Part shown: positions 1-64,000 of the stretch, in pieces
Layout: every line of letters begins with the position of its first letter
How positions within the stretch are numbered: position 1 is the first letter of the stretch
DNA from: Glutinoglossum americanum
Taxonomy: Eukaryota; Ascomycota; Geoglossomycetes; Geoglossales; Geoglossaceae
Length of the DNA: 64,000 nucleotides
Assembly: GCA_020080175.1 (NCBI GenBank)
Contig: JAGHQL010000054.1
Span: 62,001 to 126,000 of the forward strand
Reading direction: 5' to 3'
Notes under the pieces: generated by a model
The model's database searches: none
What the model was told of the DNA's origin: nothing
The model's input: only the letters and a program-made list of their open reading frames with translations
Made by a program: the position numbers and the translations under genes

Positions 1-577
1 CTCGTGGCTGAGATGGTGTTTGAAGGTAAGGCGAAAAGCGCGAGCGTGAGGAGCTTGGATCCGAGGAGAGGGATGTGGTAGGTGGGTGGTAGTGGTATCG
101 TTCAATCGACATGCATCCGTGAACCTCACCTCTCCCCACCAATTCGACCCTACCCCGGAATGACTAATCGCAATTTTGGCCACGGGGAAAACTTTGCCCC
201 TTCGCACTGAATATATCCAACTTACTCCAACCCGTGTATACAGGCAAAAAAATACCCTAGGTGACCCCCCAAATACATAACAAACCATCCGTCTTCTAGG
301 ATTTTCCTTCATGAGTCTCGGGTTTTTGATTCGGGCTAGGATGGACGGTACAGCACCAGCTCAAAACAACCAAAGGAGAAAAAAAAGGCGGGGGGGAAAC
401 ATGCATGTATACTTCGTAAACCTAAAGGGGTTTTTTTTTTATAACCGTTTGCTGTTTTTGCTTCCATAGTTTACTTTGCTAGGTAGGGGTACATATATAA
501 TACACACACACACAACACATCTACCTCTTCCCCTAGTAATATACACACATCCAATACAACCCCCCCCCCCTCCCCTC
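1..577. other. Left-edge intergenic DNA, no gene seen
   Basis: No coding stretch is supported here. The DNA has homopolymer runs (G, T and C tracts around 390-440 and 560-572) and a short CA repeat near 503-515. It lies beyond the stop codon of the Cyc2-like gene, so it probably contains that gene's 3' untranslated region. Confidence 0.6.
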
Positions 578-1819
578 TTAAAACTTCCAAACCACCCACC
601 CCCTTCTCCCCGCCTCCCGGCCTAAAACCCCACCCAGCTCTCCCTGCGCCTCCTCACTAGACCCGGGGACCCAGGTCTTAGGGCCGACCCAGTGGGATAT
701 GAAGGGCGGGGGACCGGAGAGGATGAGCAAGGGGGTTTTTTTTCCTGCGGGGGGGAGGAGGAGGGATGGAGCGGAGCTGGGCGGGAGGAGGTGGAGGGAG
801 GATGGGGTGTGGTCCCTGTGCTGCATTATCGTGAGGGTTGGGTTGTGGGATACCAGGGAGTGGAGAGTTTGGTAGAGGGAGCTTCCCGCCGGACAGACGG
901 GGGAAGGCGTCGGTGGTGGTGGTGGTGGGGGCTGTTGTTGTATTGTAGTGCCAAACACCCCCCGCCTACGCCACCACGCACCTCCACCCTCCTTCCCCCC
1001 CAACCCCGCGTCCCCGTCCCCTTCCCTGGCACCCCACAGAACCCTAACTCTCGGCGATTCCCCCCCGGTCTTCCCTCCCAATACCCCTCTGATAACCTGT
1101 AGCGCAACAGCGATCCCGGTTCCCCCCACAAGACAGACAACCTCCTCGACTCCGTGCGGGATCACGTATTCGACGAACGGTCCGCGGATGGGTGTTTGGG
1201 CGCCGAGGGGCAGGGCGTGGATGTGTGGGGATACAAGGCCAGCGGGGGAGGGGTTGCGGATTAGGAGGTGGATTTTTGTTGTCTTGTTGTTGTTGTTGTT
1301 GTTGTCGCTGTTGTTGCAGCTGTTGCTGGGGCTGGGTTTAGGTGCAGGGGGATAATAAGGTGTAGGCAACGGGGTGTATTTCCTCCAAACCTGCATCTCC
1401 TCCATCGCGACTTGCACGCTATAAACCTTCCCCTCCCCCCCACCTTCATCCCAAATATCCCCCCCAGGCCCCTCAAATGTAAACACAGCGCTCGAGCCAT
1501 CGCCAATTGGTTCTTTCGCTACGAGCGTGAACGGCGTGAAGGTTTCGGTGTTCAAGGTATGTTTTGCGCTACGCGGGAAGCTGTCGCTTGTGTAGAGGAT
1601 CAAACCGGCTGCTGCTGTACTGAGAGCGAGGAGTGAGATGGCGGTGGTTCGCCCGCGAAGCTGTGTGGAGGTCCCGCCGTGCATAGCAGTGGCGGCGGTG
1701 GTGGAGGATCGGGTTACGATGACCCGCCGAAACCTCAACGGCCGACTGCTGGACCTAACGCAACGAAAGGCACACGAAGCCATCGCATTGGTATCCGAGA
1801 AAGCCCCATATCGCCTCAT
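578..1819 (-). CDS. CYC2: Cyc2-like mitochondrial FAD oxidoreductase (cytochrome c maturation)
   Basis: Single-exon ORF of 413 residues. The N-terminus is rich in Arg, Ser and Ala with almost no acid residues, as in a mitochondrial presequence, followed by a hydrophobic segment near residues 60-77. Next comes a ferredoxin-reductase-type FAD region (TPFTLVAKEPI, then SYTPLP-like KYTPLPTPYY), a second block RGPFVEYVIP, the nucleotide-binding glycine motif VGGTGIAVALQV, and the C-terminal GPPPFISHW...LGGVLGR...GW signature remembered from fungal Cyc2. Cyc2 is an inner-membrane flavoprotein that helps reduce heme for cytochrome c attachment. A Ser/Asn-rich, TGG-repeat-encoded insert (about residues 165-180) and a Pro tract are low-complexity insertions. 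An internal Met at 1783 is an alternative start. General NADH-cytochrome b5 reductase-like membership is safer than the exact role. Confidence 0.75.
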   Translation of the reverse strand: MRRYGAFSDTNAMASCAFRCVRSSSRPLRFRRVIVTRSSTTAATAMHGGTSTQLRGRTTAISLLALSTAAAGLILYTSDSFPRSAKHTLNTETFTPFTLVAKEPIGDGSSAVFTFEGPGGDIWDEGGGEGKVYSVQVAMEEMQVWRKYTPLPTPYYPPAPKPSPSNSCNNSDNNNNNNKTTKIHLLIRNPSPAGLVSPHIHALPLGAQTPIRGPFVEYVIPHGVEEVVCLVGGTGIAVALQVIRGVLGGKTGGESPRVRVLWGAREGDGDAGLGGKEGGGAWWRRRGVFGTTIQQQPPPPPPPTPSPVCPAGSSLYQTLHSLVSHNPTLTIMQHRDHTPSSLHLLPPSSAPSLLLPPAGKKTPLLILSGPPPFISHWVGPKTWVPGSSEEAQGELGGVLGREAGRRGWVVWKF

Positions 1820-2293
1820 CTAGATCACCCTAAATATCTCTAACCAGCAAGCTGCATTCCTGCCCTTTGCCTGTACATGTATGATCGAAGGGAGAAAAAA
1901 GTTGTTTGTATCTCGAGCCTGGAGTTCTACCGAGACAAGCTGATCAGATTATCTAACACTCAATCTTATCTTATCTTATCTATTCACGATCTGAACAAGG
2001 GTGAGAAGCTATAAACCATTACACATTACAAGTTACGATGAAACAGTTACACTAATATGGAAAACAAAGAGCAAAAAGATACCTCTAATAACGTCCGAAA
2101 AAGATAATCGTGAACGGGTACCCTCGCAAGCATATCCCGTCCGTATAAAACCGCACAAGGAAATCCCGACATTAAAGGTACCCTAACAATCCTTTAAAAA
2201 TTAAAATAAAAAGGGAAAAGAGAGGAACGAAAAGGGTTCTAGCCTGCGAGCCTAGGCTACTTATCCCCTATTGGTTATCCCAATTACCCCTAC
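1820..2293. other. Intergenic DNA between two minus-strand genes
   Basis: No gene seen. It contains a short TTATC tandem repeat at about 1964-1982 and an A-rich stretch from 2030 to 2225. It should hold the Cyc2-like promoter and the transporter's 3' end. Confidence 0.5.
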
Positions 2294-5103
2294 TCACGGG
2301 AGCGACCACCGCAGTGGCCTAGGCTCTTCCCCGCCGAGACTCCTCAGTCTTGCTATTGCTGTTATAGCGTCTGCGCAAGGTCCCTCTCCCCCTCCCACCG
2401 CAGAGGGAGAGCCTAGCTGCGCATCCTCTTCATCCTCCATCTTACCACTCCCTGCTATCATATAGCTAAGCGATTCGGATACGCCTAGCCCCTCTTCAAA
2501 CTTACTCTTCTTGATATCACTAATCATTCCCGCCCCTACCACAGCCGCCGAATCCGCTCCATCTAGAGAGGGAGGGGAAGAGAAAGGGGAAGAGTTCAAA
2601 ACTTCTTCTGACTTACTCCCATCACCGTCTTGCACCGAAAATCCCCTCGTCATCGGTATTAAAGAAATTTCATCACCGCCATTCCTAATCCCTACTTCTG
2701 TCGCTGCCGACGAAGCCAACGCCAAAGGTTCCAGACTCACCCCGGACCCTTCCCTCTCGGTAGCATCACTGTTTACCGCCAATGTCACCACCGACGTAGC
2801 TGTAGCTGCGGAGCGGTCTGTCTTCTCTCTTGTCAAGGCCACCGCCGATTTGCCCCCCTGCACTCCAATAGTCAACCATGGCAACAACAGGATACTTGCC
2901 CCCGCCATGGCTGCTGCGGACCAAAAAACCATTTGATACGGCGTGATGCTTTGGTTCGATTGAACGGACCTATCCCGTTGTGCGCTGTGACTAAAGATCG
3001 CCGTCGTAATGCCTAAACCTAGCGTCATACACAGACGGGTGGCGGTGTTAAAGATGCCACCGGCGAGAGACTGCTGGGATGTCGGGAGGGAGGACATGAC
3101 GTACATCTACCTTATTTGTTAATTGCATTTTACTAGGCAGGGTGAGGGTGCGTCGGGTTTACGTTAGCAACATTGAAGTGCAAATCTGCGCCAAAGACGC
3201 TGAGAATGAGGGCCGGGAAGGTCATGGCCCAGTAAGATGTCGTTTCCCGTTGAAGCGCGAGGAGCGCGAAGGCGATGACGTAGCAGAGGGCGCCGACAGC
3301 GGTGAGGAGTTTGTTGCTAACGCGATGGAGGATGAGACCTGCAATTACCTATAAAGATTGATATATCAGTAAGGGGAACAGGGGGTTTCGGGGTTGCGAA
3401 AATGAAGACAAACGACGGTGGTATGTAGGAAAAACGCACGTTGACCACAATCCCAGAAAATGCCTGCGGAAGCAAGTGCACGGTTACTCCGAGTGGGGAG
3501 TAGTGCAAGATTTCTTGCATGTACAGGGATAGCCAAAATAACGTGGCCATGAAACCCATAAACCCAAGCAGCAGAATTGCCATGATCTGGCATTCTTTGT
3601 CAGCGAGGTTGCCACACCAGCCTAAAATGCTACCAATGGCTGGGGTTCTTCTACCAGGGAGAAATTACTGTCTCTCCAGATGTGCAGCGGCATTAATGGG
3701 TGTTCGCATACACCCTCCCAGGCGATGAAGCCGACCATCGAAGCGATACCTAGGATGAGGAGAATAATCACGTAGCTGGTTCCCCACCCATTTATCGCAT
3801 CTCCCCCAAGCCTATAAGTCGACCAGTTCATCCTCACCTCAGCTCTTCAGAATGCCAATCACAGCTATAAAGGAGAAAACTCACGTCAAGGCAACCGAAA
3901 ACATAGCGATCCCCAAGACCGCTAATACAGTCCCAACAACGTCAAACCTCCTCAATGCCACCCACCCCACCTTCTCCAACCCTCCTCGCTCCACAGGCAT
4001 CGCATAATAAGCCACCACCGTAATTGCTCCGTAAATAACGGCTAACGCCCAGAACGAAGCCCTCCAGCTTGCCAATCTCGCAGCGATCCCGGACATGACC
4101 GCCCCGAGGATAAAGCCAAGAGGGTTTCCTGCACTGAAGCAAGCAAAAGCGCGGTTCTTGCGCTCCGAGGGGTGGGAGTAGGCGGCGCCCAAGGCTCCGA
4201 CGGCGGGTGGCACAGCAGCAGCGGAGAATAGCCCTAGTATGCCTTGGAGGACGTCCATATAAATAGGTGTCTTGGCGAAGCCGATGGCGAAGGCGGATAG
4301 GGTGAAGCCGGTAATGCTGGCGATAAGCAGGGTCCGGCGGCCAAAAGAGTCTGCCACTTTACCAAAGAAGAGGAGGAAAGTGCCTGCGCTTAGCCTGTGG
4401 TGGGTATATCTCATGGTCAGCAACCTCCAATTGGCCATCCAGCACCCACTTCATATCCCGATCCCCACATCTCCAGATCCATCTATCCTCCCCCTCACTC
4501 CCCACCCGCTACGGCCCCCCGGAAAACCCCATCCCAAAGGAGGCCAGCAGAGCTAGAGGGATAAAGCAAGTGGCACGGGGAGAAAAAAAAATATGTAAAA
4601 GGAGCTCACGATGAAGCTGCCGAAATCCACGTCGTCTCCGCTGACGTCATATGCAAGTCTTTTCTAATCAATGCCGTAACTACCGTCGAACAGCCTTGGG
4701 TGAACATCGCCATCGCCAGGGCCATGGTTGCCGTTAGCACAAACAAGCATTCCTGCAGCGTACTCCGGAAGCATTCAGGACGGTCGGGGCAAGAAGCTTG
4801 CAATGGTAAGGTTGCGGCTGCAAGGCCAACATGTTCACCTTCTCTTGCTCTATCATTCACGCCAGAGTTATTAGTGTTGCCACTGTTGTTGTTGCTTTTG
4901 TTATTGTTGCTACCATCGCCGCTGCCGCTACCGCCGCAGCTACCACCATAGTGAGAAGGCGGTAGCGATTGCTTCTCTAGATCCAGACTCCCGGATCTTG
5001 TTCTCTCTGCTTGCTCTATCCGGTCACACATTCGGCCCCAACTTTCCCGTCTCACAACCAAAAATCCCGTGTCTTGTCGGCGAAGCTGTTTCGCCTTGTT
5101 CAC
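2294..5103 (-). CDS. MFS transporter, AMF1-like 14-helix family (six exons)
   Basis: Exons run 5103-4610, 4394-3885, 3811-3655, 3586-3440, 3348-3163 and 3106-2294, giving 768 residues in one frame. The N-terminal 100 residues are cytosolic and Ser/Asn-rich. The membrane part starts at LFVLTATMALAMAMF and includes MFS motif A-like GKVADSFGRR, then ERKNRAFACFSAGNPLGF, typical of the fungal subfamily containing the low-affinity ammonium transporter Amf1 and related drug:H+ antiporter-2 proteins. Exon 5 carries LILHRVSNKLLTAVGAL and exon 6 MYVMSSLPTSQQSLAGGIFN. About 170 C-terminal residues after the last helix are Ser/Glu-rich and probably cytosolic. All donors are GT and acceptors AG; the first intron is long (215 nt). 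The substrate cannot be told from sequence. The initiator could instead be the in-frame Met at 5031. Confidence 0.85.
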
Positions 5104-8100
5104 TAGGGGTTTTCCGCTGTTGGTTTTGTGCCCTCCCTTGCATATGGTGACGTATGTGTAGTGGGGTACCTACCGGTATTGTCCGTTGTATGTGTCGTGA
5201 GGCGCAAGCAAAACCTATAAAAAGCTGAGTGTGGGGGCTGCGTGTTATGAACGAAGGAACTTTGTGGGGGGCTATTCGCGGGGGAAATGAGAGGATGTAG
5301 AACTGCCGAGTGAAGATTGATCGCGATTGTTGGTAAATGGCAGCCAACGCAACAATACGGCGAGGAAAAGAGCGAGGGAAGGAAGGAAGGATTAGGGGGC
5401 TTACGAGGAGAAACACCATTAAAATAGAGGGTTGTCCCCGCCCTTTGGACTACTATAGAATATACCTAATAGCGTATTTTCCTAGTGTGTCGTAGGTAGT
5501 ACCAACTTGTTTCCGCGGTAGGGTGTGCATATTGCAGCGAAATTCGTTTAGAATCCCCTCGGGACGATCTGTCGATCTGTCGATCAGGTTGATGCATTCT
5601 CTCGGTTGATCGTCGACGCCGCATCCTCTCGATTATTAATTTTCCTACCTTCGGTGTTTTGTTTTTCTCCTGTTCTGTCACTCTTCTGCAGGCATCAGCG
5701 AAATAAGGAAGAAGGAAGGAGGAATAATAGCAAATGCGACCGCAAGAGACAGGGAAATAGTAACAAGGCACTATGACGAATAAATCCTGAGTAAGCACCC
5801 TGTCGTAAGCCGTGTGACAAGCTGTGTCGCAGTTTGCATCTGCGTGCCCAAAAAGCTGTGCAGGCTGCCGCATCCAGAGGCAGATGTGACGGTTCCGGGT
5901 CGGTCGGTGTTGGTGTAGAACCAATTTTTGACCGGATTGGTTAAATGCGCCAGTAGCCCCCACAACACCATTCCTTAGTCAAACAACGCCGGACCCCAAA
6001 TGGAACAACCGGGGTGCCCAAACCATACCGAATGAGAGGAATGCCAGATATGTATTTACACACGTCTACGTATTTAGAATATGAAAGAATTGACTGTCGG
6101 GGGTGCGTGTGCGGTGTAGATAGCATAGTGCAACTAACCCCACTTCAGGTCACAGTGGGGTATCAAGCGGATGCGATGAGGTATTGTGCCACATTGCAAC
6201 AAAAACTGACTTGGTATACCAATACAAAACAATCACAAGATGGAGATGGAGGCGCCTTGGGCATGCACGGTAATCCGTCTTTAGCAACAACACGCAACAA
6301 GCAACTCTAATGGAAAGAAAGCAAAAACACACAACACACAGATGGACCTTCCGTAAATACGAGGCAGAATAGGAATGACTCAAGTTCATCAAGGGTGCCG
6401 AAGAAATGAGACATCGCTACATCTTTGATACTGCTCGAGGCCTCAGAAAACCAGTCTAACCAGAAGAAATGAATCCAGAAATTAGGGGGAAAAAGCTTCT
6501 AGAAAGAGGAGGGAGAAAAAGGAAACAGCAACACCGTCTATAGCATGCGTTAGGTCTATCTATGGTTTGCATTGAACGCTCTTGAAAACAAATGCCACCC
6601 AGTCTTAAAAGAATTGAGCTCGCAAATCGGGACGTCGAAAGGAACGTATATAGTAGCTAGGCTGCCAGTTCATCGTTGGTCCGGACCGAAGGTTTGCTCC
6701 GCCATGAAACTTTGTTGTGGGGGGCGCCTCGCTCGCAGAGTATGCAACCGGATCGGCATTAGGCCAAACGACGGACTTACGACCTCTCACCACCCTGACG
6801 CCAGCGCCGGCCACTCTGGTTCAGTGAACAGCTGGGCTCATTACAGGCGCCCGCCGAGTCAGAAACAAAGTTGCGTCTCCCTCTGCACGGCCTCCCTTCC
6901 CGGACCTCGGCGCATTTCCTACAGCAGAATTGTGTCACTATGAGAGCAAGACCAACCTGCTCGGCAAATGGAGGAATTCTACGTACCTGACAAACCTCTC
7001 GACTTCGTCGTTGCAAGCACGGTAACGAATGTAAGTATATTCACACATTGGCGATGACTCGAAAAAGGGGTTTTATACTAAGAAGGGACAGACGACCGAC
7101 ACTATGAGGAATGACGGAGATAGTAGACACGATGAAAACAGGTACTTGCTCACCTTGGAGGGGGTATGCTTCTCCTTATATCGTCATCTATCTCTCAAGT
7201 CGGCTTGTCCGTGGTTTGTTGCTGTTGGCTTAAGCCGCACTCGACTTCGTGGCACATCGCCCAATGGGCTGGAGTATCTCGTTTTACACTCGCCGCAAAA
7301 AAATACAGTTCACAAGATCAAATTAACTGTGCCTTTCATCTGGAGGGCTTCGCCAGCTCAGCTCAGTCAGGCAACAAAAGCTCAGCTTCCCTAGGCATAT
7401 AATTACCGTAGTTTGTTAAAACGGAGGGGTGTTGGTGTGGTGGGTTCGCTGTACACCGAATCTGCCGTTAAGGTCCCCGCCAACAGTAGGAGCTGCAGAG
7501 ATCATTTGTGACATGTTACCATTGACCGGGTTCCCAGATGCATGTATTGGAGATCGTTTTCTGAAGCGCCGGGGGCCGAGTTACGCCGCACTCATGAGCC
7601 AGCTTCCAGACCCGCAGGGCTGATGGGTATAGGTATGTCCAATGTTAAGCGGAGGCTCAACACCAACTCGCAGTGTCGTCGATATCGTTTAGGTGGGTGG
7701 CTGTGTTCTTGGTTGGTTATCGTGTAATATCTCGCTAATCTTCGCCGCTAACCTACCGAATCTAGTCCCGTGATGCATTGATCCCCCCACAAAAAACAAA
7801 TTTCCTCTCTCGGAGATATAGCTGGGCTTACCACCATATCACCGTTCTGGAATGATATACATGTAGTACCATAACAGGGCTGCGATCGATGTGCCCCAGA
7901 CTAACGTTTTCGAATGCGGCGGTCTCACCGGCACAGTCGCACCCATTCGGACTCTTCACAAAGTGTTGACATTGCCCCCAGCCAAGACGTTCACGCCGCC
8001 ATTCCCAACTAGACACATTGCGGTTCAGCCAGAAGCTGGACGCACAATAGGCTGTCGTCCAAACTTCTTAGAGAAGGGCAGTTATTCCCCGAGTGAACTT

Positions 8101-8191
8101 GCCTTGCTTCTCAAATTTCAGTAACATTAAGGAGCTCCATCTATTGAAAGGAGGCAGGCGTTTCTCCTTTCCGTGATCGTTGCCTGCCGTG
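5104..8191. other. 3.1-kb region without a recognisable gene
   Basis: Several open frames of 60-165 codons occur on both strands, but they overlap each other, have no family resemblance I recognise and no convincing splice pattern. A GATCTGTC tandem triplet sits near 5564-5585. The region must hold the 5' leader of the transporter gene (left end) and the 3' end of the MTQ1-like gene (right end). No transposon was recognised, though a degraded one cannot be excluded by eye. Confidence 0.4.
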
Positions 8192-9409
8192 TCAAACTGA
8201 CTTGGAGATCACCTCGCCTTCACTGCTCCAGCAAACGACCGCCCTCCCACCGCCCTCCCCTCGTGCAGGCACCTCACCTCCATCGCCCACATTCACAAAA
8301 GACTCCGTGGGGTCCCAATGACCAACCCAATCCCTCCAAACTTCCATGCCTTTCCACTTTCCATACTCTCTCGCCATAGATACGACCCTCTTCGCTTGTT
8401 CCATGTCCGCAACTTCAAGGACCACAATCTGACATCCAACCTGCGCTGCCGTTGCCAGCAGGGCGGGATAGAACTCATCCCCTCTCTTACAATTCGACGC
8501 ACTCCCCTTAGCACTTGGAACCAGGGCTAATTTCGGCTCCCAGTTTCGAACCGAGCGTGATGTATCTTTGCTGAACCCCGAGGGAGAGATATAGGGTGGA
8601 TTGGAAACAAGAATGTTATACTGGACTTTGTGGGGAATTGGACTGTCATGCCCACATGCCAAACTATCCACAAGGCTAAATACATCCGCTTGAACAAATC
8701 TTATTTGATCCAAAGCGGAACTAGAAAGGCCACCTTGCATTATATTCCTCCGCAGGTTTTTCCGTGCGAGGTTGATGGATCGAACAGATATATCCACCCC
8801 ATGGATGTAAATATCCCGAAAGGCTTGGGAGAGGAGGGAATGAAGGAGGAGCGAGATACAGCCCGTGCCTGTGCAGAGGTCAAGTATGCGCAATGGCCCT
8901 GTGGAAATTTGTTGGCTTTCAGCCGTTTTGCTGGCCAAAAGCAGGTTCGCTAGGTGGGTAGTGTAGGATTCCGTTTCAGGACTTCAATTCATCACGTCAA
9001 TTAGAAGATCGAAGCGCCGCTACTTAAATTAGGAGCTGACTAACCGCGGAATCAGCACTCCAGGAGTACATTGTAGGTCCAAATCCCCAAATGGCTGTGA
9101 TCCCATCACATACTGCAGCGGCCTACCCCTCGCTCTCTCTCTACAGAACTTTCGTAGCAATGTCCTCCACCCTCGGAGGTTCGCTAGGGTTGAACGCCGG
9201 GAGGTAGAGAGCGCAATGGCATGCTCGCGCAACCAACGAAGTTCATTTTGAGCGGAGCGAATATCCCGTGTTGAGCGGAGTATGAGTGGGAGTAGTGGGT
9301 GTTGACGGAATGCGAAGGTGAGGGTAGAGGGAAGAATACGAGGCATTGAATGGATACGGATGCGACCTTTGGTTCCGCTCGGATGTGTAGGTTTGAGCGG
9401 ACACAGCAC
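8192..9409 (-). CDS. MTQ1: Mitochondrial release-factor glutamine methyltransferase (HemK/PrmC family)
   Basis: Two exons, 9409-9045 and 8981-8192, joined across a 63-nt intron (gttagt...gaag) give 384 residues. The join rebuilds the family motif IPRPETE. The N-terminal helical domain ends in RPLQYVMGSQPFG. The Rossmann domain shows the SAM-binding motif LDLCTGTGCISLLL, the acidic VDIS at strand 2, and the catalytic NPPY in LVSNPPYISPSGF. In yeast Mtq1 methylates the GGQ glutamine of mitochondrial release factor Mrf1; nuclear/cytosolic Mtq2 is a different, smaller protein. The first Met residues precede a weakly basic segment; an in-frame Met at about residue 22 (MPRILPSTLTF) looks more like a mitochondrial presequence start. 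It is head-to-head with the AIM32-like gene, 141 bp between starts. Confidence 0.88.
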
Positions 9410-9550
9410 AGGGAAATTAACACAGAAGCAATAACAAAGAGAGTTACAACGAACAGCATTGTGGTGTACGGCTTTTAGCTTAGATCACGATTGACAACTC
9501 TTATTTCTCCGTCCCGACATCTGTGGTCTAATTACTAGAGAAAAATCCGG

Positions 9551-10670
9551 ATGTTTGCCATCGTTAAACTCCCACCCGCACCACCCACTCTTCTCAAGCA
9601 GTACCGGCGTAGCTCTACACCCCACCGGGATCTTCAATTACCATCAATTCCGACCACGAGGCGATGTCCTGCACCCAAGAGTGCCTGCGCGCCGACACCT
9701 TTGGGCCTAGACATCGACCACGAGAGGCCACTTAGCAACACCATGGCTGCGTATGTGCAGCAGGTGTTGATTTCAACCGGGAAGGATGACTGGACGAGCC
9801 GAATTGAGGAAGATGAGGAGGCAGGGGAATTGGTTCGCGGGTTGAGGAGATTATTAGGGAAAGGAGGCGCTCTTGCTGATGTAGGTTTTCGATCTTTTTG
9901 CGGACGGTACTTGTAAAATACTCTTTTGACCGTTGTTCTTTTATTCCGAAGCTTAGCAGAGTTAATGGGTGAGATTATTTCATCGATAGCCGTATAACAA
10001 CATCATGCTCTCGCACTGTTCGTTCTCTCCTTCGCCGGTTCCAACCCAAAAGTTCAAAACAGCATCAGCCTATATACTACCTTCCTTCCATTACCTCCCC
10101 TCCATCCCACTCACACCTCCCTCCATCGAAGAATTCACTCGTGCTTTTCTTCTCCCACCTACATTACACCTGGCCCACAAAGGCCTTCTCGCCTCTCAAA
10201 GACTCGCGTTCGTACAACAGCCCGAGCTACAATGCTCATGTCTGGGATCTCGTAGTGCCTCTGACATCCTGATCCTCATCTGCGGCCATCGCGGCCGCGA
10301 CAAGAGGTGTGGAGTCATGGGTCCGCTCCTTCGCGATGAGTTCGAACGTAGACTAAGCTCTATCGGCGTTTTCGAGGTGCTAAAGGATGCTCCCCCCGCA
10401 GAAACTCCACCGTGTATACCCGCAGCAAAACTAGGCGTCAGAGTTGGGTTGATTAGCCATGTCGGCGGCCACAAATTCGCTGGCAATGTAATCATCTACA
10501 TCCCACCATCACTGACGGCGAACGACCTGGCGGGAAAGGGAATCTGGTACGGAAGGGTTGAGCCAAGGCATGTAGAGGGAATTATTGAGGAGACAATTGT
10601 CAAAGGCAGGGTCATTGGCGAGCTGTTTAGGGGCGGAATTGATAAGGAGAGCCAAATTTTGAGGATGTGA
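9551..10670 (+). CDS. AIM32: Aim32/Apd1-family thioredoxin-like [2Fe-2S] protein
   Basis: Exons 9551-9880 and 9990-10670 (109-nt intron gtaggt...gatag) give 336 residues; the join reads GALAD-PYNNIML, matching the family. The N-terminal part carries the conserved ISTGKDDWTSRIE. The C-terminal domain has CGHRGRDKRCGVMGPLL with the paired cysteines, then GGHKFAGNVIIYIP and GIWYGRVEPRHVEGII, where the His residues are the proposed non-cysteine cluster ligands. Aim32 acts in yeast mitochondria in redox quality control of imported proteins. The first 30 residues are basic and could be a targeting signal. It shares a short bidirectional promoter with MTQ1. Confidence 0.88.
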
Positions 10671-11977
10671 GTCAAGTAACAACATCAGAACAGGAAAGTA
10701 GTGACGTCAGAAACACATCTCGACCCTCTTACTCACCGCCCTGAATTTCTCAATCCAGTAAAAAAGACCAAACATTATCAGATTCGCCTTGCCATGCAAG
10801 CCAAAAGTCCAATTTTCACACGGCATCCCCGACGCACATATACAAAGGGAATCTTTTCAGTCATTGATGCAGTCATTGATGTTTCGCCTTGGGAAAGCCT
10901 CATCATCGCTTCGACCACAGATATCAGATTGCATGTATCTGCCACGACTGCGGTTGGTGAAGCTCCCGCCCGTGTCGTAGCTATAGGTCCTTCGGAGGGG
11001 AAAAGAGTGGGCAAACGTAGAGAAATAAAAGCACGCGACGAGGCGAGAGATCGACACGCGTTCCGGTTTGGTTTTCGATTCGAGGGGATTTCAGCCTTCG
11101 GAGATGGGCGGCTCACATCATATAAATTTTTTCGCAATGGGGCACACCGCGTTGCAAACTCCATACTTTCCACACCATCACACACCATCACACACCATCA
11201 CACGATATAGTCTAGCCCAGGCGGAAGGGCGGTGGAAACTATGAAGCCTTTTCCGTTGGGCGGAGATTTTAATGATCCGACTGCACCAATAAAAATCGGA
11301 CAAATTCTTTATGGCCAGGTGAGGTGCACAGCCTCAACAGCTTCAACGGTGGCTTCCAGAGGTCTTCCACGCTTTTTTCCCAACCCCAGCTCGCTCACTG
11401 CTCTCTTCTTGGTATCTCAGCCGCCCCGCAGCGCCCACTCCACTCCCGTCCAAACAACCCCAGCCCTATCTCTCAATCCCAGCGTGAAACCCCCATAATA
11501 CCGGACTCCAGCCCTGACTACCCTGCCCTCGCTACGCACGCCTTCTCATCCGTTTGGCTCCGTTGCAGTTCGGCTGTGCGCGTCTACGAAGGCGAATACT
11601 AATCCAGTAATACTCTTCCAAAATTAGCCGGCGGTCAATCTAATATCCCCCTGTTGTGGAATATAATGGCATGGCCACAACCGGGGGACGCGGCTTACAT
11701 CAGTCAGAACAGAGCGTGGCGACGGTGTCGGTTCCTGGGCGTTGGGATTCGGTTGGCCGGTTCATAAGCCGCTGAGGGTGCGATCCTGGTTGTGACCCTG
11801 GTTGCGGCCGTTGCGTCCTGGTTGCCTTACTTTGTTCTTTTTTCGTAAGGCTGGCCTGAGCCCCGACTGCACCGCCGCCTGCCCCGGGGTGTTGTGACTC
11901 TTAGGCTATTCGAGGCTTAGGCATCTATTGCTTCAGTTTTCCCCATTGCTTATTGTCGTCCGTAGATTTTTTTGGCC
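10671..11977. other. Intergenic region with one orphan exon-like ORF and a 10-bp repeat
   Basis: Open frames at 10701-11210 (+) and 10778-11191 (-) overlap and are unrecognised. A decanucleotide CACACCATCA is repeated three times at 11171-11203. The only exon-like piece is described separately at 11241-11318. From 11640 the DNA is GC-rich and turns pyrimidine-rich towards the TATA box at 11978. Confidence 0.4.
11241..11318 (+). CDS. Possible short first exon, 26 codons, unrecognised
   Basis: An ATG is followed by 26 open codons (MKPFPLGGDFNDPTAPIKIG and six more) ending exactly at a good donor, CAG/gtgagg, in phase 0. The residues read like coding sequence rather than noise. Several CAG acceptors follow within 150 bp but I cannot choose the next exon, so no gene model is offered. 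The FPLG...DP...PI pattern reminds me of N-termini of several fungal accessory proteins, but I cannot name a family. Confidence 0.25.
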
Positions 11978-11985
11978 TATATATA
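11978..11985 (+). promoter_or_regulatory. TATA box upstream of the micro-ORF unit
   Basis: TATATATA stands alone in GC-balanced DNA and is followed after about 30-80 bp by CA-rich sequence (CACCAACAAGCCACAACACC region, 12026-12060), the pattern seen at start sites of strongly transcribed fungal genes. It would place a transcription start near 12010-12030, giving a leader of about 300 nt before the first micro-ORF. Confidence 0.5.
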
Positions 11986-12326
11986 CGGTCGAAAGGTTTC
12001 ACCTGAGACAATCTCCCATTCTCATCACCAACAAGCCACAACACCAGAACAACCACAGCAAGGATATCCAATCGCAAACCCGGACGACCTCCCTCCTCGA
12101 TTCGCTTTATTCTACTTTGAGCATCCCAATTGCATTGCATTTATAGCAAACGAGGTCGTCTCCAAACATCACCAAGCGATAAACCCGATCCCTCAAGCTA
12201 TTCACAAGAGAAGTTCCATTTCAGACTCTCATCGAATCTTCGCTTTTAGTTTCTCGTCTCGCATCTCTGTCTCTCAATCTCTCTATATCTACCTTAACCC
12301 TCCTACACAATCTTCAATTCTCTCTC

Positions 12327-12350
12327 ATGGGCCGGGGCGGATACAACTAA
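12327..12350 (+). CDS. Micro-ORF 1 of five: heptapeptide MGRGGYN
   Basis: Seven codons and TAA encode MGRGGYN. It is preceded by a CT-rich tract (TCAATTCTCTCTC) that is also found before copy 2, so these two copies share some flanking duplication. The reading frame is coordinate class 0 modulo 3. The start has G at +4 but C at -3, a weak context. Function unknown; see findings for the array. Confidence 0.6.
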   Translation: MGRGGYN

Positions 12351-12514
12351 ATCCACCGCCAGAAGAAGAGAAAAAACCATATACCCCTCTGCACGTCATC
12401 AAAGACACAGAAAGACATCTCGCATCCCTGCCTCTCTACTTTGTTTCCGCTTCGTTTCTTATACCGCTTCGTCATCATCACCGTCATCCGTCATCATCAA
12501 TTTCTCTATCTCTC

Positions 12515-12538
12515 ATGGGCCGGGGCGGATACAATTGA
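12515..12538 (+). CDS. Micro-ORF 2 of five: heptapeptide MGRGGYN
   Basis: Seven codons and TGA encode MGRGGYN; it differs from copy 1 only at the Asn third base and the stop codon. Frame class 2 modulo 3. The upstream TTTCTCTATCTCTC and the downstream GCAGAAGAAAAGAGG resemble those around copy 1. G at +4, C at -3. Confidence 0.6.
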   Translation: MGRGGYN

Positions 12539-12633
12539 CAGCTTCCACTTGCAGAAGAAAAGAGGATATTTCTCTCTTGACGAAAGAAGACAGGCAGGCA
12601 CACACCTAGCAAACATACCAACACCAGACTTCA

Positions 12634-12657
12634 ATGGGCAGAGGCGGCTACAACTAA
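12634..12657 (+). CDS. Micro-ORF 3 of five: heptapeptide MGRGGYN
   Basis: Seven codons and TAA encode MGRGGYN with AGA for Arg where copies 1 and 2 use CGG, and GGC for the last Gly. Frame class 1 modulo 3, so this copy cannot be part of the same frame as its neighbours. Flanks are unlike those of copies 1 and 2. Confidence 0.6.
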   Translation: MGRGGYN

Positions 12658-12689
12658 GCCAACGAACACCAAGACAAACAATCTTCCAG

Positions 12690-12713
12690 ATGGGTAGAGG
12701 CGGTTACAACTAA
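12690..12713 (+). CDS. Micro-ORF 4 of five: heptapeptide MGRGGYN
   Basis: Seven codons and TAA encode MGRGGYN using GGT, AGA, GGC and GGT for the Gly-Arg-Gly-Gly core. Frame class 0 modulo 3. It starts only 32 nt after the stop of copy 3, the shortest gap in the array, and its ATG directly follows a CAG that could also act as a splice acceptor. Confidence 0.6.
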   Translation: MGRGGYN

Positions 12714-12760
12714 AGCCCCCACCGGTACACCAAACGAAAATCTCCACTCTTGGATACAGT

Positions 12761-12784
12761 ATGGACCGAGGGGGCTACAATTGA
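12761..12784 (+). CDS. Micro-ORF 5 of five: heptapeptide MDRGGYN
   Basis: Seven codons and TGA encode MDRGGYN, the only copy with an amino-acid change (Gly2 to Asp). Arg is CGA and the next Gly GGG, so the codons again differ from all other copies. Frame class 2 modulo 3. A at -3 and G at +4 give it the best start context of the five. The next ATG, at 12811, lies 26 nt downstream. Confidence 0.55.
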   Translation: MDRGGYN

Positions 12785-12810
12785 GCATCGACATTTTTTA
12801 GAATTCAACC

Positions 12811-13869
12811 ATGGCACACGTTAGACGGCAAAAATATACACGCAGGAAGGGCGGTGGTGATGGGCGCGCGCCGCTGGGAGGCGAGCGCCCATCAGGGGTG
12901 GGGGGTGGGGGATGTGGAGTTTCCTTTATTCAACTGTTTCACATCGGTTTTAGATTTGTTTTCCAGCGGGCATTTTACATTGGATCTCAAAAGTATTGTT
13001 TCCTTCCTTCTGTTGTTTTTCAGCGAGCGATCCCTGAGGTTTCCCAAAAGTCCTGTTTCCCTTTTGTTTTTCAGCGAGCGCCTGTCTTTGTTTCACAAAA
13101 GTTTTGTTTTCATTCTAGATTTCCTACTGTTGCATTCCCTATAGACCTTCTTTTTGTTGTATTAGTATTAGAAGAGGGGAGGCGGAGGCGGAGGCGGTGG
13201 CGGCGGAGACGAAGAGGCATAGCCGGATTCGCCGCGAAGGTTCCGTTGGCGGAGACTTCGAATCTTATTTTATTCCCCGCCTTCAATCAATCATTTCCCG
13301 ACGCAAAACCTATAAAAACCACGGCAAAGCCAATTTCGCCGGGGGTCAGTGACTGGTATTTCCGGATTCGGCGGCATTCGGAAAGATGCGCCAACATTGG
13401 AAAAAAACAAAAGAACTTCAACCAGAACAGTAGCATGACAGACTCACTTCTCAAAAACAACCCCCAACACTTCCTCCACATCCCCCGCTTCCCCACGTCC
13501 AGTGATCCGCGCAAGACATTCCGCAGCTGCACGCAGGCTCTCCGCCGCGAGCACAATATCAATCTCTTCCCCACCACGCCCCCCGGAAACCCGCGGGTTA
13601 CCCTCAACTACAGGAGCCGACGTAACAACCCCAATAAACTCATCCAAATGCCACAGACACTCGTCCAGAAGAACCCTCTGCCGCTCCGTCGCACCGAGGG
13701 CCTCCTGGTAATCCTCCAGAAGCCCTCCACCATCCACCCCAACCGCCTCCGTCATGTCCTTAAACTTCCTCACCAACCCCCCCAGAAACGCCTGGATGCC
13801 ACCAGGATCCCCCCCGTCCTTCGCATCGGCATCGTGGGCGCGCTTGCAGGAGATAGGGAAGATCTCTGA
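12811..13869 (+). CDS. Candidate main ORF downstream of the micro-ORFs; VFQRA/SQK/CF repeats; 3' end uncertain
   Basis: The ATG sits in ACCATGG, an ideal start context. The frame opens with a basic Gly-rich stretch (MAHVRRQKYTRRKGGGDG), then from residue 50 holds three copies of VFQRA-x4/5-SQK-x-CF, then an Arg-rich run (GRRRRRRWRRRRRG). The frame is open to 13869, but after 13291 it runs antisense to MnmE, so the real protein probably ends earlier by splicing or polyadenylation that I cannot locate. No family is recognised. Support is the start context, the position after the array, and that base changes between repeat units fall at synonymous third positions in this frame. It may still be untranslated RNA. 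Confidence 0.35.
   Translation: MAHVRRQKYTRRKGGGDGRAPLGGERPSGVGGGGCGVSFIQLFHIGFRFVFQRAFYIGSQKYCFLPSVVFQRAIPEVSQKSCFPFVFQRAPVFVSQKFCFHSRFPTVAFPIDLLFVVLVLEEGRRRRRRWRRRRRGIAGFAAKVPLAETSNLILFPAFNQSFPDAKPIKTTAKPISPGVSDWYFRIRRHSERCANIGKKQKNFNQNSSMTDSLLKNNPQHFLHIPRFPTSSDPRKTFRSCTQALRREHNINLFPTTPPGNPRVTLNYRSRRNNPNKLIQMPQTLVQKNPLPLRRTEGLLVILQKPSTIHPNRLRHVLKLPHQPPQKRLDATRIPPVLRIGIVGALAGDREDL
12958..13119 (+). repeat. Three degenerate tandem units of 57, 51 and 54 bp
   Basis: Units at 12958-13014, 13015-13065 and 13066-13119 each begin GTTTT(C/T)CAGCG and contain CAAAAG...TGTTT. The first two lengths are multiples of three, so the frame of the ORF starting at 12811 is kept. Each unit start also looks like a 3' splice site (T-rich tract, CAG). 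Confidence 0.7.
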
Positions 13870-15333
13870 AGGGTTGAGAGAGGGGAGGGCGGCGAGGATC
13901 GGGGCTGTGTATGTATCTGAATCTGATGGTTTTGGAGGGGGCAGGAGGTCTATTTTATTGACGACGACGAGGGCGTTTTTGTGGGAGTTGAGGGCTAGGG
14001 AGGCGGTTTTTTGGACGGAATGGTCGACGGGGAGGTGGTAGCCGGGCCCGTTAGGGTCGGGTTCGACGGAGAGGACGATGATTAGGATGTCTGACTCGAG
14101 AGCGCGTTGCTTGGCGCGGCGGATTCCTTCTTGTTCGACTTCTCCTACAAGCGGCTTTTCGAGACTCGTATGTGGGAATGCGGAGATCTTGTCTGCGGCG
14201 GATCCGCTCCTCAGGCCCGCCATGTCACCTAGTTTACAATACCAGCCTCCAATGTCCAACCCGATCTCTACGACATCGCGGGTGGTTCCTGCTTCCTTGC
14301 TCACGATTGCTGCTTCGCGCCCCACAATTCTGTTCAGTAGAGAGCTCTTCCCTGCATTCGGCGCACCCAGAAGTGAGATACTAATGCCGTTCCTGAGGAG
14401 TTCCCCGCGGACAGCGTTTGCGCTGTGTGCCTTGATCTGCCGCCGCAGTGCCTGAACTTGTGCAGCAACGGAAGTAACTAGCTGCGCCGGGGACTCGTCG
14501 AAATGCTGGTCTTCCGAGAAGTCAATGAGAGCTTCTAGCTCTCCGCGCGCATACAGCAGTTGTTGCCGCCAGGATTCGTAGCGCTTTCCGGGGCCACTAG
14601 TTGTCCCGCGAACAGAAAGCCGGCGTTGCTGTTCCGTGGTTGCGGACAAAGTATCACCGAGAGCTTCGACCTGTGTTAAATCCAGACGGTCATTGATGAA
14701 CGCCCGGCGGGTGAACTCCCCAGGCTCAGCATAGCGGATTGAACGCGCTTTTGCTGGAGGCGCACACCGACTAATCGCAGCAAGCACAGCCTTGATGACA
14801 GCGGGGCCGCCATGAACGTGAAGCTCGAGGACATCTTCGCCTGTGACGGACTTCGGGGCAGGGAAATAGAGGATCAAGGCACTCGAATCAAGGATGGAGT
14901 CCTTTGTTGGTGGATGCGACGGGTCATAGAGGGTACGGAGGGTTGCATATCGTGGTTTTGGGAGAGGACGATTGGGGCATAGGGCGCGATATACCTAAAT
15001 TGTTTTCAATCTTTGGGGTATCAGGTTTCTGGAAGCCTGTGTTACCTCAATGCATGCAGGACCTGATGCTCTAATGACTGCAATTGCTGCTTTTCCTGTC
15101 GTAGTTGATAATGCATAAATGGTGGTCTGTCTGCTAGTAGCAGCAAATCTACTGCTTTCTGATATATCTGCGGTGGCATTCGATATCGAACTCAAACTTC
15201 GTTGACTAGAACAGACGGCTCTGGGAGCATATCGCAGACCTGCAAGTCCAATTGACGCTGCACGTCCGGGAATTCTCGTTGCTCTACCGGATATACGTAA
15301 AAAGCGGGCAGCTCCATAAGACAATGCTCGCAT
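13291..15333 (-). CDS. MSS1: Mitochondrial tRNA-modification GTPase MnmE/Mss1
   Basis: Exons 15333-15046, 14994-13448 and 13309-13291 give 617 residues. The first 50 residues (MRALSYGAARFLRISGRATR...) form a mitochondrial presequence. The tetrahydrofolate-binding domain starts at TIYALSTTTGKAAIAVIRASG and includes LHVHGGPAVI. The inserted G domain shows G1 GAPNAGKS, G2 AGTTRD, G3 DMAG and G4 NKID. The ORF of exon 2 appears to end in VFEK; a 138-nt intron leads to a 19-nt last exon encoding the end FCVGK, the family's invariant C-x-G-K tail whose Cys is needed for modification. Together with Mto1 the enzyme makes the carboxymethylaminomethyl group on wobble uridines. An upstream in-frame Met at 15480 is possible but less like a presequence. 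It diverges from MAK16, 212 bp apart. Confidence 0.93.
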
Positions 15334-15545
15334 CGAAGATGTTGTAAAAGGACGTCGCTGCTCTTGTGCGGAGCCAAACAATAAAAAGATGCCCTCCTGG
15401 AAAATGTGCGATGCAGCGTATTTCTGAACACTCGGCAAAAACAGACGCCAAGACTTTTCCCAAACGAGAAATTCGCACAAGTTTTGCTAAACCTCCAGCT
15501 TTACGACTTCCAACGCTGGTCTTGTTATTTTTCGAGATCTGCAAC

Positions 15546-16722
15546 ATGGCTTCGGATGAGATAGTTTGGCAGATTATCAACCAGCAGTTCTGTGCCTTTA
15601 AAATAAAGTGAGAATGTCAATTCATTGATCTGAATCCCGAGTGCAAGCAGCTCTACCGTTATTGTCCTACTGCAAGATTGCTAACGGTACTTTTCCCCAG
15701 GAGCACGAAAAACCAGAACTTCTGCCGGAACGAATACAACGTCACCGGGCTTTGCAACCGCCAATCCTGTCCCCTCGCAAATTCTCGCTATGCTACTATC
15801 CGCTCAAACCCTGCCACCGGGACTCTCTATCTCTACATGAAAACCATTGAACGTGCCCACATGCCCTCGAAGCTGTGGGAGCGAATCAAACTCTCTCAGA
15901 ATTATGCCAAAGCCTTAGAGCAAATAGATGAACGATTGATATACTGGCCGAAGTTCCTGATCCACAAGTGCAAACAACGACTTACTCGACTGACACAAGT
16001 GGGCATTCGGACCAGACGGCTTCTGAAGGAGGATGAAAGGTTAGGCGAGAAGCTGGTCCCAAAGCTAGCGCCTAAAGTCAGAAGAAGAGAGGAGACGAGA
16101 GAGAGGAAAGCTGAAGCGGCAGCAAAAGTCGAACGGGCTATCGAGAGAGAACTAATCGAGAGACTACGAAGCGGAGCTTATGGCGATCGGCCACTCAATG
16201 TCGAGGAGAATGTCTGGAAGAAGGTCCTACGAGGGCTCGAGAGGGAAGGTGAAGGTACAAGGGATGAAGATTTGGATGAGGGCATTGAGGAAGAAGAGGA
16301 AGAATTTGAGGAAGAGCTCGAAGAAGGAGTGGGAGAGGTCGAGTACGTGAGCGGAGACGATGAAGAGGATGAAGATGAGGATCTTGGGGACTTGGAAGAT
16401 TGGCTAGGCAACGAGAGCGAGGAGGACGACGACGAGGATGGAGAGGAAGATGAACAGAGCGGGGATGATGAAGGAGAAGAGAAAACTGAAGACTCCGGTG
16501 AGAGTGAAGAGGACATCGCTGCTTTGAAGAAGGCAGCTGCCGGATTAAAGAGGAAAAGAGGAAACGAGCCACAGCCCAAACCAAAGAAGAAAGGTACTTT
16601 GACGAGTGCACATATTTATGAGAAGGTTCCATGCTAAATTCCATGCGCTTTCAGGTCCAAAAGTCGAAATCGAGTACGAGGTGGAAAATGAGGCGCCGGA
16701 GCGACAAGCGCTCTATGCCTGA
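15546..16722 (+). CDS. MAK16: Ribosome biogenesis protein Mak16
   Basis: Three exons, 15546-15607, 15701-16593 and 16655-16722, encode 340 residues. Exon 1 is [20 protein letters not shown]; exon 2 continues [20 protein letters not shown], the ribosomal L28e-like region with conserved cysteines, then [20 protein letters not shown], a basic region, a long Glu/Asp tract (about residues 215-300), and a lysine-rich end [20 protein letters not shown] from exon 3. Mak16 is a nucleolar factor for 60S subunit assembly. The sequence is full length and every join keeps the frame. Confidence 0.95.
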
Positions 16723-17236
16723 GAGAATCCGCTAGGGAGCGTAGCCTCAAGGGCTTCTATGCCACAAGCCGCAGTTTATGATACCTGATTCTAGGCAGCA
16801 TAATAGAACCGACTTATGATGGGACGATTCTAATCGCCACGACTTGTGAACAAAAATTACGTAATTGGTGTTATAACTTCACTCAGATACTGTGCACAAA
16901 ACTTGTTGAACTCGTCCTGATACTTGGGTGTTTCGAGAAGTCGTGACCAGCGGAATCGGGAAAGGTGCATGCACATAAACCCACATTCTCCAATCTAACC
17001 ACTACAATACCAACCCGACACAATTCAAGCGCCCGAACGAAGAGCATCAGTGATGTGCGGGCCGCATAACTAGAATTCAGCGTTACTACTAATAAGACGA
17101 GTATGCGAATCGTCTCGCAGTAAATCTCAGACACGCCGCATACATAATCTGTGCCACCACTGGCGGATCCATCACTGCCAGAAGCTCACCTCCACATATA
17201 GCTTCCCTCCCACCACCATCCACACAACGCGCAACT
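16723..17236. other. Intergenic DNA between MAK16 and MSO1
   Basis: No gene seen. The last 60 bp before MSO1 are CA- and CT-rich (CCACCACCATCCACACAACGCG region), as in fungal leaders. Confidence 0.5.
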
Positions 17237-18436
17237 ATGTCCTCCTACCTAACCTCTATCCTCACAACCACAACCTCCCGCTACACCTCCCTCAAACGAT
17301 CACTAATCCCTGACGAAAAGGACGGCGACACCGAAGACGACTCGCACATCTCCCGGGTCCTCCGCGCTTACTACACCGAGAAAGGCCGCCCTTTCCCACA
17401 ATGGTTGCCGCCAGATCCTAAGGCACCACAGCCGCCTCCACCACAGCCTATGTACCTTAACACACCCGCTGTCAGTAGTGGCGCGGGGAGAGGCGCGCCT
17501 ATGGGTCGCGGTGGCGTACTGAGCGACATCTGGGATCCCCCAGCCCAACAATCTGGTCCACCTCATCAAGAAGAAAGCCTCTCGCTCCGCCGGGGAGGCC
17601 GCGGAGGGCCAGGACGAATGCAACACCCACCCCACTCCGCCCCCCCCACCAGCGGCGGAATCGTCGACTCATACCCCAAGGCCCGCCCGCTCCCCTCCCA
17701 ACGCGCAGGCAGCTACCAAAGCCAATTCTCGCAACAGTCCTCCACATCCCAAGGCCAAGACCAGGATAACTACTCCCCGCCGCCCTCTAGCAGCGGGTCT
17801 GGCGTCTCTGCGCAAGAACGGCTAAAAGCGAGATTATGGGGTGGGGGAAATGCGGCGGGAAGGAGCGCGAGTCCGACAGGGAGTCAGAATTCCGTTGGGA
17901 CGGGTTCTGGGAGACAACAAACTCAGGGCTATACCCCACCGAACTCAGCACCCCCAGGAAGATCCTCCGCAACATCATCCTTCCCACCACCCTCCATATC
18001 CCCCGGCCGCCAACCCGCAAAACACCCCAAAAACAGCGCCTACAACCCCCCACCCACATCTCTAACCCCGGGCCGCCCAACAGCGAGCTACGATCAGCGA
18101 CCCTCCGGGCCCGGCGCCCTCGGGGGAGGAGGCGGCGGGTACGGCAGCAGCAACAACAACAACACCAGCAGCAATGCGTATAACAACCGATCGCAACCCG
18201 GCGGCTACACGAGCGGCGGCGGGGATGGGGGCGGGTACAAACCGTACGTGGGCAGCTCGGCGCCTTGGAGTACGGGAGAGGAGGACTTCAATACTGGTGG
18301 CGGGGCGGGGGATGGGTACGGGTACGGGGGTGGGGCGCGGAGACCACAGCAGCCCGGGAGGGGGTATAGCGAGCCGGGGAGTGGTGGAAGTGGGGGGAGG
18401 ATTGTGGGGTTGCCCAGTGGGCCGAGGTATAAGTAA
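17237..18436 (+). CDS. MSO1: Mso1-like Sec1-binding exocytosis protein
   Basis: Single exon, 399 residues. The first 65 residues (MSSYLTSILTTTTSRYTSLK, then DEKDGDTEDDSHISRVLRAY, YTEKGRPFPQWLPPDPKAP) match the Sec1-binding region of Mso1. LSDIWD and SAQERLKARLWGG are two further short conserved motifs. The rest is disordered, rich in Pro, Gly, Ser and Gln, with an Asn run encoded by AAC repeats. Mso1 binds Sec1 and helps SNARE-mediated fusion at the plasma membrane in yeast. High GC and low complexity in the second half are typical of the family in filamentous fungi. Confidence 0.8.
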   Translation: MSSYLTSILTTTTSRYTSLKRSLIPDEKDGDTEDDSHISRVLRAYYTEKGRPFPQWLPPDPKAPQPPPPQPMYLNTPAVSSGAGRGAPMGRGGVLSDIWDPPAQQSGPPHQEESLSLRRGGRGGPGRMQHPPHSAPPTSGGIVDSYPKARPLPSQRAGSYQSQFSQQSSTSQGQDQDNYSPPPSSSGSGVSAQERLKARLWGGGNAAGRSASPTGSQNSVGTGSGRQQTQGYTPPNSAPPGRSSATSSFPPPSISPGRQPAKHPKNSAYNPPPTSLTPGRPTASYDQRPSGPGALGGGGGGYGSSNNNNTSSNAYNNRSQPGGYTSGGGDGGGYKPYVGSSAPWSTGEEDFNTGGGAGDGYGYGGGARRPQQPGRGYSEPGSGGSGGRIVGLPSGPRYK

Positions 18437-18763
18437 ATAGTAGTTTTTTACCCTGAAGGGGGGGGGAATTTTTTTTTTTTTTTTCTTTTCGTTGGCTTTT
18501 GGGGAGAGGGGGTAGTAGTGGTTGTGGCTTATTGTGGAATATATACTTATATAAACCAGAATCGAGCGAGGCTCGGCCACCCCCTTTTTTCTTTTTTTTT
18601 CTCTTTTTCAGCTTTACGTTCTGATACGTCCACTTGCGTGGAGTTTTAGGGGGTAATAAATAAATAAATAACGAAACATCTGCATAAGTGTGGGTGTATA
18701 GAGAAACCCAGGGGAAAAGAAAAGGAAAATCCCTGCTCTACACCCCGCTTCCCAATCTCCCCC
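18437..18763. other. Convergent 3' region of MSO1 and the homoaconitase pseudogene
   Basis: Contains a T16-type run near 18469-18484, a second T-rich run near 18584-18609 and AATAAATAAATAAATAA at 18655-18671, plausible polyadenylation signals for MSO1. No gene seen. Confidence 0.5.
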
Positions 18764-20048
18764 CTAATCCACCCCTCCAACCCCTCCCTTCGCAACAATC
18801 TCCTGCACCCCCCTCCCCACACTCCCAACCCCAACCCTCCACTCCCTCGCGCCCTCCCCGCCCTCCCTAACAAGAACCTCGCAGCCCGCCACATCCCACT
18901 CAAGCCACCACCCCGTCCGCCTCGTCAACGCCGTCCCCCCGTCCCCCGAAAAAACCTCCCTCAGCCTTTTCACCAGCGCCGGGATCTTCGGCCCCAAGAG
19001 CGCGTTGTTGATGCTGTCGCGCGCGAAGATGTTCGAGAACGACCCCGCGACCACCAGGGGGATCCCGCGGTTCGGGATCGCGGTGGCGGCTTGCTCGCGC
19101 GAGGAGCCGCAGCCGAAGTTGTAGCCTGAGATTAGGATGTGGCCCTCGCGGGCGAGGGAGCGGAAGGCGGGGTTGTAGTTTTCCATGCAGAGGAGGGACA
19201 TTTGGGATGGGGTTAGGGCGTTTTGGTAGGTATATTCGCAATCGCAAGCCTATCATCCACTGGCAGACTCCGCATCGCCTCTTCCGACCCCGTAAACTCA
19301 ATGGCATGGTTGAGCACCTCATCGTTGTTGAAGAGCCCGCATAGTGCAACGATGACATCCTTCCCCGTAACTCCCTTGGGCAGTACTCCAGTGTGTTTAC
19401 TTTTGTTATTGGCGGGATCTGCCACCACGTCTTACCCGTCGCCCAGATGCTCGCAGCATCCGTCCGGAAAACGGGGCAAGGCACCCAACGCCACCGTACA
19501 TATTGCTGTGGCTGTCTGACGCGACAGCCAGAGTCCCTGGCCACGCGTAGCCTTTCTTAACCATAATCTGATGTCCGTCCCCGTCCCGCTGGGTAAAAGT
19601 CAACACCCTGCTTCCTCGCAAACTCCTCGATCCGCCAATACTTCTTCAAGTTCGATTCGCTCTTATTCCGAACATCATGGTCAAGTGTCATGACCACCTG
19701 CTCTGGATTACGAATCTTCGAAGCTCCAATTGACATGGTCTTGAGTGCAATAAGCCAGGAGTTATCATGGGACGTGCAGTGATGCGGTGATAGCGTCACA
19801 TAGTCGCTTGCTTTGACGAATTTGTCTTTCGGGAGGCCGAGGGAGTAGCGTTGAACTATTTTTTCCGTGAGCGTTTGGGGCGTTGGGGGTGAGGCTTTGA
19901 GGGAGGATAAGATAGCAGAGGACACAGGATCCTCAGCCTGGGAGTGGAACACATCTCGAGAGAGTCGCGGAGTCGTAGTATATGCCCGCAAGTGTACGAA
20001 GAATAAGGACAACTGCCCGGCCAGGGGACTCGATGCCACACACGGCAA
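18764..20048 (-). pseudogene. LYS4: Homoaconitase (lysine biosynthesis), broken, middle third missing
   Basis: The 5' part (20048-19557) encodes a presequence and the aconitase-fold start, including [24 protein letters not shown] and FYPAGRG. The frame then breaks: [20 protein letters not shown] continues in a second frame, [19 protein letters not shown] in a third, [20 protein letters not shown] in another. After DDRLAIAN (about 19235) the sequence jumps directly to [20 protein letters not shown], so about 300-350 residues are absent, including the stretches holding the 4Fe-4S ligand cysteines. The C-terminal swivel domain ([28 protein letters not shown]) is well preserved. Homoaconitase converts homocitrate to homoisocitrate in the fungal aminoadipate pathway. 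At least three frame changes plus the deletion make it nonfunctional. It faces SER1 head-to-head. Confidence 0.88.
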
Positions 20049-20569
20049 TCGCGGGAATGTCGCCCGCAGCTACAGTTGAAATTAACAATTAAACTTCTAT
20101 ACAAAAGCGCCAGGAACAACAATACCAAAACCATCCCATCCCATCCCCTCTGTCTCTCTCGCAACAAACCTGGGGACACAAGATCCCACATATGCCCGAT
20201 TTGTGCCAAAGCAATCCAATCTTAGTCAGCGATCAATTGAAGCTTATCGATTGGTCGACGACTATCGCATCGCCGATGTCGGTGGGCTGTCGTCACCAAC
20301 ACAAAAGAAACTCCCACAACTTGGGAGCGGGGCGATCAAGGCATAAACCTCCAAGCCTTACGTCTCTAAAGTGGGTGATATTCATGAAAAGGTGAGCGAA
20401 GAATAGCTGTCCGTCCGAGGCAATTCCATGAACCCATACCCAAACAACAAAGACTGACATCAAACTACCGGTGTTCCACAGACACCAAGCCGGTGACTAA
20501 AGAGCTACGTCAAAAAATATTTCCAATTACCAGCCAGCCGCCAATCCTCCCATCTAAATCCCTTCAGCA
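20049..20569. other. Divergent promoter region between LYS4 pseudogene and SER1
   Basis: No gene seen. CCATCCCATCCCATCCCC at about 20132-20148 is a short tandem motif. TGACATC- and GACTGAC-like motifs occur near 20450, but I cannot assign a regulator site with confidence. Confidence 0.4.
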
Positions 20570-22073
20570 ATGCCCTCCCGCTCCGAAGTAACCTACTTCG
20601 GCGCCGGCCCCGCCGCCCTACCCACTCCAATCCTCGAATCCGCCACCCTCGCCCTCCTAAATTACAACAACACCGGTGTAGGTCTCGCTGAACACTCCCA
20701 CCGATCTCCCCTCGCTGCTGAAGTCCTCAACTCTACCAAAGACTCCCTCAGAAGCCTCCTCTCTGTCCCCGACACCCATGAAATCCTCTTCATGCAAGGC
20801 GGTGGGACTGGTGAATTCGCCGCTGTGGTCTATAATCTTGTGGGGGTCTGGGTAGAGCGGCGGAGGCGGAAGGCAGAGGCGGAATTAGTTGCTACGGGGG
20901 TGAAGAAGGAGGATGTGGATACAAAGGTCCTGGAGAGACTTAAGCAGGAAATTGCTGAGGAATTGAAACTCGATTACCTGGTCACCGGCTCCTGGTCCCT
21001 TAAAGCCTCGCAAGAAGCTGTCCGCCTCCTCGGCAAAGACCGTGTCAACATCGCCACTGACGCACGTACCGTCAGTGCCGACGGAAAATTCAACACCATC
21101 CCCCCCGAGGCATCCTGGAACCTAACTTCTACTAAAGCAGAAGGCGGGAAGGGCCCAGCAGCGTTTGTGTATTACTGCGACAACGAGACAGTAGATGGAG
21201 TGGAGTTTCCAGGGTTTCCTGAGAGGCTGGCTGAGGGGGCAGGGGAGGAGGATGAGGAGAGACTAGTGATTGCGGACATGAGCTCGAATATCCTAAGCCG
21301 AAAAGTTGATGTGGGGAGATTCGCTGTAATTTTCGTAAGTCAACCTCCATAATCACCCTTAATTAGCCACGCCCATACTAATCCCCTAAACCCCAGGCCG
21401 GCGCCCAAAAGAACGTCGGTCTCACCGGCCTCACCCTTCTCCTAATCAGGCGCTCCCTCCTCCCCCCCCACACCCCTATCCCCGCTCCAACCCTCCTCCA
21501 CTCCCTCTCCCTCCCCGTCCCCCCCGCAATCCTCTCCTACCCCATCATCTCCTCAGCTTCCTCCCTTTACAACACGATCCCCATATTCGACGTCTGGGTA
21601 GCCGGCCAAGTAATCTCCAGCCTCCTCTCCCGCTTTGGCGACTTAAAGGTCAGTGGCCAGGAAGAAGTCGCTGACAGTAAGGCTCGGCTACTCTATGCGG
21701 CTTTGGAGAGGTGGGAGGGGGTTTATAGAATAGTAGTTCAGGATAAGAGAGTCAGAAGTCGGATGAATATCTGTTTTAGGGTTAACCCCGGCGATGAGGC
21801 GGAGAAGGCTTTTCTGAAGGGCGCGGAGGAGAGGGGGTTGTTGGCGTTGAAGGGCCATAGGTCTGTAGGTGGGATAAGGATCAGCAACTGTGAGTGAACT
21901 CCCTCTAGAAAAACCCCCCCGTCTCTAGCCCCATCAACAGTGAACGATATTTGCTAACTAACCCCCTCCTTGCACTGTCAGACAACGCCGTCTCCTACGA
22001 AGGCGCCGAAAAACTATCCACCTATATCGACGATTTCGCCGACGCAGCAACCGCCAAAGCCGGCAGCACATAG
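20570..22073 (+). CDS. SER1: Phosphoserine aminotransferase
   Basis: Exons 20570-21334, 21397-21889 and 21982-22073 encode 449 residues. It begins YFGAGPAALPTPILESA and carries FMQGGGTGEFAAV at the cofactor phosphate site, VTGSWSLKA, ADMSSNILSRKVDVGRFAVI and AGAQKNVGLTGL, in which the Lys forms the pyridoxal-phosphate Schiff base. Later blocks are PIFDVWVAG and FRVNPGDEAEKAFLKGAEE, then GHRSVGGIRISNYNAVS spanning the last intron. It transaminates 3-phosphohydroxypyruvate with glutamate to make phosphoserine. Around residues 92-120 it has a charged insertion (RRRRKAEAELVATGVKKEDV) known from fungal homologues. Complete, with 62- and 92-nt introns. Confidence 0.95.
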
Positions 22074-22268
22074 ATTCCCACCACGAAAAATAACGCCTAT
22101 ATGGATTTCAACAATAGATACCGGTAACCTTAACTCGGGCTCTAATGGCTAATAAATAAACGGGGATGGGGGGGCACCTAGAGACTACTTTGGATAACAA
22201 TTGTTTTTCTGGTTTTTTTCATTACGTCTACGAGTTATTATACATATTACTCAAAAAATACAAAATGC

Positions 22269-22499
22269 CTAGTCGGCTTCAAGAGACGTAATATTGCAAA
22301 ATGATAAATCGATAGGGGGCAATCGTATGTGCTTGGTTGGGGGGACCCCTGTAACTACGGGCGTCCCCCAAATAGCCATCGCTGCACCATAGATCCGTAT
22401 TCGGGAGGGACTCCTACGACCATATGAGCATGCCCCCAAAGAACGACCGCTGGAGCATGGTGTGTGTGTGCCGAGGGGCGACCCCCTATCGTTACCCAA
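22269..22499 (-). CDS. Uncertain small ORF, 76 residues, unrecognised
   Basis: The frame contains SSGRSLGACSYGRRSPS and IWGTPVVTG. It is reported only because the ORF at 22721-22975 shows SSLGAC and PWGCPVVCG in the same order, which suggests that the two stretches are diverged copies. No family, signal peptide or splice sites are convincing. Confidence 0.2.
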   Translation of the reverse strand: MGNDRGSPLGTHTPCSSGRSLGACSYGRRSPSRIRIYGAAMAIWGTPVVTGVPPTKHIRLPPIDLSFCNITSLEAD

Positions 22500-22720
22500 G
22501 CATCTAAAGAAGAGTGTGCGGATGAACCTGGAGGGATCTAGGTGGTGAGAGCACCACTACTGTCATTGCACGTACCACGGCGAGCGCCGCAGAGACTAAC
22601 AAAAGGGGGAACGGCGGTGCGACACCTCGGTATACAAGTCGGCCCCGGAGTCGCCGTGCGAAGGCGGAAGGATGTGAGAGGCTTCTAGGGGCATACGGGG
22701 AGGGACTCCGAGCTAGCTAG

Positions 22721-22975
22721 CTAACCCCAAGCCACAACGCACACGGGCAGCTCAGGGGCGCTATACACCGTCCCTCCAGGGATGGGCACGCGAGGCAGCC
22801 AAGGCCCTTCTTGCTGGCTCCCACAAACAACGGGGCATCCCCACGGTATCATGCTGCATATATTCACAACGGGCAGGCACGCTCCCAGAGAGGACATCAC
22901 CTCTTCGGTTACTTTTCGGCCAAATGCATGAGAAGGCGAGCAGAACAGTCCCTCGCTAGATGAGTAAACGGTCAT
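22721..22975 (-). CDS. Uncertain small ORF, 84 residues, Cys-containing
   Basis: It starts MTVYSSSEGLFCSPSHAFGR and includes VMSSLGACLPVVN and PWGCPVVCGSQQEG; six cysteines in 84 residues. It shares ordered motifs with the ORF 220 bp downstream on the same strand. It has no recognisable signal peptide or family. It could be a young gene, an exon pair of one gene, or repeat-derived noise. Confidence 0.22.
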   Translation of the reverse strand: MTVYSSSEGLFCSPSHAFGRKVTEEVMSSLGACLPVVNICSMIPWGCPVVCGSQQEGPWLPRVPIPGGTVYSAPELPVCVVAWG

Positions 22976-23138
22976 CTACCTATTGTTTTCTCATGACATG
23001 CGTTCCTTGGTGGAGAGTGAGGAGAAAGAGAAAAAAAAAAAAATATTAAAATAAGCATTGATGCGAGCCAAACTCCTTCATGTGTAAATTCAGGGGGTTG
23101 AAGAGATCTACAGCGTAGTGGTCTAGCAATAGTCTAGT

Positions 23139-26100
23139 CTAAAATTGAAGCGGGAGGGGATTGTGATTGCCACCCTGGTGACCGTTGCTCAAGCGCGCAA
23201 CCCTCGTCATAATCTTGTTGAAGTACGTCATTACGAATTGCTCGCTGGGGAATAGTAAAAGTTAGTGCACATTCTCCTGCAAGGGCATGCCGACGTTGGA
23301 AGGGAAGGAGGTTTGTTAGACTCACGTATAGAAGCTATGATCGGAACTGTGGCCCGGGACTAAGTTGTGAGCAAGTTCGTGGCAGAGAACAACCCACCAA
23401 TAAACTAGTGCATCGGCTCTCTTTTCACCAGGTTGGCTCTCTTGTTGCATGCTCGATAGATGCAACTGCATGAAGAAGCGGTAATTGCAGAATATACTTC
23501 CGTTAACGTTAAAGGCGATGGTACCACCCGTCTGGTCATAATACATATGCAGACAGCCCATCCCAACCGCAAAGATCGGACCAATTTCTTGTAACAAAGC
23601 CCCAAAGGTATTAAACCCGGCAGAATGTGAATTGAGGAAGCCAGACTTGTCTGGTACGCTGTTAGACAGGAAGATCTTGATGCCCTGTGCAGACTCCGCC
23701 ATGATCGTTAGGTCTTGGCTGGGGTTGGTGTCGCAGTATGTTGCCGTTTCTTTGACAGTATTCGTTTGGGGCGGTGAAAAGAGCTCCGAGGAATTGTAGG
23801 AGCGTGAAGCCTGGATAGCTGAGAGGAGGTTTTGCTGGAGCTGGTGAGGAGAGGTCACAGTTTCGGAAGGTCTCTGCTGCTGCTGCTGGTTCGTGTCTTG
23901 GGCTGAGTAAGGTGGGGGTAAATCTTTCTGTGGGTTGTTAGATTCTCCGTTACTATTCAGGAAAGACTGTAGATGTCGGGTGGACGGTCTCGCATCGTCT
24001 GGGGCCAGTCCCAGTCTTTTAGTAAATGACGAAAATATTCCTTTCGGCTTTCTCGTCTCATGCTCCATGTCTGCCTGCTGAATATCAGACTGGGTCGCTA
24101 CATGCTCTGGTGAGTCTGGTCCGAAAGCGCCAGGCATAGCCACCTGCACTTGTTTCTCCTTGGATGGGCGGCTTCGTCCCTCCTTTTCCTTCTTCCATCG
24201 CTCTTCCTGCTCTTGTATTTGCTTGCTCTGTTCCTCGATCTGCCTCTGCCGATTAAGTTCTGCGATTCGCTGCTCCTCGGCTTTGGCGCGAAGTATTCGA
24301 TCCACATTGTAACCGCGGGCTCGCAACGTGTAGAGGTCCGTTGTCAATAAGCTCATCAAGGTCAAGCTTAAATTGAATTGTGGGCGCAGTATCAAGAGGT
24401 TGACGAGGCCCTGACTGACTTGGAACATATCGTAGCCAGACGCGGTAATCCATAGAGTCCAACCCCTCTTGGGATCTTGCGCGACAATAGCTGTTCGTTT
24501 CTCGGTGTGCGAAACATTATGGCCTCTTAATGTACGCCGTACAGAGAGTGAATGTACCGTCTGAGCGTTGAGATTCCTCTCCAGCCATCTCACATTATTC
24601 CGAACAAAGCGATTCTCTATGCTATGTAGAAACAATCTGGATCGCTCAAATACCAACTTGAGTAACTTCTTGGACTCGATGGGATCATCAATGAACGACC
24701 CAACTCTTGGCTCCTCCTGCACAATACTGCTCAGCAAAGACGCCCCGAGCTCGATGTACCATGTTTCAAGGGCTTCCTCCTGAGGCGCTGTAAGAAGCTG
24801 TTCCCGGAAAAGGTTGAAGCTAGCGAAATCATCCACGATTATTATTTCATTAGCGCTGGCAAGTCGCCATTCTTTGATGCCACTATCATCCTCATCATCA
24901 AAATCATCGCCGAAACGTTCAGAAGCCCTCTGATCTCTCCCAATGGATTTCGACGACTTCGAGGGAATCTCCTTACTAGCGAGAAGGAATGGAGCCCTCC
25001 TCATCTCTCTATATAGAGTCTTGTCTTTCTTCAGTGACTGAAAAGAGTCTGCCAATGAACGCAAGAGGCCTAGATATTTCTCAGCGCTTTGGAATGTACT
25101 CAATAGCCTTGCAGGCTCCCTGACTAGCATGTAGGCGATTTCCGATTTCGTTGGTTCATGCTTGGACCCGACCTTTAACAAGAAGGAATTGGCTTCGGAA
25201 CCAAAGTCTACGAAGTCAAAGATGCTCCCGTAGGTGCTGCTGTCTCCAAGAAAGCAAGTTTTTGGCGAGACGTGGTGCACGCCTTGTTTCTCCTTAATGT
25301 AGCCATTGGATTGGGTGACTTTAGAAGGCACTGGGACGATTTTTGCTCCACCCAACCTTTCGGTGCTTTGTGCTTCTATCTCCGCAAGCCTCGTTGCGAA
25401 ATATCCGAATAGCTCCTTCGCTTCTTTTACGGTCGTAGGTGGCTTGCTTATCAGTCGGCTGGTGCATTCTGGCATTGGTGGGTTAGGCTTGACTCCGAGG
25501 ATGAAAGAGTGCGGGTGTAAGTCTTTTCTGAGTATATCAAAACCTAGGAGGGTGGCTTGGTCGTTTGTAAAGCAATTTGCGGGCGTCGAAAGCTTCTGCG
25601 ACTTCTCACCTTGTAGGGGCAAGAAAGGAGTTTCGATGCTTGCGCCATCATAACTACTATATCCGTTTTCGTGGTGCATCCTAATCCAATATGCCAGCGT
25701 TTGGTCCACTAGTGTCATATTCCCTCTCGCGGCTGCCTTGGATATGATTTGGACTAATTCTGGAACGGACGGAAATGGTTTCAGCCCTAAGAATGACAAG
25801 AATTTGCCCTCCTTACTGGACGGTCGGAACATCCCATTCCATTGCAGCAAAGGCAGTTCCAACCTCCTTAGGGAGTCTATGGGCGCGAATAGATCGGATA
25901 TCTTGTAGCGCTTATCGCTCCCAGGTTGGCCTACCCCTTCAGTACCGAAAATTGGGGTGTCCTTGAGACGCTTGATATCGGCGGCAGGTATATCGTCACG
26001 GACGGAAGCTAAATAGCAGATCAGGTCGACATGACTCCACTTAGCTCCCAAGCTAGTTTCCACCTCTCTCTGCGAATGGGAATCAGACATGAGCCGCTCA

Positions 26101-28663
26101 AAAACGATGCCCAATTCAACAGTCTTCCGAACGCCAAGGGCGAGAAGAAAAACATCCCTTACAGAATGAAGGTCTGTGACAACTGGAAGATCGGCGAAAA
26201 GCCTAACTGAAGGGAAATATGCCTCTGCTGGTTTCATCATGCCCTGCCTTGTGGGTATGACGGTCCGGTTCTCAAGTAAGCGGATCACGTCAGCCCTCGA
26301 AGGCGAGTTGATCTGATCCCATTGTTTCGAGATGGCCGCAAGCACCTGGCCAGCGAATTTTGGTGAAGCAGTAATATTGTTATCGGCAGCGAGGATGCCT
26401 CTACCAGAGGATTCCACAAGAAACCTCAGCCATGGTAATACTGTTAGCTCCTCCCAACCCAGTGCTCTGAGTTCAGGAATCGGAATGCCCTTGGTGTAGA
26501 CAAATGGCATTGTGTCTTGCGGAATCGGCATGTCAGGCGAGATACGCGCCGGGTTAACGAAATACTTCATCCCCCCCAGCAATAATAATTGTAACTGTTC
26601 ACCAGACTTCTCCTGTTGCCCGACAGAGGCGACAGCAACACTTAATAAGGATCTGATTGTGGCCGGATCGATATCGCCACTCTTTGCCTTCTTCGCAACC
26701 CACTTCAAGAACTCGCCAAGTTGTCGTCCGTCCAAGGCTTTGGCTTCCAGCTCTTTCTTTACATCAGTAACAGTGATTTCGCTCACTAGTCCTAGATCTC
26801 TGACTTTATCCACAAACCCCTTGGCTTCTTTCATCAAGGCTTCAGGAATGACCGGAATTCCATCCACAAACCCACTAAGATCTTCCGTTGCAATCCTTAC
26901 TTCATGGCTCGGAAGCACTCCTCGTGTGGAGAAAACTTCAATCGTAGCTTGCTTGTTGCACATCCAGAAGGCTCCTTCCACAAGCTGGCTCACTTGGCCA
27001 GATGGCGTTGAGTCCTGGAAGGTAAACTGCTTGCAGACATGGACCGCATTCGACATCATGCTATCGACTTGCTCTTTTCTCACCCTCCCTCTGCCTAAAG
27101 CTTGACCTGCTCTTTGCATCACTTCTCTTATCTCATTCATTTCCCCAGACCAAGCTATCCTGCATACAATACCGGCAATACGGAGAATCTCGAAGTTCCA
27201 GGTGCTCACCCATCGAGCGTTCAGGTCAATAGACTCGCGTTCAACGGTAGGAATCACCGAGTGCGCAGAGATATGAGCAAGCAGCCCTGTTGTTTGGTGT
27301 GTAGGAAATCCAATAAACACCTTTCCCGACTTCGATGGTAACATTGTAGAGAAAATATCCACTCTATCTTGCGTAGAAGTTTGCCCGGATATTGAGCCTT
27401 CCTCGGGGGACGATGTTAAAATCGCAAGTTTCGTGGTCTTCGGTGGCGGCTTCTTCGTAGCGCGCTCAATTTCCCGCGCAAATGAGGCCGTTACAGAGCT
27501 GTGGACATTGGCAGTTGTGATACTCAGGGAGACGGTGGCCGTAGAAACGCCGGCTATGTCTTCAGCAATGGCTTTCTGAGCTTCGCTCTCAAATCTAGCA
27601 GCCCTTTCGGCTGCAGAATTCACCACGGATCCTCCACCGGTGAGCTTTGAGAAGAATGACCGGAGAGAAGGCGCAGAACTCATACCACCTCCTATCTCCC
27701 CGCCACCAAAACCAGAGCCAGACAAACCGGACGTTGAAACAGGCGCTGGTTTCCACCTAACAACATTTAGCCACTTTGCATGTATCTGCGCACTTTCCCT
27801 CTCTACACTTCCGATCGCCATCAACCCCTCCGTCGTTCTCGTTTCGATATCTCGAGGCAAAGCGACACTGACGCTCGGAGCCAGTGTTTTAGTGAGTGTT
27901 AACAAGTTCCATTCATCCAGCCACAACTCTATTTTCTGAAGACCCACAAACGTAAGGCTGGTGGCTAGAAATTGGCAGAGCCCTAAAAGGTGAGGTATTG
28001 GCGCGGTTTTGCTCCGGTAATCCAGCACAAAACTTGTATCTCGACTTCCCTGGCCGTCGGGAACCTGTAATCTTCTGGTGAACAGCGAGTTTTTCTTCCA
28101 ATAAAAGGCCATTGCCTCGTTCCCTGAGCTAACAAACGGTTCTTCACAGTCTGCGAACACACTATAGAATCCGACACCAAATGCTCCAATCTTTGTTTCA
28201 TCAGGATTGCCTTCTGCAATCCTCTTCAACCGTGACCAGTCGCTAGCTTCAAATACATTCCCATCATTTGCCACGACCAAGCGGCAGAGTGTGTGGTGTC
28301 TTATGACATGTTTAAGTAAAGATGATGTATCTGTTGAGGTTGGTACGGGAACGCTCGGTGAAGGGGACGTCTCAAAACGAATGGCGATCTTTTTTGCATT
28401 TGCATCAACTCCGTTCTGTATTAGCTCCCTTAAAACGGTCCTATAAGAGGGTTAGGTCTAGAATTCACCTATGCCGCACTCTCTTTCCGACTAGAGTGTC
28501 TAGGGGGATCTTAACGCAAATAGAAGGACTGAACCCACCACTCTCCGGAATATCTTGCCAGCACTTTATCTATCAGAGCTCTAGTATTCACTGTGACAGC
28601 TTCTTCGTCGTTTCCGGAACCCATGGTCCGTGCCCTTAAGGCGTTGAAGTCTATTCCGGCCAT
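23139..28663 (-). CDS. Giant GHKL-ATPase protein (DUF3684 family) with C-terminal HELAH motif
   Basis: Exons 28663-28539, 28440-23326 and 23244-23139 encode 1781 residues. The N-terminus holds a Hsp90/sacsin-type ATP-binding fold: the N-box in EWTVLRELIQNGVDANAKKI, then LVVANDGN, and the lid glycines in KIGAFGVGFYSVF. A long middle region follows (residues 300-1450) without motifs I can name, then a Gln/Lys/Glu-rich coiled-coil stretch (EQRIAELNRQRQIEEQSKQI) and a Ser/Pro/Gln-rich linker. The C-terminus has CHELAHNLVPGHSSDHSFYT, an HExxH motif with further histidines, continued by the last exon as EQFVMTYFNKIM. Pfam calls the fungal family DUF3684; its function is not established. Without the first exon the ATPase N-box would be missing, and without the last exon the HELAH domain would be cut short. 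Confidence 0.85.
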
Positions 28664-29189
28664 TCTAAAAACAATAAAGCGAGGCGCTGGCACTACCTAT
28701 GGTGAGATGGCTAGCTTGAGCGAGCAGGAGGTGGTGAGAGCTTGCGCAATAACTAATACATTTGCCCCCAGATACGAAACAATCAACGTCCAAAGATTAG
28801 GTAGCTTTGTGAACTAGTCAACGACAGAGCTTTCCTAGGATATATATACTAGCCAAACAGAACTCTAAAGAATGCAGTGGATACAACAGGGAGGGATTAG
28901 AAATACCGGAAGTTGTACGCGTCTTCGGTGATAAGGCTGAGTAACTGACTACTGCGTAAGACGTTGTTAATTACATCCCCATATGGAGCTAGGCTAAGCG
29001 AGGAGATGGGAACGTGCAGCAGCGCACCTCGAAATTTATTCGACCGCAAGAATTTGACTGTGTGAAACCGCAACTCTTTCAAAAGGCAAAGCCTGGATGT
29101 ATGCCAGATGATGGATTAATACCAGGTTATTCTTCTTCCTACTAGTCAATAGCGGGGTATTTCCACGGGAAATCGGGACAGATGTCAAG
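28664..29189. other. Divergent promoter region of the GHKL-ATPase gene and TRS120
   Basis: No gene seen. TATATATA occurs at about 28842-28849 on the TRS120 side. Short antisense frames over the TRS120 first exon are not credible. Confidence 0.5.
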
Positions 29190-32100
29190 ATGGTACCTGA
29201 CCCGTTGTCGCCGATTGCACCTGCACGGGTACGGGTCCTGTTGCTTCCGATGGGCAGAATTAAACGCTCAAGGTTCCTGAGTTTCGTTGAACGCTTGAAG
29301 ACGGAAAATGTAGTACGTCTAGGGGATGTGAGCCCTGATGGACGCCCAAACAGGAGTACGTCCACGGGCTTCTTGGCCAAAGGGAAAGTTGCTAACCAAC
29401 GATAATGGCCTACAGCGATGTTCTCACCGCTAGCCTTCCCTATAGGCAGGATTATTTACGACCTGTCGACCTCGCTCCCTCCTCAGTCACAACTAGCTCT
29501 ATCACCTTTCGAGTTGTACAGGGAGCCTTTGGTGGTGATAGGAATAGCGGATAGCACTGAGCTCGGTCTTGGCTACAATATCAGCGCTGATGATGGTAAT
29601 GAGGATGTCTTTCAGGGGGATGGCCACTCCACGCCCGAGAGGAGGGATGCCAATCATCTGCTTCAGGAGATGGAGGATGTCCGCGAGCAGTTTCCGAAGG
29701 CGTTAGTACACCAGATACTCTTCTTCGACTATAAAAAGTGCAACGGCCTCTCGGTGCTCCCTGACGGTGCGATTGCGGTACCGCCACCGGAGCAGTCCAA
29801 AACTACAACAATAAAAACAGTTATGTGCGACCTCTCATCGCTTCTCCTGGCTGAAATGACTTCCTTTGCCAAGTCCCTACAAGCTCTATACACAATCGAC
29901 TCCCCAAGCTCTCCTCAGAATGCAGCCGCGACAAACGGTTGGTCTTCCTGGGCGTCCGACTCGCCTGGGAGCCTCAGCAGGCGAAATTCGCAGATGTTGC
30001 CCCAGCCGCATGGTTCGCGTTCCGGATCTCCTGGTGGCTCCATTGACCGAAGTCATCACCGCATGTCCATGCCAGTGCACTTACCGTCTTCGCCCCTTGC
30101 TCACTCGAGACCAGTAGCTGGGCCTCAACCAACATCGCCTCCAAGTGGAACGCGGACTCCCCCTCCTACGTCTTTCGAACAAATGCCTGCTGTCGGTTCT
30201 GGAGGTCCTCTATCTAACACTGTCACTCGTTCAAGTGCTGCTGGCATGCAACGGGAGCCAAGCCTAGAACGAGTTGCCGTTCAGGGCTTTGGCTCAGGCA
30301 GCTTAAGTGAACGGGCCAGGAATAAAGGAAAGGGGCGTGTGGGTGGCGTCATAGGATCCTTGTACCTACATGCAGGCAGGTGGGGGGATGCTGTCCGAGA
30401 ATTCGTGGAGAGCGCAACTATAGCAAGGGCGAACAGTGATCACTTATGGCACGCAAAGGCTCTGGAAAATATTCTGGTCGGCCTGTTGATGCTTGCCTGG
30501 GCAGGAATAGATTTCCAAATCCCTCAAATATGCTATCCCGCTACCGAAAAAATAGCATCCAAATCTCTACAACAAACCCCTTCAAGCAGCACAGTGGACG
30601 TTCAATCGGCAAGGGCGATGTCTGCCGAAAACCGCCCCATTTCTCTCCAAAATCTCGCAGCTCTACTCCCAGATCTTTTAAACACCATACTTAACCTTTA
30701 CGCTCGAGCAGCTAATTTCGCTGGGGAATCCCTGCCACAACTTCCTTATTCAGAAACCATCATACGCTTCTCAAAGCTCATGACTGCTGTTCATCTTTCA
30801 GATGGCAAGCTTGATGATGATGCACTCGCTCATGTGGTTCTCAACATTCAGCTCCATAGCAAGTCAAAGCTCACCCCATCACGAGTGCTTATATCTCCGA
30901 CAAGGGTAGAGATCACGACTATGCTCTTCCGAGCCTTACCGCCCTCCACTAGTTCAAGCTTGGCAATCATTGATCACACACTTATCCTCTCTGGAATCTG
31001 CTCCGTACTTTCAGCCTTAGGCTTTCACAGGAAGAGGGCACTTGTAATACGTGAGCTCATTAGTGTATTGATACCTGGGCTTGTACAGGCGAGAAAACTT
31101 GGCGCTGCCGAGATGGGTGTGCACCCTGCAGCTGGATTAGCGGCGTGGAACGCTATTGGGGGCGGCTCTGGTGGCGCGAGCGCCTTGAATCTAGCCGAAT
31201 ACGATGAAAGCGGTGGGCTTAGAGAGCTATTAGGAGTCTTAGGCAATGCTTATGGAGTCGTGGGCCCAATATTAGGGCAGCCAAATACAGGCGGAATCAA
31301 TGGACACCATCCTAGTGAAGCCGCCCAGGATGGCCGTATGACAGAGACCAGCTGTGGTGACTCGAATGAGGCGTTGGTTTCAAGGGCTCTGAGCGACGCT
31401 ACTCTCCGTGCATTCGGGAATCTCAATCTGAAAATGGTGGTTCTTAGATCCTGTATTAATCTCTGCGAAGCACTTCCAGATCTCCGGGGCATCCTTCGTT
31501 TCACAACCGAGCTGCTACGTACAGCGGGAAGCGGAGTGGCCCCGGGACCCAGAAGCATGGAGGTCATTACACGCTTATCGAAGGAAGAGCAGGTACGCTT
31601 AACAACAAATATCTCGCGCACAGTCAGCGCTGCTGCGAAATTTGGCCTGAAAGATATAGAGGCAGAATATTGGGACGATTTCCTTGTCCGGGGTGTTGAA
31701 ACTGTCGAGCCTCCTTCCTGGAAAGCGACAGTCCCGCACGCAAAGAGTGAATTGGTTGCGGCCGGCGCTATTACCAAGGAAGCGGAGAAGAGCCCCTTTA
31801 TCTACAACCCGTTCTTGAAAAAAACGGGCACAGCTACCGTCGAAAGATCGCTGATTGCTGGGGAACCTTCTGAGTTCCAGATCACGCTCCAAAATCCGTT
31901 CGATTTTGACGTTGAGATTGAACATCTTTCACTTGAGTCTGGTGGCGTCAGGTTTGGATCGCAAAAAAACAATGTGATTGTGGGGCCTTATCGCACGCAG
32001 ACAATTATTATGGAGGGAACAGCCTGGGAGGCCGGGTCCTTATGTGTCACCGGATGCTTCGTGAAAGTCCGGAACTGTAGGGGACGAAGGTTTCCGGTCT

Positions 32101-34031
32101 TTAGGGAACCTTGGTCCCCAGAAAAGGACGTCAAAATTAAAAGAATTGGCCTAGCTGCTGCGAAACCTCCCACCGATCGTCCAATATCAACCGCGTCCAG
32201 GACGAAAACGCAGCAGCCAGGTCCGAAACCATCTATACTAGAATTGGCCGTCATCAAAGAACAACCAGTGGTAGTCGTGAAGTCAACATCACTATCTCAA
32301 TCCGCGATGATGATCCTCGAAGGCCAAACTAGTTCTTTCACTATAACCCTCCATAACTTGTCCTCGACTACGCCTGCTGACCTTCTCTTATTCTCTTTCC
32401 AGGATTCAACAACAGCCCAACTCCAAGCAGCAATGAGCAACAAAGATATTTCTCCCGCTGAGCTCTATGAACTTGAGCTCCTGTTCTCACATAAACAAGC
32501 GTTCCGCTGGCGGCGAGACGAAGAGGACGGCGAACCCGTGATACCGCCTAATCAGACCGCCACCTTTGAGATCGACGTACTGGGTAAACCTGGCTTGACC
32601 AGCGCAATTGTTCAGGTGGATTATGCTTTCATAGGGGTACCCCGGCGGGAGGTCACGGAGAAGTTTTACACGAGACAGGTCGTACTGCCCATCACCGTGA
32701 CCGTTAACGCAAGCGTTGAGCTAGTGAGGGTTGATACCTTGCCTTTCCCGGGAGACTTTGGGTGGGTTCAACGGGAGGAGCAGTCGCTGTCAAATAGTAG
32801 CGTACGCGAGGATAGGTATCGCAGCTATGAACATAGAGAAACAGGATCCAGAAGGCAAGAGGAAGAGACCATAAAGACGCTTCGCCAACGGCTAGCACAT
32901 GCAACCGATGCTAGGGATTATTGCCTCCTCCTGCTTGATGTGCGGAATAGCTGGCCGCACCCCCTTAAGATCGATCTACAAGTCCGCGAATCGCCGCCAA
33001 GCCCCTCCACCAGTTCAGCACTCTCGCCCTCGCCTTCGCCGTCAGAGATCAGAGAAGTCGATGATACCATATGGGCGAACGTGTATTCCACAACAGACCG
33101 TCTGCAACCAGGGCATACGTCGCGCATCGTTCTTCCCCTTCCTAGAATCTTCCTCCAGAATCCGCACGCCACAATTCCCACTCTCAACCCAGCCAATCAG
33201 CGGCAATTCGTTGTGAGCGCCAGCAAAGTCTCACCCGATATCGAGCGAGCTAGCAGGGAGGCATTCTGGTACCGCGAAGAAGTCCTCAAGCTCATCCGTG
33301 GGTTCTGGGAGGAAGAGCAGACAGGGAGACGGGGTTCGATTGAGCTCCGCGGCATCAGGCTCAATCCACGAATGGTTGAGGCTATCAAGGTGGAAGATAT
33401 CGGAGTTGAGGTCTTTGTTCGAAAGGGCTCCGATGCCGCTGGCGTGCGCCAGCTAGGACCGTCGAAGTTCGAAGTATGCACCGACGAGCTTGTGACATTG
33501 ACGACGCGAATCCATAACCGCAGCACACAGCCGATCTACCCCCTGCTTCGCCTGCAACCGAGCCTTCGCAACCAACCTCACAACATCGCGCTTGACCTCT
33601 CCAAGCGCTTTGCACACAATGGGCTGCTCCAACGTCCTCTCCCGCTTCTTCAGGCAGGTAAAGTAGCAGAGGACTCGATGGGCGTCTGTTTTCTCTGCCG
33701 AGGCGAATTTGAGGTTGGGGTCTCGATTGAGGAAACCCGGATCTGGGAGCCGGCAGCCGGCGAGAGCCGGGCCGAGCATGGTGAGGGTGATGGCGAAAGA
33801 GGCTTTCGTGGGAGTGGAGATGATGGTGCGACAGGTGCGGTTCCAGGGGTACGCAGGGCTAGGGCTGATACAAGCGCGTTGTTCATGGATAGTAGCGTGC
33901 TGGGGGAGAAGCAGAGAAGGATCTGGATGGGGCGGGAGAATTGTGCGATTACCGTTAAGGATCGAGCGAATCACGATGGTGGTGACAACGCTGACGACGA
34001 CGAAGACCACGACAGCGGTGACGATGGTTGA
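29190..34031 (+). CDS. TRS120: TRAPP II subunit Trs120
   Basis: Exon 1 (29190-29355) and exon 2 (29416-34031), joined across a 60-nt intron, encode 1593 residues. Exon 1 has SPIAPARVRVLLLPMGRIKR and VRLGDVSPDGRPNR; the join gives RTMFSPLAFPIGRIIYDLST, then ALSPFELYREPLVVIGIAD. A Ser/Pro-rich loop (residues about 185-320) is followed by GVIGSLYLHAGRWGDAVREF, a TPR-like solenoid, and later beta-sandwich segments (GEPSEFQITLQNPFDFDVEI; SSFTITLHNLSSTTPADLLL). Trs120/TRAPPC9 is specific to TRAPP II, the Rab11-type (Ypt31/32) exchange factor at the trans-Golgi. The last 80 residues become Gly/Asp-rich and poorly conserved; a late intron or an assembly error near 33700 cannot be excluded. Confidence 0.92.
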
Positions 34032-35101
34032 TCTCACCCGATTTGGAATTACAACGCGACACGCGATTCAAGAACGAACGCACGAGCTGAGACGAAATTA
34101 GAAAGTGTTGCCACCGATCATCCTCAATTGCCTATTCGGTGGATTAATTGCACAAGTATGTATCAAACCGATCGATCTCGTCAAGACGCGGATCCCATTG
34201 TTGTCGTCGGCGGTTGAAAAGAGGCTCATTGAGCTGTGGAGTAAAATGGGGTAATGGTATGGAATCTCGGTGGATTGGACTAGCCACTTTACAAACAGAG
34301 AGGAAAGTCTCTTTCGCCAGTTCTCAACCTTGTCCCATGCATGTGTTCGTGCATATGCGATGCGATGCGTGTGTTGTGAGACGAAAGACGAAACAGCAAA
34401 AAAACTAATTTTTAGCTCCCGGCCTCGCAATGTATTCTCTATCCAAAACAATCAACGCGATTACTACACATGTAGTAGAGTCGGACGCGACGGTCCATCA
34501 AGGTTGGGAAATCCATGTCATCACCACGCCTGTTATTGGCATTACTATGCCCACGCCTCTTTGGCCTGTACCCACATTTTTATATTTGCGTCTTTGCGGC
34601 CTTTTTCTTTTTTTTTTTGGCTGGAATTGTTTTCGTAATCGTGTAATAGCGCGTGCGAGTGCTACATTCGGATGCCTCGTCACCCGCTGGCCCGCACATT
34701 TGCCAATTGAGAAAATATAAATACCGGAGAGGTTGGCTTGTGTGCCTATAAATTGTTTGTGAGAAGATGCTTGTTTCACCACATTCATTTACTCGTTCCT
34801 CTTCTTATCCATTCACTGTAGCTGGCTAGGGACACAAACACACGCCTTTTTTTCTTTTCACGGTTGAAAGTCTGCTTGGAATACAGACGATCCTTTTCTA
34901 TCACTCACTGTCCCACCTTACCTTCTCCTTGATTCCTCTGAGAGAAGGCTAGTTTAGTTTATCCTTTCAACAAACGACGACGATCATTAACACGCACCGC
35001 TGGACGAAGATTCAAAGCCCGTGTTTTCTGTTCTGGCGGAGTCTGGATTACAATTCATTTTGAGGAGTTTGTGTTAAAGGTAGCTCAGCGATAACGACAG
35101 G
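34032..35101. other. Intergenic DNA before the DPBB-domain gene
   Basis: No gene seen. A T-run lies at 34608-34618. The last 300 bp are CT/TC-rich, ending in AGCTCAGCGATAACGACAGG before the ATG, typical of a long fungal leader. Overlapping short frames at 34098-34451 (-) and 34148-34720 (+) look random. Confidence 0.5.
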
Positions 35102-35989
35102 ATGAAGACGGCAACCACATCCGTAGCCAACACCACCCTCCTCACCATCCTCCTCTTTCTCCTGAACCCCCATCCCATCGCCGCCTCCACCTCCGGCTCA
35201 GCCCTCATAACCGTCGAAGATTATCCCGTCTTTGGGCCAAAGTCGCCTAACAACCCGCCTTTCTGCGGTATGCCTTACGATTCCCTGAACCTCAACCTCA
35301 TAACCGCCGTCCAGAGCCTCACACAAGCCGAATGCGGTACATGTCTCGAAGTCTGCGGCAGCGCTGGGTGCGCGAATGTCCTGGCTGTGGACAAGGGCGG
35401 CGTTGGCTTGGACTTGAGCACCGGGATTAGCAAAAAGGTCATCGGGAACAATAACGGGAGGGGTAACGCCAAGTGGAAACCGGTTGCAAAGGCGAAGTGT
35501 AAAGGGATTTGGGATGGGAGGATGTTCGGAGAGGAGAACGAGATAAAAATAAAGGAGAGGAGGCTGGACTTGGGGGTTCTTGCTGGTATCGTCGCCAAAA
35601 ACCTCGTTCCGGTCTTAGATCCTTCGCCGGTAACCCCTCCACCTCCACCACCACCATCCTCCATCCTAAACACCGACGAGCTTCCATCCATACTCACCGC
35701 CACCCTCCTCTCCTCTTCAAACTCAACAAACGCTACCGTTTCGACCGTCACGATCGTCACGACGTTCTTCCCGCCTACGCCTACGCCTACGCCTACCCCG
35801 CCACCGACGACTACATCAACGCGCACCGCTCCGCTCGACGCGGTCACGTACGCGTATACGAATAAAGGCTCGGTCACAATTCCAAGAGACGGGAAGATGG
35901 GTGCATCGTTGTGGTGTGTCGTGGGGCTCGTGGTTGTGGGAGTGGTGGAAGCAGGGTGGAGGGGATTCGGTGGCTTGCTCGCTCTCTAG
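35102..35989 (+). CDS. Secreted double-psi beta-barrel (RlpA/expansin-like) surface protein
   Basis: Single exon, 295 residues. Signal peptide at residues 1-29 (TLLTILLFLLNPHPIAAS). The barrel domain spans about residues 40-135, with CGMPYDSLNLNLITAVQSLT, AECGTCLEVCGSAGC and VLAVDKGGVGLDLSTG, the Cys pattern and LDLS(T/P) motif of RlpA-like/barwin-like domains in fungi. A Pro/Thr/Ser stalk follows, partly encoded by a CCTACG hexamer repeat (PTPTPTPTPPP), then a C-terminal hydrophobic segment (LWCVVGLVVVGVV) that could be a GPI signal or membrane anchor. Such proteins act at the cell wall; enzymatic activity is not implied. The catalytic Asp typical of lytic relatives cannot be judged. Confidence 0.7.
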   Translation: MKTATTSVANTTLLTILLFLLNPHPIAASTSGSALITVEDYPVFGPKSPNNPPFCGMPYDSLNLNLITAVQSLTQAECGTCLEVCGSAGCANVLAVDKGGVGLDLSTGISKKVIGNNNGRGNAKWKPVAKAKCKGIWDGRMFGEENEIKIKERRLDLGVLAGIVAKNLVPVLDPSPVTPPPPPPPSSILNTDELPSILTATLLSSSNSTNATVSTVTIVTTFFPPTPTPTPTPPPTTTSTRTAPLDAVTYAYTNKGSVTIPRDGKMGASLWCVVGLVVVGVVEAGWRGFGGLLAL

Positions 35990-36593
35990 AATAAGGATCG
36001 AGAGGGGGGTTTCTTTCTTCCTACTCTCACCGATTGAGTTTCGGCAGGAGGCGGGTTCCTAGATTGTTATTTTTCTTTTCTCTCCCTCTTCTCTTCTTTC
36101 TTCTCCCATCTCCGCCGAACGCACGCCGGCCGGATTCTTCCCTATTTCTCCACAAGATGGTTTTTTTTTTTCCTTTTGGGGAATCCCCGATCGCCCGACC
36201 TATTCTCGTGTAGATATATACCCCTCCTTGTTGACGGGAATGTTTTTAGCCTCTCCCTTCTCCACCAGTTAGACTTCGGAACGGTGCGTGGATGGCGGGG
36301 TTATCAAGTGTACATACGATCGACAAAGAAAAAGGGACGGAAAACACTCTCTTTTTTTCTTTTCTTTTTTCTTTTTTTACCTTCTCTCCCCCTCCCTCTC
36401 TCCACACTCAACTCGTTAATCCAATCAATCAATCAATCAAAGAGGACACATGGGGCATGCGAGAATCCCAATCCAACTCGAGAGGAAAGGAAAGGAAAAT
36501 TTCCCGGGCACGCCGGGAGATTTTTTTCTCTTTCCTTTTTTTTTTCTCGGGATGCGGGGAAGCGCATAGCACGCAGCCCCCTGTTTTCCGCTC

Positions 36594-36619
36594 TATATAT
36601 ATATATATATATATATATA
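36594..36619. repeat. TA dinucleotide microsatellite, about 13 units
   Basis: Uninterrupted alternating T and A between CTC and CCCGG. Likely length-variable between strains. Confidence 0.9.
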
Positions 36620-37087
36620 CCCGGCTGGGGGGGGGGGGGAACAGAAAATTTAAAATAAAAGCCATGGCGGGTGCGCGCATGGGGGGTTTGTAAGAGCAGG
36701 CCAGGGTATGTCCCCCGAATCAAAAGCGCCGGGTGGAAACACCCCCCCCCCCTATCTATCCGTCCAGGCCCCCGGACGCGTATGAGGAAAAACAAATTGG
36801 AGAATAGCCATCGCGGTGGCTGGGCGGCGTGCGTTTCGGTGGCGCGCAGCCACCCGGCACTTCTCCGACTCAGGGGGGAAGGGGCTGGGGGGCGGATCTG
36901 CGGTTCCCCGGGGTTTTTTTTTTGCTTCTTTGTTTTAGGTTTCCCGGGGTGAGGTGGGTGAATAAAAAAAAAAAAAATAAATAAATAGATAAAAAGAAGG
37001 ATGTGGGGGTTTATATTTTGATTATTTTTGTATTTTTTTTTTTAGCGAGTTCGATGGGTCTCGTACCTGGTCGAGAGAGATGTTGAT

Positions 37088-37120
37088 TTGCTGTCGTTAT
37101 TGCTGTCGTTATTGCTGTCG
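37088..37120. repeat. 12-bp tandem repeat, nearly three units
   Basis: The unit TTGCTGTCGTTA is repeated head to tail, ending TTGCTGTCG. Noncoding. Confidence 0.85.
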
Positions 37121-37616
37121 CGAGACGGGATGTGATATGCGCGCGTCTCTTCCACGTAAAAAAAAAAAACACATGAAGGGACTTTTTTTTTTTAAAAAAT
37201 ATTCTAGTTTCTCTATCGATTAGTGTTGAATCATTTTTTTTCTTCTTTCTTTCCTCCTCTAGTCTCCCGAGTAGAGGCGGAAAAAAAAAAAAAAAAAAAA
37301 AACAGCCAAAAAAGTTGGGAGAGGTGGGGGGGGTTTCTAAGTCGAGTCTGTTCTATCTCTAATGCTAATGGGGAGAGGCGCGCTTTCATCGTGAGGAGGA
37401 GGGGGGCTGCATGTTAAATGCACACTTCCTGAAAAAAAAAAAAGAAAACGCCCACTTGGAGCGCTCATCCGCGCAAGACACCTGGGAATAACGACGAGAG
37501 AAAAGGGGAAAAAAAAATAAAATACAATATAAAAACAACCCTGTGGGAGGGGGAGGAAGGAAAACAAGGTCCACCGGCAACCTATTAATTCCTCCAGTTT
37601 CTCTGACATTACTACC

Positions 37617-40321
37617 CTATCCCCCCAAACCATTTTGTTTCTTGTCGGGAACCCTAAATGCCCTCAGCGTACTCTCCAGTTTCGTATTCATCTCGTCCCA
37701 CTCCCCCTGCTCCGTACTCAGCGCCGTGACCGCCCCCCCCGCACCGATCCTCCACACCTCGTACTCCTTCTCCACCGGCCTGTTGCCGCTCGGATCCACA
37801 ACCACGGCAACGTCGATCTCGTCTTCCCGCCGGATGGCGGAGCGGATCACGACGGAAAAGTCGCCGCCGCCGCATACGGACATGTACCCTAGCACGCCAG
37901 AGTACACACCGCGAGGCTGGTGGGCTTCGATTTGTTGGAGGAGCTGACAGGATCGAAATTTGGGTGCGCCGGTCATGGAGCCTGGGGGTAGGGCGGTGGA
38001 GAGGACGTCGATGCCGGTGAAGCTGTCTTGGTGGGATTCTGCTTCGTACTCGCGGGGGTTTTTGGGCGGGAGGCTCCATGGGTATGGGGTGTAGAGGAAT
38101 GCCTCAATGACGCTCACGAGCTGATAGACGGTCTCGTATTCCTCGACGACCATTAGTTTCGGTACTTGGACTCGTCCGGTACCCACGATGCCGTAGAGAT
38201 CGTGTCTGATGAGATCAACGATCATCAAATTCTCCGCTCTCTCCTTGTCCTGCCCTAGAACCCATTCCGCCATCTCCCGGGTCACCTTCGGGTGTTTCTT
38301 GACCGTTCCCTTAATCGGTCGCATCTGGCACAAACCACCCCGGGCCCACCTCAGAAACCGCTCAGGGCTGCTGCTTATCACGGTTGTGTTCCCGAGCTTC
38401 AAATAAGCCGAGAATGGGGAGGGGTTCTGACATCGCAGGGACTGGTATAACTTCCAGGAAAGGTCATTGCGGGCGTACCTGTCGCCTGCTCTAATATAGG
38501 AGATCGGTAGCTTGATCTTCGTCTGCGCCGTCAGGCAAAGTTCGTAGGAATCCCCGGCCCTGATGAATTCCTGGCACTTGCGAATGTTCTCTTTGTATGT
38601 CTTCTCATCTGGTTTCACAACCCTGCTGTTCCGAATACATTCTTCCAGGTCTGGCCCCGGGCGGAAATGGCGGGCCTCAGCTGACAGCCTACGGGCTGAG
38701 CTGCTGATTCCCTGGCCCACTATTTTATTAACAATTAGTTTGACCCAGTTGTCGTCGTCTTTGATCAGACTTTGCACACAGAATCGCCCAGCACGATCTA
38801 TGACGATACTCCTCTTGATGAAAGCAAAGCTCATATCCGGCCAGCTTTGCGAGAGCACGTCCCCGTCCACCGTCGAAACTTTTAGCGTACTGAGTCCCAT
38901 CTCGTAAGTTACGTAACCCACAAGCCCTCCCCAGAATGGCGACCAGTCGAAGCCTCCAATGGCTCTCCTCTTCTCCGTGTACCACTTGTAAAAGCTCCAC
39001 GGGGAGCATTTGAGTGCTCTGAGGTCGTGGGAAGCGCTCACTCCGCCGAGAGCAGTAGACTCCAAAATGACATGCTTCTTGCGGATATAATCAAGCCTTC
39101 GAGTTTGACCAGGATACACAAGCCCAATGATGCTGTATCTGCTCAACTCGTCTCCCTTGCCTCCAGACTCCAAGAGTACGAAATCGTGGTTTTCAAAACG
39201 TAGTAGGTTACAGATGACCGTGACATCAATATCTGGTAAATGCGCCTCTTGCGTTGTCACCGTCATACCGGTCCGTTTAGGTTTTGCAGCTTGGCTAGGC
39301 TCTAGCCCTGGGGGGGGTTCAACTGGTTTCTGTGGATACGTGTCAGGGGATGTTTCCTCGAAGAGCATGATTGGATCTCATGTAATACCTCTGAGAGGGG
39401 ATTGAGAGGGACTTGGACTTCGTCCGTTCCCAGTTCTGCTGCGAGGGACAGGGTCCCCTGGGATTGGCCAATTGGGAATCCCAGCTCCGCAGCCGACGTG
39501 TAAGCGCAGACGGGGGCTCTCTGTCTCTTTGAGTTCCACTCATTCACTTCCTTCCACCAGTTGCGTATAACCCGCGTGCTTTGGTTTCCTGTACAGATAG
39601 ACTCAGGGTGATATTGCACCCCCCAGAACGGTTTATTGGCATGCTTCGTTGCCATTAAAACCGCGCCATTGTCAGTGTCAAATGTCCACGCCAGCGGTTC
39701 CAATTCCGGTGCCTGAGTGGTAGATTCCCATAGATCTCCTGGCTTTTTAACGCCCTTGAGCACTTGTATATCGTGGCCGATGTTCGCGTGGAGTGAGTGA
39801 TATCGTGTGGCTTCGATCACATCGACTTCGGAGAATATCGATGTGTCGGAGTGTATAATTTCCGACACGATACCGTGCTTTGGTTCTTTGAGTCTCTCAA
39901 TTGTTCCTCCAAACGCCAAGGCTAAGCTCTGGAATCCGAGGCAGACACCTAGGACGGGAAGGAGGTCTTTATCACTTAATGTCCAGAGCATGTCAATGAT
40001 ACCGACATCTACCGGGTTCGCTGGCGTCCCTGGACCAGGGCTTATAACTACGGCATCGGCGCGTTTCAGTAGGCACATCAGTTCACTAGGCGCGGCGTTG
40101 ATCTTCACGATGCACATTGCGGCGCCAGTAGTCTCCTGCAATAATGATGCAAGGTTATTCGTGAAGGAATCGAAGGCATCAATCAGTATGATATAGGGCG
40201 TCCGTGGCGCTTCCGATGACACTTCCAGCGTGTCAGATTCCGTCTCGGTGGATGTGTCGGACGCAATTGGCTCGTTTGCAGCCATGGTTGACGTTCTGAT
40301 GATGTGGAGGCGAAGAAGCAC
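37617..40321 (-). CDS. ABZ1: Para-aminobenzoate (ADC) synthase, fused PabA-PabB
   Basis: Exons 40321-39389 and 39329-37617 encode 881 residues. The N-terminal glutamine amidotransferase domain has IDAFDSFTNNLASLL, SPGPGTPANP, the nucleophile in GVCLGFQSLA and the His-Glu pair in GVQYHPES. The C-terminal chorismate-binding domain has ELCLTAQTKI, SSSPERFLR, RPIKGTVKKHP, DLIRHDLYGIVG and PPGSMTGAPK. It makes 4-amino-4-deoxychorismate from chorismate and glutamine for folate. The two frames are joined by a 59-nt intron (gtatta...CACAG, branch CTGAC), giving LSE-KPVEPPPG; the interdomain region is where lengths vary among fungi. An internal Met at 40285 is an alternative start. Confidence 0.93.
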
Positions 40322-40590
40322 ATTGATCGCTGACTGGATGAAAACAAAAATTCCAACGTCGCGATGCTCCGACGGGTTTTTCCGTTCCGGCGGCTCGGCG
40401 GCTCAACCAGGTTCGAGCTTGTAAGCATTAAGCGAGTCAGCCACATCCATTGCCACGGGGAAAATGGTCACCTTATCACGGAGAATTTGATGTAATGTAG
40501 GTTCCGGGGATGCCTCACGGCCGTCACCCTGACAAACCAAAATATTATTGCGAATGAATTGAGTCTCGAACAAATCTAGAGGAGTTGGCT

Positions 40591-42572
40591 CTATATTGAC
40601 TGTCTCTTGAGGGTTTCTTGGTGCAGTGGAGCAACTGCCGCCATGTTACCAGCAACGCTAGCATTCCTTTTCATCAGTGGCGACTCAGCACCTACAGCCG
40701 AAAGTAACGTAAGAGGTGGTTCTCCCCCGGAACGATCGGCAAATCTCCGTCTCACTCTTGGGGTGCTGATCTCCGCATTTCCAGAGCTAGTCGTCTTGCT
40801 TCGCCGCTGACCTGATTCTGGTGCAAATGGACTTTTCTCCGCACCATCTTGTCCAAAGGCGGCGGGTGTGTTCCCGTCCTCGGACTTATTCACAACTAGA
40901 GGGTCGCTACAGAAAACTGCCAGAAGCTTGTCCACCACGTCGCGCATGCAGTCATGCTTCAGCGGTGTAGCGGCAATATGACGGCGCTATTTACGGATAA
41001 ATAATTATAGGTTATTAGCAAATGCCCACGTGTAGCTGACAAAAGCGTATACCAAAAGAGAGAAAAAAAAACCACATGCACTCACAAAAGCAAAACAAGC
41101 ACCTTTAAACGTCTGGTGGTAGACGTGCTTGTACTCGTCGATTTCTAAAGGAGTGTGGTTGTCAATCGAAATCGGACCCTCGGAGGCGTCTCGAAGCCTA
41201 TTGGCTTTCTTTTGTTGCTGAAGACCGTATATTCGCATTCCTGCCATGACGATACGCGATAGTGACTCCTTGTTCCGCATTTCAATGGTCTTCTGTGCCT
41301 CAGGGAGATCTAGGGGTTCCAAAACCACAGTCTGGGAAATCTGGTATTCGCCATCGCCTGTGACCGTGCTGGAGAAGAGAGATAGCGATGACCGCTTGGT
41401 GTCATTAAGTGTGTTTCGCCTACTGGCGGTTCGTATCTGGTCCGTTTCTTTACCCTCTTTAGATCTAGCGACATTTAATGGGTAGGGGGACCCAGATCTT
41501 GACGACCAATTGCGTCCACTATCGGAGCTATGTGGTTTAGTACCGACGGAGCCCTCTCTTGACGATCTGCCAGAGTTGGCTAGGTTCCTCCCAGGATCAT
41601 CTAGAAGTTCCGGTCCCAAGCTCCGAGTTTCCGCCTTTTTGATGACCGGGGGGAAGGATGCATAGCCGGAACCAGCAACATCGGCCATAGCCTGGGAAAT
41701 GCCTTCGCCACCGCTCCTCCGCGCTTTGCGGACCTTTTCAGTAGCGTCTTCGAATAGAGTCTCGGCTCTCCTTCGTTTTAGTGGGGGCTGGGTTCTATGC
41801 CTTGGATGGAAGAGTGGAGGTAAGAATTGAGCATCGATAACCCCTGGTTCTCCGGGCGCATCTGGTATCGCCTCAGCCGCTGTGGGGATTCCTGCACTCA
41901 GCCTGGTGGTAGTAGCAGTTTGAGCTTCTGAATAAGCCAGCTCTGAAGAGAGTAGCAGAGCATAAATCTTTAGCTGTTTCACGACAGCAGTGGCTGGAAC
42001 ATCGCTAGTTGAATCTCTATCGGCCGCCGCTAATGGCGCTGGTGATGAGGATGCAGGTGGGGTGGGCAGTTGTCCGGCATTTTCCACTTCTGATAATATC
42101 CCGTATAAAAGCACTTCAGTGATCTTCGGACATGGAGCCCTTGAATCCAAATCCTCCCCGTCGCCCACCCGAAGTAGAACCCCAATGTCCGGCTGGCCCT
42201 GGTGGGTGTTGTACCACGCAGTAGATTCGTCCCCTCCCCCGTCACACTCGTATGCACCAGAACAGTTTAAAAAGAAATTGTGGAACCAAGATTCTGTTGC
42301 CTCACTACCTGTCCAGACATCAAGGCTGGGACTAGCGACCAGATGTAGCGGAATCCGAGAAGGAGCAACATAAGAGAGAAAGGTGAGCTCTGCATTCTGG
42401 GGTAGTAACACCCTTTTCCCTAGCTTGGAACTAGTTGAGATACCAAGGGCAATGTCTCCGAGCCTGTCAGCAAAAAGCTAGCCGAGGCTTTGGGGAGAGA
42501 CTTACCTTGAAGAGAAGTGGAACAATTGTCCAACGCAATGTCTCCTGACCAGACCTGCCTACTCCTGGTCAT
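40591..42572 (-). CDS. SLD7: Sld7-like DNA replication initiation protein
   Basis: Exons 42572-42506, 42455-41086 and 40986-40591 encode 610 residues. The N-terminus MTRSRQVWSGDIALDN and AELTFLSYVAPSRIPLHLV, DVWTGSE match the Sld7 N-terminal domain. A long disordered Ser/Arg-rich middle is followed by the conserved C-terminal domain: RIVMAGMRIYGLQQQKKANR, EYKHVYHQTFKGACFAF, then after a 99-nt intron RRHIAATPLKHDCMRDVVDK and LLAVFCSDPLV. In yeast Sld7 stabilises Sld3 during origin firing. Intron 1 (50 nt) must end at CGGAG rather than at the better CAG ten bases upstream to keep frame. It diverges from MED6 with 161 bp between starts. Confidence 0.78.
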
Positions 42573-42733
42573 GACTTGGCGGATGAGATTGTTGGAGACA
42601 CGCAGAGTGACATGCTACGGACGCGCCATATCTCGCGAAGACACGTGATATTCAAGACCCGGTATACAATCGAAATCATCGACACTTCTTCATACATTCC
42701 GCGCATTTAACTTGCCTGCGAATTCCTCTAGAA

Positions 42734-43846
42734 TGGAGGCCCCGCAAGAACCACCACTTGATGAGATTCAATGGCGCTCTTTGCAAATCGCTCAGTCGAT
42801 GGGGGGTATCCACACAAACTCAGGGAGGGGATTTCTTTGATATCATCTAGAAGATGGGGCTAACAACCTAGCAGTCCTTCCATACTTCTCTCACTCTCCG
42901 TTCTACGACCAGACATCAAATAACGCGACCCTTACTACCCAAGCTACTTACAATGCCTCCATGCTCTACATCCTCCAGACTCGCGAAGCATTTGAAGGGC
43001 GGTTGCGGACCATGCAGGGGCTGGAATTTATGGTGGCTTTCGAGCCTTCGGGGGCAGTTGGGTCCCAAGAAGGGTCCGAAAATGTGTGGGTTATCAGAAA
43101 GCAGAACCGGCGGAAGAGGCAAGGGTCGGAAGATGAGATTACCGTGTTGGGCTCTTACTTTGTGATTAACGAGAACATCTATATGGCACCCTCTGTGGGA
43201 AATGTTGTAGGCAGCAAAATGGTATGTGGAAAAGCTTGCTTTGTTGGTAACCGCCCACCTTTGTGCTAACGTTTGGCTCCCTTGGTAGCTTTCTGCCTTA
43301 ACATCTCTGACGAAGTTTCTCTCCACGGCCTCGTCCCTCCCAATCTTCACACCATCCCTGGGGTACACATACAACCCTCCGGTGCCAAAACCTCCATCTG
43401 CATCTACGGGCGCCCATCCTTCGCAAGCCAGCAAGGAGGGCACACCCATGCCGGATGCTAATCTACGAAATGCTAAAACCATGGTATCTTCTAGCGCAGC
43501 CGGGCCTGGAAGCAGCTACAAGGATGCCCTTTCTCTGGAAGAGTCCTTCAATATGTCATTACGTTACGGTAATGAGTATATGGATGAGAACCCGCTAGTA
43601 GGAGAGCCGGGAGCGTTCATCCTCTCTTCGACTCGTGCACATGCGCAAGCTCAAAACCAGGCCGCGCAAAATAAAGCTGCGCAGCCTATGGCGAGAGGGA
43701 CGGCCGCGCCGACAATATCGACATCGCCAAGGAAGGGTTCTAGAGGCGGAGGTGAGAAGAGCCCGATAAGTCCCACTATTCCGGGGAAACCTAAACGACG
43801 GAAGAGCAAAGCTGTAGTCACGGGGAGCAAACCGAGCCCGACGTAA
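42734..43846 (+). CDS. MED6: Mediator subunit Med6, first exon irregular
   Basis: Exons approximately 42734-42823, 42875-43221 and 43289-43846, about 331 residues. Exon 1 encodes PLDEIQWRS and then QSMGGIHTNS; exon 2 has PYFSHSPFYDQTSNNATLTT, LQTREAFEGRLRTMQGLEFM, NVWVIRKQNRRKR and NENIYMAPSVGNVVGSKM; exon 3 starts LSALTSLTKFLSTASSLPIF, all strongly Med6-like, and ends in a Lys/Pro-rich disordered tail. Two oddities affect exon 1. By coordinate count its two conserved halves are one base out of frame near 42780, and the expected intron boundary after 42823 reads GG, not GT. A GT at 42806 would give an in-frame but six-residue-shorter product. Med6 is a head-module Mediator subunit, essential in yeast. 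Confidence 0.8.
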
Positions 43847-45243
43847 ATAGGGCTGGCGAATGATATGGCGTTATGATGCTGACTAATTGACTTGGCTGGT
43901 TGACCCACTGGAGAATGCCGGCTTGAGAAAACCCTGGAAATGGCATATCCTCACCAGATCGTAGTAGTAGTTGGTTTTTTGATGCGTAGAATGGGATTCC
44001 TGAACGCCAGCAAAATGGCACAACGGGGCATGACGGCGTCGCGTCGGTCAGGGAGAGGACTCGGGACGGGTTGGCATGAGAATTAGAGGGTTTTTCGTCC
44101 ATTTCAGCTGTGGATATTTTCTCAGAATGGGGGATCGGATACTGCTGCTATGACGCGTGAAGGCGTGAGAGCTGAGATAGAAGGTAGCGCGCCACATGCC
44201 CTTTTTTTTCGAGTGACGTCCCTCTGATAGATAACGTTTTATCCCCGACTGCCAGATATAGCACATCGAGCAGGATTCGCGAAGCCGAGTTTTCCTTCCT
44301 TTTTCCCTCTCTCCTCATCATTTTTTCCTCTTCCAGCTAGCTTCGGCCGCGAATTATCAAATCTTGTGCGAAGTTGGTCCCTGCCCTGCGCCTGCATAAC
44401 GCATGCTCCATGGTATTAATACAGTACGTACAATGAAATAGGTTGTACGTAGCCCGCGCCCGCGACGGCCAAGGGGCTGTGCTGGCGACCGGGCTGTAAA
44501 CTGGCACGCCTGGAATAATATTATGCATGCATTCCGCACAAGCGTTCTTTCGACCCCGGTCGGGTTTTGGCTTCTGGCACCCGATATTGGTCCCAGGGGT
44601 CGTGGCGAATGGGAGCTGCCAGGCGCCTCCAGACCTCCCTGTCCCCATCAGCCATATCACTAGTTTGTTTTTCTCCTCATGCTCCATCACCGCCCTGCTC
44701 CCGCATCCCAAAATTAACAAACACGAACCTGCTTATGCGGTGGTGCCGCGGAACGAGAGACTCCGTAGGCCTCTTGTTTCGTAGCCTTAGTAGAAGCGCT
44801 AATCAGAAGGCGGAGCCCTTTTGGTTTTTGGAAGGGGCTAAACTGGAGCGGGAATAGCAGGCTGGAGAGGGCTGGTTGTTTTTCTGCAGGGCATATTGCC
44901 TAGCGATGCTTGGTACAACCGGATGGGGACGTCGAGTTATATTATGCTGCACTCCTTCGCGCGTTCTCCCGTGCCCCTCTCTCGGTCTCTTCGTGAGGTC
45001 TTTCCGCACGTTCGTTTCTGAGGTAGTACGGTCGTTCCATTCCATTTCAAGTCGAGCAAGGAAACAATAGGGCTGCTGTCTTGGGAGGATACCGATAAGC
45101 ACGACGGATTACTACGTTCCTTGCTTATATCACCTGAGGAGAATAGTCCTTTTTCCTGCTCCTTTCCTCTCTCACTCGCCTTCGTTCCGTTGGACGAGGT
45201 GATCGCTCAGCCAACATACAAATCGACGGGCATATAAACCAAC
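43847..45243. other. Intergenic region, 1.4 kb, no gene seen
   Basis: Open frames on both strands at 44337-44857 overlap and resemble no family. CT-rich DNA from 45150 leads into the next gene's start. The 43847-44100 part is probably the MED6 3' region. Confidence 0.5.
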
Positions 45244-46698
45244 ATGAACATGAGAACATTATCGTCTGCCCTCTCCGTTGCCGCCTTTCTCTCATGCATC
45301 CACCTTGCTGTCGCTGTAGAATGGCTCGAGCCTGTCGCGACGCCCGTCGGTGTATGGGCGGGTAATATGGGATTCTCGCTCAAACCGACACAGGCACCAG
45401 ATTTGAGAGGAGTACCGAGGGAGCTGCGCCGGAGACAGGATAGTGTAATACCAGATAACTGGTGTGGGTTCGTCAACGGGGACACAAGTGAGTTTTTTTC
45501 TATGTTTTTTTCCAAAATCCCCTCGATCATTGTTTCTTTTTTTTGTTTTTCGGGTTTAGTTGAGTAGAGCGATAAATCGGGATGAAGATGAATCGGACTG
45601 GGGCTAACTCGGTATGGGATATAAGGCAGTGTCCTGTCGTGTAATCCACTTTACACTTGTGTCTACTATGGCACTGCCGTGGGCTGTTGCGATGCTGGGT
45701 CGATCGAAACGTGTACGGCACTCTACACCGACTGCGTCAACTCCCGCGACAGCTGCGGCACCAAATGCCAGCGCAACAGTAGGATCCTCAAGTGGTACGT
45801 GTCCCTCCCTTTCGTGAACCCACTACCTGGAGAGATCTATATTCTAACGTTAGTACTCAGCTCGGATTCAATCGAACGTTTCTGCGCAACATTCGCCTTT
45901 TCCGGCGGAACGGTGAACTATAACTGTGCATCCGAATCAGGCATCTCCTCCCCCGTCTCCTCCCTCATCGACGTCCTCGCTACGGCAAGCGGCTGGGGCA
46001 CGAACGCACTGGGTGGTCCACTAACCATCCCAACGGCCTCATTCTCTTTCTCCATCCCAAGCGGTAATCCAGGCCACTCCTCCGCCGCCGGCGCTTCCGC
46101 AACATCAAGCTCCTCAATCTCGTCGTCCAAATCCTCTGGTGTCAGCGCCGGCGTCATCGCCGGGATCGTAGTAGGCGCGATAGCCATCATCGGCGCCATC
46201 GTTGGGGCACTGGTCGTCTTCTGCTTCCTACGCAGCCGGAACCGAAAGACCGCCGCCGCCACCCAACCAGCCATGCAAAACCAGCCCCCGAGCCAATTCT
46301 CCAATGGCGGGCAATACGCCCCGGTCCCACAATCCTACCCCCCGCCACTCCAGCAACAACAACAAACCGGAGCAGCCTCCTACTACGACCACCCCAACCC
46401 GGGCCAATTCCCCGACGTACCCCCGCAGTACCAGCCTAACTCCCCGAACCCCCCCGCACAGGAATACGCGGCGTACGCCCCGCCTCAGCAGCAGCCGCGG
46501 GATAGCCTACTCAAGCCCGCGTCCACGCCCACGCCCGCAGTGCCTGAGATCTCGGGCACGGAGGTGCAGGGGCCTAGCCGCGTCGCGAGCCCCGCGTCGG
46601 TGGCCGGGACGAGCGGGCATCATCCACCTGGGAACCCGGGGTACGAGGTTGGCACGACGAGCGGGCCGGTTTATGAGTTGCCGGAGGGTCATCGGTAG
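45244..46698 (+). CDS. Single-pass surface glycoprotein, Cys-rich ectodomain and Pro/Gln-rich tail
   Basis: Exons 45244-45487, 45626-45794 and 45861-46698 encode 416 residues. Signal peptide at about residues 1-24 (LSVAAFLSCIHLAVA). The ectodomain contains WCGFVNGDTSSVLSC, CVYYGTAVGCCDAGS, CTALYTDCVNSRDSCGTKC and FCATFAFSGGTVNYNC, a Cys spacing common in fungal WSC/mid2-like sensors but not clearly either. A Ser-rich stalk leads to a Gly/Ile/Val transmembrane helix (AGVIAGIVVGAIAIIGAIVG), a basic stop-transfer RSRNRK, and a cytosolic tail rich in Pro, Gln and Tyr with PPQYQPNSPNPP. Role is unknown; a cell-wall sensor or adhesion function is only a guess. Introns are 138 and 66 nt with good branch sites. 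Confidence 0.72.
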
Positions 46699-47483
46699 GG
46701 CTTTGGCGAGGTCGGTATGTGCGCGCGTGTTTTTTTGACGCGGCATAGGAGGGGTCGTCGTGTGGGGTGGAGGGACGAAATTCTCTTTTTTTTTTTTGGC
46801 GGAAAACCGGTATAGCCCCCCTATCTACCGATCCTTTTTTTTTTATATGCACTTTGCGTTAAAGTCCCATATTTTGGCCTGGGTGATGTAGAGATGGCCT
46901 TAATCGTTTCGTTTTTGTCTTTTTTTTTTTCTTTTCACAAGTGAAGATATCTAGAGCATTTTACGGGAGTTTTTTTTTTTTTTACTTTTTTTGACTTTGA
47001 CTTTTTGGGCGGGTTCGACGTTTGTGCGTCCGGCTAGCCATCCCTTTTCGAATGTATCTATGTACGTACGCCACGCCCCGCCCCGTGGTGCGGCGGCGGC
47101 GGGGTGAGATGGAGAAGAAGAAAAAAAAAGCATAAAATATAATGCCGATATCAAAGTTTTTCCCTTTGGTCCTCCCTTTCTTGATATCCTGGTTCTCTGG
47201 TTGTCTTAATACCCCGCCAAAACGCTGAGGCGCTAGCTAGCTAGGTTTTGCGTGTGTGGTAGGATTGGGATCGGGATTAATACTGGTGTTGTTTTTTTTA
47301 TGTTTTTTGTGGGTGGGTGGGGAGGGGGGGAGAGTTTGTAGATGGATGAGCTGACATTTAGCTAGAATACGGATGGACGGGCAAGCAAATACACTGCGCT
47401 CTAGAATCTAAAGGAAAAAAAAAAAAGGGCCCCTCGCTACCCCGTGGCTGGAAGGTTGTGGGCGGGGGGGGGGAGGGGAGTGT
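46699..47483. other. Convergent intergenic region with homopolymer tracts
   Basis: No gene seen. T-runs occur at 46786-46797, 46835-46843, 46920-46931 and 46970-46983, and a G-run near 47465. Contains both genes' 3' ends. Confidence 0.5.
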
Positions 47484-49781
47484 TTACTTCCTCTTCCTCC
47501 CTCCCTCCATCGCATCACTCCCACTCTTCACCACGACCCCCTCCTCCCCTTTACTCGCCCCGGCGACATCACTCCCCTCATCCTTCTTCGCCTCCTCCCC
47601 CTCCGCACCCCCTTGTCCAAACTCGTTGACCCGCGTATAGTCCACTCTGTATTTGTAGGATTGGTAGAGGTATATGAAGAAGATGCTGCGTGGGGTTTTT
47701 TTTTGGTTAGCAAGTAAGCGGGGTAGGGTGGGAAGGGGTGAAGGGGACGTACACATCGTCGCGCAGGGTGGCGAGGCGGTGGAGGGTCGGCATTTTGATT
47801 GTGAATGCGAAGAGGTCGTCCTGTTGGGGGTTAGTATGGGAAGGGAGGTGAGAGAGGATGGGGAGGACGTACGATAAAAGTGTTCAGGAACTTGTAGGTC
47901 ATTGCTTTTGCTGGCATGTGTGCGACGCTCTGGCCCCGGGAGGTTTGTTGGTTAGCATATCCCGTTCGTGTGAAAAGGGGAAAGACGCCGGGTATATCCT
48001 CACCTTCAATCGATAATTAATGTACAAACTCGGCACCATCATCAAAAATCCATAAGCATACACGCTCCCCACCAACGTCGTGATGATAAAACTGTACCAG
48101 CTCTTGTGCGTATCATACAAGACGCTATAGACCGCATACGCCCCCAGCAGCGGCACTGCCACCATGTACAGATACTTAAACGCAATCTGGTCGTACTCCT
48201 TCGTCTTCTGTTCGGTTTCCGAGAGCTTGTGCTTGTCTTCAAAGGTGATGCGGTAGGGGAAGAGGGACCCTGGGGGGTTGGGCCGAACGCGCACGTCTAC
48301 AGTCTTCGTGATCTTCCAAGCTTCGAGGAGGATGCCCATTCCTTGGCCGAAGAAGATCATCCATGAGGTGCCTTCGGAGTTGTCGAGGAGGTAGAGGAGG
48401 ATTATGGTTTGCATGAAGACGTTTGCGAGGATGGAGCGGACGGATATGCCGACATTATCTTTTTTGTTCTTCCAGTGGGACTAGGGATGAGGGAGTGGGG
48501 TGTCAGTGGGGCGGGATATAGGGTGTATAGGGTGTATAGGGTGGATGGGTGGTGGGGGAACATACAATGTCGCTCTTGAATGCGAGCATTTCAAATACCA
48601 TGTGCAATATAGTCACAATCCCAGTCGTGCCCAGGAGGTAGATATTCGTCTCGACGAGCACCCTCTTGAACTCTTCGAATTCGCTCCCATCGCTACCAAC
48701 ACCTAGGCCTTGCCCGCTAGCAGCCTGTCTCGCGGACTGTTTCATACCCTCATCGATACTAGAATAGATGCTGAACTTCCAGTTGCTAAGTGTGTTGAGC
48801 GTGATATGGAGAGGTAGCGTCTTGACGGTCGAATTGAGCTCCGTCATATGGCTCCGGAGCTGCCAGAAGGTGTTCACGTAGATGACAGGGTAGTACCATC
48901 CATTCTGCCCAGAGGAATCGCGAGCTGCTGTGCTCTCGAGCTGCACCCATTGACGGAGAGCTGGGTGCAGAGTTGGAAAGACCAGGACTCCAGAATCCGG
49001 AATGATGGACAAAGTGACATTGGGATGATAGTACGAAGCGATCGCCCTACCCTGAGGCTCTGGCTCTGGCTCCGGCTCCACCTCTCCTCCGACCTCAGAA
49101 TTCCCCAAAAGCTTCTTCGTCTTCGCGGCTTTCTTCTTTGCCAGGAACTGATTCAACGGTCTCGTGAAGTGATAAGCCTTCGCGGGATCATACCCCTTAG
49201 CCATAGGATCTAGCGGATGTCCCGAGATAGCGACATAGTAATGAGCCCACAAAGTCCCATTCTGCTGAACTTCCTCCGGAACCGTAAAGCTAGTATCAAT
49301 ATGGCGCTCATCCCCAAAGTCCCCAAGTTTAAACCCCTTTTCCTTCACAACCTGCATCTCCTTAGGTGCCGCCGCCAGAGGCGGCATGACGAATGACGGA
49401 GACACATACACGCTGATGTCCAAGGAAGTATCGGCCATCCACATCGGCGCGATTTTCTGCGGAATTGGACTGAATGTCGCTCCCGCGTCAAAAGCATCAG
49501 GACGTTCATCGAATGCAGGAATTTCGCCCACAGCGCCACCACCTGTAGATGCGCCCTGATTACCGTCACCAACGAACTGTTTCATGAGCATCTGCGCGGC
49601 GAAGAAGATGATGATTCCCTGGATAGCGGAACGCCATACCGGCTTGATTCGAGGGTGCAGTCAGTATCAAACAATCCAATGTACAGCATTTCGACGCGTG
49701 TAATGCCTATGCTCAAGACTAGTGAAAGGAAGGTAAACTCACAGAGGACGCTGACTGCTCGTTGTTCGTGCGTTCAGGCAT
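47484..49781 (-). CDS. CLPTM1 family multi-pass membrane protein
   Basis: Six exons, 49781-49743, 49642-48566, 48480-48004, 47929-47873, 47820-47753 and 47685-47484, encode 639 residues. A short cytosolic start (MPERTNNEQSASS) precedes a first helix (GIIIFFAAQML). The lumenal domain carries MWMADTSLDISVYVS, NGTLWAHYYVAISGHPLDP and YYPVIYVNTFWQLRSHM. Then come LLGTTGIVTILHMVFEMLAF, SHWKNKKDNVGISVRSI, DNSEGTSWMIFFGQGMG, QIAFKYLYMVAVPL, SVAHMPAKAMTYKFLNTFID and DDLFAFTIKMPTLHRLATLR, DDVIFFIYLYQSYKYRVDY, all hallmarks of CLPTM1. Human CLPTM1/CLPTM1L act in receptor retention and as a lipid (GlcN-PI) scramblase, respectively, in the ER; the fungal role is inferred. The tail is Gly/Glu/Lys-rich. 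Intron 2 holds a 9-bp repeat. Confidence 0.92.
48521..48547. repeat. GGGTGTATA tandem repeat, three units, within a CLPTM1 intron
   Basis: Two exact 9-bp units and one with one or two changes; a degenerate GGGATATA precedes them. It lies wholly in the 85-nt intron 2. Confidence 0.8.
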
Positions 49782-50208
49782 TGTTGATGTCCTGCCTAGA
49801 GGAGAGAATTCAGAGGCTTCGTCTATCAAATATATCGCCTCCGAAGTGGCCGAGACGGCAAACTCCGCTCCAGGGTTTTCCTTTCATTCCCCGCCAAATA
49901 ACAGGACGCTTGACGTTTGAGCAACCTCAGAAGGGCACAATTGAGGCGTCCTTCAGATTCGTTCCTAATATCCATCCCCTTTTGTCCCCAACGGGTTCAG
50001 TCGTTTTCAACCTCGTGGCTGTCGTAGGATTTTATAGCATGTCGTCACCAGGCGCAGCGACGGCAGCACGAGATTGGAAGTCCGAGTACGTCACGTTCCC
50101 ACTTTCTGTGACAGCTATTCTAACCGCCCTTAATTCTCAGAACCACTCTCGACCCTCGCGAACTCTCTATCGTTCTGCTTTCAACACCAATTCCCACACA
50201 TACGAACC
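49782..50208. other. Divergent promoter region of CLPTM1 and LOG-like genes
   Basis: No gene seen. Open frames running into it from 49655 (+) have no family resemblance. Two ATGs upstream of the LOG-like start (for example at 50040) could act as leader ORFs. Confidence 0.4.
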
Positions 50209-50974
50209 ATGACACAAGATGAGAGCTCTATTACCGCAAACGGCGTGCCCTCGCCCAGCGCCACCGATACTACGAAACCCACAATCATCTGTGTCTTCTG
50301 TGGCGCCAGGCCAGGCAGCCCCCCTGCCTACCTCGCCGCCGCACGCGCTCTAGCCCAGGCCATGCACGAGCAAAATATCCACCTAGTCTACGGCGGCGGC
50401 ACGGTGGGCCTCATGGGAGAACTTGCTCGCACTCTCGTCTCGCTAAGTGGTCCCTCCGCAGTCCATGGTATTATCCCCGCTGCGCTTGTTAGCCTGGAGC
50501 GCCAGGGGAAGGCTCCCGAAGAGAGCATGTATGGTCGTACGACCGTGGTGCCGGATATGCATACGAGGAAGCGGATGATGGCTCAGGAGGTTGTAGATGG
50601 TGGGCCAGGTGGAGGTTTTGTGGCGTTACCGGGGGGATATGGGACGTTGGAGGAGTTGATGGAGACTGTTACGTGGAATCAATTGGGGATTCATAGCCGC
50701 GGAATTTGCATCTTCAATGTCGAGGGCTGTGAGTAAACCTGTCCTTTCCCTGTCGAGTCAATCATACTCGAGAGTGTTAGAAACTAATACCTTGCTGCGC
50801 ATAGACTGGGACGGGATGATCCAGTGGATTGAGAAATCCGTGGCGTCGGAGTTCGTCTCGCCTGCTAATGCAGGGATTATAGTGCAGGCATCTACCGCGG
50901 AAGAGGTGGTGCGAAGCTTGAAGGAGTACAAGGTTGTTGATGGAAGGATGAATCTAAATTGGAGCAGGGATTAG
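50209..50974 (+). CDS. LOG family phosphoribohydrolase (Rossmann-like)
   Basis: Exons 50209-50728 and 50805-50974 encode 229 residues. ICVFCGARPGSPPAYL opens the Rossmann-like fold, followed by LVYGGGTVGLMGELA, MHTRKRMM and the family signature LPGGYGTLEELMETVTWNQL (PGGxGTxxE). The second exon continues YWDGMIQWIEKS. Plant and bacterial LOG enzymes release free cytokinin bases from riboside 5'-monophosphates; in fungi the family is widespread, linked to cytokinin formation in some species and to general nucleotide hydrolysis in others. Databases often mislabel it lysine decarboxylase. The conserved Arg and Glu residues for AMP cleavage are present in MHTRKRMM and TLEE. Full length. Confidence 0.9.
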
Positions 50975-51200
50975 AATCCACCTGCCAACAACACATCTTG
51001 GATGGAGTTCTTGAGGCGCGATGCTATAGATTTCTCAATATAGAGAAATTTTCTATTAGAAATCTAATTATTCAATACACCGACCGGTGCAATGTCTCTT
51101 TTCGCCACAGCACTAATGCGCCGGGAGCAAGCGAGGAGGCAGAGATCGTGCTGCTAGACTCTTCTAGTAAGCTAAACGTCAAAGCATTTCTCCGTTTAGC

Positions 51201-52192
51201 CTATGAATCGATCTCCATGGCCGCTCCCTCGGTTGCTGCGCTCGTATCCTCACTCTTCTCTTCGGAATCCAAATCCAACCAGACTGAAACATCCTGCCCA
51301 TCATACAGCTTAAAGTTCTCCAGTTTTCCAACCTTTCCCATCCCAATAACCGCAACCGTCGTATTATCGATAGTCAGCTCTTTATCTTGTGGCAAGCTAT
51401 TCTTAAGCGCCTTCAACCCATGTTGCACTAATTGCTCCTTGCTCGCATTCGCAAACTCATCCAGGTTTCGCTCCAAGTACGTCCGTGCTGTCTGACTCCT
51501 TGCACCAATCGAACACGCTACCATCTCTTGCGTCATGCCACTGGGCTGGAACTCGTATAGATGTGGGCCTGTTACGTCAATACCGGCAATGAGGAGACCC
51601 ACACCATATGGCCTCTTGCCGTAGTGTTGAGTGTTTGTTTGAGCACGGTCACCAATCGAGGCGACGATGCGCTCTAGTGGGATAGCGCGGCCATAAGTGA
51701 GTTTAGAAGAGAGTGCTTGTTGCTTCATGAAGTTCGAGAGAACTCGGGCGTCAGAGGCAAGGCCCGCAAGAGCGATGCCAAAGTGATCATCGATACCTTG
51801 GTAACGACCCCCGTTAATATACAAAAGCTGCTTTTCATAGGAGGAACACTCCTACCAATAATTTTCTTTTGGTATGATGATAATTCTTCAGCGTTTCGCT
51901 ATTAAATGAGCCGTGCAATCAGCGTCATGGCGCCTCAAGTAACGGATATTACCCTCTTAGCATCTAGTTAGAGGCGGGCTTCTATACCTTTAATGCGACG
52001 AGAACGGCATGGGTTTTGCTAACAAGGCCAACCACCACTGAGCCCTGCTTAACAGCCTCCTGTGCATACTCCACCTGGAATATTCGTCCTTGTGGTGAGC
52101 TAGAGTGATTGTCAGTTCAAGACTTCCCCGTAAATTATTATGTGCGCTGCTCACAAAGTCACCGAGTCATTGTCATAATTATTTCTGAACAT
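51201..52192 (-). CDS. PRE5: 20S proteasome alpha-6 subunit (Pre5/PSMA1)
   Basis: Exons 52192-52155, 52099-51988, 51898-51856 and 51796-51201 encode 262 residues. The start [37 protein letters not shown] and [20 protein letters not shown] are alpha-subunit and PSMA1 signatures; the rest has [20 protein letters not shown] and [20 protein letters not shown] and [14 protein letters not shown]. Introns of 55, 89 and 59 nt rebuild the family sequence without a gap. The last 30 residues are acidic and Ser-rich. Alpha subunits are not catalytic; they form the outer gate ring. It diverges from VPS55. Confidence 0.95.
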
Positions 52193-52568
52193 GCTTACTG
52201 CGGCTAAGCTGTCTGCTAGTGTATTCACGGGCGAGAGGGGTGAGAGGGTAGTTGCTAAATAAGATGTTGCTTGATGCCCAGGCAGTGAAGTTGCAGACGA
52301 CGCGACATTGAGCTCTGGAGCTTTCCTGGCTGTGGATGTGGCTGGTGAACTCGAGCCGCGCGCCACAGCGAAACGTCAGCTACTTGCCAGGCTGCATCAA
52401 CCCCCCACGAATTCAACTTCTGTCTCGGAAATACGATTTGATCAGCTTACACACGCAACGATACTGTCTCCTCGGTAGTTCATCCTTGGGGTCTATAACC
52501 TCCCGTTACTTTGTGAGGATTTCAAAGGGCGCAAAGCCGGCCGTGCATTACCGCGCAATCACCTCATC
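52193..52568. other. Divergent promoter region of PRE5 and VPS55
   Basis: No gene seen. GGTGGC-type proteasome control elements (PACE) were looked for by eye and not found in clear form. Confidence 0.4.
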
Positions 52569-53119
52569 ATGCCCGGTCTCAAAACTATCATCGCTCTCTC
52601 CTTTGTACGTTCCTACTCACCTCCATTACAAGACTCTAGCTAAGATATATATGTTTTTTTAGGTCCTGGCCATAGGCTTCCTCCTAGTGATACTCTCCTC
52701 CGCGTTATGGAAAAATTACTTACCCCTCCTTGTTGTCGCGACCTATATTATCGCACCACTACCGAACTGGATCTGTAGTTATTGCGGAAACCCCGACGAT
52801 TTCATGGATAGTGCTGGGAGCACTGCCATCATTGACCTCGGGAGGTTCTGCACCGGATTCTTGGTTGTCATGGGTATCGGTAGGTCAAAGCTCAACCCCT
52901 TCACGACATGTTGGCAGGGTCTCAGAGACGAATGGACCGTAAAATGGTATATTATCAGGAGTATTGTATCTGATGATCTAAACAGCTCTACCGGCTTTAC
53001 TTGCGCACTGTGGATTAATCCAGGTCTCGGCAATGATCATGTCGATCGTAGGCGGTCTCTTGATCTATGGGACCATCATCAGCTTCTCAATGTTTTTCCA
53101 AAGTGAGGAGGTATTCTAA
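52569..53119 (+). CDS. VPS55: Vps55/LEPROT family endosomal membrane protein
   Basis: Exons 52569-52604, 52663-52879 and 52986-53119 encode 128 residues, the normal family size. The protein starts MPGLKTIIALSFVLAIGFLL and has four hydrophobic helices, with PLLVVATYIIAPLPNWIC, the acidic loop DDFMDSAGSTAIIDLGRFCT and LPALLAHCGLIQVSAMIMSI. It ends IYGTIISFSMFFQSEEVF. In yeast Vps55 acts with Vps68 in endosome-to-vacuole sorting. Introns of 58 and 106 nt have clean GT-AG ends. Confidence 0.93.
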
Positions 53120-53782
53120 GGCGTTGGGCTGGCTTGTAGTCAAGGTTAACACAGGTTATATGCACGCTGAATCTAGCTGGGCGGAGAGGGCTACAGTTTA
53201 TTAAGTCTTGGTTTTCATACTGGCGGCCCTAGAGCAGGAGGACTGGTGTTCATTTATTGGGACTTGGGCTCAAAACAAGCGAAGAAATGTATTCAGTCTA
53301 CCGGCGGTCATGCTTGTCATCTGTATGGGTATATGACAAATCTCGTCGCTTCTTCAATTTCACTAATCCCACACTTGGTGATTAAATTTTATACCGTTTG
53401 TCCTACTCGCAGAGGCGGTAACCTTACGTTTTGCTACTCCTATCGTACAAGAAAGTGAGCTGCGCCATCAAGAAGATGATAGGTAGCTATCAACAAGTTT
53501 GGCGGAGTAGATTTCACCGGAACCCACCCCAACTATGGATGGGTGATATAGTTGGATTCAATACCGTAGCAACAAACAATTTTCCTCACCCAACAATGAT
53601 TCGTATCCAAAGCCAAGCCCACATACTTATAGAGAGAAAGCAGCGCCAGATCCAATGCCGGAAAACTCGGCCCGCGAGACATTACATAAATAAAGGAGCG
53701 AATGCGCAAATGTTTGGAGGGGGGAGCCGGTATCGGCCTAGGAACCACGCTTATTTATTGTTTACGCTCGAAGTTTTCCAAT

Positions 53783-53925
53783 GCCCCGTGGCCTAGTGGT
53801 TGAGCACACGGGGCAGAGTAAACGAACAAAAACCATACCCGATTGGGATGTAGACGGAAGGAGTAGACAGACCAAAGTGGTCTGTCGAACCTTTTTGGTT
53901 CGAATCATACTGTCTTCCTTTTTTT
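53783..53925 (+). ncRNA. Possible RNA polymerase III element with A box, B box and T-run
   Basis: TGGCCTAGTGG at 53789-53799 fits a tRNA A box and GGTTCGAATCA at 53897-53907 closely fits a B box, 108 bp apart. An oligo-T stretch follows at about 53919, where Pol III could stop. The 5' end folds as GCCCCGTG paired with CACGGGGC (16-nt loop). A second hairpin, GACAGACC with GGTCTGTC, lies near 53859-53885. The arms do not form a tRNA cloverleaf: the B-box flanks do not pair. It may be a decayed tRNA, a short interspersed element or an unrelated small RNA. Confidence 0.35.
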
Positions 53926-54385
53926 TAAAAAAAAAAAAGACTTTGTTCCTCTTGCCTTTATTTCTAGAAACTATCTAGAGTGTGTTAAATGGATCTGGGC
54001 TTCTCTTTCCCGTTGCGGTCGTTGAAGGGGTTAGGTACTTTAGGCATGCAGGCGAGTACAAAACTTATGTTGAGGGTTTAGGAGGGCTCTGTAGAGAGAT
54101 GATAGGACTAGTGCTATGGGGCCTGTTCTCCGCGTGCCAATACGGTGAGACCCAAACACCCCGCAACGAAATCCCCATGAAGTTGCGAAATAATACAACA
54201 CGAGAGTACTTGCACAGGCAAAACATGCCATATCCAAACACTATACAACTCCCACCTAGCCTCCTCAGGAACACGGAGCACTTCATTGTTTCTTTGTGCT
54301 TGCTCTAACACGTTTTATAAAAGGGTATTATTTGTTAGGGTATAGGAGATATACCAGCATCGAAGGGAGAAGGGCAACGTGTTTG

Positions 54386-54419
54386 GAGCGAGGGAACCCC
54401 ACTAACGGGTTCCCCGCTC
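54386..54419. repeat. Inverted repeat, about 13-bp stem
   Basis: GAGCGAGGGAACCC is complementary, with one bulged base, to GGGTTCCCCGCTC across a six-to-seven-base loop. The flanks TTTG and CAAA extend the pairing. It stands in AT-leaning intergenic DNA. Confidence 0.75.
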
Positions 54420-54672
54420 AAAGAAATAGGCTTGGATATCCAACACAGCGGGCGGAGTCCAGATGACCACCTCCCTGGAAAATAAAGTATCTTTCAAACA
54501 GGACTTGCTAGTCCAAGCCACTTAGGATTGAGTGGGTTGAATGAGGTTGGAGACCTGTCTCGCTTGGTATTGGTAAGAAGAATAATGGTATTGTACATGT
54601 CTATGCAAAATTGGTTTAATCGAAAAAGTTAATAATAGCTTTCAAGGCGGGTGGGTAGTGGAATTTTAATAT

Positions 54673-55479
54673 TTAGAAAAAGCGCCACCAGATTAAGATG
54701 AGCATCACCAGTCCTACACCACCTATGGGTCCGTACTGTAGGGTTGGTGTAAGTACGAGACGCAGTGTAGCACGACTAAGCACTTACCTGCTTCAACAGC
54801 AACTCCCAATTGATCCTCACGGCTGCCTTCCTGTATTTCTTACTATCTTCCCTCAACCTCCCGCTCATCTCACCCATCCTTTCCAAGCTATCCCCTCTAT
54901 ACAACAAATCCTCAATATTCTTCGTCATGACTTTCGTCACATCTCGTAGCTCGTCATTTAGTTTGTCGAGATTCTGTGTTGCTCGGCTATCCTGATATGT
55001 CTTTTTGGTGCGCTGTATGAAGGTGTCGAACTCTACGAAGGCGTAGGGCCGGAGGTTTGGGGAGAGGTATTGTGAACGCTGGTAAGTGGTGGTGAATTCT
55101 TTGGAGAGGTCAGAGAGATAGGTGAAGGCGAGTTTACGGGGATAGGATTGTTCGCATATGCAGAGGAAGCAGATTGAGTCTTCGATAACATAGCTAGGTG
55201 TTCATAGAGTATCAGTTCGGGCCCATTTGCGGGCTGTTTGCTCCGGACATACTGTAGGGTATATTGCCCACTCTCTATAGTGGCTTGAGGTTCGGAGTTA
55301 CGGTTTAACCTCCGGAATATCATCTTGGCTTGTTGTTTTATTTCGGCCAGCTCAGATTCTGACTGCAGGGTTTCGTAAGAACAACAGAATAAATCTGCTT
55401 CATCGTTTTGGGGGCTCACCTGCTCATCGTCGACCGAAGCCGCCAGCATCAAACCTTGGTACTTTCGTGTTAGCGACAT
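54673..55479 (-). CDS. SEC22: ER-Golgi R-SNARE Sec22
   Basis: Exons 55479-55420, 55362-55253, 55193-54788 and 54735-54673 encode 212 residues. The longin domain has GLMLAASVDDEQ, KQQAKMIFRRLNRNSEPQAT, YVIEDSICFLCICEQSYPRK and AFVEFDTFIQRTKKTYQDSR. The SNARE motif runs from NLDKLNDELRDVTKVMTKNI to DSLERMGEMSG with the zero-layer Arg in the RGDSLERM area, and the anchor ends GLVMLILIWWRFF. Sec22 mediates fusion in both ER-Golgi directions. The protein N-terminus MSLTRKYQ differs from the usual M-x-K-S-T-x-I-A-R form, so the initiator is a little less certain than the rest. Introns of 57, 59 and 52 nt. Confidence 0.94.
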
Positions 55480-55978
55480 GTCTAGTTAGAAATAGTTCAA
55501 TGGAATTGATCCCATTGCATTATGACAAACAAACCATCAAGCCGTGCGATCTGTGTCGATTTGACCATTTTCGCAATACCTAGACCTCACAGAAATTGTC
55601 CAAGGATGTTGCGTCAGGTCGAGTGGGTAGATTTAGCAGTGTATAGGACTGTGGATTTCTTCCGTTAGTTGGTGGAGCTCTTGTTTGGTGTCTGATGGTA
55701 AATGCCACCTCGCCAGAAATGCTTGGTAGTTGAGATAACCTTAAAACCCCTGCTGCATGCCCGCACCGCGGCGTGCTAGACGTAGGCGGCTCTGTGAGGC
55801 TCAGGTCCGCCTGTTTTAATACCCGCGACATTCCTTCTTCGCCTGTTCTAGACAACCCCCATCGACATTTCGCATCACTCCTCAACCCCTCCTCAATCCT
55901 TGCTGTTGGTTCTTCGTTTACTTATACCTAGTCACCCAGTCACCTTATCCAGACAATCAACCATAAACCCGCTTTCAA
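55480..55978. other. Divergent promoter region of SEC22 and the ASXH gene
   Basis: A 101-codon minus-strand frame (55580-55885) is open here but shows no family resemblance and lies where both promoters must be, so I do not call it a gene. Confidence 0.4.
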
Positions 55979-57550
55979 ATGGCTAGGAAGTCAGCCCGAA
56001 AGCAGCCCGCAAAAAAGGCGAATCCTAGGAAGGCCAATACCGTGCCAGTCAATGAGACAACTCAAGAGGCGCTATCACCGCCTGTTATAGATGCGCCGGA
56101 TGGCCAGTCTACAGGTTAGCTACTGCAGTCACCCTTCGCGACGGACTTATGGACAGATAAACCCCCATCGAGCCTGAATTACTGATAATTGCTGGTATCG
56201 GATTGATAATAGATACCGTTAATACGGAAACCAAACCTGATGCCGAAATGACCGATGCACCAGATGCCGAGCCTACTACTGAGCGCCCCACCACTGCGGC
56301 TAGTGATAACTCTGGAGCTGGCTCCGAATTTAAGGTGCCTGCTCAGAGGGGCGGAAGCCTCATTGTAAACACAAAGCTTCCCATCAGCAGCCAATCGTCG
56401 CTTCAATCATCGCCTTTGTCGGAGCCGCCATCTGGGTCATTGTCGCAAGTAGCCTCAGCGTCGGAGGGTGAGAATGTAGGTCTACAGCGTTCGTCTCGAA
56501 AGCGGCGGGCACCACAACGATTTACGGAAGAACCAGCATCGCCTACACCTAATAAGAGCGCTAAAGAGCCTGCAGCACCGAGGAAACAATCCAAGCCGAC
56601 GCCCAAGCGTAGTATATCCGACAAGTGGACTGAAAAGGCCCTCTTTGAAGGGACAAATTCCGCTCTCGCAACCGTGGACCTAGTAGTACGTTTAGTTCTT
56701 TCGAACCTTTCGGTGTGGGAAAGGAGTCTAATCTGCAGCAGAAACTGCTCAATGAACCCCGCACTTGGGATCTTCTCAGCGCCGAGGAGAAACAAATACT
56801 TGCTGCGGCCTTTCCCGCCAATGCTCTCGATGGCCCACTTGATAATCCAGCGACTCGTTTTCGTCAAGGATTCTTGAAATATGACAACGACTGGAAGAGT
56901 GGTATTCGGATGTACCAAGAGGACCTAGCTAATGGTCGATATGATCCTGAATGGATTCGCCAAGCTGGGAAAGCTACGGCTGATAGAGCAAACGGCGCTT
57001 TCGACACATGGAAGGAGAAAGAATTTGAGGAATTTTGGGGCCAGAAACAAAAGCTGGCACAAAATGTAATTGCTGGGGAGTCTAACAAGGTCAAGCTTGA
57101 TACTCTTGTTCGCAATGCGGTGTTCCATGTTGGGGACATCTGGGTTTTCAGCCGGGCCTTCGCCGACACCAAGGGCAAGAAGGGCGGGGTCTTGGTTGAA
57201 AAGGAGGCCACTGTTCGTCCCCCACCCCAGTGTATCAGGCTACACTTATCGCTAATTTACCGTTTCTACCCTCCCAGCTTACATCGATCGAAAGCGGTGC
57301 AAAGCTCACCTTCACCTATCCTCCCAAACAGCACAAGTTGTCTTCACCCCACCTCCGAAGTGATATTGAGATTAAAGGCGTGACTGGCCCTTCTCATCTC
57401 GAGAACGCGATCATTAAAGAGGATGGCCGTATTACCAGCCCACCCAATGGAAATGCCTGGAAGGTCTTCCGCTGCAAGCGCAAGAATCAGGACCTCGGTG
57501 CACTCTGGGATATGCGCCAATTTTACTACATTCACAAGCACAAGCGATAG
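55979..57550 (+). CDS. Asx-homology (ASXH/DEUBAD-like) domain nuclear protein
   Basis: Exons 55979-56114, 56213-56685, 56739-57212 and 57278-57550 encode 451 residues. A basic start (MARKSARKQPAKKANPRKA) and a disordered Ser/Pro/Glu-rich region with SSRKRRAPQRF precede the domain: WTEKALFEGTNSALATVDLV, QKLLNEPRTWDLLSAEEKQI, FLKYDNDWKSGIRMYQEDLA, GRYDPEWIRQAGKATADRAN and FEEFWGQKQ. A C-terminal region (NAVFHVGDIWVFSRAF, then LTFTYPPKQHKLSS and WKVFRCKRKNQDLGALWDMR) follows. In animals the Asx homology region activates the BAP1/Calypso histone H2A deubiquitinase; in ascomycetes the partner is not established. Intron 3 uses a weaker donor (gttcgt). Confidence 0.82.
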
Positions 57551-58840
57551 AAAGGCCCTACCCGGGCTGTTACGAGACCTTTGTTGAACTTTTCGATGTG
57601 CAGGGGGTTTATCATGGAACTTAGCCCTACCATCGGGAATTCACAGCATCACGACACAGCTCGTGAAGAGCACTCGTATGAACCGAGGCGTGTGGTTAAT
57701 GTGTGTTTCTTCTACCTCCTTTCCTATTCGCTGGAACGGGAGGGCTCGTTCTTCTCTCGATATACAAGTCTTTCTGTGGGTGGCTAGGGCGCAGAAAACA
57801 AAAGATCGTTCGGATATTTTCCCTTTCGCCCCGGCGGCAAAATCAAGAGTGAGCAAAAAAGATTTTAATTCCATTCTCTTGCACAATCATGAACATTCTC
57901 CTGTCCATCTTGATAAGAAAAATAGCTGGCCACCAGAGCCGCAGAGTCTTTAGTGTTCTCGCTGTACTTATGTTACGACCCCGTTTCTTTTCTGTTTTCT
58001 TTCCTTCCTATATCACCGACGAGTATGAGAAGAGACGAAGTGTGCGTGACGAGATGACATGATATGTTTTTCTACGCTCTCCACTGTTGGCTTCTTCACA
58101 CCTAGGATAACTTGTAATCCTAGGAATAATAAAAGCTGAACAGAGGGGGGTTTTTTTTTAATGAAGGATAGATGTATAAGGTAACATGTGAATGCTATAT
58201 CAGACGCCATGCAAAATAACACCAGCTTGCTCAGGAGACGACATAGAGATGCTGTGGTAGTGGGGTGTTCAGGTCTTTTGCCATCAAGTACACACCCGCC
58301 TAGCCTGTATAATCGCACATACCATTGATATAGTAACGCTCGCAAAACCGCAGCTTCGATACTAAACCCGCTTGGAGATTTCATCAAACGAACTCTCCCT
58401 CCCGTCCTCGAAAGAAAAAAAAATTATTCGTCGAAAACCCAACGATCTTTACGGGGTATTTTTTTTTTTCGCGGTGAAAGAAAAAGGGGAGGTTTCTACG
58501 GGGAGTCTGTCCGGTCTAGGTTAAAATAAGGCGTCGGTTTAGGGTTAAGTTAAGCGAAGCACGTTGTGATGACGTTTTTATTTTCCGGGAAAAAAAAATT
58601 CGCGTAACGGGTTTGTAAATCTTTTGAACGAGAAATACACCGAAATGCGAAATTGGAGAGATCTTTGGGTTGTGGATAAATTGTAGAATTTAAATATATT
58701 AAAGGAAACCTTTCTATAGAATTTTTCTCATCGTACTTACTCTATGCATCATTTTCGCGATTTTCTGGTCCTTACTAATTGTCCCCCAGGAATGCTGTCA
58801 AGATCCCTTCAACGTATAAAAAGAGAACCAGCGTCCCCTC
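57551..58840. other. Intergenic region, 1.3 kb, no gene recognised
   Basis: Frames at 57581-57953 and 58013-58387 overlap on opposite strands and resemble nothing. From 58400 to 58760 the DNA is AT-rich with A- and T-runs, likely the dehydrogenase 3' end. Confidence 0.45.
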
Positions 58841-59881
58841 CTACGCTTCTGTCTCCAAGATCGAAGTGAACTTCAACATCTCCTTGCTCGTCACTACCCT
58901 TTGCCCATCCCGATCGGTACTATAACTGACGTCCTTCCACCCATCCACCAGCTTCAACTGCTCCTCGCACTTCTGCCTCACCGAACCCATTCCGTCAGAC
59001 CCGAGCGCAACTCGCACCGCCCACGGCCGTCCAGCCGCCATACCCTCCCTCTTGATAATATCGACAACCGCTGTTGCGGCCTTCGCCAAGTCGCCCGGCA
59101 TGTGCGCCATTGGGTCAGCGGCAAACATCCCCACAAGCTCGCCGAACAGCGGTCCGTACGCGGCGACTGCGGGCCCCGCGCTCCCGAAGCCCGCCTCGCC
59201 CGCGTCTCGCGGCTGGCCGAGGTGCGTCGGGAAGCCACCACACTCGAAAGCGACGCACTGGATGCCTAGTGGGCGGACCTCCTTGTGCAGACTCTCGACG
59301 TACACGCTCAGCGCCGCCTTGGACGCCGCGTAGTGCGACATGAAGGGGAGGGGGGCCCAGGCGGTGCTTGACGACGTGAAGCCGATGCAACCGTGGCCCT
59401 GGGCACGGAGGAATGGCAGGATGGCCTGCGTGACGTGCATATGCCCGAAGAGGTTGACTTGAAACATGTTGTTGATGAATGCATCACTAATATCAAAGTT
59501 AGATTTCCTTTCTTGAACTTTTGTTTGCATCCCCGATAGCTAGTATTGGAATTGTTGAGAATCGGGAGAAGTGGGGGGAAGATAGATGACATACTCTGCT
59601 TCCTCGGCGCTCTTCATTGCAGACATGCCCGCGTTATTCACCAGCACGTCGATGTGGCCAAAGATGTTCCATGCCTTCTTCACCTGCGTGTCGATCTCGG
59701 CCCGCCCGGCCGCAATGTCGAGCTCCAGGACCGCAATGTTGTCCGACTTGAGATGGCCGAGGCGCTGCTCCGCTTTGCGGCCTGATGCGATCACCCTGTC
59801 GCCGCGCGCGATGATGTGGTCGACCAGCGCGGCACCAATGCCAGACGTGGTGCCTGTTACGAGCCAGACAAGAGGGGCCAT
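58841..59881 (-). CDS. Short-chain dehydrogenase/reductase (classical SDR)
   Basis: Exons 59881-59595 and 59486-58841 (108-nt intron) encode 310 residues. The NAD(P)-binding TGTTSGIG, a basic residue after strand 2 (ASGRKAEQR, favouring NADP), LDIAA, the NNAG motif and the catalytic YAASK (YxxxK) with the upstream SSS and Asn in IDVLVNNAG are all visible. The C-terminal 100 residues (ECGGFPTHLGQPRDAGEAG, then PGDLAKAATAVVDIIKREG) match fungal oxidoreductases of unknown substrate. It lies head-to-head with a Zn2Cys6 regulator 375 bp away, which suggests joint regulation. Substrate unknown. Confidence 0.9.
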
Positions 59882-60256
59882 TGTAGTTATAGGCTTGGGA
59901 GTAGTGAGACTGGTTTGCTAGAGAAGTTCAATGGTCGAGATGAGAAATGGGAAGATGAATGCAGATTGGATCTGTAGATGTCTGATGGGTAATGGATTGA
60001 GGCAAGAGATGTTGGGGGAATGAAGTGGACTTTATATTCCAGTCGACTGCCAGCGTTGCAGCCATATTCTCCTAATGTGTCCATACTGATGCTGGAGAAC
60101 GGCATTGCTCCGAATGCTTCGGCCGAAACTCCGCCGCGCTAACTATGCTTTTCAGTCACGTGACGCGGATGAAAAGCGGACGAAGCACGTCCGCCTATGA
60201 CGTCCCGCTAGTGCCGTCCGCGAAAACAGCCAAAACAGCCAGCCCAGGCTACAGCT
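59882..60256. other. Divergent promoter region of the SDR and Zn2Cys6 genes
   Basis: Contains CACGTGAC-like (TCACGTGACGCGG at about 60155-60167) and CGG/CCG motifs, such as CCGAAACTCCGCCGCGC near 60123. Such CGG half-sites are typical Zn2Cys6 targets; binding is not shown. Confidence 0.4.
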
Positions 60257-62615
60257 ATGACAGAACCTGGACCAAAGCCGCCGACCCTACCGGCTTCAGG
60301 GTCTTGGAGAACAATGCGAAAGGGAACGCAGAGCTGCACCGAGTGTGAGGCCCAACCTAAACCCGTATATCAAATGTCCTTCTGGTATTCCCTAGACTTA
60401 GCTCGTCCGCATCCGCCCAGCGGCGGAACCCTATCTTTCCTGGTCAATACCCCCCATTGTCGTACTTCTGACTTTTACTGCGATACTAGGTCGGCGGCGG
60501 AAGATTCGCTGCAACCTCGTGCCCGGAAAATCTACATGTTCGCCATGTTCGGTCCGTGGCTCCCGATGTGTTGATCAGCGAGACGAGAACTATGCCATCG
60601 CCGAGAAGGAGAGGGTTACGCTGCGGGAGCGCGTTGCTCGCCTCGAGTCACTCCTAGGGAGCAAACTACAAGTAGCGTCGGGGGAGCGCTATCAAGATGC
60701 CCGACCATTAAATTTATTTCCTAGTACGGCTGAAACCTCAGACATTGGAGCCCCAGTTAGTGGAGCAGACCACCGGGCTCCATTTGTTTCCGTTCTCGGC
60801 GATGCCGAGGTAAATGTCTTCACTGTATTGTATCTAACGAACTTTAGTGGATTGACTGATTCCTCCAGTTGCTATGGCCGCCGAGCTCTGGAGCTGACGA
60901 GACTTCCGAGATGCAAGCACCCCCAACTCCCATTGGTTCTGCGAACCCCCCCAGTGGTATCTCTCCGCTATTTCAGCTCTCTGAGCAGAAGACCAAATAC
61001 GTGTGCGAGACGCTGCGCTCCGCGCTCCCAGTTTATGATACCATCATGTCGACTTTGTCGAAGAACGGAGCCTGGTGGAGCAGCTTCCGCTACAAGACCC
61101 ATGCCATTTCCCAGACGCCCGTTGAGGCACTTGCTGCGTTCGCTGCGCGCTCCTACACTAGTAGCAATCCCGCAGAACTAGGCATCCTCGTTGCCGCCTA
61201 TGCTCGTAGCTCGAACCAAAATCACCTCTATGCTATTGTTGACAGCCTAGTTATCTCGGATTCTGCATATTTGGCTACGACGGAGGGCATGGAGTGCCTA
61301 ATCCTGCTGGCCAAATCATACACTGATATTGGACAACCACGACGGGCTTGGTTTATGTACCGTAGGGGCATGGCGATCGCACAACTAATGGTCCGAGTCG
61401 TATCTTACACTCTATCATAGAAATCACTACTAACGCTACATAAAGGGTCTATACCGCAGAGATGCAGATTCTCTCAGCCAGAAGATGATTTGGTGGACTG
61501 TGTATCACGGAGACCGTTTCACCAGCTTGCTTCTTGGCCTCCCATACGGGTTTAACGATGCTCACTATGGCCCTATCATGGGTGTGATGGCAGAGGAATC
61601 AGGGTCCTGGGAGCAGCAATTTATCCTTCGATGCGCCTTCATTGTGGGAAAAGTCATAGACCGGAATGTCATGCCCAGCAAACCACCCTTTGCCGGCACC
61701 GTGGATCTGGATGAGCAAATGGACGCGATTGCCGCTTCCACACCAGAAAGTTGGTGGGATACACCAGCCGAACTCCCTGGTCCTGGCCCTGAGCTCGACC
61801 AGATCAGAGAGCGTCTGCTGCAGCAGTTTTACTTCTTCTACGTCAGGATCCACCTGCATCTGCCATTTATAGTTAAATCACCGACGACTTCCCCATACGA
61901 CGTCAGCAGACTTGCATGTTTGGAAGCTTCTCGCCAAATGCTGAGGCGGTTTGTAATACTTCATGCCGAAGTCCAAGGAGCGTGTCTCTTCGAGTGCAAG
62001 ACGAGTGACTTTGTCGGCTTCATGGCCGCTGTTGTCCTACTCCTCGGACTATCTAGTCCGAGCGACATGCCTAATCTACGGAAATCCGACGAAGACTTGC
62101 GCCTGGTTGCGTCTATGGACAGGATTTTGCACAAGGAGGAGAGGGAGAAGGGATGCAAGATCGCGTCTCAATGCCGGAAGACGCTCCAGATGCTCTCGGG
62201 CACCCAGGATGACGGTCCCCGCAACGCCGATTCGTTCGCCGAACCGCAAAAGATCGTGATTCCGTACTTCGGCAACGTGCTGCGAAGGCGCGTGAAACGG
62301 GCCCCTGCGCAGACTCTTTCGGGCAATGCCCACAGCAGCAGCCACGGCACCCCCTCTCCTCCCTCAGCGCTGCTAGAACCGGCCACTAGCTCTACGACAG
62401 AGGAGCAGGATTCCCTGGCGGATGCGCACACTATCGAGTATGGAGGCTGCAGTCCGCCAAATTCCTCATGGGGCAGCACGCACTGGGAGGCGGACAGCTT
62501 CGGCAACTTCCCTACAGACGGTCTATCTCCGTGGCCGGATGTGGCTATGATGGATGTTGATCAGGACTGGAGCTTGTTTCTGGACACGTACGGCGATTCC
62601 TTGGGAGGCGTTTAA
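60257..62615 (+). CDS. Zn2Cys6 transcription factor with fungal-TF domain
   Basis: Exons 60257-60344, 60490-60809, 60869-61390 and 61446-62615 encode 699 residues. Joining exons 1 and 2 rebuilds the binuclear zinc cluster CTECRRRKIRC-NLVPGKSTCSPCSVRGSRC with six cysteines. A short coiled coil follows (EKERVTLRERVARLESLL). The middle-homology/fungal-specific TF domain spans about residues 220-480, with LILLAKSYTDIGQPRRAWFM, IWWTVYHGDRFTSLLLGLPY. The C-terminus is acidic and aromatic (DVAMMDVDQDWSLFLDTYGD), likely an activation region. Intron 3's donor (gtccga) is weak; using gtatct 12 nt later adds four residues in frame. The divergent SDR gene is its most likely local target. Confidence 0.88.
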
Positions 62616-63523
62616 CGGTGGCTTCTTCCGGATTGAATCGACTCTTTATTAAGAACCTTTCACGTTCGAGGTCGATGGCAGAGGCGTCTAGAGACCCGGG
62701 GGATGCGGTTTTGTGCATTCTGTCGCTAAGTTGGAGCCCCGACGGGCCGCTGATTTAAGCACCAGCGACGAAAAGGCGACGGTTCGCCTGTGGATGGCCT
62801 AATCGGGCTAAGCATCCTGGCGGATAGAAGCTCGATACGTTTGGCTCTCTGACTTCCTAGTCATTCGTGGCACAGCGAAACTGAGCTTGGTGAGTACAGC
62901 TGGATATGTTTCTTTTTTTGGAGCAGATGGATGGTCCATGATGCATTTGTGTAATTAAAATCTGGAAACATCTTAAAACTAGGGCTATAGCGGACTTAAA
63001 TAGGAGAGATAAAGAGTCGGAGGAGGTTACAATGTGTATTTGTGACCAGTTGATCTTAAATAGGCTATTGTGACCCCCCGCTATCTAACTTGTTCAATCT
63101 CCCCTGCAGTTTTCTAGAAACGCGGAGCGCGTCCACGAGTTTTTCTCCTGCTTTGAATCGATCGCATTGAGCCCGCCATGGATTTTCTCTTCCCCGTAAC
63201 CCGATTTCTGCAGGCCCATCGGTTTGAGAGGAAGTCCCATTGATGCAGGAAAAAAAGTTTTGGTCAAAAACAGCTGTTAGCCATCGGCTGACCCTTCAAA
63301 TACACTTGCATGGCCAAGCTGGTAACTAGCCCCGGGTCCCTCTCTATCTGCCCTTTTGCCCGTTACTGAGGTCTTGCAACACACATAACCCCCCCTTTAT
63401 GCGCAAGCATCTTAGCTTGCTCCACTCGCTATATTTACATCGTAACGTATTTGAAGAATATTTTCGCTCGCGCTAAAAGCCCTGCTCTGCTTTAGATCTC
63501 ACTATGTTGGGTGGAAGACTATA
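62616..63523. other. Intergenic DNA, no gene seen
   Basis: No coding stretch of note. It holds the 3' ends of the convergent regulator and GID5-like genes. Confidence 0.5.
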
Positions 63524-64000
63524 TCAAGCCATATCCAAACCAAAGGAAATTGGGGTCTTCATTTGATATAAGGCGGTTTTGCATCTCTCCCGAACGTCAA
63601 GCTCCGGGTCTTGTTCTATGTCTTCGAGCTTACCCAAGAACCCTAGTCTCCTGAGCTCGGCTGCCCCTTTTCTGCAGGACGCTTGGTCCGCCTCATCATC
63701 AACCTGAGTTAAGTTTATGACCGACCATGCCACCGCAACGCGAACATTCTTGTTTGGGTGATGAGCCAAAGATGCCAGCAGCTTCAGGAGTTCGGTTTGT
63801 AAAATCAAAAGCTGTTGGTGTTGTGGTTTGCTTGCGGCTATGTGGACGATAATGAAGCATACCGCAGCTAAAATCCCTTCCGGTGGGTGAATAACCCTTG
63901 CTTCATTAACTTCAACCATAAGCGCTGTTGCCAAGGGCATTTGCTGCTGCGTGGCTAGCAATGGAGAATGTTGTGGAAGTATTTGCATAAGCTCCACCTG
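63524..64000 (-). CDS. VID28: GID5/VID28-like armadillo protein, 3' part only
   Basis: About 158 C-terminal residues are in the window; the gene continues past the right edge. They form armadillo-like helices (LLKLLASLAHHPNKNVRVAV, AWSVINLTQVDDEADQ) and end ELRRLGFLGKLEDIEQDPEL-DVRERCKTALYQM, closely recalling the end of Vid28/Gid5 and animal ARMC8. Gid5 is the scaffold arm of the GID/CTLH E3 ligase that recruits substrate receptors such as Gid4. The identification rests on the last 60 residues, since the family's N-terminus is not visible. Confidence 0.75.
   Translation of the reverse strand, partial: QVELMQILPQHSPLLATQQQMPLATALMVEVNEARVIHPPEGILAAVCFIIVHIAASKPQHQQLLILQTELLKLLASLAHHPNKNVRVAVAWSVINLTQVDDEADQASCRKGAAELRRLGFLGKLEDIEQDPELDVRERCKTALYQMKTPISFGLDMA

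Follow-up and report, generated by a model that had tools for sequence, protein, structure and literature searches.

The 2.8-kb interval described here contains no recognised gene and lies in a 64-kb stretch (positions 62001–126000 of contig C268) of the DNA of Glutinoglossum americanum, an earth tongue of the class Geoglossomycetes, hereafter the window; the complete assembly of this fungus (25.8 Mb in 317 contigs) provided the whole-genome search space. Upstream of the interval, on the + strand, is a gene with a Pfam match to Suc_Fer-like proteins, which we take to be AIM32 and whose last ORF ends at position 10670. Downstream, in convergent orientation on the − strand, is MSS1, which carries TrmE/MnmE domains and has its ORF end at 13444; beyond it lie a Mak16 ORF and then an ORF with an Mso1 domain, both recognised with Pfam. 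In a protein search the 477-residue MSS1 query was 100% identical to FGG08_003177 of G. americanum. Among the 120 best of 7991 matches, the next named organisms were Geoglossum umbratile (75% identity) and Cryomyces minteri (62%), and the same 120 included a protein of Trichoglossum hirsutum and one from JGI, each covering 87% of the query, at 69% and 82% identity respectively. The two ORFs of the interval that were scanned (10701–11210 and 12811–13869) gave no Pfam match, and a search of plasmids with positions 12000–13000 retrieved nothing. At 10855–10910 on the − strand there is a weak match to the snoRNA family sR7, whose 19 bits fall below the gathering score of 37.

Within this interval the + strand carries five ATG-to-stop ORFs of seven codons each, spread over three reading frames. 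The first (12327..12350, stop TAA), second (12515..12538, stop TGA), third (12634..12657, stop TAA) and fourth (12690..12713, stop TAA) all encode the heptapeptide MGRGGYN, and the fifth (12761..12784, stop TGA) encodes MDRGGYN. Successive micro-ORFs are separated by spacers of 164, 95, 32 and 47 nt. The first-pass annotation of this DNA had reported four copies of the one peptide and one of the other, and the place, peptides, codons, stops and use of all three frames were verified in every respect.

The only ATGs on the + strand between 11674 and 12810 are the starts of the five units. Such scarcity is not in itself rare, since 506 of 9636 overlapping 1137-nt windows hold at most five ATGs, and just 3.1 ATGs would be expected in the spacers from their dinucleotide composition. 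The part ahead of the array, 11674–12326, is entirely free of + strand ATGs; only 7 of 7602 ATG-free runs, this one included, reach at least 650 nt in a non-random 264-kb sample that joins the window to the opening 10 kb of each of contigs C1–C20. A candidate core promoter of the TATA type, TATATATA, is located at 11978..11985 (+), and is followed by a presumed 5′ leader, rich in C, T and A and devoid of ATG, which would extend from a putative start at 12010 to 12326. The ATG-free stretch following TATATATA looks like a fungal leader. Three other candidate explanations were rejected. That the unit might be the C-terminal exon of a longer protein is contradicted by the open frame running from 11972 to 12538, into unit 2, which has no homologue among 57 candidates; the residues preceding the methionine are not conserved over the five units, units 1 and 2 having SL in common. 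A spliced main gene was discarded because scans for donors and branch points revealed no GTRNGT donor in 11980–13445 and no branch-point match past 12811. A structured RNA was likewise dismissed: the stretch 12010–12810 folds no better than its shuffles (z −0.3), no Rfam match was obtained in the array at E≤1, and the lone sub-threshold sR7 match falls outside it.

When the whole genome was searched with the unit pattern at no more than one mismatch, exactly five matches were retrieved, namely the array itself, and none was present on the other strand or with a reversed control pattern. The looser search with up to two mismatches added four matches in three contigs, against 11 for the reversed control, and no second array was found among these four. 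With up to three mismatches the window contains five matches where 0.08 are expected, and at least five were obtained in 0 of 100 shuffles. In addition, 60 sequences of 64 kb were simulated with an order-2 Markov model and scanned on both strands; none contained an identical pair of micropeptides of 5–40 aa within 1 kb. A chance origin of the array was rejected on the basis of these simulations and shuffles. The possibility that the unit represents the N-terminus of a longer gene elsewhere was also rejected, since the 21-nt pattern without the stop, at no more than one mismatch, adds to the five units just one match, which lacks the ATG. Outside this genome, a DNA pattern that also allows Ser in place of Arg matched viral contigs three times and bacterial or archaeal genome contigs three times, always singly and in each case with one MGRGGYN and two MGSGGYN. 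A second unit was absent from all six stretches fetched from these viral, bacterial and archaeal collections, to which fungal relatives do not belong, and the pattern for MDRGGYN had no match in the viral contigs.

A scan of the 264-kb sample for micropeptides of exactly identical sequence yielded one cluster of four, which is the array, and six pairs, five of which are in the first 10 kb of contig C4 (G000:C4:1-10000, here L017). Allowing about 20% residue differences, other clusters of at least three were found in this sample only on the two strands of L017. This segment contains long-period tandem repeats, beginning at about position 66 of the + strand and about position 2766 of the reverse strand, and each strand has its own set of similar micro-ORFs: as many as eight of 15 residues on one, five of 11 residues on the other. 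The micro-ORFs of L017 keep to a single frame per strand and their residues vary freely, as in an ordinary long-period repeat, whereas the heptapeptide array occupies three frames and its conservation is mostly limited to the ORF. An ordinary tandem repeat was therefore rejected as an explanation of the array: beyond units 1 and 2 little is shared outside about 24 nt, three frames are used, and L017 behaves otherwise.

Alignment of the five copies shows that 16 of the 24 columns of the unit are invariant and eight are variable. Seven of the latter are silent, including a coupled CGG/AGA exchange for arginine and the TAA/TGA alternation of stops, and the sole residue change is Gly2 to Asp in unit 5; the earlier statement that the differences are mostly synonymous is thus confirmed. 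Counting every single change possible in codons 2–8, 22–27% are silent (33–38% for transitions alone), and the binomial probability of seven silent columns in eight is 0.0004–0.0013 for a silent share of 25–30% and 0.0036–0.0085 for one of 35–40%. Of 400000 runs of a neutral star simulation, 297 ended with all five ORFs intact and no more than one residue changed. By codon position the variable columns are distributed 1/2/5, a modest skew (P 0.047). The counts of silent changes are partly circular, because the shared peptide was what drew notice to the units in the first place. The same alignment bears on the idea that the 24-nt units are nucleic-acid elements, such as binding sites for proteins on DNA or RNA, which would make their reading as ORFs incidental. 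The 16 invariant columns and the intergenic, C-rich setting are consistent with such elements; the silence of seven of the eight variable columns, with the coupled CGG to AGA and TAA to TGA exchanges among them, and the unremarkable folding and empty Rfam search described above argue against them, and we consider this explanation clearly improbable.

The spacers had been described in the first-pass annotation as mostly unrelated, which is correct for most flanks, but probably not for those of units 1 and 2. The latter two units belong to a probable duplicated block (12257–12395 versus 12418–12582). In an alignment of its flanks 86 columns match, 24 are mismatched and 35 carry gaps. The units themselves are identical at 22 of 24 positions when aligned without gaps, the two differing bases being silent, although local alignment places one gap column inside the unit. 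As good a similarity was reached in 0 of 300 shuffles for the downstream flank and in 12 of 300 for the upstream one, so that an origin of the block by duplication is likely, though not proven. Weaker hints of related flanks were obtained downstream of units 3 and 4 (7 of 300 shuffles as good), upstream of units 4 and 5 (3 of 300) and upstream of units 1 and 4 (12 of 300). The remaining pairs of flanks have little in common, a sign that the copies may be of some age. Local duplications of a single micro-ORF that arose by chance could in principle have generated the array in a neutral burst, as the probable relatedness of the flanks of units 1 and 2, the weaker hints just mentioned and the confinement of the comparison to one genome would allow. 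However, the slight resemblance of the other flanks points to old copies. None of the five has nevertheless lost its ORF, and scanning the window with a weight matrix revealed no decayed sixth copy, the next best site scoring 17.0 bits against 30.9–34.6 for the five units. The L017 repeat, by contrast, carries many residue changes. We therefore regard a neutral burst as very improbable.

Selection on the peptide, proposed in the first-pass annotation, is suggested by the silent variation, the lack of a decayed copy in the window, the ATG-free spacers and the diverged flanks, all of these being patterns within one genome. The proposal stands to that extent. Less circular than the silent counts are the absence of decayed copies, the divergence of the flanks of units 1 and 2 and the limitation of ATGs to the unit starts.

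Downstream of the array, 26 bases past the stop of the last micro-ORF, begins an ORF of 352 codons (12811..13869, +) in the context caaccATGGC. It may be a cistron, either a sixth one or the main one, or may be open by chance. From 13444 on it is antisense to the end of MSS1. Its 211 codons up to 13443 remain open in 2 of 2000 dinucleotide shuffles (4 of 2000 if any frame is considered); by comparison, at least 211 open codons follow 283 of the 7274 ATGs in the 264-kb sample, which includes real genes. No homologue was found among 2009 candidates at E≤10, and a search of the genome at E≤1 gave no paralogue; since the homologue search returned no copy of the ORF itself, it is probably unannotated. 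Codon usage, scored after training on 39 long ORFs, separates known genes only weakly and does not decide on ORF 12811, because known genes score low here too. The ORF includes an arginine run encoded by a short GAGGCG repeat, as well as three imperfect direct repeats in its frame (12955..13116, +, spaced by 57 and 51 nt; VFQRA....SQKxCF). Stretches of TTTTTCAG within these repeats resemble splice acceptors. Near the start of the ORF there is a GC-rich inverted repeat (12858..12894, +) with 15-nt arms that are 93% complementary and separated by a 7-nt gap; the region 12785–12930 folds with z −2.1, 4 of 200 shuffles being equally good. The inverted repeat is followed by a G-rich run to 12911 (GGGGTGGGGGGTGGGGG); the whole, at 12858–12911, might form a G-quadruplex or some structured 3′ element.

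ORF 12811 is central to the possibility that the five units form a peptide-dependent uORF leader, in which MGRGGYN would act in cis to slow or release ribosomes and thereby control translation of this ORF, or RNA stability through nonsense-mediated decay, with the copies acting additively. Its start shortly after the last unit, in the context given above, would suit a main ORF, as would its openness beyond shuffle expectation. The AUG-poor spacers fit a uORF leader equally well. The variable columns of the three in-frame repeats fall 3/5/10 by codon position (P 0.012), which favours a coding sequence, but over 51 nt the differences between the second and third repeats fall 3/6/6, and the arginine run stems from a simple repeat. 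Units 1–4 have C, C, T and C at position −3 and unit 5 has A; the lack of a purine there makes leaky scanning plausible and is expected of leaky uORFs. The comparison is weak, however, given that the preference is unclear in this genome, where 22 of 38 long ORFs have a purine at −3 of their first ATG, against 54% of all ATGs. Against the leader also count the missing homologue, Pfam domain and paralogue of ORF 12811 and its antisense overlap with MSS1 from 13444. Taken together, we judge a leader of this kind, the main rival of the peptide-gene reading, rather unlikely. For the same reasons, namely the want of a homologue, Pfam domain and paralogue and the antisense course into MSS1, a peptide gene accounts for the locus somewhat better.

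Our preferred reading of the locus, which we hold with about even confidence, is an intronless polycistronic micropeptide gene that would give rise to five free heptapeptides from one transcript. The candidate TATA promoter near 11978 would drive a single transcript with a long AUG-free leader, and scanning ribosomes would encounter solely the five unit AUGs ahead of 12811. Each seven-codon ORF would separately yield free MGRGGYN or, from the last, MDRGGYN. Seven codons are short enough to permit reinitiation, and leaky scanning and reinitiation could together distribute translation across the five units, so that copy number would serve as a dosage device. The ORFs leave no room for a signal sequence, and the peptide would consequently act inside the cell. 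By analogy with the Pri peptides of insects, which have reportedly been linked to Ubr3 and the proteasome, it may be a small intracellular ligand, perhaps of a degradation or signalling protein. By the N-terminal rules, methionine would be removed from the first four peptides, leaving Gly in first place, and Met-Asp would be kept in the fifth.

That five near-identical peptides are spelled with different codons suggests that the peptide is made and important, and genes of seven codons evade ordinary annotation. A free heptapeptide would rank with the shortest peptides that a eukaryotic gene encodes. Were the units translated and selected, the range of repeated-micropeptide genes would reach beyond insects into fungi, the array would illustrate how small a gene product under selection can be, and it would provide a compact, natural means of testing how eukaryotic ribosomes handle five consecutive AUGs on one mRNA. 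MGRGGYN was not found in the open-licence papers searched. Among the matches listed from open-licence titles and the beginnings of abstracts, we found no fungal micropeptide under GRGGYN or RGGYN and no description of a repeated-micropeptide gene in a fungus; subscription journals lie mostly outside this corpus, and the novelty of the array is provisional.

In the GCN4 leader the number and spacing of uORFs matter and no single peptide is known to be repeated, while MAGDIS of AdoMetDC is an upstream peptide whose sequence matters; both MAGDIS and the arginine attenuator peptide occur in single copy ahead of a conserved metabolic gene. The array resembles the leaders of GCN4, cpc-1 and cpcA in having multiple short ORFs in what would be a fungal mRNA leader (PMC11550727), but it repeats one peptide and no recognised main ORF follows. 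The same text describes the arginine attenuator as a short upstream peptide with sequence importance (PMC11550727), which is a further likeness; unlike that uORF and MAGDIS, the array has five copies and no conserved metabolic gene. Two other reports indicate that fungal mRNA can encode more than one protein (PMC4503453) and describe a short intergenic sequence that is said to mediate re-initiation in fungal polycistronic mRNA (PMC10352335). The messages described there join ordinary genes, whereas the array repeats one micropeptide.

The general hallmark of polycistronic micropeptide genes, a repeated short peptide in separate ORFs within one short stretch, is present in the array. The midge tarsal-less/mlpt gene carries LDPTGXY repeats: the peptides that contain them have 11, 10, 11 and 29 aa, the spacers measure 111, 126 and 334 nt, and a 39-aa ORF follows (PMC6124123). 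The array peptides MGRGGYN and MDRGGYN lack the LDPTGXY motif, and the GREETSSCRRRR domain given in that text (PMC6124123) was not found in the translation of ORF 12811 or in the three + frames of 12785–13445. The array differs further in its peptide, which has only seven residues, in its fungal host and in the repetition of the whole ORF. It shares with tarsal-less, polished rice and mille-pattes several separate short ORFs that repeat one motif and precede a longer, different one, on a transcript that is here predicted from sequence. The array thus resembles tarsal-less in layout and is not a member of that family. Because in tarsal-less, too, a different and longer ORF comes last (PMC6124123), a peptide gene and a leader are not mutually exclusive. 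The locus may accordingly be viewed, with confidence a shade short of even, as the equivalent, in a fungus, of the polycistronic micropeptide genes of insects, independent in origin and comprising five copies and a possible sixth cistron at 12811.
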